The translations under genes were made by a program, and so were the position numbers. Shown here one piece after another: positions 1-50,026 of a stretch of 50,026 bases of DNA (positions are counted from its first letter, which is position 1; every line of letters starts with the position of its first letter). The stretch is taken from assembly GCA_003132425.1 (NCBI GenBank), contig PKXS01000021.1, positions 1 through 50,026 of the forward strand, given 5' to 3'. The stretch comes from Gammaproteobacteria bacterium. GTDB lineage: Bacteria > Pseudomonadota > Gammaproteobacteria > Steroidobacterales > Steroidobacteraceae. The notes beneath the pieces are model-generated. The model ran no database searches. It was not told where the DNA came from and saw only the letters and a list, made by a program, of their open reading frames with translations.

Positions 1-1464
1 GTCCACTGGAACGGTCAGCTTTGGCGTTTCCTGCCCGAGGATTTCGCGATCCGGAGTCACACCGAGCAGCGCTACGGCAAGCGTTTCATTCCGGCCGACA
101 TGACGATCCAGGATTGGGGCATCACCTTCGATGAGCTCGAGCCCTACTACGACCGGTTCGAATACCTGTGCGGTACCTCGGGCACAGCCGGCAATCTCAA
201 AGGCAAGATTCAAGAAGGCGGCAACCCGTTTGAAGGACCGCGTTCGCGGCCCTATCCGAACCCCGCGCAGCAGCAGCCGTTCAGCCATGCGCTCTTTGCC
301 AAAGCGGCGCGGGAGCTGGGCTACAAGCCCTTTCCGCAGCCCTCCGGCAACATGTCCCAGGCTTATACCAATCCGCTGGGCGTGCGGCTTGGCCCCTGCA
401 CCTATTGCGGGTTCTGCGAATGGTTTGGCTGTGCGAACTACTCGAAGGCCAGTCCCCAGACGACCATCCTGCCGGTGCTCGTGCGCAAGCCGAATTTCCT
501 GGTGCGCGATCAATCTGAAGTCACGCGGATCAACGTGGATTCATCCGGCAAACGGGCGACCGGTGTCACCTTTGTGGACACGAGCGGTACGGAGTGGGAG
601 CAACCGGCCGATCTTGTGATCCTCTCGGCCTATACGGTTTTCAACGTGCAGCTCCTGCTCCTCTCCGGCATCGGCAAGGCCTATGACCCGGTGGCGAACC
701 AGGGCGTGATCGGACGCAATTTCACGCATCAAACGATTTCCGACGTCGAGAGTTTCTTCGATAAATCGAAATTCATCTTCAATCCGTTCATCGCCTCCGG
801 TTCGATCGGCATGTGCATCGACGAGTTCAACGGCGACAACTTCGATCACGGCCCAGAGGGTTTCGTGGGAGGCGGCTACATCGCGTTGTGGACAACCGGC
901 GGCCGTCCGATCCTGCAACACCAACTCCCCGCCGATGCGCCGAAGTGGGGAGCCGGGTGGAAGAAGGCGATGGCCGATAATTACCTCAAGAGCGCGTCGA
1001 TCGCGACTCACGGCAGCGTCATGAGTTATCGCGATAGCTATCTCGATCTCGATCCGACCTATCGCGATGTCTATGGTGATCCGTTGTTGCGCCTCACCTT
1101 TGATTACCACCCCAACGAGATCAAGATGTCGGGTTTTCTCACCGACAAGGCCGCACTGATCGCCAAGGCGATGAAGCCGCGCTCGCTCGACGCCAAACCC
1201 CGTGTCGGTCACTACTCGATCGTCCCATATCAAACCACGCACAACACCGGAGGCTGTGCGATGGGCGCGGATCCAAAAACCAGTGTGGTGAACAAATACC
1301 TGCAGTCGTGGGACGTGCACAATGTGTTCGTCATGGGTTCGAGCGTGTTTCCGCAGAACGCCGGCTACAACCCGACCGGCACCGTCGCCGCGCTCGCATA
1401 CTGGGCCGCGGACGCGATCAAGAACCGCTATCTCAAGAGCCCTGGTCCGCTGATTGCCATGTGA
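1..1464 (+). CDS. GMC-family FAD dehydrogenase large subunit (gluconate 2-dehydrogenase-like), 5' end outside window
   Basis: The reading frame is open from base 1, so this is the C-terminal 487 residues of a longer protein; the FAD-binding Rossmann region lies upstream of the window. Visible residues 133-144 form a cysteine-rich segment (C133, C136, C139, C144 in a CxYCGFC...GC arrangement). In FAD-dependent glucose and gluconate dehydrogenases such a segment carries an Fe-S cluster. Near the C-terminus, HNTGG and GYNPTGT supply the GMC catalytic His and Asn. These enzymes oxidise a sugar, sugar acid or alcohol in the periplasm and pass electrons to a multihaem cytochrome c subunit, which is the very next gene. 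The small TAT-exported third subunit usual in this family would be upstream and is not seen. The substrate cannot be told from sequence. Confidence 0.9.
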   Translation, partial: VHWNGQLWRFLPEDFAIRSHTEQRYGKRFIPADMTIQDWGITFDELEPYYDRFEYLCGTSGTAGNLKGKIQEGGNPFEGPRSRPYPNPAQQQPFSHALFAKAARELGYKPFPQPSGNMSQAYTNPLGVRLGPCTYCGFCEWFGCANYSKASPQTTILPVLVRKPNFLVRDQSEVTRINVDSSGKRATGVTFVDTSGTEWEQPADLVILSAYTVFNVQLLLLSGIGKAYDPVANQGVIGRNFTHQTISDVESFFDKSKFIFNPFIASGSIGMCIDEFNGDNFDHGPEGFVGGGYIALWTTGGRPILQHQLPADAPKWGAGWKKAMADNYLKSASIATHGSVMSYRDSYLDLDPTYRDVYGDPLLRLTFDYHPNEIKMSGFLTDKAALIAKAMKPRSLDAKPRVGHYSIVPYQTTHNTGGCAMGADPKTSVVNKYLQSWDVHNVFVMGSSVFPQNAGYNPTGTVAALAYWAADAIKNRYLKSPGPLIAM

Positions 1465-1471
1465 GCGCGGA

Positions 1472-2782
1472 ATGAACGGGATACATCCGCGACGCTTCGA
1501 ATTTTCCCTCTCCGGACCAATCGCATTGACGTTGTTGTTCTGCGTCGCCGCCGTCGCACAAGGCGCCGCGTCAAGCGAAGTCGCGCGCGGTGAGTATCTG
1601 GTCCGTGCCGGCGACTGTGCGTTCTGCCATACCGACAATAACGGAAAGGCGTTTGCCGGCGGCCGCGCGATCCCGACACCGTTTGGCGTGATCTATTCCA
1701 TCAATATCACGCCTGATCGCGAGACCGGCATTGGCGAGTGGACGGAGCAGGATTTCTACAAGGCTATGCATACCGGTATCAGCAGCGACGGCAGTCACTT
1801 GTATCCGGCCTTTCCCTATCCGTGGTTCACCAAAGTCACTCGTGTCGACGTAGACGCTATCAAGGCGTATCTGGATACGGTCACGCCCGTCGTGCAGAAG
1901 GACAAAACCAACCAACTGCCGTGGTATCTGAGCTGGCGCGGCGAGCTTTTTGGCTGGAATGCGCTGTTTTTTGACGAAGGTGAGTACAAGGTCGATACAG
2001 CGCGATCCGCCGAGTGGAATCGCGGCGCGTACTTGGTTGAGGGCCTTGCGCACTGCGGCGCATGCCACACGCCCGACAATTCGTTGGGCGGAGCCAAGCA
2101 CAGTGAGCCCTATGAGGGTGGCGATGCGGGCTTGCACTGGGCCGCACCAGGACTCGGCGGTAATCTACGCGATGGTGTCGGCGGCTGGTCACCGGAAGAG
2201 ATCGCCGAGTATCTGAAAACCGGTGCGAATGCAAAATCGGCGTCGGCGGGACCCATGAGCGATGTGGTGACGAATTCGACGCAATACTTGAGCGATGCCG
2301 ACCTCAAGGCGATCGCGCTTTATCTTAAGGATCGCCCGAATGCGGCTGCCAAGTCAGCGCCAGAAACGCATGCGCTCGGGACCGACGCGTTGGCGCGCGG
2401 TCAAGCACTGTACATCGACAACTGCACGGGCTGTCACATGCCAGACGGTCGCGGCGTCGTCGATGTTTTCCCGCCTCTGGCCGGCAGTGCGGCGATCCAA
2501 GCCGACAATCCCGGCACGGTAATCCATGTGGTACTCGAGGGCGCGCGGATGGCCGCTCCCTCATCCAAGCCCACGGGACTTGCGATGCCCGGTTTTGGCT
2601 GGAAGCTCGACGATCGTGAGATCGCCGATGTCGTCAACTATAGCCGTCACGCCTGGGGCAACCTCGCGCCATCGGTAGACGCGGACGCGGTTGCGGCCGT
2701 ACGCAAGATCATTCAGCCTACCGATCGGCCGTCACGCGACGCGACGACCACTCATCCCGATGCACCCTTAGCGCATCGATAG
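1472..2782 (+). CDS. Tri-haem cytochrome c subunit of a membrane dehydrogenase
   Basis: The protein has 436 residues, an N-terminal hydrophobic signal segment and three haem c sites: CAFCH at residue 49, CGACH at 195 and CTGCH at 318. This spacing is that of the cytochrome subunit of gluconate and alcohol dehydrogenases, which is exported, anchored to the membrane and accepts electrons from the FAD subunit. Eight bases separate it from the GMC gene stop. I chose the ATG at 1472; an in-frame TTG at 1454 overlapping the upstream gene is possible but would put charged residues and a Cys before the signal segment. Together with the preceding gene it forms a dehydrogenase-cytochrome pair. Confidence 0.9.
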   Translation: MNGIHPRRFEFSLSGPIALTLLFCVAAVAQGAASSEVARGEYLVRAGDCAFCHTDNNGKAFAGGRAIPTPFGVIYSINITPDRETGIGEWTEQDFYKAMHTGISSDGSHLYPAFPYPWFTKVTRVDVDAIKAYLDTVTPVVQKDKTNQLPWYLSWRGELFGWNALFFDEGEYKVDTARSAEWNRGAYLVEGLAHCGACHTPDNSLGGAKHSEPYEGGDAGLHWAAPGLGGNLRDGVGGWSPEEIAEYLKTGANAKSASAGPMSDVVTNSTQYLSDADLKAIALYLKDRPNAAAKSAPETHALGTDALARGQALYIDNCTGCHMPDGRGVVDVFPPLAGSAAIQADNPGTVIHVVLEGARMAAPSSKPTGLAMPGFGWKLDDREIADVVNYSRHAWGNLAPSVDADAVAAVRKIIQPTDRPSRDATTTHPDAPLAHR

Positions 2783-2791
2783 GGGGTGTAC

Positions 2792-3421
2792 ATGAAGCAG
2801 TCGCGCTTAAAGAGTGGGGTCCTCGCACTTGCCCTGCTCGGTGCGTTAGGGTCGGCCCGTGCCGGCGAGGGATCTGGCAATGAGGCGGCCAGCGTGCAGA
2901 CGACGATCGTGAATGTTTGCGAGGCCTGTCATGGAAAGTACGGCAATAGTACTGACCCGAGCGTGCCATCGCTCGCCGGCCAAGGAAGCGCCTATTTGCA
3001 AAAGCAACTGGCCGCGTTCCAGGCACAACTCCGCGTCGGTGTCATGAGCGGCATTGCGATGTCGCTAAACGAGACCGAAATACGCGATGCGGCCCGGTAC
3101 TTTTCGGCTCAGATTCCGCAGCGTGACCCGCTGCAAGTAAGCGATTCGATCTCATCGCGGCGGGGCGCAGCGATTTACGATGAAGGGATTGTCGCGACGC
3201 GGGTGCCCCCATGTGCATCCTGTCATGCGTTGGACGGGGCGGGACTGGCATCGGAATTTCCCCGACTGGCGGGTCAGCACTCACGCTACATCGCCGATCA
3301 GCTCCGTGCCTTCCGCTCCGATAGCCGCCTCGGTACCAACGCGATGATGCACAAGGTTTCAGCGAAACTCTCTGACGGTGACATAACGGCGGTCGCGGTT
3401 TATATCGAAGGTCTGCGCTGA
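2792..3421 (+). CDS. Di-haem cytochrome c (c4-like)
   Basis: The 209-residue precursor begins with a clear signal peptide ending around the AlaArgAla at residues 22-24. Two haem motifs follow, CEACH at residue 43 and CASCH at 141, each in a class I cytochrome c domain with a downstream SLAGQ or RLAGQ segment. Two tandem domains of about 90 residues are typical of cytochrome c4, a periplasmic carrier feeding terminal oxidases. The ATG at 2792 follows a purine-rich AGGGGG; a GTG two codons upstream is the alternative. The gene starts 9 bases after the tri-haem cytochrome stop, which suggests co-transcription. The likely role is to carry electrons from the dehydrogenases here to the caa3 oxidase downstream. 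Confidence 0.87.
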   Translation: MKQSRLKSGVLALALLGALGSARAGEGSGNEAASVQTTIVNVCEACHGKYGNSTDPSVPSLAGQGSAYLQKQLAAFQAQLRVGVMSGIAMSLNETEIRDAARYFSAQIPQRDPLQVSDSISSRRGAAIYDEGIVATRVPPCASCHALDGAGLASEFPRLAGQHSRYIADQLRAFRSDSRLGTNAMMHKVSAKLSDGDITAVAVYIEGLR

Positions 3422-3518
3422 TGAATCCGGCACCCAGCATTGCGGAGACTTGCGGACGGCGCATCCGTCGAAGCCGACTCCGTCCAACACGAACAACCGC
3501 AGAAGGAACCTCACACGA

Positions 3519-5432
3519 ATGCTAGCGTCACGGAATTTTGCGAATCGGCGTACTCGCCATGGCATGCACGGCGTCGCGGGTGGAATACTTCTCGCATTGC
3601 TCGCGTGTGCGCCCCCACTGCGGGCTGCTGAGACGCCCGTGAGCGAGGCAACGACTCATGCCTCGGCGACCAATCTTTCGGGTGCCACGATCAACGTCGC
3701 GCCGAACGATCCGGCGGGCGAGTGGCATAGCCAAGCCCGCGACTATGCCAATTCGCGCTACAGTCCGCTCGATCAAGTCAACACCGACAACGTCGGGAAA
3801 CTGCGCATTGCATGGACGTTCAGCGACGGTACCTTATATGGTCACGAAGCGGCACCGCTGGTGGTCGGCGACACTATGTATGTGGTCACCCCGTTTCCGG
3901 ATATGGCCTATGCACTGGATCTGACCAAGCCTGGAGCGTCGATCAAATGGACTTTCAAACCCAATCCGTCGCCGCTAGCCATCGGCAAAGCGTGCTGCGA
4001 TGCGGTCACGCGCGGCATCGCGTACGCGGACGGCAAGCTGATCTACAACCTCCTGGACGATCACACGGTTGCGGTTGACGCCAAGACCGGCAAGGAGTTG
4101 TGGCGAATCAAGATGGATAACTTGGAAACCGGTGCCACCATGACGATGGCGCCGCTTATCGTGGGCAATAAGGTATTCGTCGGCAACAGCGGCGGCGAAA
4201 TGGGTGTGCAGGGCTGGATTGCCGCCCTGGATGTCGGCACGGGCAAGGAACGGTGGCGCGCCTACAGCACCGGCTCGGACAAACGGGTTTTGATTGGCGC
4301 GGACTTCAAACCGTTTTATAGCTGGATGAAGGGCAAGGACCTCGGCGTTAGTTCTTGGCCTGAGGGCATGTGGAAGCACGGCGGCGCCTCGGTCTGGGGT
4401 TGGATTTCCTATGACCCGGATACCAATCTCATCTTCTACGGCACCAGCAATCCGAGTCCACGCGTTCCGGCGCAACGACCGGGCTATAACTTGTGGGCCA
4501 GCACCATTTTTGCGCGCGACGCGGACACTGGGATGGCTCGCTGGGCCTATCAGACCACACCGCACGATGAGTGGGATTACGACGCCGTCAACGAAGATAT
4601 TGTAATGGATCTACCGATCAACGGGCGGGTGCGCAAGGTCCTGGTGCATTTCGATCGCAATGCCTATGCGTATACGATCGATCGCATGACCGGCGAAGTG
4701 CTGAGCGCAGTGCCGTTTGCATATCAGAACTGGTCGACCGGCTTCGACATGAAAACCGCCAAACCGATCGTGAATAAGGACAAGGAACCTAAGCCGGGCG
4801 TCAAGCTCGACAACATTTGCCCGCCGGATATTGGCGGCAAGGATTGGCAACCGGCTGCGGCATCACCACGCACCGGTCTGATCTATGCCGGCATCTTCAA
4901 CATTTGCATGGATCTCACCGATCACGAGGTCGGTTATATCGCAAGTACCCCGTATGACGGCATGGAGATGCAGCGTCACGCAGCGCCTGGCGGCAATTTG
5001 GGCGAATTCATGGCATGGAACCCCGCAAATGGAAAAAAAATGTGGGCCATTAAGGAGCCTTTCATGACCATGAGCGGCGCGCTCGCGACTGCCGGCGATG
5101 TCGTGTTCTACGGCACGGCCGATGGGTGGTTCCGCGCGGTCGATGCTCGGAACGGCAAAGTGCTGTGGTCGCAGAAACTCGGATCGGGCGTAATCGGTCA
5201 ACCGATCAGTTATTTGGGCCCCGATCACCGCCAGTACATCGCCATCTATAGTGGAGTGGGGGGCGCTGCGACGGTGCGAGCGGATAAATCGATGAGCGGC
5301 TTCCCCGCACAGGGCGGCACGCTCTACGTGTTTTCAATCAATGGCGATTCGGTCGGCGCGGAACCCCCGGTATCGAGTGCCGACAACGAGGTGGTCGCGC
5401 CACCGGCGAACGCCAATCAAGAGAAGCAGTGA
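3519..5432 (+). CDS. PQQ-dependent alcohol dehydrogenase, lanthanide-type (XoxF/ExaF-like)
   Basis: This is a 637-residue quinoprotein of the methanol/ethanol dehydrogenase family with an eight-bladed propeller and several W-docking-like repeats. Adjacent cysteines C159-C160 match the disulphide ring over PQQ. Metal-site residues visible are E227 (GGEMG), N311 (TSNPSP) and the catalytic D353, with a second aspartate D355 two residues on (HDEWDYD). In this family the extra Asp marks enzymes using a rare-earth ion in place of calcium. A long Arg-rich N-terminus precedes a signal peptide. I chose the ATG at 3519 because AGAAGGA lies about 10 bases upstream; a TTG at 3450 opens the frame earlier. 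No PQQ biosynthesis gene is in the window. Electrons would go to the cytochromes c encoded alongside. The alcohol substrate is unknown. Confidence 0.9.
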   Translation: MLASRNFANRRTRHGMHGVAGGILLALLACAPPLRAAETPVSEATTHASATNLSGATINVAPNDPAGEWHSQARDYANSRYSPLDQVNTDNVGKLRIAWTFSDGTLYGHEAAPLVVGDTMYVVTPFPDMAYALDLTKPGASIKWTFKPNPSPLAIGKACCDAVTRGIAYADGKLIYNLLDDHTVAVDAKTGKELWRIKMDNLETGATMTMAPLIVGNKVFVGNSGGEMGVQGWIAALDVGTGKERWRAYSTGSDKRVLIGADFKPFYSWMKGKDLGVSSWPEGMWKHGGASVWGWISYDPDTNLIFYGTSNPSPRVPAQRPGYNLWASTIFARDADTGMARWAYQTTPHDEWDYDAVNEDIVMDLPINGRVRKVLVHFDRNAYAYTIDRMTGEVLSAVPFAYQNWSTGFDMKTAKPIVNKDKEPKPGVKLDNICPPDIGGKDWQPAAASPRTGLIYAGIFNICMDLTDHEVGYIASTPYDGMEMQRHAAPGGNLGEFMAWNPANGKKMWAIKEPFMTMSGALATAGDVVFYGTADGWFRAVDARNGKVLWSQKLGSGVIGQPISYLGPDHRQYIAIYSGVGGAATVRADKSMSGFPAQGGTLYVFSINGDSVGAEPPVSSADNEVVAPPANANQEKQ

Positions 5433-5440
5433 GGTTCGCC

Positions 5441-6094
5441 ATGGGTATGGGAAATGTGCAACCCGGCTTGATTGCGTTGAGCCTGGTGCTTTGCGCATGC
5501 AGCCATTCCGAGGGTGGCAGCACCTCGGGGCCACCGGTTACGGGGCTGCCTTCCGGGGGCGAGATGTCTGCGGTACCGATGGGACATGTCGCAGGGCTTA
5601 CCGACAGTGCAGCGCTGGCGCGATCCATACCAAATCCTTATGTGGACAACGCGCAGGCCATCGTGGCGGGTAAGTCCCTCTACATCCAAATGAACTGTGC
5701 CGGCTGTCACGCCTACAATGCGAAGGGCAACATGGGACCGGATCTGACCGACACCTATTGGCGGTACGGCGGCTTGCCGGCACAGATCTTCCAGTCGATT
5801 CACGACGGCCGCGCCCAAGGCATGCCGGCGTGGGGCGCCGCTCTGCCACCGCAGGAAATATGGAAACTCGTCGCCTATATCGAGTCGCTTGGGGGCACTT
5901 TTTCGGTTGACGGAACCCCGCGCAACGCGCAACGCCCTGAACTCGTTGCGCCCGAGTTACGCGATCACGAAGACGATGAGCCAGGCGCCACGGCCACCGG
6001 TCCCGTCGCACCCGAAACGCCCGCACAGCTAGGCTCGGCGCCAACGTCGGCAGCGCCGCCGCCACCGCGACCGGCAGCGACGTCATCCCGATGA
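5441..6094 (+). CDS. Mono-haem cytochrome c, probable lipoprotein
   Basis: The protein has 217 residues. The N-terminus has a hydrophobic stretch ending LCAC, which resembles a lipobox, so the protein may be lipid-anchored. One haem site, CAGCH, starts at residue 86 and is followed by an N-x-GPDLT segment and a methionine (GMPAWG) that could be the sixth ligand. The last 40 or so residues are rich in Pro and Ala with no fold apparent. The start chosen is the ATG at 5441, with GAGGTT about 6 bases upstream; a GTG at 5429 overlaps the PQQ dehydrogenase stop. Its place right after that gene suggests it is the electron acceptor of the dehydrogenase, analogous to cytochrome cL. That role is inferred from position. 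Confidence 0.85.
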   Translation: MGMGNVQPGLIALSLVLCACSHSEGGSTSGPPVTGLPSGGEMSAVPMGHVAGLTDSAALARSIPNPYVDNAQAIVAGKSLYIQMNCAGCHAYNAKGNMGPDLTDTYWRYGGLPAQIFQSIHDGRAQGMPAWGAALPPQEIWKLVAYIESLGGTFSVDGTPRNAQRPELVAPELRDHEDDEPGATATGPVAPETPAQLGSAPTSAAPPPPRPAATSSR

Positions 6095-7080
6095 ACGCTC
6101 GCAGCATGCTCGTTGCATTCGGTGCTGATACACCCATGTCCTATTTGCATACTTTCGGACCGGCCGGCGATCCCATCACGAAGCTCGGATGGGGCCTCGG
6201 GATCATCTCCATCGTCGTCACCGTCGTCATCGCCGTGCTATTGCTCGGCGCCCTGTTTCGCCGACGTGCCCAGCGAGCGCCTGATGACGGCGAATTGGCA
6301 GTGCATCGGGAGGGCGGCGGCATGGCGTGGATTTATGTCGGCGTTGGCATCACTACCATCGTGCTCATTGGCTGCATGGGTTGGACTCTGGTGACGAGTG
6401 CCAGCATCATTCATCCACCGAGTACGCCGGCACTCACGGTGCAAGTCGCCGCAAAGCAATGGTGGTGGGGCCTTCGGTACACCAGCACAGATGCGTCGCG
6501 CACGTTCATCACCGCCAATGAAATTCACATTCCCGTGGGGCAGCCGGTGCGTTTCGAATTGGCCAGCCTCGACGTGATCCATTCGTTCTGGATTCCCCAG
6601 CTCGGCGGCAAGATGGACGTGATCCCCGGTCAGACCAATGTCACCTGGCTCCAGGCCGACAAGCCGGGGGTCTATCGCGGACAGTGTGCGGTGTTCTGCG
6701 GCGCGGAACATGCACACATGGCCTTGGCGGTTATTGCCGACACGCCCAGCCGGTTCAGGGCGTGGCAGGACGGTCAGCTACGCGAAGCGACACCATCGAA
6801 ATCCGCGACGGTGCGCGAAGGGCAGCGGGTTTTCCAGGCCCACTGCGCCGCTTGCCACGCCATTCGCGGCAGCAATGCGGCAGGCATTCTGGGACCGGAC
6901 CTCTCGCACCTGATGAGCCGGCACACGCTCGCCGCCGGGTTGCTGCCGAACACACCGGGAAACCTTGCCGGCTGGATCGCCGATCCGCAGAGGCTCAAGC
7001 CCGGAGCGCAGATGCCGGATCACTTGGTGTCGGGCCCTGATTTGTCGGCCGTGATCGGCTATTTGAATACGTTGGAATAG
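6091..7080 (+). CDS. coxB: Cytochrome c oxidase subunit II with fused cytochrome c domain (caa3 type)
   Basis: The 329-residue protein has two N-terminal membrane helices, then the periplasmic cupredoxin domain with the WWWG aromatic patch. The binuclear CuA site is C199-x3-C203-x3-H207-x2-M210. A C-terminal cytochrome c domain follows with CAACH at residue 252 and a Met (GAQMPDH) as probable axial ligand. This fusion defines caa3-type oxidases, where the fused haem passes electrons to CuA. The start ATG overlaps the TGA of the preceding cytochrome gene (ATGA), so the two are translationally coupled. The subunit I gene follows 13 bases after the stop. Confidence 0.95.
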   Translation: MNARSMLVAFGADTPMSYLHTFGPAGDPITKLGWGLGIISIVVTVVIAVLLLGALFRRRAQRAPDDGELAVHREGGGMAWIYVGVGITTIVLIGCMGWTLVTSASIIHPPSTPALTVQVAAKQWWWGLRYTSTDASRTFITANEIHIPVGQPVRFELASLDVIHSFWIPQLGGKMDVIPGQTNVTWLQADKPGVYRGQCAVFCGAEHAHMALAVIADTPSRFRAWQDGQLREATPSKSATVREGQRVFQAHCAACHAIRGSNAAGILGPDLSHLMSRHTLAAGLLPNTPGNLAGWIADPQRLKPGAQMPDHLVSGPDLSAVIGYLNTLE

Positions 7081-7093
7081 GGGAGCTGAAATC

Positions 7094-9046
7094 GTGGCCG
7101 AGGTTGAAACTTTTCGTGCGCCGATCATTGCCCGCGCAACGGATCGATCCGCGAGCTCGCAAATTCTGAAGAAGAGTTGGGAAGGGCCGGGCGGAATTGC
7201 CGGCTGGCTATCCACCGTCGATCACAAGGAAATCGGCAAGCGCTATCTGGTGACTGCCTTCCTGTTCCTGATCATCGGTGGCCTCGAAGCGGCGGTGATC
7301 CGGGCGCAACTGGCGCAGCCGAACATGCATCTGGTGACACCCGAGCAGTACAACCAGTTATTCACGATGCACGGCGTGACGATGATTTTCCTGTACGCGC
7401 TCCCCGTGCTGTCAGGATTCAGCAATTTCCTGTGGCCATTGCTCCTTGGATCGCGCGACATGGCGTTTCCGCGCTTAAACGCACTCTCGTATTGGGTGTT
7501 CCTGTTCGCCGGCATTTTCCTGTATATCAGTTTCCCGCTCGGTAAGGCACCGGACGACGGTTGGTTTAATTACGTGCCCTATGCATCGCGAGCTTACAAC
7601 CCCGGACCGAACATCGACGTCTATGCTCTCGGCATGGTGCTGCTCGGCATATCGACCACCGTGGGTTCGATCAATTTCATTGTCACACTGCTGCGCATGC
7701 GCGCGCCGGGCATGTCGATCAACCGCGTGCCTATTTTAATCTGGGGCACGCTCACCGCTTCGGTAGGCAATCTATTTGCGGTGCCGGCGGTGAGTCTGGC
7801 GTTTTTCATGTTGTGGATGGACCGGCAGTTCGGGACGCATTTTTTCGACGTCAGCGGCGGTGGTCAGCCGCTGTTGTGGCAACACCTGTTCTGGATGTTC
7901 GGCCATCCGTGGGTGTACGCGATCGTACTGCCCGCCATGGGAATTGTGTCAGACGCGCTGCCGACGTTTTGCCGCCGACCGCTGGTTGGATACACACCGG
8001 TCGCGCTCGCCACGGTGGCCACCATGGCACTTGGCTTTGGGGTGTGGGTGCATCACATGTTTGCCACCGGGCTGCCGGTGATTGCGATGTCGTATTTCAG
8101 CGCCGCTAGCATGATTATCGTCATTCCGAGCTCGGTTGCCGTATTTTCCTGGGTCGCGACGATCTGGACCGGGAGGCCGGTATTCACAAGTGCGTTTCTG
8201 TTCTTTGCCGGTTTCGTGATGCTGTTTGTGATTGGCGGTGTTTCTGGGTTCATGACCGCGGCGGTGCCGGTCGATTTGCAACTGACCCACACTTATTTTG
8301 TGGTTGCGCATCTGCACTATGTGATCATCGGCATCAACGTGTTTCCGGTGGTCGGCGGAATTTTTTACTGGTTTCCGAAATTCACGGGACGGCTGATGAA
8401 CGAAACGCTCGGCAAGTGGACGTTCTGGGTGATGTTCATCGGCTTCAACGTGGGCTTCTTTCCGATGCATATTCTCGGGTTGGCCGGCATGCCGCGGCGA
8501 ATCTATACTTATCCCGAGGGGCTCGGCTGGGGCCCACTGAATCTCATCGTCACCCTGGGGTCGTATCTGTTCGCGATTGGGGTGCTGCTTTTCTTTGTGA
8601 ACGTGTTCGTGAGCTTGAAGCGCGGCAAACGCGCGGGCGACAATCCCTGGGATGCAGCCTCGTTGGAATGGTCGACGTCCTCGCCGCCGCCGGTCTACAA
8701 CTTTGCCGTGATTCCAACGGTGGCGAGCCGTTACCCCTTATGGGAAAGCCGCCTGAATCAGGGCGATGACCGGAGTTCGACGCAGCAAGGCTTTCTGCTC
8801 GATAAAGGCCGCGAGACCCTGGGCACGACATCGCTCGACGCCGAGCCCGATGTGATCTTAAAGATGCCGCCCGACGCGTATTCGCCGCTGGTTTTGGCCG
8901 TGGCGCTGGCGGCGCTGTTTGCCGGTGCGTTGCTGCATTCGTGGTGGCTGCTCGGCGCCGCCTTGGTGGCGGGACTGCTCGCCAGCATTGCGTGGCTGTG
9001 GCCTCAACGTTCGTTAAGCCAAATCGAGACCCCAAGCCATGGATGA
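7094..9046 (+). CDS. ctaD: Cytochrome c oxidase subunit I with two extra C-terminal helices
   Basis: The 650-residue haem-copper oxidase catalytic subunit spans the inner membrane. Visible landmarks are H93 (HGVTM, haem a ligand), the HP-x-VY segment with H271 and Y275 at CuB, the HH pair before MFATG, and HLHYVIIG for the haem a3 and haem a histidines. Asp122 in RDMAFP matches the D-channel entrance. Two channel residues are atypical: the position of the gating Glu in HPEVY is W273, and the K-channel Lys position is A349. About 45 C-terminal residues add two hydrophobic helices, as in Bacillus CtaD, which fits the short subunit III downstream. The start is GTG with GGAG about 8 bases upstream. 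Confidence 0.95.
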   Translation: MAEVETFRAPIIARATDRSASSQILKKSWEGPGGIAGWLSTVDHKEIGKRYLVTAFLFLIIGGLEAAVIRAQLAQPNMHLVTPEQYNQLFTMHGVTMIFLYALPVLSGFSNFLWPLLLGSRDMAFPRLNALSYWVFLFAGIFLYISFPLGKAPDDGWFNYVPYASRAYNPGPNIDVYALGMVLLGISTTVGSINFIVTLLRMRAPGMSINRVPILIWGTLTASVGNLFAVPAVSLAFFMLWMDRQFGTHFFDVSGGGQPLLWQHLFWMFGHPWVYAIVLPAMGIVSDALPTFCRRPLVGYTPVALATVATMALGFGVWVHHMFATGLPVIAMSYFSAASMIIVIPSSVAVFSWVATIWTGRPVFTSAFLFFAGFVMLFVIGGVSGFMTAAVPVDLQLTHTYFVVAHLHYVIIGINVFPVVGGIFYWFPKFTGRLMNETLGKWTFWVMFIGFNVGFFPMHILGLAGMPRRIYTYPEGLGWGPLNLIVTLGSYLFAIGVLLFFVNVFVSLKRGKRAGDNPWDAASLEWSTSSPPPVYNFAVIPTVASRYPLWESRLNQGDDRSSTQQGFLLDKGRETLGTTSLDAEPDVILKMPPDAYSPLVLAVALAALFAGALLHSWWLLGAALVAGLLASIAWLWPQRSLSQIETPSHG

Positions 9047-9638
9047 AGCCGGCGTCTCCAGAACCGTATTGCCCGTTGGCAGCAAGGCCCATCATGCGTC
9101 GGGTTGGTGGGGAATGCTCACCGTGATCGCAACCGAAGCGACGCTGTTTGCGTATCTTCTGTTTAGTTATTTCTATATTGCCTCGCATGCAATAGGCGCG
9201 TGGCCGCCGCAGGGGATACCTAAGCTCACATTGGCGATACCGGGCACGATCGTCCTCATCGCCGGCAGCTTCACGATGTGGTGGGGTGAACGCGGCATCG
9301 ATAGGGGTAGCTCGATGCGGCTGATGATCGGGCTTGCGATCTCCACCGTGTTGGGGATGGTCTTCATCGCGCTGGAAGGGCGCGAGTGGGCCGGCGAACC
9401 CTTTCATCTCACCTCGGGTGTCTATAGTTCGCTGTACTTCACCATCACCGGTTTTCACCTGGTCCACGTCATCGTTGGCTTGCTGCTGCTGATGGTCTTG
9501 TTCGTATGGACGGCCTTGGGCTATTTCGATGCCAAGCGCCATTCGGCCGTATCCATCGGCGTCCTATACTGGCATTTCATCACGATTGTTTGGTTGGCGG
9601 TTTTCTTCACTTTCTATATCGCGCCGCGTCTCGGGTGA
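9039..9638 (+). CDS. ctaE: Cytochrome c oxidase subunit III, short form
   Basis: The protein has 199 residues and about five membrane helices, against seven in the long form; the missing two correspond to the extra helices on subunit I. Family signatures include TEATLFAYLL near the N-terminus, the EGREW segment in the middle and FHLVHVIVG with a WHFITIVW helix near the end. Subunit III stabilises the catalytic subunit and proton uptake rather than carrying a redox centre. The start ATG lies 8 bases inside the subunit I gene, which implies coupled translation. Confidence 0.93.
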   Translation: MDEAGVSRTVLPVGSKAHHASGWWGMLTVIATEATLFAYLLFSYFYIASHAIGAWPPQGIPKLTLAIPGTIVLIAGSFTMWWGERGIDRGSSMRLMIGLAISTVLGMVFIALEGREWAGEPFHLTSGVYSSLYFTITGFHLVHVIVGLLLLMVLFVWTALGYFDAKRHSAVSIGVLYWHFITIVWLAVFFTFYIAPRLG

Positions 9639-9642
9639 TGCC

Positions 9643-10086
9643 ATGGCTACCGAAGAGCTTCCTCAGGTTTCGCTTAAGCACCCCGCGCCGCATCGACATC
9701 GCGTCAGTCTCGCCGCGCTATTTTTTGGCCTCGCCGCCGCGCCGGTGGCATGGAACGCCCAATTGTTATTCGGAGTGGCGCTATCGGCGCATGCCTGTTA
9801 CCCGCGCGACGTACCGTTAGCCCTTCCGATATGGAGTGGATTGTGGTGGATTTTGGTGGCGATCGACATAGCCGGAATAATATTGGCGATCGCTGGAGGA
9901 CTGGTGTCTTTTAGAAGCTGGCGGCTTACTTTCGACGAGGCGCCGGGCTCAGTGCATCATCTGCTGGATATTGGGCAAGGTCGCACCAGATTTCTGGCGA
10001 TGTTCGGCATCTTGACCAGCATCCTGTTCGCGCTGGGAATGCTGTTCGCCGCCGCCGCTGATTTCGTGGTACCGCTATGTCGGTAA
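9643..10086 (+). CDS. Small four-helix membrane protein of the caa3 oxidase cluster, function unknown
   Basis: The protein has 147 residues with four predicted membrane helices and no cofactor motif that I can identify. I chose the ATG at 9643, four bases after the subunit III stop; the frame is open upstream inside the subunit III gene but that part is not hydrophobic in the expected way. Its end overlaps the start of the CtaG-like gene by 10 bases. Small membrane proteins of this kind are common between subunit III and CtaG in such clusters. A role in assembly or as an accessory subunit is inferred from position only. Confidence 0.75.
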   Translation: MATEELPQVSLKHPAPHRHRVSLAALFFGLAAAPVAWNAQLLFGVALSAHACYPRDVPLALPIWSGLWWILVAIDIAGIILAIAGGLVSFRSWRLTFDEAPGSVHHLLDIGQGRTRFLAMFGILTSILFALGMLFAAAADFVVPLCR

Positions 10087-11393
10087 CGGCCGCCGCACAG
10101 GAACTCGCCCGACCGGCGGTTGACGCTGTTGCGATGCCCGGCAGCGGTCGCTTGGTCGATCTTCCGTGGAATTGGGAAATATGGCTACTCGTGTGTCTCG
10201 GATTAGCCGTCTTCGGCTATGCGTACGGTTTGCATCGGTTGAATGCACATGCACGATCACGGATTTTCGGCGTTCTACGCATGACCTCGTTCGCGGCGGG
10301 CATCATCACTTTGTTCGTGGCGCTGATATCGCCGTTGGATGCGCTCGATGATCAACTCTTTTCCGCGCACATGGTGCAGCATCTTTTGCTGATGATGGTG
10401 GCCGCTCCTCTTCTGGTCTGGGGCCGGCCGGCCATGGCGTTTTTGTGGGCGTTCCCGATATCGACGCGGCGCATTATCGGGCGCCTCTGGGTCGGCGGCG
10501 GTTTGCACCGCGGCGTGCATGCACTGATGTCGCCGCTTGTGGTCTGGCTGCTATGCAGCATGGTGTTATGGTTCTGGCATTTACCAGGTCCCTATGGTTG
10601 GGCGCTGGCCAACGAGGGGGTTCACACCCTCGAGCACTTCTGCTTTTTCATTACCGCACTGATGTTTTGGTCGCTGGTGATCGAGCCATTTGGCCGACGT
10701 CGTCTCGACTACGGAAGCACCTTGATTTTTGTCGCGACGCTTGGAGTACAAAACGGGCTGTTGGGTGCGCTTCTAACTCTGGCGGGCCACCCGTTCTATA
10801 GCGCACACGCCGACACTACTGCTGCGTGGGGGCTGACGGCACTGGAAGATCAGCAGCTCGCCGGTATCATTATGTGGATACCGGCCAGCGTCATCCATCT
10901 TTCATGCCTCGGTATACTGTTCGTCCTATGGATGAACAATGCCGAACGCGAGGCAAGGCTCATCTTATCTGCGCGTGCCCATGCGCCCTCATCCTTGGTG
11001 CTACAGCGCTATGCCACCGTGGTGGCGATAGCAATGACATTCGCGTTGAGCGGTTGTGAGCGTCATGCCGCGGCATCCTATTGGGCGATCAGTGGCGCGC
11101 ATGCCGATCGTGGTCCTGCGCTGATAGAAGAATATGGTTGTGCGGCATGTCACACCGTCGCTGGCGTGGCCACCGCTCGTGGCCTTGTCGGGCCGCCCCT
11201 CGCTCAGTTTGGCCATCGCGCTTATATCGCCGGTGTCCTCAGCAACAACCCGGACAATCTGGTGAAATGGCTGCGCTTCCCGCAAAGCATAATCCCCGGC
11301 AACGCGATGCCGAATACCGGACTCACCGATCAGGATGCACGCGATCTAGCAGCCTATCTCTACAGCGACCGTGCGGAGACCGGCGAAAAATAA
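10077..11393 (+). CDS. ctaG: CtaG-like caa3 oxidase assembly protein fused to cytochrome c
   Basis: The 438-residue protein has two parts. Residues 1 to about 300 match the Caa3_CtaG membrane family, with roughly seven helices and conserved HMVQHLLLMM and HTLEHFCF segments whose histidines are thought to matter for CuB-site maturation. From about residue 312 there is another hydrophobic stretch ending LSGC with Cys327, which looks like a lipoprotein signal. A single cytochrome c domain follows, with CAACH at 355-359 and a Met ligand candidate in GNAMPNT. The usual CtaG is only about 280-300 residues, so this is a fusion. The start overlaps the preceding gene by 10 bases. It is the last gene of the respiratory module. 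Confidence 0.88.
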   Translation: MSVTAAAQELARPAVDAVAMPGSGRLVDLPWNWEIWLLVCLGLAVFGYAYGLHRLNAHARSRIFGVLRMTSFAAGIITLFVALISPLDALDDQLFSAHMVQHLLLMMVAAPLLVWGRPAMAFLWAFPISTRRIIGRLWVGGGLHRGVHALMSPLVVWLLCSMVLWFWHLPGPYGWALANEGVHTLEHFCFFITALMFWSLVIEPFGRRRLDYGSTLIFVATLGVQNGLLGALLTLAGHPFYSAHADTTAAWGLTALEDQQLAGIIMWIPASVIHLSCLGILFVLWMNNAEREARLILSARAHAPSSLVLQRYATVVAIAMTFALSGCERHAAASYWAISGAHADRGPALIEEYGCAACHTVAGVATARGLVGPPLAQFGHRAYIAGVLSNNPDNLVKWLRFPQSIIPGNAMPNTGLTDQDARDLAAYLYSDRAETGEK

Positions 11394-11404
11394 CAAGAGA
11401 ATGC

Positions 11405-11851
11405 ATGCGGTTCACGTGCCGGGACGACCATCATTATGCGCGGTCCAGTCTTGAAAATATCTCTCTTTGCGCGGCTGGAGTTTCGATCGGCTACGACCTC
11501 GGTCGCCGAGAATCGGACGATCTGGGTCATCTGCATGGTTTGGGTACCATCGCGCCCGCGCCGATCTTTAAGGTGTTCGGATCCTACGTGATCTCAAAGG
11601 ATTTTTCACTTGTCATGCGGGTGGATATTCGCCAAATTGTGGGTGGTGCTGACGGGCTGCGCGACGTGAAGGTTCGAGCGACGGGTTTGCGACCCGCATC
11701 GGCCTGCGGACCGGGCCTGGAATTGTTGGCCTACGATATGAGTGGACTCGAGTGCAGACTTCCAATTGAGAATCTTGTCGAGCCCGCTACGTTAACGGCA
11801 AAGCGCGGCAGCGGAACACCCACACACCTACCACGCCAGTTCACGGAATAA
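11405..11851 (+). pseudogene. Remnant of a MipA/OmpV-family outer-membrane protein
   Basis: A frame beginning at ATG 11405 encodes 148 residues. Its central part resembles MipA/OmpV proteins: a GYDLGRRESDD segment, GLGTI, then a FGSYVIS strand, an MRVDIRQ strand and a GGADGL turn. Full family members have about 250 residues with a signal peptide. Here the first hundred or so residues are missing and the N-terminus has no export signal. After the GGADGL turn the similarity fades, consistent with a frameshift or random tail. The upstream frame is only an overprint of the ctaG gene. I read this as a decayed fragment between two functional clusters; a short expressed protein cannot be excluded. 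Confidence 0.5.
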
Positions 11852-11855
11852 CCCA

Positions 11856-12305
11856 ATGACAGAGAATAGAGAATCAAAGCCGATGATCGTCTTCTGGCAC
11901 TTGTGGACCGACATCGCTGGCGTTAGTCACCAGACTCGCTGCAGGCTGACCGAGTTTGAATGGAAAGGCGTGGGTCGTGCGGCAGCGCAATGGAATAACA
12001 AGCAAGCTCGTTCTGAAGCGAGCGTCGTCTTCACGGTTCAACCCGTAGGCTGGATCGGAGATTGGCATGAGAACCCAGCGCCGCAATGGATTGTCGTACT
12101 GTCCGGTCGATGGTGGATTGAGTCCATGGACGGGACGCGCATCGAACAAGGCCCGGGGGAGCTCTCTTTGGGCGAAGATCAGGGCTGTGTGCTCACCGAC
12201 GAGCGACAGGGCCATCGCTCAGGCACTCTTGGCGCGGTCCCTGCGGTGCTCATGACCATTCAATTGCACGTTCCGCCCGTTCACACACCGTGTCACTTCA
12301 AGTAG
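11856..12305 (+). CDS. Cupin-domain protein
   Basis: The 149-residue single-domain protein has beta-strand-rich sequence typical of cupins: a GDWHENPAPQWIVVLSG segment with His and Glu of a first cupin motif, and a glycine-bearing second half (GPGELSLGEDQG). It lacks a signal peptide, so it is probably cytoplasmic. The family includes isomerases, dioxygenases and sugar-binding proteins; the activity here is not determinable. The gene ends immediately before the SMP-30 gene, which starts at the next base, so it belongs to the downstream sugar-oxidation-like set. The shine-dalgarno is weak; ATG 11883 is a possible alternative start. Confidence 0.75.
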   Translation: MTENRESKPMIVFWHLWTDIAGVSHQTRCRLTEFEWKGVGRAAAQWNNKQARSEASVVFTVQPVGWIGDWHENPAPQWIVVLSGRWWIESMDGTRIEQGPGELSLGEDQGCVLTDERQGHRSGTLGAVPAVLMTIQLHVPPVHTPCHFK

Positions 12306-13211
12306 ATGGCCCCCTTCGAAATACTCGATGAGCGTTTCCGCCACTACGTATTGGCGAATGCGCCACTCGTGAAACTGGGTGAGGGCTTTGCGTGGTTGGA
12401 AGGGGCAGTCTGGTTTGCCGACCAGGATTGCCTGCTGTTCAGCGACTTGCCGAACGATCGCATCATGCGCTGGACGGAGGACGGCGGAATGTCGGTTTTC
12501 CGAAGGCCTTCCGGCTTCGCCAACGGCCATACTCGCGACGTGCAGGGGCGCTTGATCGGCTGCTCGCACCAGCATCGGTGCATCACCCGAACCGAACTCG
12601 ACGGTCGCATTACCGTGCTTGCGGACCGCTACGGGGGAAAGCGCCTGAACTCGCCTAACGATGTCATTTGTCGCTCGGATGGCACCATTTGGTTCAGTGA
12701 CCCGCATTACGGGATCAACACCGATTATGAGGGCGGCAAGCAGATTCCCGAGCTACCGCCAACGCTTTATCGGCTCGATCCGAAAGACGGCACTCTTCGA
12801 GTGATGGCCGACGACTTCGAAGGACCCAATGGTCTTGCCTTCTCACCGGATGAGCGACTGTTATATGTGGCAGAAAGCGGCCGTCAATTTGCCGCCGATC
12901 CCGTCCAGCATATCCGCGTCTTTGATGTTCTCGATGAGGGAAAGCTGCTCTCCGCGGGTCGGATCTTTCATACCATCACGCCGGGCTTTGCGGACGGGTT
13001 CCGCCTCGATCAGGACGGAAACCTCTGGAGCAGTGCCGGCGATGGTGTGCATTGCATCGCGCCGGATGGAACGAAGCTCGGATCTATCAGCGTGCCGTTT
13101 ACTGTCTCGAACCTCACCTTCGGCGGCCGCAACCGGTGCCGGTTATTCATCTGCGCGTCGCACACACTTTTTGCTATTTATACCAATCAGCGCGGCGCCG
13201 AGCGCCCTTGA
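12306..13211 (+). CDS. SMP-30/gluconolactonase/LRE-family lactonase
   Basis: The 301-residue six-bladed propeller protein has family features in order: an EGAVW segment supplying the metal-binding Glu, NSPNDVICRSDGTIWFSDP with the Asn and Asp of the active site, PNGLAFSPDE, and DGFRLDQDGNLW. Members hydrolyse sugar lactones using a divalent metal. No signal peptide is visible, so it is likely cytoplasmic. It directly abuts the cupin gene and is followed 11 bases later by an SDR dehydrogenase. The pairing suggests that the SDR makes a lactone which this enzyme opens. Substrate assignment is inference. Confidence 0.88.
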   Translation: MAPFEILDERFRHYVLANAPLVKLGEGFAWLEGAVWFADQDCLLFSDLPNDRIMRWTEDGGMSVFRRPSGFANGHTRDVQGRLIGCSHQHRCITRTELDGRITVLADRYGGKRLNSPNDVICRSDGTIWFSDPHYGINTDYEGGKQIPELPPTLYRLDPKDGTLRVMADDFEGPNGLAFSPDERLLYVAESGRQFAADPVQHIRVFDVLDEGKLLSAGRIFHTITPGFADGFRLDQDGNLWSSAGDGVHCIAPDGTKLGSISVPFTVSNLTFGGRNRCRLFICASHTLFAIYTNQRGAERP

Positions 13212-13222
13212 AGGAGGCATCC

Positions 13223-14074
13223 GTGAATACATCGAGTTCCGAATCCGGATCGGTGCTGCCCAAGCTCACCATTCCAAGGAATTTGATTGGGCAAAAGGCC
13301 TTGGTGACAGGCGCCAATTCCGGTATCGGACGCGGCGTTGCGATTGCCTTAGGTGAAGCAGGGGCCGACGTCGCGGTGAATTACGTCGTGGGTGACGATG
13401 CCGCGAATGCGGTGGTCGATGATATTCGACGCGGCGGCGTCCATGCGGTGGCGCTAAAGGCCGACGTCTCATCCGAAGATCAAGTAGCGAGCCTGTTCGA
13501 ACGTATGATCCAGGAATTCGGAACCGTCGACATACTCGTCGCCAATGCCGGCCTGCAGCGCGACGCGGCGTTTCGGGAGATGACTCTGGAGCAATGGAAC
13601 ACGGTTCTCGGCGTCAATCTTACCGGACAATTCTTGTGCGCGCGAGCGGCCATCCGCGAGTTCTTGCGCCGCGGTGTCGTGCCGTCGATATCCTGCTGCG
13701 CCGGGAAAATAATCTGCATGAGCTCGGTTCATCAAGAAATTCCGTGGGGCGGTCACGCGAACTACGCGACGTCCAAGGGCGGCATCAAAATGTTGATGGA
13801 AAGCTTGGCCCAGGAGGTCGCACCCCATCGAATTCGCGTCAATGGAATTGCACCGGGCGCCATCCGCACGCCGATCAATACGGCGGCCTGGCAAACAAAG
13901 GAGGCCTATGAACAGCTGATGAAACTAGTCCCCTATGGGCGAATCGGCGAGCCGGAGGACATCGCCCGTGCAGCGGTGTGGCTCGCGTCGGACTATTCGG
14001 ATTATGTGGTCGGCACCACGCTGTTCGTCGATGGAGGGATGACGTTATTCCCGGGCTTCGCGACCGGTGGCTGA
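13223..14074 (+). CDS. SDR-family oxidoreductase, glucose 1-dehydrogenase-like
   Basis: The 283-residue classical short-chain dehydrogenase has the cofactor motif TGANSGIG, the NAG motif (VANAGL), a catalytic Ser in CMSSVHQ and the YxxxK pair in YATSKGG. The tail DYSDYVVGTTLFVDGGMTL is the usual family end. A longer-than-usual loop (RRGVVPSISCCAGK) lies before the Ser, as in glucose 1-dehydrogenase-type SDRs. I chose the GTG at 13223 because a strong AAGGAGG lies about 6 bases upstream. The reaction is probably NAD(P)-dependent oxidation of a sugar to its lactone, matching the lactonase gene before it. Confidence 0.88.
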   Translation: MNTSSSESGSVLPKLTIPRNLIGQKALVTGANSGIGRGVAIALGEAGADVAVNYVVGDDAANAVVDDIRRGGVHAVALKADVSSEDQVASLFERMIQEFGTVDILVANAGLQRDAAFREMTLEQWNTVLGVNLTGQFLCARAAIREFLRRGVVPSISCCAGKIICMSSVHQEIPWGGHANYATSKGGIKMLMESLAQEVAPHRIRVNGIAPGAIRTPINTAAWQTKEAYEQLMKLVPYGRIGEPEDIARAAVWLASDYSDYVVGTTLFVDGGMTLFPGFATGG

Positions 14075-14093
14075 GGGTCGAGGGGCTGCAAGC

Positions 14094-15686
14094 ATGTCCG
14101 ACGGACAATATGATGTGATTGTCATCGGCAGTGGCCCCGGCGGGGCAGCGCTCGCGCACAAATTGGCGCCCACCGGCAAGCGGATACTACTGCTCGAACG
14201 CGGAGATTTCCTACCGCGCTCTCCCGCCAACTGGGATTCGCAGACCGTGTTCGTCGACGGGGCCTATCAAGCCGAGGAGACGTGGTACGGCCATGACGGC
14301 CGCCCCTTCAGTCCCGGCCTGCATTATTTTGTCGGCGGCAATTCCAAAATGTATGGTGCCGCGCTGTTTCGCCTGCGCGAACGAGATTTCGATGAGGTTC
14401 GCCACCACGACGGGATTTCGCCGGCGTGGCCGCTCAAATACGCTGTGTTCGAGCCCTACTATAGGGAGGCGGAGCGACTGTTTCATGTGCACGGCCAACG
14501 CGGTGAGGATCCGAACGAGCCGCCCTCGAGCGGGCCGTTCCCGTATCCCGCAGTTTCCCACGAGCCGGCCATTCAAGCGCTCAGCGATAGTTTGACCCAA
14601 CACGGCCTGCATCCATTCCACCTCCCGCTCGCCATTTTGCTCGACGAGAAAGACGGCAAGACGACTCGAACCAGCATTTGTATTCGCTGCGATGCATTCG
14701 ACGGCTTCCCGTGTCCATTGAACGGCAAGGCCGACGCTCAGATCATGTGCGTCGAGCCGGCGTTGAAGGAGCATCCGAATCTGACGTTATTGGTCGGCGC
14801 CTATGTATCCCAATTGGAAACCGACGCAACGGGCCGAATTGTTACCGGCGTCCGCGTGACCCGAGGCGGCGTGCAGGAGCACTATTGCGCCGATATCGTC
14901 GTCGTCGCCTGCGGCGCGCTGTCCTCGGCGCTGCTGTTGCTGCGATCAGCGAACGACAAGCATCCTCACGGCCTCGCTAATGGGTCCGGGCAAGTGGGGC
15001 GAAATTACATGCGCCACAATCAATCCATTTTGATGGCTCTGATGCGGGAGTCGAACAATACTGTTTTCCAAAAAACGCTTGCGATCAGCGATTATTATTT
15101 CGGTTCCGACGACTGGGAATTCCCGCTCGGATTGATTCAGATGTGCGCGACGTCGCACGGTGCGCAGATACGCGGCGAGGCATTGCCGGGCTGGCTCGAA
15201 TGGGTACCAAAAATGCCGTTCGACGCGATGGCGCGCCATTCGATGGATTTCTGGCTGTCCAGCGAAGATCTGCCGAATCCCGACAATCGCATCTTTTATG
15301 ACGGCGACCGCGTGGTTCTGGATATCACCGAAGGCAATATGGAAGCGCACCATCGTCTCAAGAAAAAACTTGCGCAAATCTTGGCGGTGGCGGGAGCGCA
15401 TCCGATGCTGCTCGAGCGAAGCTTGTATCTTGGCAAAAACATTCCTATCGGCGGAACCGCCCATCAAGCGGGAACCGCCCGCTTCGGCACAAATCCGGCA
15501 ACGTCGGTACTTAATATCGATTGCAAGGCACACGAGCTCGATAATCTATACATGGCTGACGCGAGCTTTTTTCCGTCGATCGGCGCGGTCAATCCAACCC
15601 TGACCATTATCGCCAATGCGCTGCGCGTCGCCGGGACAATAAAGGAGCGGCTTGGCGACAAACCACCCTCGCGGGGCTTGGAATGA
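14094..15686 (+). CDS. GMC-family FAD oxidoreductase
   Basis: The 530-residue protein starts with the FAD-binding motif VIGSGPGGA and a glutamate (LLLERGD) ending the Rossmann fold. The C-terminal active site has GTAHQAG with the catalytic His and GAVNPTLT with the Asn. A mid-protein CIRCDAFDGFPC segment has three cysteines, perhaps a cluster or disulphide. No export signal is visible, unlike periplasmic partners, although N-terminal signals are often absent in the GMC subunit. The ATG at 14094 has a GAGGGG about 10 bases upstream; a GTG at 14067 overlaps the SDR gene. It differs clearly from the GMC protein at the start of the window, so it is not a recent duplicate. Confidence 0.87.
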   Translation: MSDGQYDVIVIGSGPGGAALAHKLAPTGKRILLLERGDFLPRSPANWDSQTVFVDGAYQAEETWYGHDGRPFSPGLHYFVGGNSKMYGAALFRLRERDFDEVRHHDGISPAWPLKYAVFEPYYREAERLFHVHGQRGEDPNEPPSSGPFPYPAVSHEPAIQALSDSLTQHGLHPFHLPLAILLDEKDGKTTRTSICIRCDAFDGFPCPLNGKADAQIMCVEPALKEHPNLTLLVGAYVSQLETDATGRIVTGVRVTRGGVQEHYCADIVVVACGALSSALLLLRSANDKHPHGLANGSGQVGRNYMRHNQSILMALMRESNNTVFQKTLAISDYYFGSDDWEFPLGLIQMCATSHGAQIRGEALPGWLEWVPKMPFDAMARHSMDFWLSSEDLPNPDNRIFYDGDRVVLDITEGNMEAHHRLKKKLAQILAVAGAHPMLLERSLYLGKNIPIGGTAHQAGTARFGTNPATSVLNIDCKAHELDNLYMADASFFPSIGAVNPTLTIIANALRVAGTIKERLGDKPPSRGLE

Positions 15687-15808
15687 TTGGCATCGTCGCA
15701 GGGCTTCGGTCCCGATGGTTGACGCTTAGAGCACTGCATGATTGATGCGCCACCTTATATAGAACGTATGAAGGTATGTAACGGTAACTAGGACGCTTCC
15801 AGTCTAGC

Positions 15809-15861
15809 CGCCTCGCAAGCATCGCTAGGCATATGTACGTTGGCGAACAGATCGCGAGGCG
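15809..15861. repeat. Inverted repeat in the gap before the first PerM-like gene
   Basis: CGCCTCGC at 15809-15816 is repeated in reverse complement at 15854-15861 with 37 bases between the arms. It lies in the 257-base gap between the GMC oxidoreductase stop and the PerM-like start. No T-run follows, so it does not look like an intrinsic terminator. It could be a protein-binding site or chance. Nothing else gene-like is seen in this gap. Confidence 0.3.
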
Positions 15862-15943
15862 CCTACGTGGGATTCTCAGCTGCAAACGTGGCACCCTTGT
15901 CAAAGATTCCTATCGACCGCCGTCGCTACTTGTGGGGTGAATC

Positions 15944-17047
15944 GTGAATGATTGTGACGCCCCTAGTCGACCGATTCGCACGGATGAAGCTGCCGCCGAA
16001 CTTCGAGTGATAGCGCGAGCGGTGCTTGGCATTTTGCTTTTCGTGGTGCTGGGGATCTGTTACGTCGCCCAAGGGGTGGTCATTCCACTGATCCTCGCAT
16101 TGTTACTGTCCCTGTTGCTGTCGCCGGTAGTAACGCTGCTGCAGCGTGCTTATCTTCCCAGAGTCATTAGCAGTATTTTCGTCCTCGGTGCCGTCGTGGG
16201 ACTGCTCGGAGGCGCCGTCACACTTCTTGCGCAACCTGCACGCAATTGGGTCGCGAACGCGCCCGCAACGATTCAATCCGTACAACAGCGATTCCATAGT
16301 TTTCGCGCGCCCATCCGAAGAGCAGAGGAGGCTACGAAACAGTTCGAGAATCTTGCTCAGACAACGAACCACCCAACGGTGGTGACGACGCAGACAAGTT
16401 TCCTTACGAACGTGGCAAGCAGTACGCCGCGCGTATTCGCGTCGATCATGGCGGTGTTGCTGCTCGTTTATTTTTTCCTGTCCTCCGGAGACCACTTTCT
16501 TCGCCGTATAGTCGAAGTCGTTCCCGGCCTAACCGATAAGAAGATGATTGTCTCCATCGCGCGCGATGTACAAGCGGAGATGTCGCGGTATCTCGTGATG
16601 GTCAGCGTCATCAATCTTGGCGTAGGCTCATTGACAGCGGCGGGTATGGCCCTGCTTGGCGTGCCGGATCCGCTCTTGTGGGGCGCCGCCGCTGCCGTGC
16701 TCAATTTTGCGCCTTACATAGGACCCACAATGACGGCCATTGGCTTAGCCATCGTCGGTTTCACCACATTTAAGACGGTCGGTCACGCTTTCGCAGTTCC
16801 CGCTGTGTTTTTGGCAATCGCATTTGTCGAAGGCCAACTCATCACGCCGACGATTATCGGCCGTCGGTTTGCGTTGGACCCCACTGTGGTTTTCGTTTGG
16901 CTATTGTTGTGGGGTTGGTTGTGGGGAATCCCCGGTGTATTGCTGGCGGGTCCTTTGATCGCATGTTTCAGAATCGTTTGCCAGCATGTGGAGGCGCTCA
17001 AGTCGACCGGCGTGCTCATCGGCAACGGATCGCTCTCGGACACATGA
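15944..17047 (+). CDS. AI-2E/PerM-family membrane transporter (first copy)
   Basis: The 367-residue integral membrane protein has about eight helices. Features of the AI-2E exporter/PerM family are the N-terminal helix pair, a soluble stretch of about 80 residues (roughly 95-160), then LLVYFFLSSGD, the LLGVPDPLLWG helix, NFAPYIGP and EGQLITPTIIGRRFALDP near the C-terminus. Members are proposed to move small molecules or ions; the substrate is unknown. The start is a GTG with GGGGTGA upstream. A second, diverged family member lies at 21681, and the two flank the accessory genes of this region. Confidence 0.88.
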   Translation: MNDCDAPSRPIRTDEAAAELRVIARAVLGILLFVVLGICYVAQGVVIPLILALLLSLLLSPVVTLLQRAYLPRVISSIFVLGAVVGLLGGAVTLLAQPARNWVANAPATIQSVQQRFHSFRAPIRRAEEATKQFENLAQTTNHPTVVTTQTSFLTNVASSTPRVFASIMAVLLLVYFFLSSGDHFLRRIVEVVPGLTDKKMIVSIARDVQAEMSRYLVMVSVINLGVGSLTAAGMALLGVPDPLLWGAAAAVLNFAPYIGPTMTAIGLAIVGFTTFKTVGHAFAVPAVFLAIAFVEGQLITPTIIGRRFALDPTVVFVWLLLWGWLWGIPGVLLAGPLIACFRIVCQHVEALKSTGVLIGNGSLSDT

Positions 17048-17097
17048 GCGAAAAGCGAGGCGCATGGGATTGCGCAATCCGCCGTCGCGCGAGCGCT

Positions 17098-18360
17098 CTA
17101 CAGTTGCGATTTGATCGGAATCAGCACGACCTCGGCCATTTTTTGCGTCCAAGGTCGATTCTTCCAGTTCTTCAACGAGTAGGGCACCGATAGACGCAGA
17201 TCCTGTTCAAAGATAGCGGTCATCTGAAGCGCAAACGGTGCGTCATACACATTTAGGCTGGCTTCCTCGTTAAGCTCGAACGAACGTGTGTCGAAGTTAG
17301 TCGATCCCACCGATACCATGGATTGGTCGAAAATCAACATCTTGCAGTGAAGCATGGTGGGTTCGTACTCGTAGATCTCCACGCCACTAGCGAGAAGCGG
17401 ACCCCACCCGCGTTTAGAGGCGACGCGCACCGTTTCGGAATCCAAATGTTTGTCCGCTAATAGAACGCGGATCCGCACGCCGCGCGCACGCGCTCTGATG
17501 AGCTCAGCGCTCATGAGCGTGTCGGGAATGAAGTAGGCCGCCTCGATGTCGATCGATTGCTCGGCTGCCGTGATCGCGATCAGATACATAAGGCGCATGC
17601 TTGCACTGCCGCCTGCAGGGGAGCTCATGAACAGGTGCATATCTTGCTCGCCAATGGCAGTCAGTGCCGGAAAATAGGCGTCTCCGTGCAGGACTCTCCC
17701 CGTGTTTTTTATCCAATTGTCTAGGAAAGCCGCCTGCATTTGCGCGACCACGAGTCCTCGAACGCAAAAATGCATATCCCGCCAGTGTTTCGGATCCTGC
17801 GCGCGACCTGTCCATTGATCGGCAATGCCGACTCCCCCAGTGAAGCCAACCGTACCGTCCACGACCATGATTTTTCGATGCGTTCGGTTGTTCATTTTGC
17901 CGAGACTGTACCAACGCAGCGGGTGGAAACGTTCTACTTCGATGCCCGCGCTTCTCATCTCGTCCACGAGTCCGTGGAGCATCTTTTTGCTGCCCAGCCA
18001 ATCGAGCATGACATGCACTTTGATTCCTGCCCGTGCGCGCTCCATTAGTGCTTTTGCAAACTTCTCGCCGATGATGCCCGACCAATAAATGTAGGTTTCA
18101 AACGTAATGGTGCGCTGCGCCCCATTAATGGCCGCCAGCATTGCGGGAAATATGTCGTCCCCGTTTTGGAGTGCCCAGATCCGGTTGCCCGACACAATGG
18201 CAGGGCCCAACAAGGCGCCCATCTCTCGCTTAAGCGGCGGATCCGCAATGCTGTAACGATGGTCCACACGGTGGCTCACCTTGCGCTCTGGGGTATGAAA
18301 ATTTATCGCTAATATCACGGCAACTAGCGTGAGCAGCATCGTTAGCGCAATCGTCCACAT
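17098..18360 (-). CDS. Phospholipase D-family enzyme, cardiolipin synthase-like
   Basis: The 420-residue protein has one N-terminal membrane helix and two PLD half-domains. The two HKD motifs are visible as HRKIMVVDG with G-x-NIAD-like context (GGVGIADQWTG) and HCKMLIFDQ with GSTNFDTRS. This two-motif layout fits bacterial cardiolipin synthases of the ClsB/ClsC type, which condense phosphatidyl groups at the inner membrane. The chosen ATG at 18360 is preceded by GGGGAG at a good distance and begins directly with the helix; upstream in-frame starts at 18387 and 18408 lack such a site. It converges on the PerM-like gene with about 50 bases between stops. Confidence 0.88.
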   Translation of the reverse strand: MWTIALTMLLTLVAVILAINFHTPERKVSHRVDHRYSIADPPLKREMGALLGPAIVSGNRIWALQNGDDIFPAMLAAINGAQRTITFETYIYWSGIIGEKFAKALMERARAGIKVHVMLDWLGSKKMLHGLVDEMRSAGIEVERFHPLRWYSLGKMNNRTHRKIMVVDGTVGFTGGVGIADQWTGRAQDPKHWRDMHFCVRGLVVAQMQAAFLDNWIKNTGRVLHGDAYFPALTAIGEQDMHLFMSSPAGGSASMRLMYLIAITAAEQSIDIEAAYFIPDTLMSAELIRARARGVRIRVLLADKHLDSETVRVASKRGWGPLLASGVEIYEYEPTMLHCKMLIFDQSMVSVGSTNFDTRSFELNEEASLNVYDAPFALQMTAIFEQDLRLSVPYSLKNWKNRPWTQKMAEVVLIPIKSQL

Positions 18361-19184
18361 TGGCACTCCCCGTACAATGCGCACCATGATGAGACACTGC
18401 GTTGACACCGCCGTAAGCGCTGCCTATTCGCGCACAATGTTACAGATAATACTCCGGTGCCGATGCTGGTTGCGTCCGTTCACCTAGTGTCGACGCCCCA
18501 TACTCCGACCGCGGCTTGCATGTCCATATCTTTTCATTGAACAGTCTTGCGGAAATAGTGGCCGGATTCGACAGATATAACGTACTAAAGAGGCGCCCGT
18601 CGCGCAGCATAAAAGCGGTGGGGCCGATCTGAGCATGTAAATCGTCGACTAATTCCAAGCAGACAGGCGTCACCGATGGCGGATCAAGCGGAGGCGCTCG
18701 AAATTTGTTTTGCTAGTGTGCGATGCCGTACAGACGCCGTGTTGAGGACTTGGATAAAAGTCGTTTGGTTAACCCCAACCCTCCTTACGCGGCAATGAGT
18801 CGGCCGCGTTTTTTTTGGCGGTCGACCACAACACCACCATCGACGCGACTCCCAGCGCGCTCGCAATTCAACGACGCTGATCCCGGCTGGGCAGCGTTAA
18901 ATGTACCAAATTGGTTCCCTATCCTCGGTGGTATAGAGCTATCGGACGCACAACGCCGTTGGCCTCAACCCAACGCCTTTCCGAGCCACGATAGCGATGG
19001 CCGTAGGACTGAATGGACATGTAAAGCGCGCCATGTCCTACAGGAAAGCTTCCTTGAACGTGAGACCGTATGTTGGGCACCGCCGGAGGGGGGAATAAGT
19101 CCTGTGATTCAGGGATCGACATTAACGCGAACGTATGGTGTTGACGGACCGCGCCTTGGTCTGGCGCGTGCATTTGCGAAGCAA
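18361..19184. other. 824-base stretch without a convincing gene
   Basis: This gap separates the divergently transcribed cardiolipin-synthase-like and Crp/Fnr-type genes. It should hold both promoters. TTGACA at 18402-18407 followed 17 bases later by TATTCG at 18425 is a fair sigma-70-like match on the plus strand. A minus-strand frame at 18440-18673 (77 codons, GTG start) shows no family I recognise. The frame that continues upstream from the regulator gene has an unusual residue mix and looks non-coding. A pair of overlapping inverted repeats lies at 19003-19041 and is listed separately. The length is notable in a window this compact; it may contain decayed genes or an unrecognised RNA. Confidence 0.5.
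19003..19041. repeat. Two competing inverted repeats upstream of the Crp/Fnr-type gene
   Basis: GTAGGAC (19003-19009) pairs with GTCCTAC (19035-19041), and GGACATG (19015-19021) pairs with CATGTCC (19032-19038). The right-hand arms overlap, so only one of the two hairpins could form at a time in RNA. The element is about 145 bases upstream of the regulator start. It could be a leader switch or a binding site; both are guesses. Confidence 0.35.
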
Positions 19185-19880
19185 ATGGAAAATGGGCTGC
19201 TGGCGGCCCTTCCGCTTGCATTTGAGCGTTGGGTGTCCCATTTGGAACGGGTGGTGTTTAAATTCGGCGAGGTGTTGTGGGAGTCCGATAGCCTACTCAC
19301 GCACGTCTACTTTCCCACGAGCGCGATAATCTCGCTGTGCTACCGGGTGAACAACGGCTCCTCCGCCGAGGTGGCTCTGGTCGGCAGCGAAGGAATGGTC
19401 GGTGTAGCGGTGGCTATGGGGAGTGGACGCACGTGGAATCGGGCCGTGGTGCAAAGCGCCGGCGAGGGCTTTAGGCTTAATTCCGGAGTGGTGAAAGATG
19501 AGTTCTCCCGAGGAGGTCCCGTTTTGAACCTCTTGTTGCGCCACACTCAGGCATTGATCACGCAGATTACGCAGACGGCGGTCTGCAATCGCCTCCATTG
19601 CCTTGACCAACAATTTTGCCGACGCCTACTCGCGAGTTTGGATCGGTTGTCAGGCGATGAACTCATCATGACCCATGACCTGATCGCTAGTATCTTGGGG
19701 GTGCGGCGCGAAGGGGTGACGCAAGCTGCAATTAAGTTGCAGAAGGCCGGCATAATCCACTATTCGCGCGGCCACATCACGGTACTCGATCGTGCTGGAC
19801 TGGAAGCGGCAAGTTGCGAATGCTATTCAGTGGTCAAGCGCGAATATGACCGGTTGCTTGCCGCTCGATCGCATTTGTGA
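19185..19880 (+). CDS. Crp/Fnr-family transcriptional regulator
   Basis: The 231-residue protein has an N-terminal cyclic-nucleotide-binding-like barrel (FKFGEVLWESDSLLTHVYFP, then EVALVGSEGMVG) and a C-terminal winged helix (THDLIASILGVRREGVTQAAIKLQKAGII). The four-cysteine Fe-S pattern of FNR is absent and the cAMP-contact Arg-Ser pair of CRP is not seen, so the ligand is unknown. The start at ATG 19185 gives the usual ENGLLAALP beginning of this subfamily; the frame is open for 460 bases upstream but that part does not look like protein. It may regulate its stress-type neighbours, which is inferred from position. Confidence 0.85.
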   Translation: MENGLLAALPLAFERWVSHLERVVFKFGEVLWESDSLLTHVYFPTSAIISLCYRVNNGSSAEVALVGSEGMVGVAVAMGSGRTWNRAVVQSAGEGFRLNSGVVKDEFSRGGPVLNLLLRHTQALITQITQTAVCNRLHCLDQQFCRRLLASLDRLSGDELIMTHDLIASILGVRREGVTQAAIKLQKAGIIHYSRGHITVLDRAGLEAASCECYSVVKREYDRLLAARSHL

Positions 19881-19928
19881 GCGCAAGTATGAAGTTCTCG
19901 GCGAACCCCGGAAACCAAGGAGGGCGGC

Positions 19929-20030
19929 ATGCGTAGGGGCGGCGTAGCATTTGCCCGGGTCATCGGCATACCGAACCCGAGCGGATTTAACTCGAGTGTT
20001 CTATGCGCGTCTTCGGCCGTGCATCAATAA
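19929..20030 (+). CDS. Possible 33-codon small ORF with a strong ribosome-binding site
   Basis: AAGGAGGG at 19917-19924 lies 4 bases before ATG 19929, the strongest Shine-Dalgarno in this region, and opens a frame ending in TAA at 20028-20030. The peptide is not hydrophobic overall and matches nothing I know. Its last 30 bases overlap the 3' end of the DUF1328 gene on the other strand. It begins 48 bases after the regulator stop. Translation is suggested only by the ribosome site, so confidence is low. Confidence 0.3.
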
Positions 20031-20165
20031 CGAAACGACGGCACATATTAGAAAAACGACAAACAGAATCTTGGCGATTCCGGCGGCGCCCGCAGCGATG
20101 CCGCCAAACCCGAACACAGCGGCTATCAACGCTATGATAAAAAACACGACTGCGTAGTGCAGCAT
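20001..20165 (-). CDS. DUF1328-family small membrane protein
   Basis: The 54-residue protein begins MLHYAVVF and has two hydrophobic helices separated by a glycine-alanine turn ([15 protein letters not shown]), the hallmark of DUF1328 (YtjA-like) proteins. Members are small inner-membrane proteins, often in stress-induced gene sets; the function is unknown. The ATG at 20165 follows AGGGGA; an in-frame upstream GTG/ATG would add eight polar residues and is less likely. It sits 155 bases downstream of the DUF2252 gene on the same strand, with room for its own promoter. Confidence 0.85.
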
Positions 20166-20320
20166 GCGAGTCCCCTTTGTGTGTACCAACCGCAGGCAAC
20201 ATGCTTTATTGCAGGTTTTCTGCTAGGGTCCGACGCTACCCGTTCCTTACCGATTATCCAATACTTGTGCACCACGTCATTGCGTCAGCGGGTGCCTACA
20301 ACCTGAGATCTCGCGCACAA

Positions 20321-21529
20321 TTACCCTAAGGCGTATAGCCGGCAATGCTCTAGATAAGCGGCTTCATGAATGGCCGCGAGCTCCACGATGCTTGTCCATA
20401 GCCAGGAGGGCGCATCAAGGCGCGTACTTCGGCGAGCGCGCAGCGAGCCGGCGAACTCCTTGCGGGTGGGCGCGTCCATTTGCCGCGCATGGGCTTTCCC
20501 CACGACTTGCGCCAAATAACGCGCCGCCTCGACCGCTTCGTCCCGCGACAATTGATCGATCTCGAGTTTAAGGTCTTGCGGCATTAGTTCACGCAATACA
20601 ATGGAGCGCCCCAGAACTTTCGTCGCCATCATGCGATCGCCGAGCGCGGGAGCGAGCTGCTTGGCTCCCTCAACGACCCGTTTGCCATTATCCCGTGGCA
20701 TGACGGCATCGCGGGCACGTGGTGCCGCGGCAGGAGACGCCTCTTTGATGTCGATCAAACAAAATTCATCTGTCTTGGCGTTTCCACCGCTGACATTGAG
20801 CAGCACCGCAAAGCGAAGGCGTCCGAGAGAACTGCAACCCTTCATCCAATAGGCGGCGTCCAGTACGTCGATACGTGAGTCGTTGGCTCTCGATTTGAGG
20901 GAGGCGACCAAGCGCCGCACTCCCTCTTCGTCAAATAGCCCTTTAATTGCTGCAGATTCCTGTTTCGACAGCGGCCAGAAACGCTCGCCGCGCGGAATAT
21001 TGGGCTTCAGATCCTTCAATCGCTCGCGCGCCAGATGCTTCCAGGTACGCGACATCGCGCGTCGCATGACGATTCGAACGCACTCCGGCTTATCGCTCTC
21101 AATCATTCGCTTGGCGGAGACCGGCTTCAACGCTCGCCGATAGCCGATCATCATTTGCTCCAGCATGTGAGCCGTCGTGACCCCGGGAAGGTTCGACCCA
21201 CGTGCGGCGGATGCTAGTGAGAGTGCGAGACGAATCAAGTCGTGATTGGGATTGCCGATCACGGTCTGGTCGAGATCGCGAATTTGCACATGGATTTTGC
21301 CTTGTGCGTCCGCGATCGGGCCAAGGTTGCCTGCGTGGCAATCGCCGCAGATCCACACGGACGGACCATTGGGCACGGCACGTGCCCCACGCTCCTCGAG
21401 CCATTTGTAGAACTGAACGGTGCTGCCGCGAACATAAGCGTGCGCGGAACTCGCCATCTTCAATGTGCGCCGATCTGCAAGAATGGACTTGCGGTTGCTG
21501 GGGCGTGCGAAGGCTACTGTCGACTTCAT
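20321..21529 (-). CDS. DUF2252-family protein
   Basis: The 402-residue protein has the DUF2252 features SSAHAYVRGST near the N-terminus, WICGDCHAGNLGP and VQIRDLDQTVIGNPNHDLIRLALSLA, which resemble the catalytic-loop and metal-binding segments of kinase-like folds. The C-terminal part has YLAQVVGKAHARQM and an EAAYLEHC end. The family is uncharacterised; a kinase-like or aminoglycoside-phosphotransferase-like fold has been suggested. The start is uncertain: ATG 21529 gives the shortest complete protein, ATG 21598 adds 23 residues, and the frame is open past 21900 into the opposite-strand PerM-like gene. Confidence 0.82.
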   Translation of the reverse strand: MKSTVAFARPSNRKSILADRRTLKMASSAHAYVRGSTVQFYKWLEERGARAVPNGPSVWICGDCHAGNLGPIADAQGKIHVQIRDLDQTVIGNPNHDLIRLALSLASAARGSNLPGVTTAHMLEQMMIGYRRALKPVSAKRMIESDKPECVRIVMRRAMSRTWKHLARERLKDLKPNIPRGERFWPLSKQESAAIKGLFDEEGVRRLVASLKSRANDSRIDVLDAAYWMKGCSSLGRLRFAVLLNVSGGNAKTDEFCLIDIKEASPAAAPRARDAVMPRDNGKRVVEGAKQLAPALGDRMMATKVLGRSIVLRELMPQDLKLEIDQLSRDEAVEAARYLAQVVGKAHARQMDAPTRKEFAGSLRARRSTRLDAPSWLWTSIVELAAIHEAAYLEHCRLYALG

Positions 21530-21680
21530 TAAAATGCCCGTCGCCAAACCGACATAGTAGCTCGGCGAGCGACAACCACGGGGCTTTATCTGTGGCATAT
21601 TGCGAACTGACTGGAAAGAAGTTGCTCCGACAGCAACCGCGCCGCGGTAGTGAAACTCGATTGAGGGGGTGCAGCAAATA

Positions 21681-22826
21681 ATGAATTCAAGGCAACCGAT
21701 AGCCGAATCGGGTGAGCCGGCCGCGCGTTCGCGGCCGGTCACTGCGGGAAAAGTGATTCTCTTCGGGGCGCTTGGCTTGCTGCTCTTCGTCGCGCACGCG
21801 GCATTCATCCCGGTGGCCTTAGCAATGCTGTTTGCGCTGGTGCTGTCGGGTCCTGTGGAGGCTTTGCACAAATACCGCTTTCCTCGAGGCCTGAGCGCAG
21901 GTCTGATACTGGTGTTGGTGCTGGGCGCGATGACAGGGGTCGCCAACCTCATGTGGACACCGACTCAAGAATGGTTCGCCAAAGCGCCGCAAACACTGAC
22001 AACCATCAAACAAAAAGTCAGGCCCATTACGCGCTTCATGGTTCACCTCGATGACGTGCGCAGGAACGCAGACTCCATAGGCGCGCCCGGCCACTCAGCC
22101 CCGACAGATGCGCCGACTGCCATAGTATTCGGGGAAAGCGCGCCGACGTTGATCTTAGGTGCGACGGCGCCCGCACTGGCGGGGGTTCTGACCTTTGTGA
22201 TCGTCACGCTGTTTCTGCTCGCCGGCGGCCCACCGATGCTCGCCAGAATGACGGCAGCATTCTTCGACAACCTGCACGCATCGCGCGTTCTGTACGTCAT
22301 CGAGAAGGTTAGAGCGGAGGTCGGGAGGTTCTACGTAGCCACCACATTGATCAATGTCGGACTGGGGCTGGCGACGGCGGGAAGCATGATGGCGTGGGGA
22401 ATGCCAACGCCCTTTCTGTGGGGCGCTGTCGCCGCGATCCTTAATTACATCCCCTACGCAGGTCCCGCAACGACACTTACCGTAGTAACGCTGGTAGCCG
22501 TTGTGTCCTTTAACACGCTGGGTCACGTCTTGGGCGTCGCGGGCACGTACGTAGTGCTGGCGGCCATTGAAGGACAGCTCGTGCAGCCGCTTCTGGTGGG
22601 GCGACGACTCGAAGTCAACCCGTTGCTCATCTTTCTGGCATTGTGGTTCGGGGGCCTTTTCTGGGGGATTGCAGGCGTCATTCTCGCCACTCCGTCTCTA
22701 GTCGCGCTCAAAGTGATCGCGGAAAACGCCAAGAGCGGCAACGCGATGATGGAGTTTCTGGGACCCAACGACCAGACCTCCGACCGAGACAAAAGGCTGC
22801 GCCGGTTCGTGCGAAATATCGAGTAG
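21681..22826 (+). CDS. AI-2E/PerM-family membrane transporter (second copy)
   Basis: The 381-residue multi-helix protein has the same architecture as the protein at 15944: an N-terminal helix pair, a soluble segment with a WFAKAPQTL stretch, a long LLAGGPPMLARM segment, WGMPTPFLWG, NYIPYAGP and EGQLVQPLLVGRRLEVNP. The copies are clearly diverged, so this is not a recent tandem duplication. The start ATG 21681 follows GAGGGGG; a GTG at 21669 is also in frame. The start region overlaps open frame from the DUF2252 gene on the other strand, so those two genes are divergent with little promoter space. Confidence 0.88.
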   Translation: MNSRQPIAESGEPAARSRPVTAGKVILFGALGLLLFVAHAAFIPVALAMLFALVLSGPVEALHKYRFPRGLSAGLILVLVLGAMTGVANLMWTPTQEWFAKAPQTLTTIKQKVRPITRFMVHLDDVRRNADSIGAPGHSAPTDAPTAIVFGESAPTLILGATAPALAGVLTFVIVTLFLLAGGPPMLARMTAAFFDNLHASRVLYVIEKVRAEVGRFYVATTLINVGLGLATAGSMMAWGMPTPFLWGAVAAILNYIPYAGPATTLTVVTLVAVVSFNTLGHVLGVAGTYVVLAAIEGQLVQPLLVGRRLEVNPLLIFLALWFGGLFWGIAGVILATPSLVALKVIAENAKSGNAMMEFLGPNDQTSDRDKRLRRFVRNIE

Positions 22827-22844
22827 CGGCTCGCTTTTCAACGG

Positions 22845-24071
22845 CTACGTGGCCGCTTCGAGCGAGCGCACATGCTCCGGCCGCACGCCGACGCCTACGA
22901 TCTGGGCGGGCCAGCGCTGCAGCCATGGAGTGCGGTCGAGCAACTTCATGACCCAAGGTACTTTCAAGGTGCGGTTCTCACCTGAAAGGATTGGCGGGAA
23001 CAGGCGATTCTGGATGGTGACCTGCATACGCTGAATGACCTTCGTCGGAAATAGCCTGCGCTCTCGTATGCGATCGAGGTCGCGGTCCCGCAGGGTTCCG
23101 GCCTTGAGTTTCGCGGCGAGAATATTGGCGGTCGCCACCGCGTCCTGGACCGCCAGATTGATCCCGACCCCGCCCACCGGGGACATGGCGTGCGCGGCAT
23201 CGCCGATGCAGAGCAATCCAGGCTTGGACCACGTGGTGAGACGATCGATGGACACGCTCAACAGTTTCACGTCGTCGAAGGATTTCAGCTCGTCGACTCG
23301 GTCCGACAGGAACTTAGCGGCGTCCACCACCGCGCGCTTGAATGCCTCGAGTCCGCTGGCGTGCACGCGCTCGATGCCGCCCTTACTGATGACATAGGCG
23401 CACTGCCAATAATCGGTCCGATTGATGGTCACCAACATCTTATCGCGTCCCAAATGACCCAGAACCTGCTCGGGGTCACCCGGCTTCTTGGACAGGCGGA
23501 ACCACAGCACGTCGATCGGTGCGCCCACGTCCTCCACCGCAAACGCCGCCGCCTCGCGAACGGTGGATGTTCGGCCGTCGCAGCCGACGACGAGATCGGC
23601 ATGAATTTCGAGCGGCCCATCCAGCGTTGTCGCCTGCAACCCCATGACCCGGCCCTCAGTCTCCAAGAGACTGGTCATTTGCGTTGATCTCATGAGCTTC
23701 AGTGTGGGAAAGCGGCGACCCTTCTCCATCATGAAATTGAGGAAATCCCATTGCGGCATCACGGCGATAAAATGGCAGGTCGTGGGCACCCGCGAGAAGT
23801 CTGCGATCTGGAAGCAGCGGTCTTCGATCTCGATGGACAGGGCGCGAAGCTCCGAGTGCGGCTGCTTCAGGAAATCATCCAGTAGCCCCAACTCTTGCAT
23901 GATCTGGAGGGTGGAGGGATGCACCGTGTCACCGCGAAAATCACGGAGGAAGTCCGCGTGCTTTTCCAGCACGAGCGTATCCACGCCCGCTCGCCCGAGC
24001 AGATAACCGAGCATCATCCCCGCGGGGCCACCGCCGACGATGCAGCATTGAACTTTCAGGTTTTGAGTCAT
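22845..24071 (-). CDS. FAD-dependent aromatic-ring-type monooxygenase
   Basis: The 408-residue PheA/TfdB-type flavoprotein has the N-terminal GGGPAGM dinucleotide motif, a conserved DG motif in VVGCDGRTS, and the FAD-ribityl GD motif in CIGDAAHAMSPVGGVGINLA. Enzymes of this class use NAD(P)H and O2 to hydroxylate phenolic or quinone-like compounds. The start ATG lies one base beyond the stop of the dehydrogenase gene upstream, so the two are probably co-translated. The substrate is unknown. It is the last gene of the minus-strand set. Confidence 0.87.
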   Translation of the reverse strand: MTQNLKVQCCIVGGGPAGMMLGYLLGRAGVDTLVLEKHADFLRDFRGDTVHPSTLQIMQELGLLDDFLKQPHSELRALSIEIEDRCFQIADFSRVPTTCHFIAVMPQWDFLNFMMEKGRRFPTLKLMRSTQMTSLLETEGRVMGLQATTLDGPLEIHADLVVGCDGRTSTVREAAAFAVEDVGAPIDVLWFRLSKKPGDPEQVLGHLGRDKMLVTINRTDYWQCAYVISKGGIERVHASGLEAFKRAVVDAAKFLSDRVDELKSFDDVKLLSVSIDRLTTWSKPGLLCIGDAAHAMSPVGGVGINLAVQDAVATANILAAKLKAGTLRDRDLDRIRERRLFPTKVIQRMQVTIQNRLFPPILSGENRTLKVPWVMKLLDRTPWLQRWPAQIVGVGVRPEHVRSLEAAT

Positions 24072-24072
24072 G

Positions 24073-24951
24073 TTACAGTCCGGCATTCTTTGCGATGCTG
24101 CGCGCAATTGCCGACCAATCGATATCCTCGCCCTCCTGGGCGATCGTTTGCAGCATATGATCGCGCAACACGCTCAGCAGCGGCATCGGCACGCGCAGCG
24201 ATTCGGCGGATTGGCCTACCAGGCGCATGTCTTTGAGGCCTAACGGTGCGGCGAAACCCGCCGGTCTGAAGCGCCCCTCGACGAGCATGGCGCCGTAATT
24301 GCGATAGATGGGAGAGTCGAAGAGCGTACCCGTCAACACTTCCAGCAGCTGTTTTTTGGCAATGCCGCCCTTTTCAGCCAGCGCCATTGCTTCCCCGAGA
24401 GCCTCGATTGCCGACAGAATCATGAAATTACCGCAGAGCTTTACTAAACTGGCGGCGGATGGCGCCTCGCCGACGTAGAACACGCGTTGGCTCATTGCTC
24501 CAAGCAGAGGGCTAGCGACCTGCAAGTCCTTGGCGTCGCCCGATGCCACCACAAAAAGCTTGGCGGCGGCGGCGGCCTCAGGCCGGCCGAAGACCGGCGC
24601 GCACAGAAAGCGCTGGCCGTGGGTACGATGATCGGCAGCGAGCTGCTCGGCAGTCGAAACGGAGATCGTGCTCATCGAGACATGCAGTGCACCCGCGCGC
24701 AGCCCCGCGAGTAAGCCGTCGTCGCCGGACAGCACATCTTGCAAGGCCGAATCGTCGGCTAGCATGCTGAAGACTATGTCGCGGCCAGCAGCGACGGCCC
24801 CAGCATTGGCCGCAAGAACCGCGCCGGCCTCGACCAAGGGGCGCGCTTTGTCCGCTGAGCGATTCCACACGGCCACGTCGTGATGGGCGCGCACCAAATT
24901 GGCCGCCATCGCGGCGCCCATGTTGCCCAGTCCGATAAATCCGATTTGCAT
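24073..24951 (-). CDS. 3-hydroxyisobutyrate dehydrogenase-family oxidoreductase
   Basis: The 292-residue protein starts with the NAD(P)-binding GFIGLGNMGAAMAANL signature of beta-hydroxyacid dehydrogenases. It has the substrate segment around HVSMSTIS, the CAPVFGRPEAA segment, and the catalytic Lys region (SLVKLCGNFMI). Members oxidise beta-hydroxyacids such as 3-hydroxyisobutyrate or reduce short aldehydes. AGGGG lies about 8 bases upstream of the ATG. It starts 14 bases after the AttH-like gene, so it may be in the same transcript although a functional link is not evident. Confidence 0.87.
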   Translation of the reverse strand: MQIGFIGLGNMGAAMAANLVRAHHDVAVWNRSADKARPLVEAGAVLAANAGAVAAGRDIVFSMLADDSALQDVLSGDDGLLAGLRAGALHVSMSTISVSTAEQLAADHRTHGQRFLCAPVFGRPEAAAAAKLFVVASGDAKDLQVASPLLGAMSQRVFYVGEAPSAASLVKLCGNFMILSAIEALGEAMALAEKGGIAKKQLLEVLTGTLFDSPIYRNYGAMLVEGRFRPAGFAAPLGLKDMRLVGQSAESLRVPMPLLSVLRDHMLQTIAQEGEDIDWSAIARSIAKNAGL

Positions 24952-24965
24952 GAGCGTACCCCTAT

Positions 24966-26045
24966 TCAGCGCAACCGAAGTGCTTCGCCATATCCCGTCA
25001 ATTCGAGATAGCCGCGGCCAACGAGACGCTGCCGATCATACGCTCGGACCGCGCCTTCCCAGTAGATGGCGCCAGTCGAGAGGCGCGTGTCATTTTCTTG
25101 ATCGTCGAGCAAGGGCACGAGATCAAACGCCCTCGGCCCTACGCGCACCTGCCATTGGACCGGATAGAGGATTCCGGTTCGCGGCGACCTCCATCGCCGG
25201 CTCGAAGTAAATGTGACATCCGCCGGTGCCAGGATTGTTACCTTGCCGTCGCTGCTTCGAAACGTCCCGCCGGCCCAGAGTGCCGCGCCCGTGGCGTCGC
25301 GCGTCCGGAAAGCCATCAGCGCGGAGCCGTCGTCCAGATTGATCCCGATCCAATCCCAACCGACGGCGCGGCTGTCAAGGTATTCACTCGACCATTCATG
25401 ATCGAGCCACGCTTCGCCGCTGACGCGATCGGTGCCGCCATTGCGTGCAATGGTACCGGCGACACGCATATGCGGGATGCTGTAGTAATAGCTCGCCGCT
25501 TCTGGAGCCGGGCCCTTGCGGCTGAATCCGCTCTCGCCGTTGAGCAGCACTTCTTGCGTCGCGTACATTTGAAGGTCGAAGGAGAAGTCCTCGGCGTCGA
25601 TCTTCGTCGAGTAATGATCGCCCTCGCGCCTGAGCGACCAGTTGTCTATCCACACATGAGTATCGCCCGTCGCGGCCTCTGCAAGGCCGAGGGCGGCACG
25701 GCGAATCCGCTGATCCTGCCATAGTCGACCGCGCTTCGGGTCGCTGATCGCGCAATGCGCCACCAGGAGCTGCCGCGGTGCAAAGGAGCTGGGATTGTCC
25801 TCGTCAATATTTGGTTTGGTACGAAAAAAGGTAACCTGAAATCCCAGCGACTCGCCGCTCTGGGTGGTCAGCCATCCGGTCACATACCACCACTCGGTGC
25901 GAAACTGCGGGTGGCTGCCGAAATCCGCCGGAAATATCAATGCATAAGCCGGAATGACCGGGGCGTAGGACGGATTCGCGGCCAGCGCCGCTACGGCAAC
26001 ACTCAACCCAGCGACGAGCGCCAGCAGCGGCCTTGCGGTGTTCAC
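24966..26045 (-). CDS. AttH/CrtC-like secreted lipocalin-fold protein
   Basis: The 359-residue precursor has a signal peptide (hydrophobic run ending AALAAN) followed by the paired lipocalin-like domains of the AttH/carotenoid-1,2-hydratase family. Landmarks are HPQFRTEWWYVTGWL, FQVTFFRT, GEAWLDHEWSS and GWDWIGINLDDGSALMAFR. Although annotated as hydratases in places, members beside a LolD/FtsX transporter are thought to be periplasmic partners of it, as in the Agrobacterium att genes. The start is a GTG overlapping the permease stop (GTGA), with GGGAAGA upstream. Its place as third gene of the transporter set supports the transporter-partner reading. Confidence 0.85.
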   Translation of the reverse strand: MNTARPLLALVAGLSVAVAALAANPSYAPVIPAYALIFPADFGSHPQFRTEWWYVTGWLTTQSGESLGFQVTFFRTKPNIDEDNPSSFAPRQLLVAHCAISDPKRGRLWQDQRIRRAALGLAEAATGDTHVWIDNWSLRREGDHYSTKIDAEDFSFDLQMYATQEVLLNGESGFSRKGPAPEAASYYYSIPHMRVAGTIARNGGTDRVSGEAWLDHEWSSEYLDSRAVGWDWIGINLDDGSALMAFRTRDATGAALWAGGTFRSSDGKVTILAPADVTFTSSRRWRSPRTGILYPVQWQVRVGPRAFDLVPLLDDQENDTRLSTGAIYWEGAVRAYDRQRLVGRGYLELTGYGEALRLR

Positions 26046-28576
26046 CAGTCTTCCCGCACCGCGCGCACGGCGTCTTGACTCATGGCAGCGCGGCCGCTCC
26101 AAATGGCCGTGATCGCCGCCGCGGCTACCAGAGTGACGCTGAGAACCGCGAGCTGCCAGAACGGCACGGCGAGGTCTATGCTCCAATTGAATGACTGACG
26201 ATTGACCACGTACACCAACACGAGGCTCAAGATAGCGCCTAAGGCCAATCCATACGCAACGCCGAACGCGCTCAAGAGAACCCCTTCGCCGGCCAGCATC
26301 CCGATGATCTGCCTGCGCAGCATGCCGACATGGCGCAGCATGCCGAATTCCGCGCGCCGCGCGAGGGCGGTGGAACCGGCGGCAAAGCTCACACCGGTCA
26401 GACCAATGATGACCGCGATCGCCTCGAGTGCATAGGTGATTGCGAAGGCACGGTCAAAAATCTGCAAGGAGCGCTCGCGCACGGCCGTGCTGGTTAGGAT
26501 CTCCACCGAATCGCCGCGCGCAAGACAGCCCCGAAGCGCCGCTTCGACGGACCCGACGGCGGCTCCATCCTTTAACCAGATCGATGCCTCGTTGGCGGCG
26601 TGATCGCCGGTTGCCTCCACATACGCCGGACGCGAAATGACGACGGCGCCGGAAGGGCGCGCATAGTCGCGCCAGATTCCGGCAATGGTGAACTGCCGCT
26701 GACGACCCGCCAACGGCAGATAGATTTGATTGCCGAGCCGATATCCGTACAGATCTTGCATCGCTTCGGAAATCCAAGCCGGATTCGCGCCCGCCGGCAG
26801 CGGCTGCGGTGCGGACTGTAGCAGCGGCAAATCGGCCGTCACCTGCGCGGAACTGGAATTGCGCGCAATCAATATCACCGCTGGACGCGCGGCGTCGAGC
26901 AGCAATTGTCGGGTCCGCCGGAACTCGATGCGCGACACGCCCGCGACCGCCTCGAGCTTTGCCTGGTCACCGGGCGGCCAATATGCCGTGTCGTTTCCCA
27001 ACGGCTCGCGCAGCTGCAAATCGGCCGGCAGCAGCTTCTCCAGCCAGTGCTCGAACGACACCCGGAAGGAATACACCATGATGGCCATGGCAACCATCAG
27101 GCTGAAACTCACGATGATGGACGCCAGGCTTAACGTCGACAATCCGACGTTCTCCCGAAGCTGAGCCACGGCTGCGTCCAGCACGACTCGATGCGTGCGC
27201 GGCGCCGCCTGCAGGATCCTCACCGTCAGCGCCGGAACCAGCAGCACGGCGCCGAATAACAGCGCGGCAATCGCCAGATAACCGAATGCGGGTAGTCCGT
27301 CAACCGGTGGAAGCCTTGCCAGCAGCGCGCCGGCTGCCAACAGCGCGGTGCCCAATAGTGCGCTGGCTCTCGCAACCACGGCGTAATCGCCATCACCGCC
27401 CTTGAGCGCACGCGCCGGGGGCTGCCTGGATGCTGCGCGCGCCGGCAGCCACGCGCCGATGGCGGCGACCAGGGTGCCGATCGCAAAAAATCCCAGAACT
27501 GCCAGAGGCGCCGCGCGCAGCGATGCGCCGGCGGCATGCAGTTGGCCGTTGCCGAGATCTCCCGTCAGAAGGCGCAACATCGCAGCGGCGAGCAGCAGGC
27601 CGAGAATCACGCCGAGGAGCGAACCCAAAGCGCCGAGGGCGGCGCCTTCGCCGATCAGGGCTCGCTGCAATTGGCCGCACGTGACGCCGAGCGCCCGCAG
27701 CAGCGCCAGGGAACCGCGCCGGCGCAATACCGACAGAGATTGCGTGGAGAACACCAAGAACGCGCCGGTCCACAGCGCGACCATGGCGAGCATATTCAAG
27801 TTCACTCGGTACGCGCGCGTGACGGTGACGGCGCGGTCGCGTTCGACTTGCGGCGCAATGGCGAGGACGCCGGGCGGCAGCTTCAAACTAAGCGTGCGGC
27901 GGAACGAGTCCACGTTGATTCCGGCAGCCAAGCGCAAATCAATGCGATTCAACCGGCCGAGTTGTTGAAAGGTCCATTGCGCCGAGGCGATGTCCATGAG
28001 TCCCAGCGCTTGTGGATAGGCATCCTGCGATAAGATTCCGAGCACGCGCAGCGTCTTGGACGCGCTTCCGACCGTTATGGGCAGTAAATCGCCGCGCCTC
28101 AGTTGCAATTGCCGGGCAACGCTGCTGCTCAAATAGATGCCGTCGGGCGCGAACATTTGCAGAATATTTCCCGCCATCTCGCCGATGAGGGAGGACTGCA
28201 GGGCCGCCGCGCGAAATGGATCCACGCCCAGTACCTGGAGTGGTTCGCGGTGCCCGGGCAGCGCTACTTCGAGTTCCAACACCGGGCTTGCCACGCTGAC
28301 CGCCGGGTCGCGGGCCAACTGCACGTACAATGATTCCGAAAATCCCTCGCTTGGGCCGCGTACCACGATATCGGCTTCCCCGACTAGGCGTTTCGCGGCG
28401 AGTCCAAATTCATTGAGCGCTGCGGTATTCACGAAGTAAACCGCGGCGCCCAACGCCACGCCAAGAGCAATCGCCAGTACCGTGACCAAAAGGCGTGCCG
28501 GAGATTCGCGCAGCTGCGCAAGCACAAGCACTCGCCAAATCTTAAATGCGCCGCGCGACTCCCGCGCGCCACTCAA
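26042..28576 (-). CDS. FtsX/LolC-like ABC transporter permease
   Basis: The 844-residue permease has an N-terminal helix, a large periplasmic domain, a cluster of helices around residues 260-420, a second periplasmic domain and three helices at the C-terminus, i.e. two FtsX modules in one chain. In related att operons this function is split between two proteins. Such permeases move lipids or drive periplasmic partners mechanically instead of importing solutes. The start is TTG overlapping the ATPase stop (TTGA), with GGAG about 9 bases upstream; no ATG gives the expected N-terminus. The AttH-like gene follows with a 4-base overlap. Confidence 0.88.
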   Translation of the reverse strand: MSGARESRGAFKIWRVLVLAQLRESPARLLVTVLAIALGVALGAAVYFVNTAALNEFGLAAKRLVGEADIVVRGPSEGFSESLYVQLARDPAVSVASPVLELEVALPGHREPLQVLGVDPFRAAALQSSLIGEMAGNILQMFAPDGIYLSSSVARQLQLRRGDLLPITVGSASKTLRVLGILSQDAYPQALGLMDIASAQWTFQQLGRLNRIDLRLAAGINVDSFRRTLSLKLPPGVLAIAPQVERDRAVTVTRAYRVNLNMLAMVALWTGAFLVFSTQSLSVLRRRGSLALLRALGVTCGQLQRALIGEGAALGALGSLLGVILGLLLAAAMLRLLTGDLGNGQLHAAGASLRAAPLAVLGFFAIGTLVAAIGAWLPARAASRQPPARALKGGDGDYAVVARASALLGTALLAAGALLARLPPVDGLPAFGYLAIAALLFGAVLLVPALTVRILQAAPRTHRVVLDAAVAQLRENVGLSTLSLASIIVSFSLMVAMAIMVYSFRVSFEHWLEKLLPADLQLREPLGNDTAYWPPGDQAKLEAVAGVSRIEFRRTRQLLLDAARPAVILIARNSSSAQVTADLPLLQSAPQPLPAGANPAWISEAMQDLYGYRLGNQIYLPLAGRQRQFTIAGIWRDYARPSGAVVISRPAYVEATGDHAANEASIWLKDGAAVGSVEAALRGCLARGDSVEILTSTAVRERSLQIFDRAFAITYALEAIAVIIGLTGVSFAAGSTALARRAEFGMLRHVGMLRRQIIGMLAGEGVLLSAFGVAYGLALGAILSLVLVYVVNRQSFNWSIDLAVPFWQLAVLSVTLVAAAAITAIWSGRAAMSQDAVRAVREDW

Positions 28577-29265
28577 CCGCCGTGCTCCAAGGGCTGCAAT
28601 CCGTGGGCGTCGAGAACCAAGATTCGATCGGCGGTGTCGGCGGCGGTGCGCGAATGCGTGATCAGTATGCCGGCGCCGGCGTTTGCCTTGACTTGCATGC
28701 GCAACAGCGCCAGTATTTGCACCGCACTGCGCGCGTCAAGATTCCCGGTGGGCTCGTCGGCCAAGAGCACGCGAGGCCGATGCACCAGGGATCGCGCTAT
28801 CGCGATACGCTGCACCTCACCCCCGGACAGTTCCCGCGCGAAACGCGCCGACAGCGGCAGGATACCGACCGCCTCCATCATCTCCTGCGTCCGCAGACTG
28901 CGTTCTGGTTCCGCAATTCTCAACAGATCGAGGGGTAGGGCGACATTTTGCTGCACGCTAAGGTAGGGCAGCACATGGAAGGCTTGAAAAACGAATCCCA
29001 CGCAGCGCCGGCGCAGCAGGGTCGCGGAATCATCGTCCATTGCCGATAGATCCTCGCCTTCCAGAACCACTCGACCGGAATCCGGTTTGTCTAGCCCGGC
29101 GAGTAAGTTGAGCAGCGTTGATTTGCCGACCCCGGATTCGCCCATCACGGCAAGATACTCGCCTTGTCGAAGCTCCAAATTCACGCCGTCAAAAACCGGC
29201 GGCCGGTCACGGCGGAAACGCTTGCTTAGATTCTCGAGCCGCAGAACAGCGGTATCAGCCACCAT
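28573..29265 (-). CDS. LolD-like ABC transporter ATPase
   Basis: The 230-residue nucleotide-binding protein has Walker A GESGVGKST, the Q-loop in FQAFHVLPYLSVQQN, the signature ELSGGEVQR, Walker B VLLADEPTG and the switch His in ILITHS. It belongs to the LolD/MacB group that works with FtsX-type permeases. It is the first gene of a run of three genes overlapping by 4 bases each, so stoichiometric expression is likely. The downstream AttH-like protein points to export or reorganisation of an envelope lipid or similar hydrophobic compound, which is inference. Confidence 0.92.
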   Translation of the reverse strand: MVADTAVLRLENLSKRFRRDRPPVFDGVNLELRQGEYLAVMGESGVGKSTLLNLLAGLDKPDSGRVVLEGEDLSAMDDDSATLLRRRCVGFVFQAFHVLPYLSVQQNVALPLDLLRIAEPERSLRTQEMMEAVGILPLSARFARELSGGEVQRIAIARSLVHRPRVLLADEPTGNLDARSAVQILALLRMQVKANAGAGILITHSRTAADTADRILVLDAHGLQPLEHGG

Positions 29266-29277
29266 GCCCTACCGGCC

Positions 29278-30711
29278 TCAAGCGGCGTCGACTCCGATCA
29301 CCGCCTTGACTTCCAAAAAGTCGCGCAAGCCGAATTCTCCGTACTCGCGTCCGTTGCCGGACGCCTTGAAGCCGCCGAACGGAGTCTGCATGTCGCCCGA
29401 GGCGCCGTTGAGCGCAACTTGGCCGGCCCGGATGCGGCTGCCCACGCGGCGCGCGCGCAAATTATCTTCAGACCAGACGTAGGCCGCAAGTCCATAGGGC
29501 GTGTCGTTCGCAATCTGCACCGCCTGCTCTTCGGTCTGATACGGCAGGATGCATAGCACCGGCCCGAATATCTCTTCGCGCGCGATCGTCATGTCGTTGC
29601 GTACGTTGGAGAAAATCGTCGGTTTGACGAAGAAGCCCTTGCTCAATCCATCGGGACGCCCGGTGCCCCCGGTTATAAGAGTCGCGCCCTCGGCGATGCC
29701 TTTTTCGATATACCCTTCGACACGATCGAATTGCAGTTTGGAAACGACCGGACCCACCGATGTTTTGTCCGATGCGGGATCGCCGACCACCACCGTCGCC
29801 GCGACGCGCTTGGCGATGGCCTCCACTTCGGCCATTTTCGCCGCTGGGACCAGCATGCGCGTCGGCGCATTGCAGGACTGGCCCGAGTTTTGGAACACGT
29901 GCAGCACGCTTTGTTTGACTGCGCGTTCGAAATTGGCGTCATCGAGCAAGACATTCGGCGATTTACCGCCCAACTCCTGATGCACGCGCTTGACGGAAGC
30001 AGCGGCATTGCGCGCCACTTCCGTGCCGGCGCGAGTCGAGCCGGTAAAGGACACCATGTCGATGTCGCGATGCGAGGACAGCGGCGCCCCCACATGGATG
30101 CCGTCGCCGTTGATCAGATTGAAAACGCCTTTCGGCACGCCGGCCTCATGCATGACCTTGGCCCACAGGATTGCGCTGAAGGGCGAATATTCCGACGGCT
30201 TCAGCACCATGGTGCAGCCCGCGGCCAACGCCGGCACCACTTTCGCCGCGACTTGATTCATGGGCCAATTCCACGGGGTGATCAAGGCACAGACCCCGAC
30301 GGGCTCTTGCACCAGCCGAGTCGTTCCGCGCAACTCCTCGAATTTGAAGCTCTGCAGGACTTCGATCATGGCGCTGATATGGCCCACGCCGATGCGGGTT
30401 TGCGATCCTTTGGCGAGCGTCATGGGGGCGCCCATTTCCGTGGATATCGCCTGGGCGATGTCGTTGTAGTGGGCCTTGTAGGCGGCGAGAATCCGCTCCA
30501 GCAGTGCCAGGCGTTCTGCCGGCGAGGTGCGCGAATAGGCGTCGAACGCGTGCCGTGCCGCCGCAACCGCGCGATCCACATCTTTCGCGCCCCCCATGGA
30601 AATGACGCCCGCGACATCTTCGGTGGCCGGGTTGATCACCTTGAATTCCTTGGGTTCGACCGGATCCACCCAAGCACCATCGATATAAAACTGCCGATTG
30701 TCGTACGTCAT
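29278..30711 (-). CDS. Aldehyde dehydrogenase (NAD-dependent family)
   Basis: The 477-residue protein has the cofactor region PWNWPMNQ, the SFTGSTRAG turn, the general base Glu in HQELGGKSPN and the catalytic Cys in NSGQSCNAP. The C-terminal EIFGPVLCILPY and PFGGFKASGNGREYG segments complete the family pattern. It oxidises an aldehyde to an acid in the cytoplasm; the substrate is unknown. The ATG at 30711 has GAGGA about 11 bases upstream. It lies 12 bases upstream of the LolD-like gene on the same strand and could be co-transcribed with it. It could process aldehydes made by the PQQ dehydrogenase, but that would be long-range inference. Confidence 0.92.
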   Translation of the reverse strand: MTYDNRQFYIDGAWVDPVEPKEFKVINPATEDVAGVISMGGAKDVDRAVAAARHAFDAYSRTSPAERLALLERILAAYKAHYNDIAQAISTEMGAPMTLAKGSQTRIGVGHISAMIEVLQSFKFEELRGTTRLVQEPVGVCALITPWNWPMNQVAAKVVPALAAGCTMVLKPSEYSPFSAILWAKVMHEAGVPKGVFNLINGDGIHVGAPLSSHRDIDMVSFTGSTRAGTEVARNAAASVKRVHQELGGKSPNVLLDDANFERAVKQSVLHVFQNSGQSCNAPTRMLVPAAKMAEVEAIAKRVAATVVVGDPASDKTSVGPVVSKLQFDRVEGYIEKGIAEGATLITGGTGRPDGLSKGFFVKPTIFSNVRNDMTIAREEIFGPVLCILPYQTEEQAVQIANDTPYGLAAYVWSEDNLRARRVGSRIRAGQVALNGASGDMQTPFGGFKASGNGREYGEFGLRDFLEVKAVIGVDAA

Positions 30712-30923
30712 TTCAAGGGTCCTCGACGATTGCTGATCACTCGCCGGTATTCTACTCGCCGGGTGTCTGCGGGCAACGACGTTTCGCCGGCGGCCGGCGC
30801 GGATATAAGGAATTCTGGCCTGTTTTACGCGCAAGGTCGCAGTCTGCCGATTGCATAATTGCTAGTCTCATGAATGAAATCGGCCATGAGATCGCATTTA
30901 TGCCTGGTATCGGAAAGCTGCTC

Positions 30924-30963
30924 TTGCTGCTCGGCGATCGCCCGGTAGGGTAAAATCACCTGT
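30924..30963 (+). promoter_or_regulatory. Promoter-like sequence abutting the cupin start, possible leaderless transcript
   Basis: TAAAAT at 30951-30956 resembles a -10 box, with a weak TTGCTG at 30924-30929 upstream at a longer than usual spacing. The ATG at 30964 is 7 bases after the box, about where transcription would begin, and no Shine-Dalgarno sequence precedes it. This is a pattern match only. Confidence 0.3.
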
Positions 30964-31362
30964 ATGAGCGCGCCAAAGCAATCTGTCACCGTCGTTGAAC
31001 GAGTCAAAACCCATGGAGACGGGCGCGGCAGCGTGTTCGAACCCTTGACCGACGATGAAATTGCAAGCCAGAAGAACGTGCACGTGGTATTGACCCAACC
31101 CAATGAAGTACGTGGCAATCACGTTCACCGGGTTGCGGTGGAAACCACGACCGTGGTCGGTCCGTGCTTGGTCCGCCTCAAGGAAGCGGGCACGATTCGC
31201 GACCTGCAAATACCGGCAGGGGAGGTATGGCGTTTGATTATTCCGCCCGGTGTGGTGCACGCGTTTCGCAATACCGGAGATATCCCCATGGTGCTGATCT
31301 CATTCAGCACCGTAGTGCACGACCCGATGGGGTCGGACTCGCGGCGGGAGCAGATTCTGTAG
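30964..31362 (+). CDS. Small cupin, WxcM/CapF C-terminal-like
   Basis: The 132-residue single cupin has GRGSVFEPL, then NEVRGNHVHRVAVET with two His of the metal motif, and IIPPGVVHAFRNTGD with a third. The sequence resembles sugar 3,4-ketoisomerase/epimerase-type cupins and the C-terminal domain of CapF polysaccharide proteins. It is an isolated gene: neighbours on both sides are on the other strand and none make polysaccharide. The activity is therefore open. No ribosome-binding site is visible before the ATG. Confidence 0.77.
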   Translation: MSAPKQSVTVVERVKTHGDGRGSVFEPLTDDEIASQKNVHVVLTQPNEVRGNHVHRVAVETTTVVGPCLVRLKEAGTIRDLQIPAGEVWRLIIPPGVVHAFRNTGDIPMVLISFSTVVHDPMGSDSRREQIL

Positions 31363-31380
31363 CTGGCGAGCTCCAGTCGC

Positions 31381-31971
31381 TTAAATAATTCTGCAGGCTT
31401 CGCCGAAGGACAATCGCGGGTTGCGCGGAAACAAGAGCTCGGCGGAGCCATACCCAAGCGCGCAAATAAAATTCGACTTCACCGAAGTGCCGGCAAAAAA
31501 AGCCTGATCGACTTTCGCGTTGTCGAATCCCGACATGGGGCCGCAATCGAGACCGAGCGAGCGAGCCGCCAACATCAGGTACGCCCCCTGCAAGGTTGCA
31601 TTGCGCATCATGTGCACCTGGCCGGCGGGGCCCTTGAACAGATTCGCCATCTCGGGCCTTTGCGGAAACAAGGCCGGGATTTTCTCGTAGAATTTCTCGT
31701 CCATGCCGATGATCGCCGTGACCGGCGCTTGCTCCACCTTGACCACGTTTCCTGGACTGACACAGCTTACCAGCGTCGCTTTGGCCTCCGGGTTCGAGAC
31801 GAACACAAAGCGCGCGGGGCAGCAGTTGCCCGATGTGGGACCCCATTTCAGCAATTCATAGACCGCCCGCAGCGTCTCCTCCGGGACGGCTTGCGGCGTC
31901 CATCGATTGTAGGAGCGTGCCTCGCGAAACAAAGTATCGAGCGCCGCGCCGTCCAGTGCCTCTTTTCTCAC
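31381..31971 (-). CDS. rutE: Nitroreductase-family protein, RutE (malonic semialdehyde reductase)-like
   Basis: The 196-residue flavin protein matches RutE along its length: MKWGPTS-type motif (LLKWGPTSGNCCPARFVFV), VTAIIGMDEKFYE, ARSLGLDCGPMSGFD, LGYG and the NPRLSFGEAC end. RutE in E. coli reduces malonic semialdehyde in pyrimidine breakdown or acts as a general quinone or nitro reductase. None of the other rut genes are here. Instead the gene overlaps a GntR regulator by 4 bases downstream of isovaleryl-CoA dehydrogenase. The symbol reflects sequence similarity; the physiological reaction in this context is uncertain. Confidence 0.82.
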   Translation of the reverse strand: MRKEALDGAALDTLFREARSYNRWTPQAVPEETLRAVYELLKWGPTSGNCCPARFVFVSNPEAKATLVSCVSPGNVVKVEQAPVTAIIGMDEKFYEKIPALFPQRPEMANLFKGPAGQVHMMRNATLQGAYLMLAARSLGLDCGPMSGFDNAKVDQAFFAGTSVKSNFICALGYGSAELLFPRNPRLSFGEACRII

Positions 31972-32690
31972 GACCTGTCCTTGCTTTGAATTTCGATTTC
32001 ATGGCCCCGTTTGAAATCTCGGATGTGCTTTTCCATCCAAGCGCGTGCCGTGTCGCTGCGCCGCAGGCGGATCGCAGCGGTAATTTTGCTCTGCGCGTCC
32101 TGGATGCGGGCGCGCGCTTGCGGTACGCGATCGATCATCTGCGTCAGCGCCGGCGCAAGCAGCAGATTGAGCGGAGCCTGCGACAGCGCCAGGACTTGAT
32201 TTCCGCTTGCCGCGGCTACCGCAGTGAAGAAATCAACGACGGCGGACACGGCCGCCTCGGTATCGGCGGCATCGCGCTTGAAGCGCGCGGCGGCGCGCTT
32301 CAGCACTTGGAGCTGGGCGCCGCTGCGCCGCGCGGCCGCGTACTGCGCGGCTGCCGGCTCGATCGCCATCATCGCTTCCCACAATTCGAGAAATGTCACG
32401 TCGTGCAATGCGAGGGCGCGGCTTACGCCGGAGCTGACGCGCCGCGGCTCCGGGCGGGTCACGCGCAATCGCTTGCGGCCGCGCCCGCGGCCGAGCAGCC
32501 CTTGGGTTTCCAGTTCGCGAATGGCCTCGCGAACGGTGGATCGATTGACGCCGAACTGGCGTGCCAGGTCCGTTTCGGACGGAAGGGGATCGCCCGTGCG
32601 AAGCGAGCGGCCGACAATTCTTTGCTCAATGAGATTCGCTATTTGGCGGTAGGCCGGGTGATCATCCAAGGGTTCGAACAGATCGGTCAC
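31968..32690 (-). CDS. GntR-family regulator, FadR/FCD subgroup
   Basis: The 240-residue protein has the N-terminal GntR winged helix ([32 protein letters not shown]) and an all-helical FCD-type ligand domain (roughly residues 100-225). This subgroup senses carboxylates and acyl compounds. It sits between isovaleryl-CoA dehydrogenase and the nitroreductase, overlapping both by 4 bases. It is therefore the prime candidate regulator of the leucine-degradation genes on both strands, where a MerR-type LiuR is the more common arrangement. That role is inferred from position. Confidence 0.87.
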
Positions 32691-33859
32691 GGCGACTCTC
32701 CGAACAGTTCGCGGCCGATCAGCATGCGGCGTATCTCGGAGGTGCCGGCGCCTATTTCGTAGAGCTTGGCGTCGCGCAACAATCTGCCTGTCGGGTAATC
32801 ATTGATGTAGCCGTTGCCGCCTAACAATTGGATTGCATCCAAAGCGGCGCGGGTGGCCGCTTCGGCGCAAAACAAAATGCATGCCGCGGCATCCTTGCGG
32901 GTCGAATCGGCGCGATCGCAAGCGGCGGCAACGGTATAGGCGTAGCTGCGGCACGCGTTCATCGAGGCGTACATGTCGGCCAGCTTGCCTTGCACGAGTT
33001 CGAAGGTGCCGATTGGAGTGCCGAACTGCCGCCGTTCGCGAACATAGGGAACGGCGACATCCAGTGCCGCCGCCATGATTCCCAAGGGACCGCCGGAAAG
33101 CACCACGCGTTCATAGTCCAAACCGCGCATCAACACTTTGACGCCCTGATTCTCGCTTCCCAATAGATTTTCGACGGGCACCTCGCAGGCATCGAACACC
33201 AGCTCGCTGGTGCTGGAGCCGCGCATACCCAATTTGTCCAGCTTCTGCGCCGGGGCGAAGCCCTTGAATTCCTTTTCGATGATAAAGGCGCTGATGCCGC
33301 GAGCGCCTGCTTCGGGACTGGTCTTGCCGTAGACCACCAATACATCGGCTTCCGGGCCGTTAGTGATCCACATCTTGCGGCCGTCGAGCACGTATCGATC
33401 GCCGCGCTTCACGGCCTTCAGCTGCATGGACACCACATCAGAACCGGCCCCGGGTTCCGACATGGCCAGCGCGCCCACATGCTCGCCGCTGATGAGCTTC
33501 GGCAGGTAGCGGCGCTTTTGCGCCTCGGTCGCATTCAGCGCAAGTTGATTGACGCACAGGTTCGAATGCGCACCGTAACTCAAGCCGACCGCCGCGCAAG
33601 CGCGCGAGATCTCCTCCATTGCAACGATGTGCGCCAGGTAGCCTAGCCCGGCGCCGCCGTCCTCAGGCTTGACTGTCAGCCCCAAGAGCCCGAGGTCACC
33701 GAGCTCGCGCCACAGATCCCGCGGGAACAGATTGCTGCGGTCGATTTCATTGGCGCGGGGCGCGATTCGCTCCTGCGCGAATCGACGCACCTGATCGCGC
33801 ACGGCATCGATGTCCTCACCAAGTCCGAAACTGAACTCGCGGTAGGCGGACGCTGCCAT
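32687..33859 (-). CDS. liuA: Isovaleryl-CoA dehydrogenase
   Basis: The 390-residue acyl-CoA dehydrogenase has [11 protein letters not shown] and [19 protein letters not shown] for flavin and substrate binding, and [32 protein letters not shown] at the end. The catalytic base is placed as in isovaleryl-CoA dehydrogenases: E250 in [13 protein letters not shown]. The position used by medium-chain enzymes is Ala (AGTSE). This supports leucine catabolism, conversion of isovaleryl-CoA to 3-methylcrotonyl-CoA. The ATG at 33859 gives the family N-terminus; the frame is open far upstream. It is divergent from the carboxylase genes with 91 bases between starts. Confidence 0.93.
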
Positions 33860-33950
33860 TGTCACGGGCCCCCAAGGTGTTGGATAATCGGACTGTCGGA
33901 CGATTTTGCCACTGCAGCGGCAATAAAGACAATGGCGGACACCAAGCACA
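33860..33950. promoter_or_regulatory. Divergent promoter region of the leucine-degradation genes
   Basis: These 91 bases separate the isovaleryl-CoA dehydrogenase start from the carboxylase beta-subunit start. They must hold two promoters or one shared control region. I see no clear -35/-10 pair and no obvious palindrome I would name as the GntR operator. Confidence 0.45.
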
Positions 33951-35552
33951 ATGGCCACGATCGCCTCGAAAATCGACACACGATCCCAGGATTTTGCCGA
34001 CAACAGCGCCGCCATGCGATCGCAAGTGCAGGAGCTTCGAACCGCACTGCAGCGCAATGCGCGCGGCGGCAGCGAAGCGGCGCGCGATAAGCACACGCGA
34101 GCAGGCAAGCTGCTGGCGCGCGAGCGCATCGATGCATTGCTCGATCCCGGTTCGCCGTTTCTGGAGCTGTCCGCGCTGGCGGCGCAGGGCGTCTACGGCG
34201 AGGAACTGCCCGGAGCGGGCTTGATAACGGGCATCGGCCGCGTTTCGGGCCGCGAATGCATGGTGGTGGCAAACGATCCCACGGTTAAGGGCGGGACCTA
34301 CTACCCCTTGACGGTCAAGAAGCACCTGCGCGCTCAGGAAATCGCCGGCGAAAATGCCTTGCCGTGCATCTATCTCGTCGAGAGCGGCGGTGCGTTCCTG
34401 CCGAAGCAGGACGAGGTATTTCCGGACCGCGAGCACTTTGGCCGAATATTCTTCAATCAGGCCAGACTCTCCGCGCAGGGGATCGCCCAGATTGCCGTGG
34501 TGCACGGATCGTGCACGGCCGGCGGCGCCTATGTGCCGGCGATGTCGGATCACGCGGTGATCGTGCGCAATCAAGGCCGCGTATTTCTGGCAGGGCCACC
34601 GCTCGTCAGGGCTGCCACGGGTGAGGAGATCGACGCCGAGTCCCTCGGCGGCGCGGACGTGCACTGCCGCCGCTCGGGTGTGACCGACTACTACGCCGAG
34701 AGCGACCTTCACGCGCTGGCGTTTGCGCGGCGCGCGGTGGCTCGCTTGCGCCGGCCGGCGGCGGCGCCCGCCGCAGCTTGCAGCGAGCCGGCATACGGTG
34801 CCGCCGAGCTCTATGGAATCATCCCGCAGAATTCGCGTAAGCCCTACGATGTGCGGGAAATCATCGCGCGCCTTGTCGACGGCTCGCAATTCGACGAATT
34901 CAAAGCGCTATACGGTGCGACCCTGGTCTGCGGATTTGCGGACATATACGGATGCACGGTCGGAATATTGGCCAACAACGGCATTTTGTTTTCCGAGAGC
35001 GCCCTGAAGGGCACGCACTTCATCGAACTTTGTTGTCGCGAGGGATTTCCTCTGATCTTCCTACAGAACATCGCCGGATTCATGGTGGGGCAAGCGGCGG
35101 AGGCGGGCGGCATCGCCAAGGACGGCGCGAAATTGGTGACGGCGGTCGCGTGCGCTTCGGTGCCTAAATTCACGATCGTCATCGGCGGCAGCTTCGGTGC
35201 CGGCAACTATGCCATGTGCGGGCGCGCCTACGGTCCGCGATTCTTGTTTCAATGGCCGAATGCACGCACCTCGGTGATGGGCGGAGAACAGGCCGCCCGC
35301 GTATTGGCGACCATCAAACGTGAAGCCTTGGAGCGTGCCGGGAAAGCCTTCAGCGAGGCCGAGGAAGAGCGGCTGAAGATGCCGATTCGCGAACAATTCG
35401 AGCGGCAGGGGCATCCATTCTATGCCTCGGCGCGCCTCTGGGACGACGGCGTGATCGATCCGCTCGATACGCGCCGCGTGCTGGGTCTGGCGTTGGCACT
35501 GACCAAGAGTCAGGACGGCGTCCCGACCCGGTACGGCATATTTCGAATGTGA
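33951..35552 (+). CDS. liuB: 3-methylcrotonyl-CoA carboxylase beta subunit (carboxyltransferase)
   Basis: The 533-residue protein matches the biotin-dependent carboxyltransferase beta subunit: the N-terminal [58 protein letters not shown], the oxyanion-hole glycines around [13 protein letters not shown], and [19 protein letters not shown] in the second half. Length and motifs fit methylcrotonyl- over acetyl- or propionyl-CoA enzymes. It carboxylates 3-methylcrotonyl-CoA made by the divergent dehydrogenase. The biotin-carrying subunit follows 4 bases after the stop. Confidence 0.92.
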
Positions 35553-35556
35553 AGAC

Positions 35557-37524
35557 ATGTTGCCAAGACGCCTGCTAGTCGCCAATCGAGGCGAAATCGT
35601 CTGCCGCATCGTGCGTACCGCTCGGCGCTTGGGGGTTACTACGATAGCCGTGTACTCGGACGCCGATCGAGGCGCGCGACACGTGCGCCTCGCCGATGAG
35701 GCATATCGTCTTGGCCCGTCCCCGGCGGCCGAAAGCTACCTCGACATCGCGCGGGTGGTTGCGTTGGCGCGGCGTGTGGGCGCCGACGCCGTGCACCCGG
35801 GTTACGGCTTTCTCTCGGAGAACGCTGCATTCGCGCAGGCCTGTGCCGATGCGGGCCTCCTCTTCATCGGGCCGCCGGCCTCCGCTATCAGCGCCATGGG
35901 GTCCAAAAGCGCGTCGAAGGCCGCCATGGCCGCCGTCGGGGTGCCGGTCGCGCCGGGTTATCACGGTGCGGAGCAATCTGCGGAGCGCCTGCGCAGCGAG
36001 GCCGAGCGTGTCGGATTTCCCTTGATCATCAAGGCCAGCGCCGGCGGCGGCGGCAAAGGCATGCAGGTGGTGCGGTCGGCCGCGGAGGTGCCTGCGGCGA
36101 TCGAATCGGCACAGCGGCTGGCGCGCACGGCATTCGCGGATGATCGCTTGCTTTTGGAGCGGTACTTTCCGCGTGCCCGCCACGTCGAAGTGCAGGTGTT
36201 CGCAGACTCGCACGGGCAAGTTCTCGCTCTGTACGATCGTGATTGCTCGGTGCAGCGCCGGCATCAAAAGATCATCGAGGAGGCGCCGGCGCCGGGCCTG
36301 CGCGACGAGGTGCGTGCCGGCATGGCGCAGGCCGCGGTCACTGCCGCCCGCGCGGTCGGCTACGTGGGTGCGGGAACGGTCGAGTTTTTGCTGGACGAGA
36401 AACAGCATTTCTACTTTATGGAAATGAATACCCGGCTGCAGGTGGAGCACCCGGTAACGGAACTGATCACGGGTATCGATCTGGTCGAATGGCAGCTGCG
36501 CATCGCGCAGGGCGAGGCGTTGCCGAAGCGCCAGGAAGAGATCGCGCTGCATGGGGCGGCCGTCGAGGCGCGTCTGTATGCGGAAGATCCGTCGCACGGC
36601 TATCTACCGAGCGTCGGCCGAATCGGTCACTTGCGCTGGCCGGCTGCTGCTGCCGCGCTACGGTTGGATAGCGGCGTCGACGCAGGCGATGATGTGTCAC
36701 CGTTCTACGATCCCTTGTTGGGCAAGATCGCCGCATGGGGCGAATCGCGCACCGAGGCGTGCGATCGGCTGCGCGAGGGGCTCGTGAGCCTCGAGATTAC
36801 CGGGGTGACCACCAATCGCGCGCTGCTGAGCAGTATTCTCGCCGACGAAGAGTTCCGCCGCGGCGCAGTCGCGACGAATTTTCTCGACGTCCGCCGCGAA
36901 CGATTGGTTTTCGGGGAGCCTAAGGCCTTGCCTGAGGACTATGTGCTGGCCGCGACTTGGTGCGCGACTCGGCAGATCGATCCTGCCGCGTTGTGGTCCG
37001 GCAGCAGCGGCTGGCGGTTGGCTGCTCCGGCCTGCACCCGCTGGCGGTTTGGGGAATTCGCAGTGACCGTTACGGAATCCGCGCCGCGGGAGTACGTGGC
37101 CCGCATGGACAAGCAGGAATACCCGGTACGGCTCATCGGACGCAGCGCGCAATCGCTGCACGTCGAGCTATCGGGACAGTCGCGGCGGCTCAACATCCTG
37201 GCGACTGGCGGGGAATTGCATCTGTTCGGGCGCGAAGGCCACGTGCGATTGCACTTGACCGAAACCGAGGATGCGTTGCAAGTCAGCGCCCATGCGGACG
37301 AAGGATCCTTGCTGACACCGCTGCCGGGAACGGTTGTCGCGGTGCATGTGAGCACCGGTCAACGGGTCTCGCGCGGGGCCGCGCTGGTGACCGTCGAAGC
37401 CATGAAAATGGAGCACACGTTGACTGCGCCCATCGACGGAGTGGTCACGCGCATCCCATTCGCGCTGGCGGATCGGGTGGCCGCCGGAGCCATCCTGGTC
37501 GAGCTGGCGCCAATTGACGACTAG
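35557..37524 (+). CDS. liuD: 3-methylcrotonyl-CoA carboxylase alpha subunit (biotin carboxylase and biotin carrier)
   Basis: The 655-residue protein has the biotin carboxylase N-terminus (LLVANRGEIVCRI), the ATP-grasp domain with KASAGGGGKGM, EMNTRLQVEHPVTE with catalytic residues, and a C-terminal carrier domain. The biotin is expected on K617 in the AMKM motif. ATG 35557 is the only plausible start. In many liu operons an enoyl-CoA hydratase gene lies between the two carboxylase subunits and a lyase gene follows; neither is here, so the pathway's last steps must be encoded elsewhere. Confidence 0.93.
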   Translation: MLPRRLLVANRGEIVCRIVRTARRLGVTTIAVYSDADRGARHVRLADEAYRLGPSPAAESYLDIARVVALARRVGADAVHPGYGFLSENAAFAQACADAGLLFIGPPASAISAMGSKSASKAAMAAVGVPVAPGYHGAEQSAERLRSEAERVGFPLIIKASAGGGGKGMQVVRSAAEVPAAIESAQRLARTAFADDRLLLERYFPRARHVEVQVFADSHGQVLALYDRDCSVQRRHQKIIEEAPAPGLRDEVRAGMAQAAVTAARAVGYVGAGTVEFLLDEKQHFYFMEMNTRLQVEHPVTELITGIDLVEWQLRIAQGEALPKRQEEIALHGAAVEARLYAEDPSHGYLPSVGRIGHLRWPAAAAALRLDSGVDAGDDVSPFYDPLLGKIAAWGESRTEACDRLREGLVSLEITGVTTNRALLSSILADEEFRRGAVATNFLDVRRERLVFGEPKALPEDYVLAATWCATRQIDPAALWSGSSGWRLAAPACTRWRFGEFAVTVTESAPREYVARMDKQEYPVRLIGRSAQSLHVELSGQSRRLNILATGGELHLFGREGHVRLHLTETEDALQVSAHADEGSLLTPLPGTVVAVHVSTGQRVSRGAALVTVEAMKMEHTLTAPIDGVVTRIPFALADRVAAGAILVELAPIDD

Positions 37525-39074
37525 GCAACCTGCGCGTCAGCGGCGCTCAACGTAGGCAGCGTTACTTTGAAGCGAGTCTCGTGTCCCAGCAGGCTGGCGA
37601 GTGCAATTCTGCCGCCGGCCTCGTGCACGTAGCGGCGCACCAAGGACATCCCGGCCCCATGCACCGCATCGCCGGGTGAATCCGCGATCGTCGTGTAGCC
37701 GGACCTGAATATCAATTTAATTGCCTGGCGATCCCGCAGCCTGGCAGCGGTCTCCGCGGTGAGCAGCCCTTTCGCGATGGCGGTGGCGCGTACCTGATCC
37801 GGATCGAGTCCGCCCCCGTCGTCCTGAAATAACAGCTCGAAGCTGTCGTCCGGCAGAGATTTGAACTCCAGGCGCAGGGTGCCGTGCGGCGGCTTGGCGG
37901 CGGCCTGGCGCGCTTGGGGCGTCTCGATGCCGTGCATGACGGAATTGCGAATCAGCTGGATGGCGATGTTCTTGACCGCTGCCTGATATTTTGGCGGCAC
38001 CAATTGCAAGCCGGTGCACTCGAGGACGACCGTCTTGGAGTGCTCTTGAGCAACGTGGTCGGTGAGCACCATCAGCGTGTTTTCCAGACTACCCGCCTGT
38101 GCTATGCGCTGCGTGCTGCGCGCGGCGGCCATTTCCGCGACGAAGCGGGGCGCATCAATAATTTGTGTACCGTTGTCCGTCATGCGCGGCCCCGGCGGCG
38201 GCGCCTCGCTCTGCGCGACGGGTCCGGCTTGCGCAGTGAGCGAGCGCAGCAACGCGAAGTGACCGTAAAGTTGATCGAGCTTTACCGCGAGCGGGAGAAA
38301 GTCACTGCCGCTCAGCGCGCTGCGGGTACGCAGCTCCTGCAGCGAGTCTTCGAAGAGCCGTGCCGCCGTTTCCAGCGCCGTTAGTTTGAGCGCCGCGCCA
38401 TCCTTTCTGACTCGATCGACCTCGCCCAAAGTCTCTTCCAGCTTCTCGCGAAACGCCTTTTGCTCGCGTGCCGGCTTTTTCAACACCGCGTTGATCGCCT
38501 TCATCGAGGCGTCAGTTTTGTGCAAGAATGCGGCGAAACGCGCTCCGCCGTTCTGCAAAACGCTGCGTAGAATCTCGGCCTGGGTGTGCAGTTGCGCCCG
38601 CAAGTCTTCCAGTTCGCGCGCGGTTTGTACACGCGTCGTAATATCGGTGACGCTCACCAGCCAAACGTAGGGATCTTCAGGAGCATCCATCTTGGTGAAT
38701 TCGAATGCGTAGTGTGCGGTCGCGAAGGAGCCGTCGAGGTTCGGCAGGCGCACCTCGACGTCCTGCAGCGGATTCGAATCGCCAGGCGCGGCGTGAGGCG
38801 TGGAAGCGAGCAGGCGGGCAATCTGATTGCGCACCGACGCGAGAGTCTTCGCATTGACGATGGGCTCGAGCAATTTATCAAAGATCAAATCGGCGAAATT
38901 CTGGCGCCGAAACAGTGTGGCAAGCGACTGCGACACTTGCGGCAGCAGCCGGCCGTCGGCATCGAGGAACAACAGGCCCTGTGCCGTAGTCTTGAGAATT
39001 GCTTCGCTTAGCCGGTCGCCGGCGCCGATCGGCTCCTGCTTTACGCGCTCGGAACGCTTGAAGCTCATGAACAT
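37521..39074 (-). CDS. PAS and CheA-type ATPase signalling protein with degenerate phosphotransfer domain
   Basis: The 517-residue cytoplasmic protein has a PAS-like region (about 20-145, ending VSVTDITTRVQ), a coiled coil (146-175), an Hpt-like helical region (175-250), and a CheA-type ATPase domain (about 330-510). The ATPase has N377 in LIRNSVMHGIE, DDGGG from 418 and a GAGMSLVRRYV G2 box. Aligning the Hpt region to the pattern VHRIKGDAAAL puts D220 where the phosphorylated His should be (VDRVRKDGAAL). No CheW-like domain follows the ATPase. The gene lies 121 bases downstream of a receiver-kinase gene on the same strand. It ends opposite the carboxylase gene with overlapping stops. Confidence 0.78.
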   Translation of the reverse strand: MFMSFKRSERVKQEPIGAGDRLSEAILKTTAQGLLFLDADGRLLPQVSQSLATLFRRQNFADLIFDKLLEPIVNAKTLASVRNQIARLLASTPHAAPGDSNPLQDVEVRLPNLDGSFATAHYAFEFTKMDAPEDPYVWLVSVTDITTRVQTARELEDLRAQLHTQAEILRSVLQNGGARFAAFLHKTDASMKAINAVLKKPAREQKAFREKLEETLGEVDRVRKDGAALKLTALETAARLFEDSLQELRTRSALSGSDFLPLAVKLDQLYGHFALLRSLTAQAGPVAQSEAPPPGPRMTDNGTQIIDAPRFVAEMAAARSTQRIAQAGSLENTLMVLTDHVAQEHSKTVVLECTGLQLVPPKYQAAVKNIAIQLIRNSVMHGIETPQARQAAAKPPHGTLRLEFKSLPDDSFELLFQDDGGGLDPDQVRATAIAKGLLTAETAARLRDRQAIKLIFRSGYTTIADSPGDAVHGAGMSLVRRYVHEAGGRIALASLLGHETRFKVTLPTLSAADAQVA

Positions 39075-39195
39075 GGATCAACAGGGTGCCAAACCCTTCA
39101 TCAGGGGGGCTTGATCAGTGTCACAGCCTAGTCCGCGCGGCAACAGTCCTGCACCGAGGTGGGACGCGAATGTGACGCCCGTCACAGGGCGAGGC

Positions 39196-40455
39196 TCAAG
39201 CGACGGCGGCGACCAGGGGACCCAAATCCGCCAACAGCTCGTCGGCGGAAGCATAGCGGCTGTGCAGTTGCTTGGCCATCAACCGATCGAGCAGCACTTG
39301 CTGCGCGGCGACGGCGGGCGGCAGAGTCGGCACGGGCGAACTGGACTGCTGCGCCATGATGGCCATGGCGCTGCGGCCGCTGTAGGGCTTCTGACCGGTC
39401 AGCATCTCGTAGAACATGACGCCCAGGCTGTAAAGATCCGTGCGCGCGTCCACGCGTTGCCCCTGCGCTTGCTCTGGACTGATGTAGTAGGGGGAGCCGA
39501 GCACTTGACCGGCGCCGGTCGTTCCGGCTTCGTCCATGGAACGGCGCGCCAGGCCGAAGTCGATGAGAACCGGTGAATTATCGTCTCGCAACATGACATT
39601 GGCGGGCTTGAGATCGCGGTGCAAAATACCGAATACGTGGATGACACGCAGCGCCTCGGCGATGGCGCGCAGATAGTACAGGCTCTCCTCCGTGCTGAGA
39701 GGATTACGCAACCGATCGCGCAAGTCGCCGCACGGAAAGTATTCCATGGCCAGATACAGGTGCTGCGGCAGCGTGCCAAAGTCGTAGATTTCGGCGATCG
39801 AGCGGTGAGCGATGCTCGATATGATCTCGTATTCCCGCTGGAAACGCTCCGCATCATCCAGCTCGCGCGAGCTCGTGCCGCGATTCATGACCTTGAGCAC
39901 GACATTGCGCCGCTGGCGTTCGCTCCTGGCGAGGAAAACGGACGAGAAATTACTGGTGGCGATCTCCTTGAGGATCGAATAACCGGGGACCTGAATGGAG
40001 GGCCCGTCGCCGCCGGGAGCGATGACGGCGTTGGCGGCGCTCGCCGCCGCGCGGCGCTTCGCACACGCCTCCGTGATCGCGGTCAGCAGGGTGTCGCGCG
40101 TGATCCGCGCCAACGGTAAATAGTCCTTCGCGCCGTTTCTCATGGCGCGGACGGCGCTGAGTTCGTCGCCGTTTTCCGCCAGCAAAATGCAGTACAGGCT
40201 GGGCTTAGCCCGCAGCATTTTCATCATGTGATTCAGAACGGCGTTGGCGCGCGCTTCATCGGCAAAATCGGCTTGCAGGATAACCGCGTCGGGTTCGCGG
40301 CTGTCGAGAAACTGGCTTAAGGTGGCGGACTCCCCGGCAGGCACGGTGGTGACGTCGGCATCCGGCCAATGACTGGTCATATGGTGGGTCAGCCATTGCA
40401 GGCGTTTGGTGTCGCCACCCACCACCAGCAGGATTGGGCCGGTCTGGTCTGCCAT
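39196..40455 (-). CDS. Receiver-like domain fused to a Ser/Thr protein kinase
   Basis: The 419-residue protein has an N-terminal receiver-like fold (about 7-130) and a C-terminal Hanks-type kinase (about 157-415). The kinase keeps the ATP Lys K188 (VVLKVM), HRDLKPAN with D281 and the DFG Asp D299, plus GSPYYISPEQ. Its glycine-rich loop is degraded: the three glycines are A166, S168 and S171. The receiver has lost its phosphorylation set: the acidic pair is G13-G14, the acceptor Asp position is Q61 and the switch Thr position is A93. No membrane helix is present. Partner unknown; the neighbouring CheA-type protein is the obvious candidate. Confidence 0.85.
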   Translation of the reverse strand: MADQTGPILLVVGGDTKRLQWLTHHMTSHWPDADVTTVPAGESATLSQFLDSREPDAVILQADFADEARANAVLNHMMKMLRAKPSLYCILLAENGDELSAVRAMRNGAKDYLPLARITRDTLLTAITEACAKRRAAASAANAVIAPGGDGPSIQVPGYSILKEIATSNFSSVFLARSERQRRNVVLKVMNRGTSSRELDDAERFQREYEIISSIAHRSIAEIYDFGTLPQHLYLAMEYFPCGDLRDRLRNPLSTEESLYYLRAIAEALRVIHVFGILHRDLKPANVMLRDDNSPVLIDFGLARRSMDEAGTTGAGQVLGSPYYISPEQAQGQRVDARTDLYSLGVMFYEMLTGQKPYSGRSAMAIMAQQSSSPVPTLPPAVAAQQVLLDRLMAKQLHSRYASADELLADLGPLVAAVA

Positions 40456-40672
40456 AGGAACTGATCTGCTATAAGGATACCCAGACTAGCCCTTGATGCG
40501 CCTCCTTGGCCCGTCGGGATTTCACATTTCTGGCTGCCTGGCCGGTTTCTGCCGCCCAAAAGGCGCGTGTCCCAAAAATGACCGGCATTTTGACTGGAAA
40601 ATTGAAACCAACGACCCGATTTAGGGGTCTGTAGACACTGTTAGGTCAACCCTTTGTAGAGGACGAATTTCA

Positions 40673-42154
40673 ATGGGAAGTATCAGAACTTGGTCGCTCG
40701 CGCTGCTCGCGGGTATCTTTGTTGTGATTGTCGCTCATCAGCGCTCCGATGCCGAGTCGGGACCGGCAACGTCGGCTCCGATCGCCGCCGCTGCGACCGC
40801 CGGTCCGCCGGCGCCCACGCCCGGTCGGGTGAGCGGCCTGCCTGATTTCTCCGAGCTGGTTGCCGCCAATGGCGCGGCCGTCGTGAATATCAGCGTGACG
40901 GAAAAAGCGCGGCGAGTCTCCGACTCGAGCGAGCAGGGGGAGAGCGACGATCCGCTGTCGCAATTTTTCCATCGCTTCAATATGCCGAACCCCGAGCACA
41001 TGCCGCCCACCCACGGCATCGGTTCGGGGTTCATTGTGAGCTCCGATGGATATGTGCTCACCAACGCGCATGTGGTAGCCGACGCCTCCGAGGTGACGGT
41101 CAAGCTCACCGATCGACGGGAATTCGCGGCCAAGGTGATCGGCGTGGACAAGCGCAGCGACATCGCGCTCGTTAAAATCGCCGCGACCGGTTTGCCCACG
41201 GTGCGTTTCGGCGATTCCTCGCGGCTGCGGCCCGGCCAGTGGGTGATCGCAATCGGCTCGCCGTTCGGCTTTGAAAACAGCGTCACCGCGGGTGTCGTCA
41301 GCGCCACGGCGCGCTCGCTGCCGGATGAGAACGGCGGCGGCGCAAACTCGGACGTGCCGTTCATTCAGACCGATGCGGCCATCAATCCCGGTAACTCCGG
41401 TGGACCGCTCTTCAATCTTGACGGTCAAGTGATCGGCATCAACGCGCAGATCTACAGCCGCACGGGCGGCTACATGGGCATGTCCTTCGCGATCCCCATC
41501 GACCTGGCCTTGAACGTGAAAGATCAGCTCATGAGCAAGGGCAAGGTGAGCCGCAGCCGAATCGGCGTGGGGGTGCAGGACATTAATCAGCAGCTGGCGC
41601 AGACTTTTGGACTGGGCAAGCCGCACGGCGCTCTGATCAGCTTCGTCGAGCCGAAGAGCCCTGGGGAGCGGGCGGGATTGAAACCGGGTGACGTGATCAT
41701 CAGTGTCAATGGGCGCAATATCGACCATTCCTGGGATTTGCCCCCGGTCATCGAGGAGCTTCCGCCCGGCACAATGGCGACTCTCGATATTTGGCGCGAC
41801 CGCAAGGCCACCGAGATCGGCGTCAAGACCGTATTGCTGGACGATGAACCGGCGCAGGCGGCGCGAGCCACTACCAGCGAGGACGGTGGCGGTAGACTGG
41901 GATTGGCGGTTAGACCCCTTAATCCCAATGAACAGCAGGAACTGCACACTCGCGGCCGCTTGGTGGTGGAGGACGTGACCGGGCCTGCGCTCGCAGCCGG
42001 GTTGCAGGCAGGCGATGTGGTCCTGGGCGTCAATGGTTCGGGCGTGGCGACGGTGGCGGACCTGAAGCGCGAGGTCGCGCGAGCCGGGCACAGTGTTGCC
42101 CTGTTGATCCAGCGTGAGAATGCGCAGATTTACATTCCGGTCGATTTGGGATGA
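40673..42154 (+). CDS. degP: Do/HtrA-family periplasmic serine protease
   Basis: The 493-residue protein has an N-terminal hydrophobic segment (signal or anchor), a trypsin-like domain with catalytic triad H133 (TNAHVV), D163 (SDIALVKI) and S242 (GNSGGPLF), then two PDZ domains (about 295-385 and 405-490). Length and two PDZ domains fit DegP/DegQ proteases, which degrade misfolded envelope proteins. GAGGA precedes the ATG by about 11 bases. The 217-base region upstream is shared with the divergent kinase gene. I see no convincing sigma-E promoter there. Confidence 0.92.
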   Translation: MGSIRTWSLALLAGIFVVIVAHQRSDAESGPATSAPIAAAATAGPPAPTPGRVSGLPDFSELVAANGAAVVNISVTEKARRVSDSSEQGESDDPLSQFFHRFNMPNPEHMPPTHGIGSGFIVSSDGYVLTNAHVVADASEVTVKLTDRREFAAKVIGVDKRSDIALVKIAATGLPTVRFGDSSRLRPGQWVIAIGSPFGFENSVTAGVVSATARSLPDENGGGANSDVPFIQTDAAINPGNSGGPLFNLDGQVIGINAQIYSRTGGYMGMSFAIPIDLALNVKDQLMSKGKVSRSRIGVGVQDINQQLAQTFGLGKPHGALISFVEPKSPGERAGLKPGDVIISVNGRNIDHSWDLPPVIEELPPGTMATLDIWRDRKATEIGVKTVLLDDEPAQAARATTSEDGGGRLGLAVRPLNPNEQQELHTRGRLVVEDVTGPALAAGLQAGDVVLGVNGSGVATVADLKREVARAGHSVALLIQRENAQIYIPVDLG

Positions 42155-42186
42155 CGCGCCGCGATTAATCATATCTAATCGCGGCG

Positions 42187-44310
42187 ATGCAAAGCGCCAC
42201 CCCCTTATTTTCCAGTGTTGAAGCACAGGCCGCCGGCTCCCCGCCGGCGGCGTTCCTGCCGACCACACGCGCCGAAATGGCGGCGCTCGGTTGGCAGCAG
42301 TGCGATGTCATCATCGTCACCGGCGACGCCTACGTGGATCACCCGAGCTTCGGCATGGCGATCATCGGGCGGGTATTGGAGGCGCAGGGATTCAAAGTCG
42401 GCATCATCGCGCAGCCGGATTGGCGCAGCACCCGTGATTTCGAGGTGCTGGGCGCGCCGCGCCTGTTTTTTGGGGTGACGGGCGGCAATATGGACTCGAT
42501 GGTGAATCGCTATACGTCCGATCGACGGGTGCGTAGCGACGATGCCTACACCCCGGGCGGGGCCGGAGGCCGGCGACCCGACCGCTGCGTCATCGTCTAT
42601 TCACAGCGAATTCGCGAGGCATTCAAGGCCGTACCGATCGTTCTGGGCGGCATCGAAGCCAGTCTGCGGCGCATTGCGCACTTCGACTATTGGTCGGAAA
42701 CGGTGCGCCGCTCCGTGCTGCTGGACTCGAAGGCCGATCTTCTGGTGTACGGCAATGCGGAACGGCAGATCGGCGAGATTGCGCAGCAGCTGCGCGCGGG
42801 TTCCACCTTAGGCGAGCTCACCAATTTACGCGGCACGGCGTTCTTGCGGCGCGGCATGCCGGCAGATTGGGTGGAAATCGACTCGAGCGAGGTGGACACG
42901 CCGGGGCCCTTGAGTCCGCCGATCGATCCCTATGCGTCGGAGAGCGATCGCAAGAGCACTCTGGCGGCGGGGGCGCCCAACGTGGTCAAATTTTTCCGCA
43001 AAGTGCCGAATGCGCAGCGCGAACGCAGCGTCATTCGGATCCCCTCGTTCGAGCAGGTGAGCGCAGATGCCGTGCTGTACGCGCACGCCTCGCGGATTTT
43101 GCACCTCGAGTCCAACCCCGGTAATGCCCGCGCGCTGGTGCAGAGGCATGGGGGCGTGGAGCTTTGGCTGAATCCGCCGCCGATCCCATTGACCACCGAC
43201 GAGATGGACGCGATTTACGAATTGCCGTATGCACGCCGCCCGCATCCCGCGTACGGCAGTGCGAAAATTCCCGCATATCACATGATTCGATTTTCAGTGG
43301 CGATTCAACGCGGTTGTTTCGGCGGCTGTACGTTTTGTTCGATCACCGAGCACGAAGGCCGAATCATCCAAAGCCGCTCCGAGGATTCGGTGGTGCGCGA
43401 AATCGAAACTATTCGCGATAAGGTGCCGGGTTTCACGGGGGTGATATCGGACTTGGGCGGCCCGACCGCGAACATGTACCGTCTGCATTGCAAGAGCGCC
43501 GCCATCGAGTCGGCGTGCCGCCGGCCATCCTGCGTGTTTCCGGCCGTGTGCCCGAATCTCAATACGGATCATGCCCCGCTCATCAACTTGTACCGCCGCG
43601 CGCGCAGTCTCAAGGGCGTGAAAAAGGTGTTGATCGCCTCCGGCGTTCGCTACGACCTCGCGATCGAATCGCCCGAGTACGTCAAGGAACTGGCTACCCA
43701 TCACACGGGCGGCTACTTGAAAATCGCGCCCGAGGCGATCGGCGACGGCCCTCTGTCGAAGATGATGAAACCGGGAGTCGGTGCATATTACAAGTTCAAG
43801 GAATTGTTCGATAAGTACTCGAAATTAGCCGGCAAGGAACAGTACCTCATTCCTTATTTCATCGCGGCTCACCCGGGCACCCGCGATCAGGACATGCTGG
43901 AACTCGCCGTGTGGTTGAAGAAGAACGGCTTTCGCGCCGATCAGGTCCAGGCTTTCCTGCCTTCGCCGATGGCAACCGCCACCGCGATGTATCACTCGGG
44001 CAAGAATCCGCTGAAACGCATTACGCGAGGCAGCGAAGAGGTCGTGATTCCGAAGGGTATAAAAGTGCGCCGCTTGCACAAAGCCTTCCTGCGTTATCAC
44101 GATCCGGAAAACTGGCCGATCCTTCGCGACGCCTTGAAGCGCATGGGCCGCGCCGACTTGATTGGTAACGGCAAGCATCATTTGATTCCTGCATACCAGC
44201 CCGTGGGCGCAGGAAGGCGCGGCGGCACCGCGCGCGCGGTGGGCCTGCTGCCGTTTCGAACCCAGCATACCGGCCTGCCGAAATCCGGCAATCGGCGCGG
44301 CCGGCCATAA
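42187..44310 (+). CDS. ygiQ: YgiQ-family radical SAM protein
   Basis: The 707-residue protein has an N-terminal domain with [15 protein letters not shown] and GGIEASLRR, as in YgiQ, and a radical SAM core with the Fe-S cluster cysteines C377, C381 and C384 ([11 protein letters not shown]). It ends with a basic tail. Family members bind a 4Fe-4S cluster and cleave S-adenosylmethionine; the reaction of YgiQ is not known. It starts 32 bases after the DegP-like stop. Length agrees with the long YgiQ form. Confidence 0.92.
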
Positions 44311-44370
44311 GGGTCTTACGGAATCGCTTGCTAGCCTCCCCGGGGTGCGATTAAAGTTCTGGGCTGTCCA

Positions 44371-44427
44371 GCGGTTTCCCGCCGCGATTCATCAACTTAA
44401 CTGTCTATTGGGAGCGGCGCAAACCGC
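44371..44427 (+). promoter_or_regulatory. Possible stem-loop leader before thrA
   Basis: GCGGTTT (44371-44377) and GCCGC (44381-44385) pair in order with AAACCGC (44421-44427) and GCGGC (44414-44418). This gives 12 base pairs with a small internal bulge and a 28-base loop. The structure would end about 25 bases before the thrA ATG, just ahead of its AGGGAAG ribosome site. There is no T-run, and I find no leader peptide rich in Thr or Ile codons, so classical attenuation is not indicated. It may act on translation or be incidental. Confidence 0.4.
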
Positions 44428-44451
44428 CTGAGGGAAGGGCGCGTGTGAAGT

Positions 44452-46920
44452 ATGGATAAATGGATCGTACAAAAATTCGGCGGCTCCAGCGTCGCCGACG
44501 CTGACTGTTTCCGCCGCGTCGCCGACATAGTCGAGGCCTCGCCGAATGCGCGTGAAGCCGTCGTGCTATCCGCCTGCCGCGGCGTGACCGACGCGTTGCT
44601 CGATTTGGTGTCCCTGGCGGAGCGCCCCGACGGCGATTTTATGCCGATCATCGAAGCGCTCAAGACACGGCACATGGCGCTGGCCGGAGCCTTGGTGTCG
44701 AAGGCGGCATACGACAGCTATTGCCTGAAGCTGGATCAGGATTGCCGGGACATCACCGGCATGTTGCAAACCGTGCGTCTCATCCGCTCATCGACCTATT
44801 CGATGCGGGACGTGATCGCCGGGTACGGTGAAATTTGGTCGACGCGGCTGTTCACGCCCTTTCTGCGCGAGCGCGCCCGGATCAAGGGCGATATCGTGTG
44901 GATCGACGCGCGCCAGGTCATCATCGTCGAATGGGGACCTCTCGGGCCCGCCGTTCAATGGACAGCGAGCGAAACCAACCTTCACGGCCTCCTGCCGCGA
45001 GGTTTTTCCGGCCGCTTGATCGTGACCGGCTTCGTCGCGACCACGATCAAGGGGAATCAGACCACCCTGGGCCGCAATGGCAGCGATTTTTCCGGTTCCA
45101 TCTTCGGCGCGTTGCTCGGCGCGGCTAAAATCGTCATATGGACCGACGTCGACGGTGTGCTGTCGGCCGATCCTCGACTCGTGCCGAATGCGCAGGTCAT
45201 CGATCAGCTGTCCTACAACGAGGCCATGGAGCTTGCTTACTTCGGCGCCAAAGTGATCCATCCGCAGACCATGGCGCCGGCCGTGGCGCGCGATATCCCG
45301 ATCTATATCCGCAATACCTTCGCGCCGCACAAGCCGGGCACCTTGATTTGCGCGAATCCCGTCTCGGCACTGAAGGTCAAGGGCATTACGACGATCGATC
45401 GGGTGGCGCTCGTCAACCTCGAAGGCGCCGGCATGATCGGGGTGCCCGGCACGGCGCACCGCCTGTTCGGCGCGCTGCATGACTCAGGCATTTCGGTGAT
45501 CTTGATCTCGCAAGCCAGTTCGGAGCACTCGATCTGCTTCGCCATTCCGGAGGCGCAGGCCGTGCGCGCGGAGGAGGCGGTGCGGCAGGCGTTCGATACG
45601 GAATTGCGCGACGGTCAGATTCAGCACGTGGATGTAACCTTGGGCCTGAGCATTCTCGCCGTCGTCGGCGACGGTATGGCCGGCGCCCACGGTGTTGCCG
45701 CTAAGGTGTTTAATTCGCTGGGATCCGCGTCGATCAGCGTACGAGCCATCGCCCAGGGCGCCTCCGAGCGCAATATTTCAGTGGTCGTGGACGGCAAGGC
45801 CGCCGCCAAAGCCCTGCGGGCCGTGCACGCGGCGTTTTATTTGTCGCCGAACACGCTCTCCATCGGCTTGATCGGCCCCGGCACCGTCGGCCGCGTTCTG
45901 CTGGCGCAGATTGCGAGTCAGATCGCGCGCCTGCGCGCGTTGAACCTGGATTTGCGGGTGCGCGGCATAATGAGCTCGACGCGCATGCTGCTCGAAGAGT
46001 CCGCAATCGATCTCGATCACTGGGTCGAGCGTCTCGCTGCGGCCGGAGAGCCGCCGGACCTTGAAAAGTTCACGAACCACATTCAGGCGGATTACATTCC
46101 GCACGCGGTCATGATCGACTGCACTGCCAGCGCCGAGATCGCCACGCAGTATCGCGGATGGCTGGCGCGCGGTATTCATGTGGTGACGCCCAATAAGAAG
46201 GCGAATAGCGGGCCGCTGCCGTATTACCGCGCAATGCAAGAGGCCAAGCGCGCGGCGGGTACCCATTATCTCTATGAGGCCACCGTGGGCGCCGGTTTGC
46301 CCGTCATCCACACTTTGCGGGACTTGCATGGCACCGGCGATGAGGTCACCCGTATCGAGGGAATCTTTTCCGGCACGCTGGCGTACCTCTTTAATGTATT
46401 CGACGGCCGCGAGTCCTTCTCATCGATCGTCCGCGAGGCGAAGCTCAAAGGCTATACCGAGCCGGATCCGCGCGACGACCTGTCGGGCATGGACGTCGCA
46501 CGCAAGCTAATCATTTTGGCGCGAGAGATGGGCTTGACCTTGGAAATGTCGGATGTGCAAGTCGCCGGACTGGTGCCGGCGGCGCTCGAGAATTGCAACA
46601 TCGCGGAGTTTATGGAGCGCCTGTCGGAATTCGACGCCGCCATGACGGCCGCGCTCGCGGAGGCCAACCGGCAGAATCAGGTTCTTCGCTACGTCGGGCG
46701 GATCGACGCCGGCAACGCGACCGTGGGATTGACGCGGTTGGACGCGAAGCACCCGTTCGCGAACATTGCGCTCACCGACAATGTGGTGCGTTTTGCGACG
46801 CGTCGCTATTGTGACAACCCGCTGATCGTGCAAGGACCGGGCGCCGGACCCGAGGTCACGGCCGGCGGAGTATTCTCAGATCTGCTGCGGTTGTCCGCTT
46901 ATCTGGGCGCCCGTCTTTAG
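44452..46920 (+). CDS. thrA: Bifunctional aspartokinase-homoserine dehydrogenase
   Basis: The 822-residue enzyme has an aspartokinase domain (1 to about 300, with QKFGGSS at the start and FGAKVIHPQTM), tandem ACT regulatory segments (about 310-460), and a homoserine dehydrogenase domain (about 470-822). The dehydrogenase domain has its nucleotide motif GPGTVG at 475-480, PNKKANSG with the catalytic Lys region and GIFSGTLAYLFN. It catalyses the first and third steps from aspartate toward threonine, and the ACT segments imply threonine feedback. The fused form followed by thrB and thrC is typical of gammaproteobacteria. AGGGAAG lies about 12 bases before the ATG. Confidence 0.95.
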   Translation: MDKWIVQKFGGSSVADADCFRRVADIVEASPNAREAVVLSACRGVTDALLDLVSLAERPDGDFMPIIEALKTRHMALAGALVSKAAYDSYCLKLDQDCRDITGMLQTVRLIRSSTYSMRDVIAGYGEIWSTRLFTPFLRERARIKGDIVWIDARQVIIVEWGPLGPAVQWTASETNLHGLLPRGFSGRLIVTGFVATTIKGNQTTLGRNGSDFSGSIFGALLGAAKIVIWTDVDGVLSADPRLVPNAQVIDQLSYNEAMELAYFGAKVIHPQTMAPAVARDIPIYIRNTFAPHKPGTLICANPVSALKVKGITTIDRVALVNLEGAGMIGVPGTAHRLFGALHDSGISVILISQASSEHSICFAIPEAQAVRAEEAVRQAFDTELRDGQIQHVDVTLGLSILAVVGDGMAGAHGVAAKVFNSLGSASISVRAIAQGASERNISVVVDGKAAAKALRAVHAAFYLSPNTLSIGLIGPGTVGRVLLAQIASQIARLRALNLDLRVRGIMSSTRMLLEESAIDLDHWVERLAAAGEPPDLEKFTNHIQADYIPHAVMIDCTASAEIATQYRGWLARGIHVVTPNKKANSGPLPYYRAMQEAKRAAGTHYLYEATVGAGLPVIHTLRDLHGTGDEVTRIEGIFSGTLAYLFNVFDGRESFSSIVREAKLKGYTEPDPRDDLSGMDVARKLIILAREMGLTLEMSDVQVAGLVPAALENCNIAEFMERLSEFDAAMTAALAEANRQNQVLRYVGRIDAGNATVGLTRLDAKHPFANIALTDNVVRFATRRYCDNPLIVQGPGAGPEVTAGGVFSDLLRLSAYLGARL

Positions 46921-46943
46921 AACAAGCCACTTAAGGATATCCC

Positions 46944-47876
46944 GTGCTGACCGACGTTACCGCCTTTGCACCCGCCACTGTAGCCAATGTGGGAATTGGC
47001 TTCGACATTCTGGGGCACACGGTGGAGGCCGTCGGCGATCGTGTGCGTCTGCGCAGAATCGAGGAACCGGTCGTGCGCATTCGCTCGATCACCGGAATTG
47101 CCGGAGAGCTGCCGGTAGAGCCGCAGCACAATACGGCAGGCCGTGCGGTGCAATCCATGCATGCGGCGCTGGGACTGGATTACGGCTTTGAGATCGACAT
47201 CGACAAGGGCATTCCGCTGGGTTCCGGATTGGGCGGCTCGGCGGCATCCGCCGTGGCGGCTGTGGTTGCCGCAAATGCCCTGTTGCGCCAGCCCATCCCG
47301 CGATTACAGCTGCTCCAGTTCGCCATGGAGGGCGAGATCGTGGCAAGCGGTTCCGCGCACATCGACAACATTGCGCCGTGTCTGTTCGGGGGTCTGGTGC
47401 TCACGGTCGGAATCGATCATCCGCGCGTGAAGCAAATTCCGGTTCCCCCTTCCTTGCGCTGTGTGTTGGTGCACCCGCACATGTATCTTGGCACTCGCGA
47501 GGCGCGCGCCATCCTTAAAACGGATGTCACGCGCTCGGACTTCGTATGGCAAACGGCGAATCTCGCCGGATTCATCAGCGGTTGTTACTCGAACGATCTG
47601 GACATGATTCGCGACGCGTTCAACGATGTCATTATCGAGCCGCAGCGTCACTCGCTGATTCCGGGATTCAAGGATGTGCAGCGCGGGGCAATGTCGGCCG
47701 GCGCGCTGGGCTGCTCGATCTCCGGTGCCGGACCGACGATCTTCGCCTGGTCGGAGATACAGCATGCTGAGGCGGTGCGCGGCGCCATGGTGGCCGCATT
47801 CGCGCCCCACGGCTTGAAATCGGACAGCTGGGTTTCCTCCATAGAGCATTACGGCGCCAGAGTGGTGAAGGCTTGA
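46944..47876 (+). CDS. thrB: Homoserine kinase
   Basis: The 310-residue GHMP kinase has an early FAPATVANVGIGFD, the ATP-binding loop PLGSGLGGSAASA, and GALGCSISGAGPTIFAW near the C-terminus. It phosphorylates homoserine for threonine synthase. The start is GTG with AAGGA about 8 bases upstream, 23 bases after the thrA stop. The stop TGA overlaps the ATG of thrC. Confidence 0.95.
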   Translation: MLTDVTAFAPATVANVGIGFDILGHTVEAVGDRVRLRRIEEPVVRIRSITGIAGELPVEPQHNTAGRAVQSMHAALGLDYGFEIDIDKGIPLGSGLGGSAASAVAAVVAANALLRQPIPRLQLLQFAMEGEIVASGSAHIDNIAPCLFGGLVLTVGIDHPRVKQIPVPPSLRCVLVHPHMYLGTREARAILKTDVTRSDFVWQTANLAGFISGCYSNDLDMIRDAFNDVIIEPQRHSLIPGFKDVQRGAMSAGALGCSISGAGPTIFAWSEIQHAEAVRGAMVAAFAPHGLKSDSWVSSIEHYGARVVKA

Positions 47877-49183
47877 TGTCAGACTTGAGGTTTGCGAGTA
47901 CGCGCGGTAGCGCGCCGACGGTGACGCTGAGCGAGGCCATCAGGCAGGGATTGGCGCCGGACGGAGGCTTGTATATCCCGACGCGGCTGCCGACGATCGA
48001 GCCGGCGGCATTGAGCGGTACGTTGACGCTGCCCGAGGTTGCCTGCGCCACGCTAAGCGGATTTTTCGCCGGTGATCCACTTAAGCAGATGCTCGGGCAG
48101 ATCGCCGAAGCTGCGCTCGATTTGCCGGCGCCGACGACCGCAGTCGCGAAAGCTTCGGACCCGTTATTCGCGCTCGAGTTGTTTCACGGGCCTACCGCCG
48201 CGTTCAAGGACTTCGGCGCGCGATTCTTGGCCGAAAGTCTGCAATTCCTGGAACAGCGGTCCGCGCAGCCGTTGACCATTCTGGTCGCCACGTCGGGCGA
48301 TACCGGCGGGGCGGTGGCGGCGGCTTTCCACCGGCGCGCCTGGGTGCGGGTAGTCATTCTATATCCCAAGGGGCTGGTAAGCGCGCGGCAGGAGCAGCAG
48401 CTGACGTGTTGGGGCGACAACGTACGGTCGCTGCGCATCGACGGCACCTTCGATGACTGCCAGCGTTTGGCCAAAGAGGCTCTGCTCGATCCCGTATTGC
48501 GCGCCAAGCATCGCTTTAGTTCCGCGAACAGCATCAATATTGGCCGCCTGCTGCCGCAGATGGTGTACTACGCCGCATCGAGTCTCGATGTCGAACGGCG
48601 GGCGGGCGCGCGCACTTCTTACATCGTTCCGGCCGGCAATCTTGGCAATGCGTTCGCTGCCGTATGGGCCCGCGCGTTAGGGTTTCCTATCGATCGCATC
48701 ATATTGGCGCACAACATCAATCGCACGGTGCCCGATTTCCTGCGAACCGGAGTTTGGCAGCCGCGGCCGAGCATCGCCACCCTGGCCTCCGCGATGGATG
48801 TGGGCAACCCGAGCAACATGGAGCGCATTCGCGCGCTGTATCCGACGTTGGACGCGATTCGCGAACAATTGAGTGCGGACAGCGTCAATGACGCTACAAT
48901 CCGCGCTCGTATCGGAGAGGACTTCATGCACTATGGACGCGAATGGTGTCCGCACACCGCCGCGGCGGCGGAAGTCTACAGCCGCTTGGCGCCTGAACAA
49001 CGGCGTGACCGACCCTGGGTCTTGGTGGCAACCGCACACCCGGCAAAGTTCAATGAAGTGATCGAGCCGATTACGGGCAAGGCGGTCGAAGTCCCGGCGA
49101 GCCTAGACCGGCTGCTGCGCTTGCCGCGGCATTTCGTCGATTTACCGCCAACGCTGCGTGCTGTGGCCGCGGCGATCGAATGA
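47876..49183 (+). CDS. thrC: Threonine synthase
   Basis: The 435-residue PLP enzyme has K111 in TAAFKDFGAR as the Schiff-base lysine, ATSGDTGGAVAAAF for the phosphate-binding loop, and SANSINIGRLLPQMVYY. It converts O-phosphohomoserine to threonine. ATG 47876 overlaps the thrB stop, implying coupled translation. Its own stop overlaps the start of the NERD-domain gene by 4 bases, so that gene may be an accidental passenger of the threonine operon. Confidence 0.95.
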   Translation: MSDLRFASTRGSAPTVTLSEAIRQGLAPDGGLYIPTRLPTIEPAALSGTLTLPEVACATLSGFFAGDPLKQMLGQIAEAALDLPAPTTAVAKASDPLFALELFHGPTAAFKDFGARFLAESLQFLEQRSAQPLTILVATSGDTGGAVAAAFHRRAWVRVVILYPKGLVSARQEQQLTCWGDNVRSLRIDGTFDDCQRLAKEALLDPVLRAKHRFSSANSINIGRLLPQMVYYAASSLDVERRAGARTSYIVPAGNLGNAFAAVWARALGFPIDRIILAHNINRTVPDFLRTGVWQPRPSIATLASAMDVGNPSNMERIRALYPTLDAIREQLSADSVNDATIRARIGEDFMHYGREWCPHTAAAAEVYSRLAPEQRRDRPWVLVATAHPAKFNEVIEPITGKAVEVPASLDRLLRLPRHFVDLPPTLRAVAAAIE

Positions 49184-49776
49184 TCGACATTCACATTGAA
49201 CCGCGCTGGATCGGCATTGCTGCCGCGCTGCTGGTGGTGGTTGTGGGCGGCTTTTTCGCCGTTAGGGCGTATCTTCGCCGCGCACGCCGCCGCGCATTGC
49301 TGAACCGCTTGGAGCGCATCGCGGTCGCGGCGGTGCATCAGGTGCTGGTTCCGGACGGGATGGGCGGGTTCATTCATATCGATCACTTGCTGCTCACGCC
49401 GCGCTGCGTGCTGGTGCTCGACACGCGGCGCGTCGCCGGCCTGATCTTCGGCGGCGACCAGATGAGCGATTGGACCGTCATGGGCCGCCGCCGCTACACC
49501 TTCGATAACCCGCAACCGGCGCTCTACGATCGAATAGCGGCGGTCAAGGCGCTGGTCGGGGATGTGCCCGTCGAGGGACGCATATTGTTCTCCAATGTGG
49601 GCAAGTTCACCAAAGGCATACCTAAGTACGTGCTGATGCTGGACGGCATGGAAGTGGAGTTTCCGGCGGTCGATCGCAGCGTCGAATCCTCGGCTCAAAT
49701 TGCCGAAGGCGCCGCAGCCTGGAGCAGCCTGGTGGCGCAGCTGCGGCCAAGCCCCCACACCTTCACGAAACTTTAA
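49180..49776 (+). CDS. NERD-domain membrane protein
   Basis: The 198-residue protein has an N-terminal membrane helix (IAAALLVVVVGGFFAVRAYL) with a basic flank, then a domain with HIDHLLLTPRCVLVLDTRRVAG, which resembles the NERD (nuclease-related) fold: an I-D-H strand followed by a D-T-K/R strand. A NERD nuclease activity is hypothesised for the family and not shown here. It overlaps thrC by 4 bases. Its stop overlaps, in TTAA, the stop of the TatD-like gene on the other strand, so there is no terminator space between them. Confidence 0.78.
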   Translation: MIDIHIEPRWIGIAAALLVVVVGGFFAVRAYLRRARRRALLNRLERIAVAAVHQVLVPDGMGGFIHIDHLLLTPRCVLVLDTRRVAGLIFGGDQMSDWTVMGRRRYTFDNPQPALYDRIAAVKALVGDVPVEGRILFSNVGKFTKGIPKYVLMLDGMEVEFPAVDRSVESSAQIAEGAAAWSSLVAQLRPSPHTFTKL

Positions 49777-50026
49777 GGACGATCGAGTCCGAAGAATCCG
49801 AGTGCGTTCAGCGTGCTCGTTGCGGCAACGGTTTCGACGGACTCGCCGCGTAGCTTCGCCACGGTCTGGGCGATATGCGGCAGATAGCGCGGTTCGTTGC
49901 GCCGTGACTTCGGTCGCGGCATGAGATCGCGGGGCAGTAGGTAGGGCGAATCGGTTTCCAGCATGAGCCGGTCGGCGGGAATTCTCTCGGCTGCCCTGCG
50001 CAGCTCGGCGCCGCGCCGCTCATCGC
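49773..50026 (-). CDS. TatD-family metal-dependent hydrolase, C-terminal part only
   Basis: The frame runs off the right end of the window, so only the C-terminal 83 or so residues are seen. They include IPADRLMLETDSPYLLPRD, the metal-binding segment of TatD-type hydrolases with its conserved Asp, and NEPRYLPHIAQTVAKLRG, the usual penultimate helix. TatD-family proteins are DNases or related hydrolases in the cytoplasm. The partial length prevents choosing among TatD, YcfH and YjjV. Confidence 0.87.
   Translation of the reverse strand, partial: DERRGAELRRAAERIPADRLMLETDSPYLLPRDLMPRPKSRRNEPRYLPHIAQTVAKLRGESVETVAATSTLNALGFFGLDRP

Follow-up and report, generated by a model that had tools for sequence, protein, structure and literature searches.

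Organization of the locus

Within the window, by which we mean the whole 50,026-nucleotide stretch of DNA that was analysed, two neighbouring genes encode a receiver-like Ser/Thr kinase (P0001) and a protein with PAS-like, Hpt-like and CheA-type ATPase domains (P0002), and their features are collected in Table 1. The source of the pair is a soil bacterium. Both reading frames stand on the sequence as an earlier note on this DNA had given them. That note, made from the sequence alone, described the two proteins as a two-part system and named co-occurrence in other genomes as the check. When this check was run, the P0002 gene was found immediately downstream of a P0001-type kinase gene in 20 of 21 genomes (two of these loci being cut by a contig end), and in the 21st genome the kinase gene and the ATPase-protein gene both lie at contig ends. 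This conserved pairing and the correlated divergence of the two proteins support the idea of a two-part system. Both genes are missing from a further genome of the same genus (G018), where a single deletion apparently removed them and left an adjacent HtrA gene in place, and the pair is thus dispensable.

Table 1. Coordinates of the two genes and of their domains and replaced residues in the window.
Feature	Position	Strand	Residues	Remarks
P0001 gene	39196..40455	-	419 aa	receiver-like domain and Ser/Thr kinase; orthologs 65-80% identical in 20 other genomes
Receiver-like (pseudo-receiver) domain	40057..40443	-	5-133	predicted topology; hhalign 99.4; PDB response regulators
G13-G14 replacing acidic pair	40414..40419	-	13-14	acid at neither position in 21/21 orthologs (window included)
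Q61 at acceptor position	40273..40275	-	61	17 Q, 3 H, 1 S, 0 D of 21
D63, acceptor position +2	40267..40269	-	63	Asp in 21/21
A93 at switch Thr/Ser position	40177..40179	-	93	20 A, 1 S of 21
Hanks-type Ser/Thr kinase domain	39226..39993	-	155-410	K188, E208, HRDLKPAN and DFG kept; Gly-loop without glycines
Intergenic gap P0001-P0002	39075..39195	-		121 bp; no terminator-like site listed within it
P0002 gene	37521..39074	-	517 aa	PAS-like, Hpt-like and CheA-type ATPase domains
PAS-like domain	38640..39017	-	about 20-145	predicted strands and helices; fastest-evolving of the five domains
Long helix joining PAS to bundle	38550..38639	-	146-175	predicted
Hpt-like four-helix bundle	38229..38546	-	177-282	predicted structure; matches His-bearing relatives' Hpt (hhalign 99.8)
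D220 replacing phospho-His	38415..38417	-	220	18 D, 1 V, 1 S of 20
CheA-P4-like ATPase domain	37548..38093	-	328-509	N377 and intact G1 box; partial erosion of G2 box

A pseudo-receiver fused to a Ser/Thr kinase

The receiver-like domain of P0001 scores below threshold with the Pfam Response_reg model (12.6 bits against a cut-off of 30.2), and its assignment, like that of the Hpt-like bundle, rests on predicted topology and profiles, since matches to the kinase and ATPase domains crowded the whole-model fold searches. The profile of the A-type receivers, to which P0001 belongs, aligns with the active-site-keeping receivers of related kinases at an hhalign probability of 99.4 and matches solved response regulators (best E 8e-8). 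The predicted (beta-alpha)5 topology runs b1 8-12, a1 16-29, b2 34-38, a2 43-53, b3 57-62, a3 67-83, b4 89-93, a4 98-106, b5 111-114 and a5 120-145; this places G13/G14 at the end of b1, Q61 at that of b3, A93 at that of b4 and L115 at that of b5. Alignment and topology together bear out the earlier placing of the first three at the acidic-pair, acceptor and switch sites, and the pattern is not the chance of one sequence. An Asp at the acceptor site, which the earlier note had named as speaking against its reading, is present in none of the 21 kinases, and the acceptor Asp and acidic pair of a working phosphorelay are found in 0/21 orthologs. The active-site Lys is gone as well, being kept in 0/21 orthologs and replaced by L115 in P0001, and position 15 is D or E in all 21. 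If pseudo-receivers (PsR/ALR) are defined as lacking at least one of five active-site residues, P0001, in which the pair, acceptor, Thr/Ser and Lys are all replaced, belongs among them.

Conservation within this domain is uneven, with mean pairwise identities of 0.80 in a1 and 0.88 in b5 versus 0.36 in a2 and 0.30 in a3. The a1 and b5-a5 side of receivers is the usual docking face for Hpt domains and kinases. The b5-a5 loop is not specially conserved here (0.57), and the a1 motif HHxTSxWP is also conserved in related purF-linked receiver-kinases, next to which no Hpt-bearing gene was seen, so conservation of a1 may reflect contact with P0001's own kinase domain instead of Hpt docking.

The kinase domain is recognized by Pfam Pkinase at 155.9 bits and superposes on PknB with a Z score of 30.9 (1.8 A over 250 residues). 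The earlier note was right that K188, D281 and D299 are kept; these residues, the catalytic Lys, the HRD Asp and the DFG Asp, are found in 21/21 A-type kinases. It has to be corrected with regard to the Gly-rich loop, which is eroded: it reads IATSNFSSV in P0001, and no Gly stands at 166, 168 or 171 in any of the 21 A-type rows. P0001 thus departs from the Hanks-type loop, as do the B-type kinases, and activity is not excluded thereby. In a PADLOC search the best match of P0001, to the PD-T4-6 anti-phage kinases, spans residues 156-414, that is, the generic kinase domain, and P0002 gave no match at 1e-5. With the best matches confined to the kinase domain, assignment to an anti-phage system is not supported.

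A CheA-like protein without its phospho-histidine

The name PAS for the N-terminal domain of P0002 is based on predicted fold and position, no Pfam match being found in residues about 20-145. The helices of the following bundle are predicted at 177-199, 205-228, 232-249 and 256-282, with D220 in the second. Alignment of the A-type bundle with His-bearing Hpt domains (probability 99.8) is gap-free at D220, and these His-bearing relatives match CheA P1 structures. A Pfam search of P0002 gave no Hpt match and the A-type Hpt profile alone gave no convincing PDB match, the link to CheA P1 running via the His-bearing relatives. D220 does stand where the phospho-His belongs, as the earlier note had claimed; a His in the Hpt helix, which would have argued otherwise, is absent. 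No partner protein has a His at 220 (0/20), and the phospho-His of a working phosphorelay is likewise missing from the Hpt helix in all 20 orthologs.

The C-terminal domain matches Pfam HATPase_c at 40 bits and the CheA P4 fold with a Z score of up to 22.4 (1.9 A over 169 residues), at 27-28% identity to CheA. It retains the N and G1 boxes of a P4-type ATPase (N377 and DDGxG), as do all 19 A-type rows that cover them. The earlier claim that the ATPase keeps N377 and its glycine boxes therefore stands for N377 and the G1 box and fails for the G2 box, where V471 takes the place of the first Gly and S477 that of the Asp/Asn following GxGM; G473 is additionally lost in 4 of the 19 A-type rows covering this stretch. 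P0002 is not a CheA in the full sense, having D220 in place of a His-bearing P1 and scoring 85 bits against a cut-off of 950 with the full-length model NF041336. Pseudo-histidine kinases lack autokinase activity and have an ATP domain of the kinase type without the phospho-His; P0002 has this architecture and is a probable member. With a kinase loop that lacks its glycines and a G2 box that is eroded, the ATP site of either protein, or of both, may be weak or dead.

Relatives of the two proteins

For the alignment of P0002, 98 relatives were reduced to 64, plus P0002 itself, by dropping 34 Psychrobacter rows (4 were kept), and 80 of 105 confirmed related loci were retained. The tree places the ATPase of the pair within a family of His-bearing CheA-like membrane sensors from Gamma- and Betaproteobacteria, which share the PAS-Hpt-ATPase order at 24-39% identity. 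Unlike P0002, these sensors are mostly about 650-760 aa long, with an N-terminal hydrophobic segment and 160-260 extra residues. CheY and CheX are encoded downstream of them in two annotated clusters, one in the same genome (L084) and one in Psychrobacter (L134), and are absent beside the window pair. The L084 locus is a paralogous pair, with its own kinase carrying the same dead receiver, a His-bearing Hpt domain, and CheY and CheX neighbours.

Outside the A type, 40 of 45 rows keep the phospho-His, and its loss is specific to the P0001/P0002-type pair and one sister group. In a quick ATPase tree, whose chosen outgroup could not be split off along a single branch, A and A2 join with a support of 85 and the His loss needs two changes. 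A quick kinase tree left the branching of the A, B and A2 kinases unresolved, with a long-branch warning. The acceptor Asp is also missing from 17 further kinases (B, A2 and TonB-linked groups), and its loss is older and wider than that of the Hpt His; the two losses were thus not one event. The purF-linked receiver-Ser/Thr kinases (e.g. L190, L197, L198 and L189) have the architecture of P0001 at 35-42% identity, and unlike P0001 they keep the acceptor Asp in 6/7, the switch Thr in 4/7 and the Lys in 5/7. Pfam recognizes the receiver of L054 (Response_reg, 45.5 bits), and no CheA-like partner was seen adjoining these kinases.

Selection and correlated divergence

Median pairwise dN/dS, calculated without pairs whose dS exceeds 2, is 0.12 for the kinase, 0.26 for the ATPase, 0.27 for the Hpt-like, 0.32 for the receiver-like and 0.55 for the PAS domain, and both dead domains are under purifying selection. 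The replaced and neighbouring residues are not drifting freely, as the counts for D220 (18/20), D63 and the acid at position 15 (both 21/21) and A93 (20/21) illustrate.

Partial correlations were corrected for organismal divergence by regression on neighbouring control genes. Distances of the kinase and of Hpt plus ATPase correlate with r of 0.67 (13 taxa), 0.72 (11 taxa) and 0.78 (16 taxa), and those of receiver and Hpt with r of 0.45-0.59; Mantel p is 0.0005-0.023 across all tests of receiver or kinase against Hpt or ATPase. The 13-taxon test comprises 13 of 17 genomes, those with missing or short control genes having been dropped, and one genome was dropped from the 16-taxon test. If any one taxon is removed, r stays at 0.60-0.70 for kinase versus Hpt plus ATPase and 0.35-0.56 for receiver versus Hpt. 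The equally closely linked HtrA gene shows no correlation with the receiver, kinase, Hpt or ATPase domains (r -0.25 to -0.06, p above 0.6) and a weak one with the PAS part (r 0.29, p 0.04).

The earlier note had suggested that the two-component domains are kept as interaction scaffolds. This is supported in part: both dead domains show conservation and diverge in a correlated way between the two proteins, as expected for an interaction surface. All of these correlations come from a single family, with 11 to 16 genomes per test, and the signal of the kinase domain is as strong as that of the receiver, so the receiver-Hpt contact is not singled out.

Comparison with known systems

A close parallel to P0002 is DivL of Caulobacter, a pseudo-histidine kinase with the phospho-His replaced, a PAS input and the ATP domain kept, whose binding to a response regulator involves no phosphotransfer (PMC4211667). 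DivL differs in having a DHp domain, reading phosphorylatable DivK~P and acting on CckA, whereas here the receiver is itself dead and fused to a Ser/Thr kinase. A receiver-like protein, Osp, is reported to inhibit CckA through binding (PMC9430884). P0001 resembles the pseudo-receivers or aspartate-less receivers FrzS, CmrT and others in having a receiver fold without the active-site residues (PMC12632262). This review counts 20 described cases, all of them orphans except CmrT and FrzS, gives frequencies of 0.9% for Hpt domains without His and 2.0% for receivers without Asp, and calls the switching of pseudo-receivers an open question (PMC12632262). Compared with these orphans, the pseudo-receiver of P0001 has a conserved gene partner, which has itself lost its His. 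A literature search whose reach excluded bioRxiv preprints and most subscription journals returned no description of such a pair. Since pseudo-receivers and pseudo-histidine kinases are already known separately, the novelty lies in their conserved pairing with a Ser/Thr kinase.

Models for the gene pair

Our main reading, to which we assign a probability of roughly 0.45, is that the Hpt-receiver contact works without phosphotransfer and links a soluble PAS/ATPase sensor with a Ser/Thr kinase. P0001 and P0002 would form a soluble two-protein switch, in which P0002 would be a former CheA-like sensor no longer able to autophosphorylate on His, P0001 would be a Ser/Thr kinase whose receiver domain could not accept phosphate on Asp, and the ancestral Hpt-receiver contact would be retained as a docking surface. 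Input through the PAS-like domain, together with the ATPase's nucleotide state, would determine the grip of the pseudo-Hpt bundle on the pseudo-receiver, and this grip would turn the attached kinase up or down, with Ser/Thr phosphorylation of targets as the output. A stronger form, in which both sides of the entire Hpt-receiver interface have changed over to an allosteric coupling that needs no phosphate and joins a GHKL ATPase sensor to a Ser/Thr kinase, is put forward more tentatively. What the computations show is the domain make-up, the missing phosphotransfer residues, that the genes stay adjacent, that both dead domains are under purifying selection and that the two proteins evolve in a correlated way; the docking of Hpt on receiver, the direction from ATPase protein to kinase and the activity of either ATP site are what we infer.

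Control could also run in reverse, the kinase docking via its pseudo-receiver and phosphorylating P0002 on Ser/Thr, with P0002 as the effector whose PAS/ATPase state acts onward. The same co-evolution data fit this arrangement, the kinase is the most constrained of the five domains with its three catalytic residues invariant, and a review records that Ser/Thr kinases cross-talk to two-component proteins (PMC12189002). P0002, however, has no recognisable output domain past the ATPase, and the input-looking PAS-like domain is on P0002, which makes reverse control rather unlikely. Split CheA pairs of Rhodobacter are a precedent for phosphorylating an Hpt domain in trans, and P0002 might act as a trans kinase on the Hpt His of another protein, such as the His-bearing CheA-like paralog of its own genome (L084), given that N377 and the G1 box are kept. 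Dependence on this paralog can be rejected, since four genomes that are 91-99% complete (G001, G006, G010 and G016) have the pair and no full-length paralog match. The G2 box is eroded, more so in the four rows without G473, and a trans kinase is improbable. The fold list also contains PDK/BCKDK, in which a helical bundle likewise accompanies a GHKL ATPase (Z about 14), and P0002 could in principle be a GHKL-type Ser kinase or an anti-sigma-like switch in the style of RsbW or PDK, its bundle binding the substrate. The rmsd is about 15-16 A in alignments spanning bundle and ATPase, Z scores of this size are common for helical bundles, and fold and sequence put the ATPase with CheA; judged on fold comparison the PDK-like reading is weak, and we consider it very improbable.

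The HtrA protease gene is divergently adjacent to the pair in 20/21 genomes and has a conserved ECF-sigma-like promoter, and the HtrA ortholog and the pair have near-identical distributions (each in 21 of 217 family genomes, 20 common to both), as if the three genes formed a module in which the pair serves HtrA in envelope stress. Against this, HtrA divergence is uncorrelated with four of the five domains and HtrA is retained after pair loss in G018, on which grounds we reject the module as the main reading and give it little credence; genes beyond HtrA are also conserved around the pair, so the shared position is partly plain synteny. Finally, the lost phosphotransfer residues, the deletion of both genes in one genome and the fast-evolving PAS part could mark the leftovers of a decaying phosphorelay without joint function. 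The constraint on the dead domains (dN/dS about 0.27-0.32), the invariant new residues and the correlated evolution run counter to decay, as do the open frames in the orthologs read, where the sole flagged stop (G002) is that protein's own frame end, and we regard such decay as highly improbable.

With both losses located in two adjacent, co-evolving genes, a pseudo-receiver has a candidate partner, and binding and kinase activity can be tested directly, for which the paralogous pair of the same genome, combining a dead receiver with a His-bearing Hpt domain, offers a built-in comparison. If the stronger form of the main reading is true, the pair would represent a mode of signalling in which two-component parts serve solely as a docking switch for eukaryotic-type phosphorylation.

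Conservation of the gene pair across the family

Potential orthologs of the two proteins were sought in 217 genomes of the Steroidobacteraceae. The A-type kinase (P0001 and its orthologs, in which a receiver-like domain precedes a Hanks-type Ser/Thr kinase) was found in 21 of these genomes, belonging to 2 of the 25 genera. The co-occurrence that the earlier note suggested checking was borne out: the gene for the CheA-type ATPase protein (P0002) lies directly downstream in 20 of the 21 kinase-bearing genomes, a count that includes two (G022 and G206) in which the ATPase gene is cut by a contig end. In G020, the kinase and ATPase genes are both at contig ends. One genome of the same genus, G018, lacks the kinase and retains a 46-residue remnant of P0002 between otherwise conserved neighbors, which fits one deletion of both genes. 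The genome carrying the window is a 4.1 Mb draft of 146 contigs and 96.6% completeness; no terminator-like sites were listed in the 121-bp gap between the two genes.

Coordinates of the gene pair, the neighboring protease gene and upstream boxes
Feature	Position	Strand	Remarks
P0001 gene	39196-40455	minus	419 aa
P0002 gene	37521-39074	minus	517 aa, 121 bp downstream of the P0001 gene
HtrA-type protease gene	40673-42154	plus	
ECF-sigma-like promoter upstream of the HtrA-type gene	40603-40630	plus	TGAAACC-N16-GGTCT
Further conserved box, preceding the kinase gene	40516-40529	kinase strand	AAATGTGAAATCCC

Orthologs of the HtrA-type protease have almost the same spread as the pair (21 of 217 genomes each, 20 common to both). 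A G[ACG]AAC[CA] element followed by GTC 16-17 bases on is present in 17 of the 18 loci scanned, and the TCACA core of the kinase-upstream box in 13 of 18. A box similar to the HtrA promoter is also readable in G018.

Loss of both phosphotransfer sites

Structure prediction assigned residues 8-145 of P0001 to a (βα)5 fold and the part from residue 155 on to a Ser/Thr kinase. The kinase domain matched the Pfam Pkinase model with 155.9 bits and PknB structures with a Z score of 30.9 (1.8 Å over 250 residues) in fold comparison, and K188, D281 and D299 are kept in all 21 orthologs, as the earlier note had it for P0001; the Gly-rich loop (IATSNFSSV) is without any glycine. The receiver-like domain scored below the Pfam cut-off (12.6 versus 30.2 bits), while the profile of its orthologs matched active-site-bearing receivers of related kinases (probability 99.4, profile-profile alignment) and also solved response regulators. 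Across the 21 orthologs, the window sequence among them, positions 13 and 14 are never acidic, position 61 is never Asp (Gln in 17, His in 3, Ser in 1), position 93 is Ala in 20 and Ser in one, and position 115 is never Lys. An acid at position 15 (18 Asp, 3 Glu) and D63, two residues past the lost acceptor, are kept in 21/21; these acids, kept despite acceptor loss, could mark a shifted metal or docking site. Among the nine kinases encoded beside His-bearing CheA-like (B-type) proteins (L084-L092), position 15 is acidic in 9/9 and Glu stands two residues past the acceptor in 8/9.

For P0002, the predicted order is a PAS-like domain (to about residue 145), a long helix (146-175), a four-helix bundle (177-282), a linker predicted with low confidence (286-323) and a CheA-P4-like ATPase (328-509; Z 22.4, 1.9 Å over 169 residues in fold comparison). 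The bundle aligned to the Hpt domains of His-bearing relatives with a probability of 99.8 and gap-free near the site; the profile of these relatives matches CheA P1 structures, and three of them (L084, 32.0 bits; L093, 31.2; L134, 32.3) score above 24.6 bits, the Pfam threshold for Hpt. Position 220 is Asp in 18 of the 20 A-type rows of the alignment, Val and Ser in one each, and His in none; outside the A type, 40 of 45 rows have His at this site, and the other five have Arg (L094, L130 and L135, the A2 sister group), Gln (L178) or Ile (L183). The missing acceptors described in the earlier note are thus a property of the orthologs. Its statement that the ATPase keeps N377 and the glycine boxes holds in part: all 19 A-type rows that extend over N377 and the G1 box retain both, whereas the G2 box is eroded. 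Gly at position 471 occurs in 39/45 non-A rows versus 1/20 A-type rows, Asp or Asn at position 477 in 43/45 versus none, and G473 is missing in 4 of 19 A-type rows.

Relatives and the order of losses

B-type proteins are mostly about 650-760 residues long and range from Psychrobacter to Rhodocyclaceae; in both Pfam-annotated clusters (L084 and L134), CheY and CheX genes then follow. No full-length B-type match was found in four pair-bearing genomes (G001, G006, G010 and G016). At L084-L092, which come from the window's genus and one other, a Ser/Thr kinase is encoded directly upstream of the B-type protein; all nine receivers lack the acceptor Asp and all nine Hpt domains have the His. The first of these (L084:3715-10149) is a paralogous cluster in the window's genome encoding a TonB_C-domain protein, a pseudo-receiver Ser/Thr kinase, a His-bearing CheA-like protein, CheY and CheX. 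At L093, L094, L097 and L102, too, a TonB_C protein is encoded next to a kinase or ATPase gene of this type (Pfam), and L196 has a similar protein beside such a gene (blastp).

The three A2 loci have adjacent kinase and ATPase genes, Arg at the His site and, read by eye, receivers without the acceptor Asp, which is likewise absent from five more kinases (L057, L058, L059, L061 and L098). The receiver-kinases encoded mostly beside purF have it in 6 of 7; the sole member without it is a third receiver-kinase of the window's genome (L103:4422-5666), likewise encoded next to purF. Beyond the purF group, 38 of the 38 kinases read are without the acceptor; its loss is older than that of the His, which was seen in the A type, in A2 and in two distant rows that pair with each other (L178 and L183), and is separate from it. 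We therefore do not claim a single event for both losses. In each of the two trees, a single branch separates the A pair from all other sequences (support of 93 in the kinase tree and 99 in the ATPase tree). The simplest history suggested by the tree is that P0002 arose from a membrane-bound, His-bearing CheA-like ancestor, with the membrane part and the His then lost.

Selection, correlated evolution and a proposed mechanism

Median pairwise dN/dS among the A orthologs, calculated from pairs with dS ≤ 2, was 0.32 for the receiver-like domain, 0.12 for the kinase, 0.55 for the PAS, 0.27 for the Hpt-like and 0.26 for the ATPase part. Evolutionary distances were then compared in 13 taxa, with two neighboring genes (a radical SAM protein and aspartokinase-homoserine dehydrogenase) regressed out; for this small number of taxa from a single family, partial r was 0.45 for receiver-Hpt, 0.44 for receiver-ATPase, 0.61 for kinase-Hpt and 0.48 for kinase-ATPase (Mantel p 0.0005-0.0175). 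Neither the PAS part (r -0.35 to 0.06) nor the equally adjacent HtrA (r -0.25 to -0.06) correlated with these four domains; PAS versus HtrA gave r 0.29 (p 0.04). The result held in three variants, again with few taxa of this one family: the correlation of the kinase with Hpt plus ATPase was 0.67 when HtrA joined the controls, 0.72 in 11 taxa after thinning a near-identical trio and 0.78 when 16 taxa were controlled for SAM and HtrA, the largest p over all pairs in these variants being 0.023. When each taxon in turn was omitted, this comparison gave 0.60-0.70 and receiver versus Hpt 0.35-0.56.

These sequence comparisons fit a physical partnership that has outlived phosphotransfer. In working relays, the Hpt domain or kinase touches the α1 and β5-α5 side of the receiver. 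Conservation in the pseudo-receiver is highest in β5 (0.88), α1 (0.80) and β4 (0.80), with 0.57 in the β5-α5 loop and variable α2 (0.36) and α3 (0.30); among the stretches measured in P0002, it peaks at LSGxDFLPLA (0.91), where the fourth helix of the bundle begins, a motif largely common to the B type. On these grounds we favor a model in which the pseudo-receiver of P0001 would dock onto the Hpt-like bundle of P0002, and the PAS input and ATP state of P0002 would tune the P0001 kinase. The main rival reverses the direction, with the kinase acting on P0002.

Relation to described systems

According to a 2025 review, 0.9% of Hpt domains (90 of 10,312) lack the His and 2.0% of receivers lack the Asp, and of the 20 pseudo-receiver proteins it describes only 2 are not orphans (PMC12632262). 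DivL exemplifies a kinase that, though it lacks its His, can serve as a sensor by binding a regulator (PMC4211667), Osp is a receiver-like protein that inhibits a kinase by binding (PMC9430884), and cross-talk of Ser/Thr kinases with two-component proteins is listed in a review that also includes the receiver-phosphatase protein PA3346 (PMC12189002). In the literature searched, as far as its available text extends, we found no description of a conserved pair in which both sides are dead and a Ser/Thr kinase is attached. The parts of the pair have precedents, but two partners that are conserved together with neither phosphotransfer site left make it possible to test directly how pseudo-receivers are switched.
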